Source of the DNA: Tardiphaga sp.
Lineage (GTDB): Bacteria > Pseudomonadota > Alphaproteobacteria > Rhizobiales > Xanthobacteraceae
DNA length: 6,615 nt
Reading direction: 5' to 3'
NCBI GenBank assembly: GCA_028290765.1
Contig: JAQGJF010000538.1
Coordinates: 1 to 6,615, forward strand
Below the pieces are notes generated by a model that did no database searches, was not told where the DNA came from, and worked only from the letters and a program-made list of their open reading frames with translations. A program made the translations under genes and the position numbers. Positions 1 through 6,615 of this stretch are shown here, in pieces. Within the stretch, counting starts at the first letter, position 1. Every line of letters starts with the position of its first letter.

Positions 1-491
1 TGCGGCTCGCCGGGAAAGAACAGCTGCGTCGTCAGTACGGACCGGGCCGGCCTCTGGACCTTGAAATGGAAGTGCCGCGTGCGGCCGGGATACAGCGCGG
101 GGACGATGGTGGTGAACCACCACCGGCCCGCCTCGTCACTCGATTGGTGACCTCGGAGGCGGTAGCCTGTAGTATCGTAAGCGCCGCGGTCGTCCGCGTG
201 CCAGATCTCGATGAGTGTCCGAGGCACCGGCCTGCACGAGGGGTCCATGACGAATCCCGCGATCGTGATTCTCTCGCCCGCAGGAGCGTCCGCCGCGAGA
301 TCGTTCCGCAGCGGCGAATTCGGCTTGAAGTAAGGTCCCTCCTCGCGCGATTGCGTCGCTTGTGGATGATCCGAGCAAGCCGGCGTCAACGCAAGGACGG
401 ATGGGTTCGACTGCGCCGCGGCGGATTTGCCGTCGGCGAGCGGCACCGCTGACACGGTCAAGAATCCGGCGAGCAAGGCGCGACGATTCAT
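1..491 (-). CDS. Intradiol ring-cleavage dioxygenase, secreted type (3' end outside window)
   Basis: Members of this family use non-haem Fe(III) to split catechol-type rings between the two hydroxyls. The 163 visible residues start MNRRALLAGF, a twin-arginine-like n-region followed by a hydrophobic stretch to about residue 19 and an Ala-rich region (24-26), so Tat export is likely. The dioxygenase fold begins near residue 51 with EGPYF, followed by DPSCRPVP (83-90) and IEIWHAD (94-100). The four expected iron ligands are all present: Tyr105 (GAY), Tyr134 (LYPGR), His140 and His142 (HFH). Seen: the ligand set and signal-like N-terminus. Known: this set defines intradiol enzymes such as protocatechuate 3,4-dioxygenase. 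Inferred: export and an aromatic substrate; the substrate cannot be named. Reading continues off the left edge, so the C-terminus is missing. The ATG at 491 is chosen because it gives the RR signal; the nearest GGAG lies about 16 nt upstream, so the ribosome site is weak. Confidence 0.85.
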   Translation of the reverse strand, partial: MNRRALLAGFLTVSAVPLADGKSAAAQSNPSVLALTPACSDHPQATQSREEGPYFKPNSPLRNDLAADAPAGERITIAGFVMDPSCRPVPRTLIEIWHADDRGAYDTTGYRLRGHQSSDEAGRWWFTTIVPALYPGRTRHFHFKVQRPARSVLTTQLFFPGEP

Positions 492-535
492 CTGCACTGT
501 CTTTTTCTCCGGGACGGGGTATCGGCGGCATCGAA

Positions 536-556
536 CCGGCGAAGCCGCTTCGCCGG
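536..556 (-). terminator. GC-rich hairpin after the FkbM methyltransferase gene
   Basis: A perfect 9-bp inverted repeat (CCGGCGAAG / CTTCGCCGG) with a 3-nt loop begins 7 nt after the FkbM stop codon and ends 45 nt before the dioxygenase start. Position and stability suggest a transcription terminator or 3'-end stabiliser for the methyltransferase mRNA. There is no U-tract on the minus strand (the sequence after it is TTCGATGCC), so it is not a textbook intrinsic terminator. If it stops polymerase, the dioxygenase would need its own promoter. Confidence 0.45.
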
Positions 557-562
557 CGACCG

Positions 563-1444
563 TCAGAGGCAGAGAATGTTCTCCTCAAAACCAAGCGCAT
601 CGCGATCGATCGGTCGCAAATTCGTGGCATCGAGGCAGCGGTAGCCGCAATCCTCGAGGCGTTCGATGATCCGCCGGCCGTCGAGCGGCTCGGGGCGGTC
701 CCGGTCGGTGAGAATCTCGCACAGGATCGGGACCTTGCGGCCGCCTTTTGCCAGGACGCCTTGCATGCCGTCGAATACCTGGGACTCGAAACCTTCGACG
801 TCGATCTTGATCAGGCCGACACGGTCGAGATCGATGTTCCGCTCGCGCACGTAATGATCGAAGGTGATCACCTCGACCGTGATGTTTTCCGTGAGCTCGC
901 GGGCGTGGTCGAGGAAACCGGCAGCCAGCGAACTCGACCCGATATTGGTGTTGTAATTGTCGAAGTTCTCCGCACGCGGCGCCACGACGGCCATCGTGAA
1001 GGCGCCGGGCTGCGCGCCGCAGGCGACGTTGTTGGCGATGAGCCGATAGCCGGGATTGAGCTCGGCGAGCCGCCGGACAAACGTAAAATAGTGCGGCACC
1101 GGCTCGAAGGCGTGCACCTCGCCGCTCCGGCCGACCAGCGACAGGCTATAGGCCGACCAGTAGCCGCAATTGGCGCCGATATCGACGAAGGTCTGGCCGG
1201 GAGCGAGGCAACGCTTGAAGATGCGTTCAAGGAACATTTCGTGGGTATGGAAATAATACTTCTTCATCATGCGATGCAACGACATGTCGATCTCGTAACG
1301 CACGCCATTGAAACCCGTGGTCGCGAGGCCGGTCGGCGGCGTTCTGAACTTCTCGATCGCGCGGCGGCGCACGATATCGGCAAGCTTCAGCGGATCGCTC
1401 GACCCGTATTTCAGGAGAAAGCGGGCGGTCTTCTGGGCGATCAT
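563..1444 (-). CDS. FkbM family SAM-dependent methyltransferase
   Basis: Probable O-methyltransferase of the FkbM (Methyltransf_21) family, 293 residues from the ATG at 1444. The Rossmann-type SAM-binding motif I is VDIGANCGYWS (87-97). It is followed by HAFEPVPHYF (111-120), where Glu114 is the usual acidic residue at the end of strand 2, and by LIKIDVEGFE (211-220), the family's hallmark near the active centre. A basic N-terminal region of about 80 residues precedes the fold; no signal or membrane segment is visible. Family members methylate hydroxyls on polyketides, sugars or lipids, but the substrate here cannot be read from sequence. A TTG at 1471 would add nine residues; the ATG at 1444 is preferred because an AGG lies just upstream, whereas the TTG has no ribosome site. 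The gene has a 174-nt leader after the membrane operon, so it probably has its own promoter. The opposite strand is also open over most of it, which I take as a high-GC artefact. Confidence 0.88.
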   Translation of the reverse strand: MIAQKTARFLLKYGSSDPLKLADIVRRRAIEKFRTPPTGLATTGFNGVRYEIDMSLHRMMKKYYFHTHEMFLERIFKRCLAPGQTFVDIGANCGYWSAYSLSLVGRSGEVHAFEPVPHYFTFVRRLAELNPGYRLIANNVACGAQPGAFTMAVVAPRAENFDNYNTNIGSSSLAAGFLDHARELTENITVEVITFDHYVRERNIDLDRVGLIKIDVEGFESQVFDGMQGVLAKGGRKVPILCEILTDRDRPEPLDGRRIIERLEDCGYRCLDATNLRPIDRDALGFEENILCL

Positions 1445-1519
1445 GGCGGCCTCGCGAGCAGGATGTTGCAAACATATGGAGAAGCTGAGCCCGGCTCTTG
1501 GCCAATCTGTGGCACGTCG

Positions 1520-1548
1520 ATGGCTGGAGAATTTTTATTCTCCGCCAT
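1520..1548. promoter_or_regulatory. Stem-loop between the membrane operon and the FkbM gene
   Basis: ATGGC, one bulged T, GGAGAAT, loop TTTT, ATTCTCC, GCCAT: a 12-bp stem with one bulged base, lying in the 174-nt gap between the four-span membrane protein stop (1619) and the methyltransferase start (1444). It begins 71 nt after the membrane protein stop. It could end the membrane operon transcript or act in the leader of the methyltransferase. No U-tract follows on the minus strand, and the choice between these roles is open. Confidence 0.4.
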
Positions 1549-1565
1549 GAAATTGTCGCCACGGC

Positions 1566-1581
1566 GATGGTTGCAACCATC
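1566..1581. promoter_or_regulatory. Perfect 16-bp palindrome, possible operator
   Basis: GATGGTTGCAACCATC is identical to its reverse complement. It lies 122 nt upstream of the methyltransferase ATG. A related imperfect palindrome with the same GTTGCAA core, ATGTTGCAAACAT, is at 1463-1475, 19 nt upstream of that ATG. Paired copies of a dyad around a promoter region are typical of repressor or activator binding, but I do not recognise the motif and no cognate regulator can be named. Confidence 0.35.
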
Positions 1582-1618
1582 CTTGTCGCGGCAGCTGCAG
1601 CACTGATCGCGCTTGGTC

Positions 1619-2116
1619 CTACCGACGGGCCCCGTATCCGGTCATGCCCCTCGGCCTGTACACCGACAGGGCCGTTGCCACCAGCAACACCAGCAGCGCG
1701 GCGCCGGCATAAGCCGCAAGTTGGATTCTCAGCCCGCCGAGATCGTCGCCGGACAATGTCCTCTGTACACCTTCGCGTGCCATGTAGCTGACTGGCTGCG
1801 TGTGCACCAGCAAGAGGATAGTGAGAGGGATGGTCAACAGCAGCTTCACCAGGACCCAATAGTGCCGAAACAGGCCCCAATCGGTGCCCAGCGACGAGAC
1901 CAGCCCGGTCAGCAGTGAGGCAATTCCCAACGGGACGATGACGTACCAATAGGTCAGGTCCATCGCGAGATAGGCGGCAGGCACGATCCGGGCATCCTGG
2001 CTGGCGGCACCGGCGATGGCGAGAGCCAGGAAGCCGGCGACGGCGCCAAACCAGCCGACCGAAGAAGTGACATGCGCGGTGAGCGCGAACTTGCGACCAC
2101 GTGTCGTCATGTTCAT
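1619..2116 (-). CDS. Four-span integral membrane protein, function unknown
   Basis: A 165-residue hydrophobic protein with about four predicted membrane helices: roughly 11-36 (AHVTSSVGWFGAVAGFLALA), 55-77, 86-106 and 132-153. A short basic N-terminus (TTRGRK) and a basic tail (YRPRG, GARR) suggest both ends face the cytoplasm. The sequence resembles small proteobacterial membrane proteins usually annotated as hypothetical or DUF2269-like; this is from memory and I assign no function. His15 in helix 1, Tyr/Trp residues at 56-58 and His85/Tyr86/Trp87 before helix 3 are polar or aromatic positions that could matter for ligand or cofactor binding. The ATG at 2116 overlaps the TGA of the upstream 51-residue gene (ATGA). 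With no good ribosome site of its own, it is probably translationally coupled. The operon diverges from a TetR-type gene, the likely regulator. Confidence 0.78.
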   Translation of the reverse strand: MNMTTRGRKFALTAHVTSSVGWFGAVAGFLALAIAGAASQDARIVPAAYLAMDLTYWYVIVPLGIASLLTGLVSSLGTDWGLFRHYWVLVKLLLTIPLTILLLVHTQPVSYMAREGVQRTLSGDDLGGLRIQLAAYAGAALLVLLVATALSVYRPRGMTGYGARR

Positions 2117-2268
2117 GGCCGATGCACGACGCCGGAGTGAAGTGTGTGGCCACCGAGGCCATAGCCGGCAAGGTGCAGGATGACAAATAGCGAGCCCACC
2201 AGAATCGCCACGACCCCAAATGCCTTCGCCCAGCGTGGCATGCTGGTGGTTGATCCCTGGCTGCGCAT
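2113..2268 (-). CDS. Small single-span membrane protein (51 aa)
   Basis: A 51-residue protein starting MRSQGSTTSMPRWAKAFGVV, with one membrane helix at about 16-35 (AFGVVAILVGSLFVILHLAG) and a Gly/His-containing tail (GLGGHTLHSGVVHRP). The start is set by a near-consensus Shine-Dalgarno AGGAGG (within GAGAGGAGG) 8 nt before the ATG at 2268. Earlier in-frame starts lack this, so the much longer open frame running upstream is not used. Its TGA overlaps the ATG of the four-span protein by 4 nt (ATGA), implying one mRNA and coupled translation. Similar short 'MPRW..' proteins occur beside such membrane proteins in related genomes as far as I recall, always as hypotheticals. A role as accessory subunit of its partner is inference. 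Confidence 0.75.
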   Translation of the reverse strand: MRSQGSTTSMPRWAKAFGVVAILVGSLFVILHLAGYGLGGHTLHSGVVHRP

Positions 2269-2459
2269 CGGGCTTGCCTCCTCTCCATCGATCCGTAGAG
2301 TGAACCGAACGTTTGATAACGGGCATGGAGTGAGGACGCCGGTCAACAAACAGATGGATCGTAATGTCCGGTAATGGACGATCTGCTCGATTTGTCCGGA
2401 ATGAGCCTCGAAGCGAATGGCCGATATTGAACAATGTTGCGATCTGACCGGGAATAACG
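2269..2459. promoter_or_regulatory. Divergent intergenic region of the TetR gene and membrane operon
   Basis: These 191 nt must hold the promoters of both divergent transcripts. On the minus strand a TTGACC (complement of 2341-2346) is followed after a long 19-nt spacer by CGTTAT, a weak promoter candidate for the membrane operon. Near the TetR start, ATTGAACAAT (2426-2435) is a short dyad that could be part of an operator. I see no long palindrome of the kind TetR proteins usually bind, so these assignments are tentative. Confidence 0.3.
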
Positions 2460-3053
2460 ATGGGGAAAGCAAGAGAAGAGCAGACAGACCGCCGCATCCC
2501 CCGCACCAGGGGAATGCTGCAGCAGGCCTTGATGTCGCTGATCTTGAAGAAGGACTACGAGACGATCACCATCCAGGACATCTGTGATGCAGCCAATGTC
2601 GGTCGATCGACATTTTACGCCCACTACACGGGCAAGGATGATCTGAAGCGAAGCGGCTTCGAGCACTTGCGCAAGGAACTCGTCGATCGGCAGCGGAAGG
2701 CTTTGGCAATTCCGGGAGACATTCGGAACCGACGTCTGGGCTTCAGCCTGACCATGTTCGAACACGCCCGTGACCACCGCGAGTTCCATCGGGCGTTGGT
2801 TAGCAGTCGTGGCGGTGCCGTAGCCCTCTGCAGCATTCGCCAAATCATTTCAGACCTGGTGCGCGATGACCTTGCGGCAACCTGCGACAGTTCGCCGGAC
2901 GCCATTCCGCGCGAAATCACGGTCCAATATATCGTTGGCGCCTACATGGCCGTGCTGACCTGGTGGCTCGATGGCGGAGCGAAGCTGCCGCCGCAACGGA
3001 TTGATGAGATGTTTCGGCGCCTGGTGATCCAAGGCATCATGCCGCAACCATGA
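2460..3053 (+). CDS. TetR/AcrR family transcriptional regulator
   Basis: A 197-residue, normal-length TetR-type DNA-binding protein. The N-terminal three-helix domain spans about 14-62. RTRGMLQQALMSLILKKDYETITIQDICDAANVGRSTFYAHYTGKDDL shows the family signature, with the helix-turn-helix at about 37-56 (TIQDICDAANVGRSTFYAHY) and the family's YxHYxxKDDL-type end. The remaining 130 residues are helical and would form the ligand-binding and dimer domain. WWLDGG (about 163-168) near the C-terminus is typical of one TetR C-terminal subgroup. The ligand cannot be predicted. The gene diverges from the two-gene membrane operon with 191 nt between starts, so repression of that operon and of itself is the simplest hypothesis. 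The ATG at 2460 has only a weak GGGA site about 6 nt upstream, but no better in-frame start is visible. It is convergent with dadA downstream. Confidence 0.88.
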   Translation: MGKAREEQTDRRIPRTRGMLQQALMSLILKKDYETITIQDICDAANVGRSTFYAHYTGKDDLKRSGFEHLRKELVDRQRKALAIPGDIRNRRLGFSLTMFEHARDHREFHRALVSSRGGAVALCSIRQIISDLVRDDLAATCDSSPDAIPREITVQYIVGAYMAVLTWWLDGGAKLPPQRIDEMFRRLVIQGIMPQP

Positions 3054-3076
3054 GGATCCCGCCCTCAACGCGATGG

Positions 3077-3139
3077 CTACAGCGCTTTCCGGTCATACTG
3101 GATCACTCAGTGATCCAATATGACCGGAAAGCGCCGTAG
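3077..3139 (-). repeat. Long hairpin repeat, 30-bp arms
   Basis: The arms 3077-3106 and 3110-3139 are inverted copies around a 3-nt centre (3107-3109), with 28 of 30 positions exactly complementary. The two exceptions (3098/3118 and 3081/3135) are C-A and A-C mismatches if read as plus-strand RNA, but G-U wobbles if read as minus-strand RNA. The hairpin is therefore fully paired only in the dadA-sense transcript. It sits between the convergent TetR and dadA genes, where it could end transcription from either side or protect the dadA mRNA 3' end. There is no U-tract. The core (GCGCTTTCCGGTCATA) resembles intergenic repeats I recall from Bradyrhizobium-like genomes. Confidence 0.7.
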
Positions 3140-3151
3140 ATTCTGGTGTTG

Positions 3152-3199
3152 GCGCATGTCCTTGTCGGCGAACCGGATCCACTTCGCCGGGACATGCGC
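3152..3199 (-). repeat. Second hairpin of the twin-hairpin repeat, abutting the dadA stop
   Basis: GCGCATGTCC (3152-3161) pairs with GGACATGCGC (3190-3199), and CGGCGAA (3166-3172) pairs with TTCGCCG (3183-3189), leaving a 4-nt TTGT bulge on one side and a 10-nt loop (CCGGATCCAC). The last base of the stem is also the last base of the dadA TAG stop. The plan (CATG..CC, TTGT, C-GAA, CCGG, TTC, GGACATG) matches a palindromic element scattered through Rhizobiales genomes, remembered rather than searched. It probably travels as one unit with the preceding 30-bp hairpin. Confidence 0.65.
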
Positions 3200-4446
3200 T
3201 AGGCGGATGCGTTTGCAAAAGCGCTTGCGTCGACGAGCCGAGCGACGATCTGTGAGGTGGCGGCCGACAGCGTCCAGCCGAGATGCCCGTGCCCGGTGTT
3301 GTAGAAAACACCGGGAACGCGGCCCGCGCTGACGCGCGGCATCATGTTCGGCATCATCGGCCGAAGTCCCGCCCACGGCACGATTTTCGAGGTGTCAATG
3401 CCAGGGAAATTGCATCTCACCCAATCCGTCAGCGGTTGAATGCGGTCCGCGCGGATATCCCGGTTGAAGCCGTTGAATTCGGCGGTGCCGGCAACACGAA
3501 AGCGGTCGTGTCCCAGGCGACTGGTCACGATCTTCGCCGCTTCGTCGAGCAGGCTGACCTGCGGCGATGCGGCCTGGCTCTCCCGTGTCTCGAGATTCGC
3601 AGTGATCGAATAGCCTTTCACCGGATAGATATTGACACGGTCGCCCAATAATCCGGCCAGGCGACGGCTTTCGACTCCCGCGCAGATGACGAGCTTGTCG
3701 AACGCCATTGCTGTGCGCTGAGGTTCCGCGTGACGCTCCGAAGCCCATGTGACTGACAGCCTGCCGCCGGCGGTCTCGACGTTCTCGACATTCACGTCGT
3801 GGACGAAAGCGGCGCCCTTCCGCAGGCAGGCGGCGGCCAGCCCGCGGGTGAATTTGTGAATGTCTCCGGTTGAGTCGGACGGCGTGTAGAAGCCTCCGTA
3901 ATATTTCCCCTGCAGTGTCGGCTCGATCTTTTGAATCTCCTGTGGCGTCACGGCCCGTCGTTCCAGTCCGGCCTTCTGCAGCAGTGAATTGACGCGTTCT
4001 CCCGATTGAAAACTCGCTCGGTCGTGACAGATATGAAGAATCCCCCTTCGCTCCAAGTCGAAGGCAATGCTCTCCTTTTCCGCGATCCTGAACAGTTCCT
4101 GCCGGGCCTCGAGTGCCAATCGGACGGTTTGGGCAGTGTTGGCCCGGTAGTTTTTGATATTGCCGACGAACTCGCCAATCCATGAATATTTGTGCCAGCT
4201 CGGCGATGGGTTCATGAGAAGCGGCGCATCGCGCTTGAACATCCAGCGCAGGCCCTTGAATACCGTCGATGTGTTGTTCCAGACCTCGGCGTTGCTTGCC
4301 GACAATTGTCCACCATTGGCAAACGACGTCTCCATCGCCGGATAGCGATGGCGGTCCAGGACGGTCACCTGGTAACCGCGTTCCAACAGCGCATAGGCCG
4401 TGGTCACGCCGGTGATTCCGGCGCCGATGATTGCAATATGAGTCAT
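3199..4446 (-). CDS. dadA: FAD-dependent D-amino acid dehydrogenase (DadA type)
   Basis: A 415-residue flavoprotein, close to the 432 of E. coli DadA. By family it oxidatively deaminates D-amino acids (classically D-alanine to pyruvate and ammonia) at the inner face of the cytoplasmic membrane, giving electrons to the quinone pool. Seen: the N-terminal FAD Rossmann motif IIGAGITGV with GxGxxG at 8-13, then the DadA signatures ETSFANGGQLS, KGLRWMFKRDAPLL, YPVKGYSIT, LLDEAAKIVTSRL and RVAGTAEFNGFN. The C-terminal FAD motif NTGHGHLGWTLS is at 383-394. GLRPMMPNMMPRVSAG replaces the more usual PMTPDG.PVIG segment, marking a divergent subgroup. The ATG at 4446 fits the flavin motif; longer in-frame reading would translate the riboswitch. 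A GGGAG lies about 11 nt upstream. It is preceded by a tandem glycine riboswitch, so glycine is the likely signal. A glycine or broad-specificity substrate is possible. No racemase or Lrp gene is adjacent. Confidence 0.88.
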   Translation of the reverse strand: MTHIAIIGAGITGVTTAYALLERGYQVTVLDRHRYPAMETSFANGGQLSASNAEVWNNTSTVFKGLRWMFKRDAPLLMNPSPSWHKYSWIGEFVGNIKNYRANTAQTVRLALEARQELFRIAEKESIAFDLERRGILHICHDRASFQSGERVNSLLQKAGLERRAVTPQEIQKIEPTLQGKYYGGFYTPSDSTGDIHKFTRGLAAACLRKGAAFVHDVNVENVETAGGRLSVTWASERHAEPQRTAMAFDKLVICAGVESRRLAGLLGDRVNIYPVKGYSITANLETRESQAASPQVSLLDEAAKIVTSRLGHDRFRVAGTAEFNGFNRDIRADRIQPLTDWVRCNFPGIDTSKIVPWAGLRPMMPNMMPRVSAGRVPGVFYNTGHGHLGWTLSAATSQIVARLVDASAFANASA

Positions 4447-4467
4447 TTTCGTCAGGGCTCCCGTTGA

Positions 4468-4515
4468 ACAGATGGGCGCAATCACGTCGCTCGACGCGTT
4501 GCACACCCCATCTGT
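4468..4515 (-). promoter_or_regulatory. Hairpin between riboswitch and dadA, candidate expression platform
   Basis: ACAGATGGG (4468-4476) and CCCATCTGT (4507-4515) are perfect 9-bp inverted arms, with smaller inner pairing possible (GCAA/TTGC, CGTC/GACG). On the dadA-sense RNA the first arm begins within the 3' flank of aptamer 2 (GUGACAGA), so folding of the hairpin could compete with the outer pairing of the aptamer. The second arm ends 21 nt before the ATG, just before the GGGAG ribosome site. No U-run follows, so control of translation or of a Rho-type stop is more likely than intrinsic termination. Confidence 0.5.
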
Positions 4516-4701
4516 CACGGTACCTGAGAGTTTCATCCCACCGCGCGAAAGCGCGATGCGAAGGCCCCTTCGGTGGGCACCACCGGTGCCTCTCTCCAGA
4601 TTGTCTTCGACGACGCGGTCCTGCTTGCCTGAGAGTTTCCGGGGTGGTTGCTCCGTCGGCGTCGGGGCCAAAGCTCAGCCCCGATCTCTCCCGCATCGTC
4701 G
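4511..4701 (-). ncRNA. Tandem glycine riboswitch (two aptamers) upstream of dadA
   Basis: Both aptamers of a glycine (gcvT-type) riboswitch can be read on the minus strand. Aptamer 1 (about 4617-4695) runs from CGGGAGAGA through GCCGACGGAGCAACC to GGAAACTCTCAGGCAA. Aptamer 2 (about 4513-4602) runs from CTGGAGAGAGGC through CACCGAAGGGGCC and a GC-rich hairpin (CGCGC..GCGCG) to GAAACTCTCAGGTACC. The repeated AAACTCTCAGG and the CCGA[AC]GG.GC cores are hallmarks of the class. The leader CGACGATGCGG (4691-4701) can pair with the linker CCGCGTCGTCG (4608-4618) over 11 positions including one G-U, corresponding to the P0 leader-linker helix known to form a kink-turn in tandem glycine riboswitches. 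Glycine binding normally switches downstream genes on. Here the only downstream gene is dadA. Confidence 0.93.
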
Positions 4702-4734
4702 TATCGGGCGCAATGTCGACAAAATGCGCTAGCT

Positions 4735-4752
4735 AGTCAAGTACACTTGACT
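4735..4752. promoter_or_regulatory. Inverted repeat at the presumed dadA transcription start
   Basis: AGTCAAGT-AC-ACTTGACT has 8-bp arms and a 2-bp centre. It lies just upstream of the riboswitch and would overlap the transcription start if the promoter proposed here is right. Its size and compact dyad are like GntR-type operators, but no regulator gene of that family is in the window. It suggests a second, protein-based control layer on dadA. Confidence 0.4.
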
Positions 4753-4756
4753 TCAT

Positions 4757-4786
4757 AGCATATTAACTTTCTTGAGCGGTTGTCTG
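4757..4786 (-). promoter_or_regulatory. Possible promoter of the riboswitch-dadA transcript
   Basis: On the minus strand CAGACA (4781-4786) and TATGCT (4757-4762) are separated by 18 nt, each matching four of six bases of the sigma-70 consensus. Transcription would begin near 4750, inside the inverted repeat at 4735-4752 and about 50 nt before the riboswitch leader. This AT-richer patch stands out from the GC-rich surroundings. Weak evidence; another promoter is possible. Confidence 0.3.
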
Positions 4787-4797
4787 ACCGAAGTGCA

Positions 4798-5553
4798 TCA
4801 TGCCTTGGCGACAGCGCGGCTGAGCCATTCCGCGAAGCGGGTCGGCCCAAGCCGCGGCTGACCGCGGGGCGTCAGCGATTTGTCATCCAGCTCGGAGCCG
4901 AAATAGCGGGCGTGGACATCAGAGATCACGCGGCGCTTGTCGCCTTTAGCGGCCAGGAACTGCATCGCCAGCATGTCGAGACCGATCAACTCGGGACCGG
5001 CCACTTCGACGGTGCCGTTCAGCGGCGCGCCGACCGCGAGTTCGGCCAGCGTGGCGGCGACATCGTCGGACGCGATCGGCTGGAACAGCGCCGGCGACAG
5101 CCGGATCGCATCGCCGTCGGCACCCGACTGGACGATGCCGTCGGCGAATTCGAAGAACTGCGTCGCATGCAGGATCGTATAAGGCCTACCGGAGGCCTTG
5201 ATGAGATCTTCCTGGGCCTTCTTGGCGCGGAAATAGCCGATCTGCGGCATGTCGCCGGTGCCGACCACCGACAGCGCCAGATGATGTTCGACCCCGGCGG
5301 CGGCTTCCGCGGCGAGCAGGTTGCGGCCGGAGGTCTCGAAAAACTTCAAGGCGGCGCTGTCCTCGAAGGACGGCGAGTTCGCCACGTCAACGACGACCTG
5401 CGCGCCCGACAGCGCCTCGGCCAGGCCCTCACGCGTAATGGTGTTGACGCCCGAGGCGGGCGACGCCGCAACAGCCTCATGGCCCTGCTGACGCAGCCGG
5501 TTCACTACGTTCTTCCCGATCAGGCCGCTGCCTCCGATGACGACGATCTTCAT
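4798..5553 (-). CDS. Atypical SDR / NmrA-like NAD(P)-binding protein
   Basis: A 251-residue Rossmann-fold protein. It begins MKIVVIGGSGLIGKNVV, with the dinucleotide-binding motif GGSGLIG at 7-13 (G7xxG10xxG13, the pattern of extended and atypical SDRs). A YxxxK pair (Y107, K111 in GYFRAK) follows LSVVG (94-98), and RPYTILHATQFFEF (123-136) is typical of NmrA/SDR_a5-like proteins. Such proteins act as oxidoreductases or as redox-sensing NAD(P) binders; neither substrate nor cofactor preference can be assigned. The ATG at 5553 is chosen because AGGAG sits 6 nt upstream and the Rossmann fold starts at once. The frame stays open to 5751, but that extension looks like untranslated DNA. The gene diverges from the winged-helix regulator with 245 nt between starts. 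Downstream it runs into the dadA promoter region, and I see no strong terminator there. Confidence 0.85.
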   Translation of the reverse strand: MKIVVIGGSGLIGKNVVNRLRQQGHEAVAASPASGVNTITREGLAEALSGAQVVVDVANSPSFEDSAALKFFETSGRNLLAAEAAAGVEHHLALSVVGTGDMPQIGYFRAKKAQEDLIKASGRPYTILHATQFFEFADGIVQSGADGDAIRLSPALFQPIASDDVAATLAELAVGAPLNGTVEVAGPELIGLDMLAMQFLAAKGDKRRVISDVHARYFGSELDDKSLTPRGQPRLGPTRFAEWLSRAVAKA

Positions 5554-5654
5554 GTTGCTCTCCTGCGTTCGACGATCCAACACTGCGTTGCGATCAATGG
5601 GTGCAGGATGCCTGCGGCCCGGCCGAAAGACCTTGCAGCGGCCTTGGATTTCCC

Positions 5655-5756
5655 TTGAACTGACCTTGCATATTCGTTCAAAAGGTCCGCGGTCCCACGG
5701 GTTTCCCGTCGCTGAGGGTTCCGCGCGGACCAACTGGCTCGCCGGTTGCACCGGCT
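5655..5756. promoter_or_regulatory. Structured divergent region of the SDR and winged-helix genes
   Basis: Three dyads lie between the divergent starts. TTGAAC (5655-5660) and GTTCAA (5676-5681) face each other over 15 nt and could be an operator or opposed -35 boxes. GGTCCGCG (5684-5691) and CGCGGACC (5724-5731) are 8-bp arms enclosing an inner ACGGG-TTT-CCCGT hairpin (5697-5709). GCCGG and CCGGC flank TTGCA at about 5742-5756. No clean -10 box is visible on either strand. Self-regulation by the winged-helix protein at one of these dyads is a reasonable guess. Confidence 0.3.
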
Positions 5757-5798
5757 GCCTGCCCGACGCATGCGCGCGGGGTTTTGCGGAGCGCCGAG

Positions 5799-6615
5799 GT
5801 GCGATTTCTGTTCGAATCCTATGTGCTCGACCCCGACCGGCGGGAGCTGACGCGGGGAGACGAGGCGATCGCCGTCACGCCGCAGGTCTTCGACCTGCTG
5901 CTGCATCTGGTGCAGAACCGTGAGCACGTCGTCGACAAGGACGGGCTGCTCGACGCGGTATGGGCCGGACGGATCGTCTCCGAATCGACCCTGACCAGTC
6001 ATATCAATGCGGTGCGCAAGGCGATCGGCGACAGCGGCAAGGAACAGCGGCTGATCCGAACCGTCGCCCGCAAGGGCTTCCGATTCGTCGGCGATGTCCG
6101 GGAGGCGCCGTCCGTCGAGGGATTCGGTTCCTTGACGGCCGCGGCCAGTCCATCGAACGAAATCCCCGCAACCGCGCTGGCGCTGCCCGAAAAACCCTCC
6201 ATCGCGGTGCTGCCGTTCCTGAATCTGAGCGGCGATCCCGGGCAGGAATACTTCACCGACGGCGTTGTCGAAGACATCATTGCGGCGATGTCGCGTATTC
6301 GCTGGCTGTTCGTCATCGCGCGCAATTCGAGCTTCACCTACAAGGGCCGCGCCGTCGACGTGAAGCAGGTGAGCCGCGAGCTGGGGGTGCGCTACGTGCT
6401 GGAAGGCAGCGTGCGCCGGGCCGCAAACCGCGTCCGCATCACCGGACAGCTGATCGATGCGACCACCGGGGCGCATCTGTGGGCCGAGCGTTTCGAAAGC
6501 ACGCTCGACGATATTTTCGAGCTGCAGGACCAGGTCGCCGCCAGCGTCGTCGGCGCGATCGCGCCGCAGCTCGAGCGCGCCGAGATCGAGCGGGCACAGC
6601 GCAAGCCGACCGAAA
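5799..6615 (+). CDS. Winged-helix regulator with TolB/FlgO-like domain (3' end outside window)
   Basis: The 272 visible residues start at a GTG preceded 7 nt earlier by GGAG. Residues 1-100 are an OmpR/CadC-type winged helix (Trans_reg_C): TPQVFDLLLHLVQNREHVVDK (27-47), VWAGRIVSESTLTSHINAVRKAIGD (54-78) as recognition region, and IRTVARKGFRFVGDV (86-100) as wing. A low-complexity linker (101-131) holds no membrane helix, so unlike CadC and ToxR it is predicted to be cytosolic. Residues 132-250 (KPSIAVLPFLNLSGDPGQEYFTDG..., GVRYVLEGSVRR, GAHLWAERFE) form the TolB/FlgO-like domain found N-terminal to TPR repeats in many rhizobial regulators and adenylate-cyclase relatives. TPR repeats would be expected beyond the right edge. 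The DNA target and signal are unknown; the divergent SDR gene is the obvious candidate target. An ATG at 5770 is out of frame and not used. Confidence 0.85.
   Translation, partial: MRFLFESYVLDPDRRELTRGDEAIAVTPQVFDLLLHLVQNREHVVDKDGLLDAVWAGRIVSESTLTSHINAVRKAIGDSGKEQRLIRTVARKGFRFVGDVREAPSVEGFGSLTAAASPSNEIPATALALPEKPSIAVLPFLNLSGDPGQEYFTDGVVEDIIAAMSRIRWLFVIARNSSFTYKGRAVDVKQVSRELGVRYVLEGSVRRAANRVRITGQLIDATTGAHLWAERFESTLDDIFELQDQVAASVVGAIAPQLERAEIERAQRKPTE

Follow-up and report, generated by a model that had tools for sequence, protein, structure and literature searches.

The locus and its tandem glycine riboswitch

The window, i.e. the whole stretch of 6,615 nucleotides of Tardiphaga sp. DNA analysed here, carries a tandem glycine riboswitch on its minus strand, a strand assignment absent from the earlier note on this DNA, and the aptamer pair is located just upstream of a gene on the same strand whose ATG lies at position 4446, leaving a gap of about 55 nt. 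The features of the window are the following:

3-497, intradiol-dioxygenase-like protein
563-1471, FkbM-type methyltransferase
2460-3053, plus strand, TetR-type gene, convergent with the enzyme gene
3077..3139, 31-base inverted repeat between the convergent ends of the TetR-type and enzyme genes, arms 94% complementary and separated by 1 base
3199..4446, minus strand, PRK12409/NF009074 FAD enzyme, annotated as D-amino acid dehydrogenase, glycine oxidation proposed (NF009074 716.6 bits, PF01266 238.7 bits)
4452..4476, minus strand, 3' strand of the predicted anti-aptamer helix, spanning the ribosome-binding site (RNAduplex and leader fold)
4458..4462, minus strand, GGGAG, the likely Shine-Dalgarno sequence, 11 nt ahead of the ATG (read in the sequence)
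4502..4609, minus strand, glycine aptamer 2, whose P3 arm is long (RF00504 52.6 bits, E 1.3e-10, stretch searched alone)
4507..4526, minus strand, 3' portion of aptamer 2 with CAGG, the junction and the P1 strand, contributing the 5' strand of the predicted anti-aptamer helix (-26.3 kcal/mol in RNAduplex, partner 4476-4452)
4523..4530, minus strand, CTCTCAGG core of aptamer 2 (read in the sequence)
4606..4703, minus strand, glycine aptamer 1 (RF00504 61.6 bits, E 2.5e-11, model positions 1-94, not cut)
4798-5553, NmrA-like NAD(P)-binding protein
5784-6614, regulator with a Trans_reg_C domain

In a search with the Rfam covariance model RF00504, which the earlier note had proposed as a check, both aptamers were found to exceed the gathering score of 32 bits (61.6 and 52.6 bits, respectively), and its statement that both aptamer cores are intact can thus be upheld. 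The two matches overlap by 4 bases, and the linker between the aptamers must therefore be very short. Aptamer 2, which has a 16-base insertion in its P3 arm when compared to the model, was listed neither in the RF00504 scan of the whole window nor in that of 401 bases, probably because of the filters of the program in conjunction with this insertion. Surveys based on RF00504 with default filters may likewise undercount tandem forms with long P3 arms. The element is a real, intact and otherwise ordinary tandem glycine riboswitch, and the sensing of glycine itself is predicted from its sequence.

The inverted repeat at 3077-3139 may act as a two-way terminator or may be a (dispersed) repeat element, and the neighbours at 3-497, 563-1471, 4798-5553 and 5784-6614 have no evident connection to glycine.

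The downstream gene codes for a flavoenzyme of the PRK12409 subfamily

The gene at 3199..4446 codes for an FAD enzyme of 415 residues with a DAO domain (PF01266), and no further minus-strand gene could be recognised before the convergent TetR-type gene. The earlier reading of the locus, according to which the tandem glycine riboswitch precedes a single DadA-like gene and not gcvTHP, is in agreement with these data. With respect to protein families, the enzyme passes the curated cut-off of the NF009074/PRK12409 model by a wide margin (716.6 bits vs. 494) and lies below the cut-offs of the classical DadA model PRK00711 (329.8 bits vs. 383) as well as of the ThiO glycine oxidase model TIGR02352 (134 bits vs. 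250.8).

The window protein also contains the segment GLRPMMPNMMPRV, which conforms to the pattern GLRPM.P.[ML][ML]P. This pattern is present in 112 of 113 proteins of the subfamily (30/30 in the set found by profile; see below) and in none of 28 more distant homologues used as controls, of which 19 show GLRP[MAV]TP instead. The altered segment had been taken as support for a divergent specificity; it does mark a distinct subfamily, but it says nothing about the substrate, and rather than being a peculiarity of the window protein it is a signature common to the subfamily as a whole.

Amongst solved chains, those three that match best by sequence are all glycine oxidases (7cyx, 6j38 and 4ysh). 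A structure predicted from 26 sequences (mean pLDDT 79.3) matched glycine oxidases first and sarcosine oxidases at similar scores, and this comparison did not tell the two apart. Since sarcosine oxidases and an iminodiacetate oxidase are found beside the glycine oxidases amongst the fold matches, and since close homologues reside on 63 plasmid records, many of them from soil or root bacteria, the enzyme might alternatively act on an N-substituted glycine such as sarcosine, iminodiacetate or the like, with glycine being sensed as the product or a related metabolite. This alternative is considered unlikely, as a glycine switch in front of a glycine-consuming enzyme would be the simpler arrangement and as the Cupriavidus necator gene dadA6 is called a glycine oxidase in the accessible part of PMC11879842.

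The riboswitch is nearly fixed to the PRK12409 subfamily

A survey of orthologues for the same leader, as had been suggested in the earlier note, was based on 113 genes, comprising the best 80 of at least 582 confirmed relatives from genome contigs, the window itself, L002 and L003 from plasmids, and the top 30 PRK12409 genes by score from a separate profile survey of Burkholderiaceae. The peptide patterns used for the set of relatives include LRPMMP[NSD]M, and this set consequently leans towards that signature. Two CTCTCAGG cores were found upstream of 111 of the 113 genes, with the second core located 67-118 nt before the start; in particular, two exact cores precede 78 of the best 80 of the at least 582 relatives, and two cores precede all 30 genes of the profile survey. 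At the loci L030 and L047 no aptamer was detected upstream, neither as CTCTCAGG cores nor with RF00504.

These observations were extended by whole-genome searches with RF00504. In 42 genomes reached from 42 loci among the best 80 of at least 582 relatives, aptamers were found at the PRK12409 gene in 41 (two aptamers in 40, one at L024), and in 16 of the 42 the PRK12409 leader was the only glycine riboswitch found, where other sites may be missed as the candidates were mostly scored in part. Of 398 Burkholderiaceae genomes, 137 carry a PRK12409 gene over the cut-off. Amongst these, 30 genomes were picked from those having lower-scoring full-length PRK12409 genes, and aptamers were located at the gene in 29 of them (two aptamers in 27, one in 2), with the leader being the only glycine riboswitch found in 5 of the 30. 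In genome G191 the search revealed no aptamer at the PRK12409 gene, and its riboswitch sits elsewhere.

With respect to more distant homologues, 25 of 96 alphaproteobacterial genomes have a match at 1e-60, and only the centre genome G001 exceeds the NF009074 cut-off. Amongst the matches listed, RF00504 was absent from the flanks of all 28 weaker alphaproteobacterial homologues (219-465 bits), in searches that covered flanks of about 1.5 kb or less at the gathering cut-off with fast filters, a setting under which single aptamers can be lost, as the window illustrates; the nearest control (L086, 465 bits) had no RF00504 match either. The survey thus yields two cores at 111 of 113 subfamily genes and no leader at 28 weaker homologues, and in the alpha-, beta- and gammaproteobacterial loci examined the leader is nearly fixed to the PRK12409 subfamily.

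When presence of the leader is mapped as a label on a tree of 141 proteins, 3 changes are required, in contrast to 27.4 in shuffles, where the tree was computed by a quick method without bootstrap and contains long branches among the controls. This would fit a history in which the leader was gained once and lost twice. In the 141-protein tree, members from Alpha- and Betaproteobacteria are interleaved and, of the 63 plasmid records with a close homologue mentioned above, 24 are typed as conjugative; therefore, leader and gene seem to move together.

Additional copies were encountered in two genomes. In G001, a second PRK12409-like copy, split over two frames, lies behind a tandem riboswitch of its own (L116 and L110), and C. 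necator N-1 (G468; L126, L159/L124) carries PRK12409 twice, each time with riboswitch cores, on a 2.68-Mb contig and on plasmid pBB1.

A predicted helix links aptamer 2 to the ribosome-binding site

In the minimum-energy fold of the window leader, the outer helix of aptamer 1 is kept and aptamer 2 is broken, with its 3' strand being paired around GGGAG in a helix that is similar to the one predicted by RNAduplex but slightly longer. Of the five bases of the likely Shine-Dalgarno sequence, two are paired in the predicted helix and three lie in an internal loop.

This pairing was compared across 98 distinct leaders drawn from 108 having a start codon at the assigned place. The 3' strand of aptamer 2 pairs more strongly with the last 30 nt of its own leader (-16.5 kcal/mol) than with swapped partners (-13.1 kcal/mol) or shuffled sequence (-10.7 kcal/mol), a difference between own and swapped partners that was reached in 0/5000 permutations, and at the median the own partner ranks 19th of 98. 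The result persists after thinning to 41 and to 27 representatives (0/10,000 permutations each), the latter having less than 72% protein identity and pairing at -14.84 kcal/mol with their own as compared to -12.27 kcal/mol with swapped partners, although even the set thinned to 72% protein identity is not wholly free of relatedness. If the comparison is restricted to the junction and the last 20 nt, the own pairing is again the stronger one after thinning. At least three of the five Shine-Dalgarno bases are paired in 66 of the 98 leaders. The covarying helix between aptamer 2 and the region of the ribosome-binding site suggests a translational switch that would be turned on by glycine.

However, both on and off glycine riboswitches exist according to the accessible part of PMC6944388, and the long hairpin could act through Rho, so that glycine might also turn the switch off, or the switch might operate by transcription termination. 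Such a mode of action is rather improbable: no terminator-like site was found in the window leader, the covarying pairing involves the Shine-Dalgarno region, induction would be expected of a catabolic gene, and Proteobacteria are described in that same part of PMC6944388 as preferring translational control.

Gene neighbourhood

A shared operon was rejected on the grounds that neighbour clusters are scattered in place and strand, except among close relatives (Bradyrhizobium loci), as judged by clustering with a crude ORF caller which generates spurious ORFs in GC-rich genomes. Malate synthase G is found downstream of the gene in four of 84 loci (L001, L002, L003 and L032), some of the loci being cut short, and all four belong to Phyllobacteriaceae. 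It is annotated as such in L002 and L003, and the L002 copy exceeds the TIGR01345 cut-off. An HbpS-like gene is present nearby in five of the 84 loci and directly downstream in L125, whereas most other PRK12409 copies in these loci have neither a malate synthase G nor an HbpS-like partner. The plain reading of the malate synthase G neighbourhood would be a conversion of glycine to glyoxylate and further to malate.

In L001, located on a Phyllobacterium zundukense plasmid (2928-6368), the gene as well as the downstream malate synthase G are each represented by two overlapping tblastn pieces in an unannotated stretch, and both copies may be broken.

Six other glycine riboswitch sites in five genomes lie ahead of gcvT (four sites, with all four genes exceeding the cut-off of a gcvT model), a permease (one site) and the second, split copy of the PRK12409 gene (one site). 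The permease gene follows a single glycine aptamer in Alcaligenes faecalis (G002, L118), and its product is nearest to a model for D-serine/D-alanine/glycine transporters, with 710.3 bits being below the cut-off of 732.

The Alcaligenes permease can be cited in favour of a second alternative, namely that the enzyme is a true D-amino acid dehydrogenase and that glycine signals peptidoglycan or D-alanine turnover, as the earlier note had also considered. In line with this, NCBIfam and the data sources name the protein accordingly, it is homologous to DadA, and glycine is known to disturb peptidoglycan synthesis. Nevertheless, a role of glycine as such a proxy is very unlikely, since the enzyme stays below the PRK00711 cut-off, since the leader is absent from all 28 weaker, DadA-like homologues, and since none of the annotated plasmid loci read has an amino acid racemase annotated next to the gene. 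The neighbourhood of L003 does contain a gene of the mandelate racemase/muconate lactonizing type, which belongs to a superfamily other than that of the amino acid racemases. The other option put forward in the earlier note, that this DadA subgroup uses glycine, is favoured by the tie between leader and PRK12409 as well as by the C. necator member being named a glycine oxidase.

The link to dadA6 of Cupriavidus necator

The primary study behind the statements on a glycine oxidase in C. necator is reportedly that of Claassens 2020. Whether the gene in question belongs to the PRK12409 subfamily was approached by locating, in relatives of strain H16, the sites of the published primers that serve to check the dadA6 deletion. 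Of 30 loci, 18 have the site of the reverse primer, with 1-3 mismatches and oriented towards the PRK12409 gene, from which it lies 1171-1245 nt upstream; in C. necator N-1 (G468) it shows one mismatch. The site of the forward primer is exact only in G463, one of 398 Burkholderiaceae genomes, where it points to a contig end 1031 bases away and where the match to the PRK12409 gene stops 310 bases short of the end of another contig, such that site and gene are separated by a contig break. Beside the forward primer in G463 there is a sequence that reads like livM and that shares 92.7% identity over 409 bases with one directly adjoining the N-1 gene on its downstream side. Neither primer site was present within 5 mismatches in the Cupriavidus loci L123 and L124, with the forward primer matching at 6 mismatches as by chance, and a search of six genomes from the genus to which G123 belongs gave no site for the forward primer. 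On account of the primer sites and the livM-like neighbour, dadA6 of C. necator is with high likelihood the PRK12409 gene. Between the window protein and the chromosomal copy of C. necator N-1, the identity amounts to 62.7%.

In the same region of G463 (contig C166; L122/L160), the forward-primer site is carried by a gene that by eye resembles PAAR genes and adjoins the livM-like sequence.

In the accessible part of PMC11879842, dadA6 was deleted as a glycine oxidase gene, without further improvement in growth rate or yield, and no enzyme assay is reported there for dadA6. A passage on C. necator in PMC12421819 was also counted as support for the glycine reading. As to regulation, the accessible text of PMC11879842 ties no riboswitch to dadA6, and the one riboswitch it mentions is a genome-editing tool; in this respect the known system differs from the locus described here, although the gene is very likely the same.

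Comparison with other glycine riboswitch targets

The element shares with the tandem riboswitches of gcvTHP operons the RF00504 family, the tandem layout and the proposed induction of glycine breakdown. Its target, however, is a single flavoenzyme gene, and the route would be oxidative and independent of glycine cleavage. A glycine riboswitch upstream of the malate synthase gene glcB has been described in SAR11 (PMC2211319 and PMC5069720, as far as accessible), an arrangement said to be exclusive to SAR11 in the part of PMC5069720 available. It resembles the present case in tying glycine sensing to glyoxylate and malate metabolism, given the malate synthase G genes in four of 84 loci, but differs, to judge from those parts of the two papers, in that in loci of the window type the proposed glycine-oxidising gene comes first. 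ThiO, finally, is an FAD enzyme with the DAO fold as well, and the GLRP-type segment of the window protein aligns with solved glycine oxidases; nevertheless, by its TIGR02352 score the window enzyme is not a member of that family.

No report combining glycine riboswitch with D-amino acid dehydrogenase was found in the openly licensed literature. Hits for dadA beside glycine riboswitch concerned only Dickeya dadantii or Dadabacteria and were irrelevant, and where glycine oxidase appears beside glycine riboswitch, thiO is given under TPP riboswitches. The main text, as far as available, of a 2019 survey of 2,998 glycine riboswitches (PMC6944388) contains neither dehydrogenase nor oxidoreductase. 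Twelve glycine-metabolism targets of glycine riboswitches are given in the accessible part of PMC3766115, and the PRK12409 gene may be among them. This is an ordinary riboswitch with an apparently unreported target family, where priority is uncertain and refers to the openly licensed literature.

A proposed self-regulated cassette for glycine oxidation

Taken together, it is highly probable that the tandem glycine riboswitch switches on a flavoenzyme oxidising glycine to glyoxylate and ammonia. In the absence of glycine, the 3' half of aptamer 2 would pair around the Shine-Dalgarno sequence and hinder translation, while upon binding of glycine this strand would be locked into aptamer 2, freeing the Shine-Dalgarno site so that the enzyme could be made. 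The resulting glyoxylate might be converted to malate by malate synthase G, whose gene lies directly downstream in some Phyllobacteriaceae, and glycine would thereby be disposed of or used by an oxidative route, in parallel to the glycine cleavage system.

Since the most likely reaction of the enzyme is the oxidation of glycine to glyoxylate, the database label of D-amino acid dehydrogenase is probably wrong. The PRK12409 subfamily is very likely misnamed and would oxidise glycine, a substrate assignment deduced from sequence comparisons and genomic context. For the family as a whole there is good reason to assume that it represents a dedicated glycine dehydrogenase/oxidase family having its own glycine riboswitch, which moves between proteobacterial classes, on conjugative plasmids amongst others, as a self-regulated cassette and which often provides the only glycine riboswitch found in a host.

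If this holds true, the glycine regulon would, with PRK12409, have a further branch in addition to those of cleavage and transport, the name given to a large annotated family of proteins would turn out to be wrong, and glycine riboswitches would also govern an oxidative route that bypasses the cleavage system. There would be consequences for the engineering of the reductive glycine pathway as well, in which dadA6 was removed because it might be a wasteful sink of glycine, as glycine itself would then switch this sink on. Finally, the PRK12409 subfamily would offer a clean example of a riboswitch that apparently travels with its gene.
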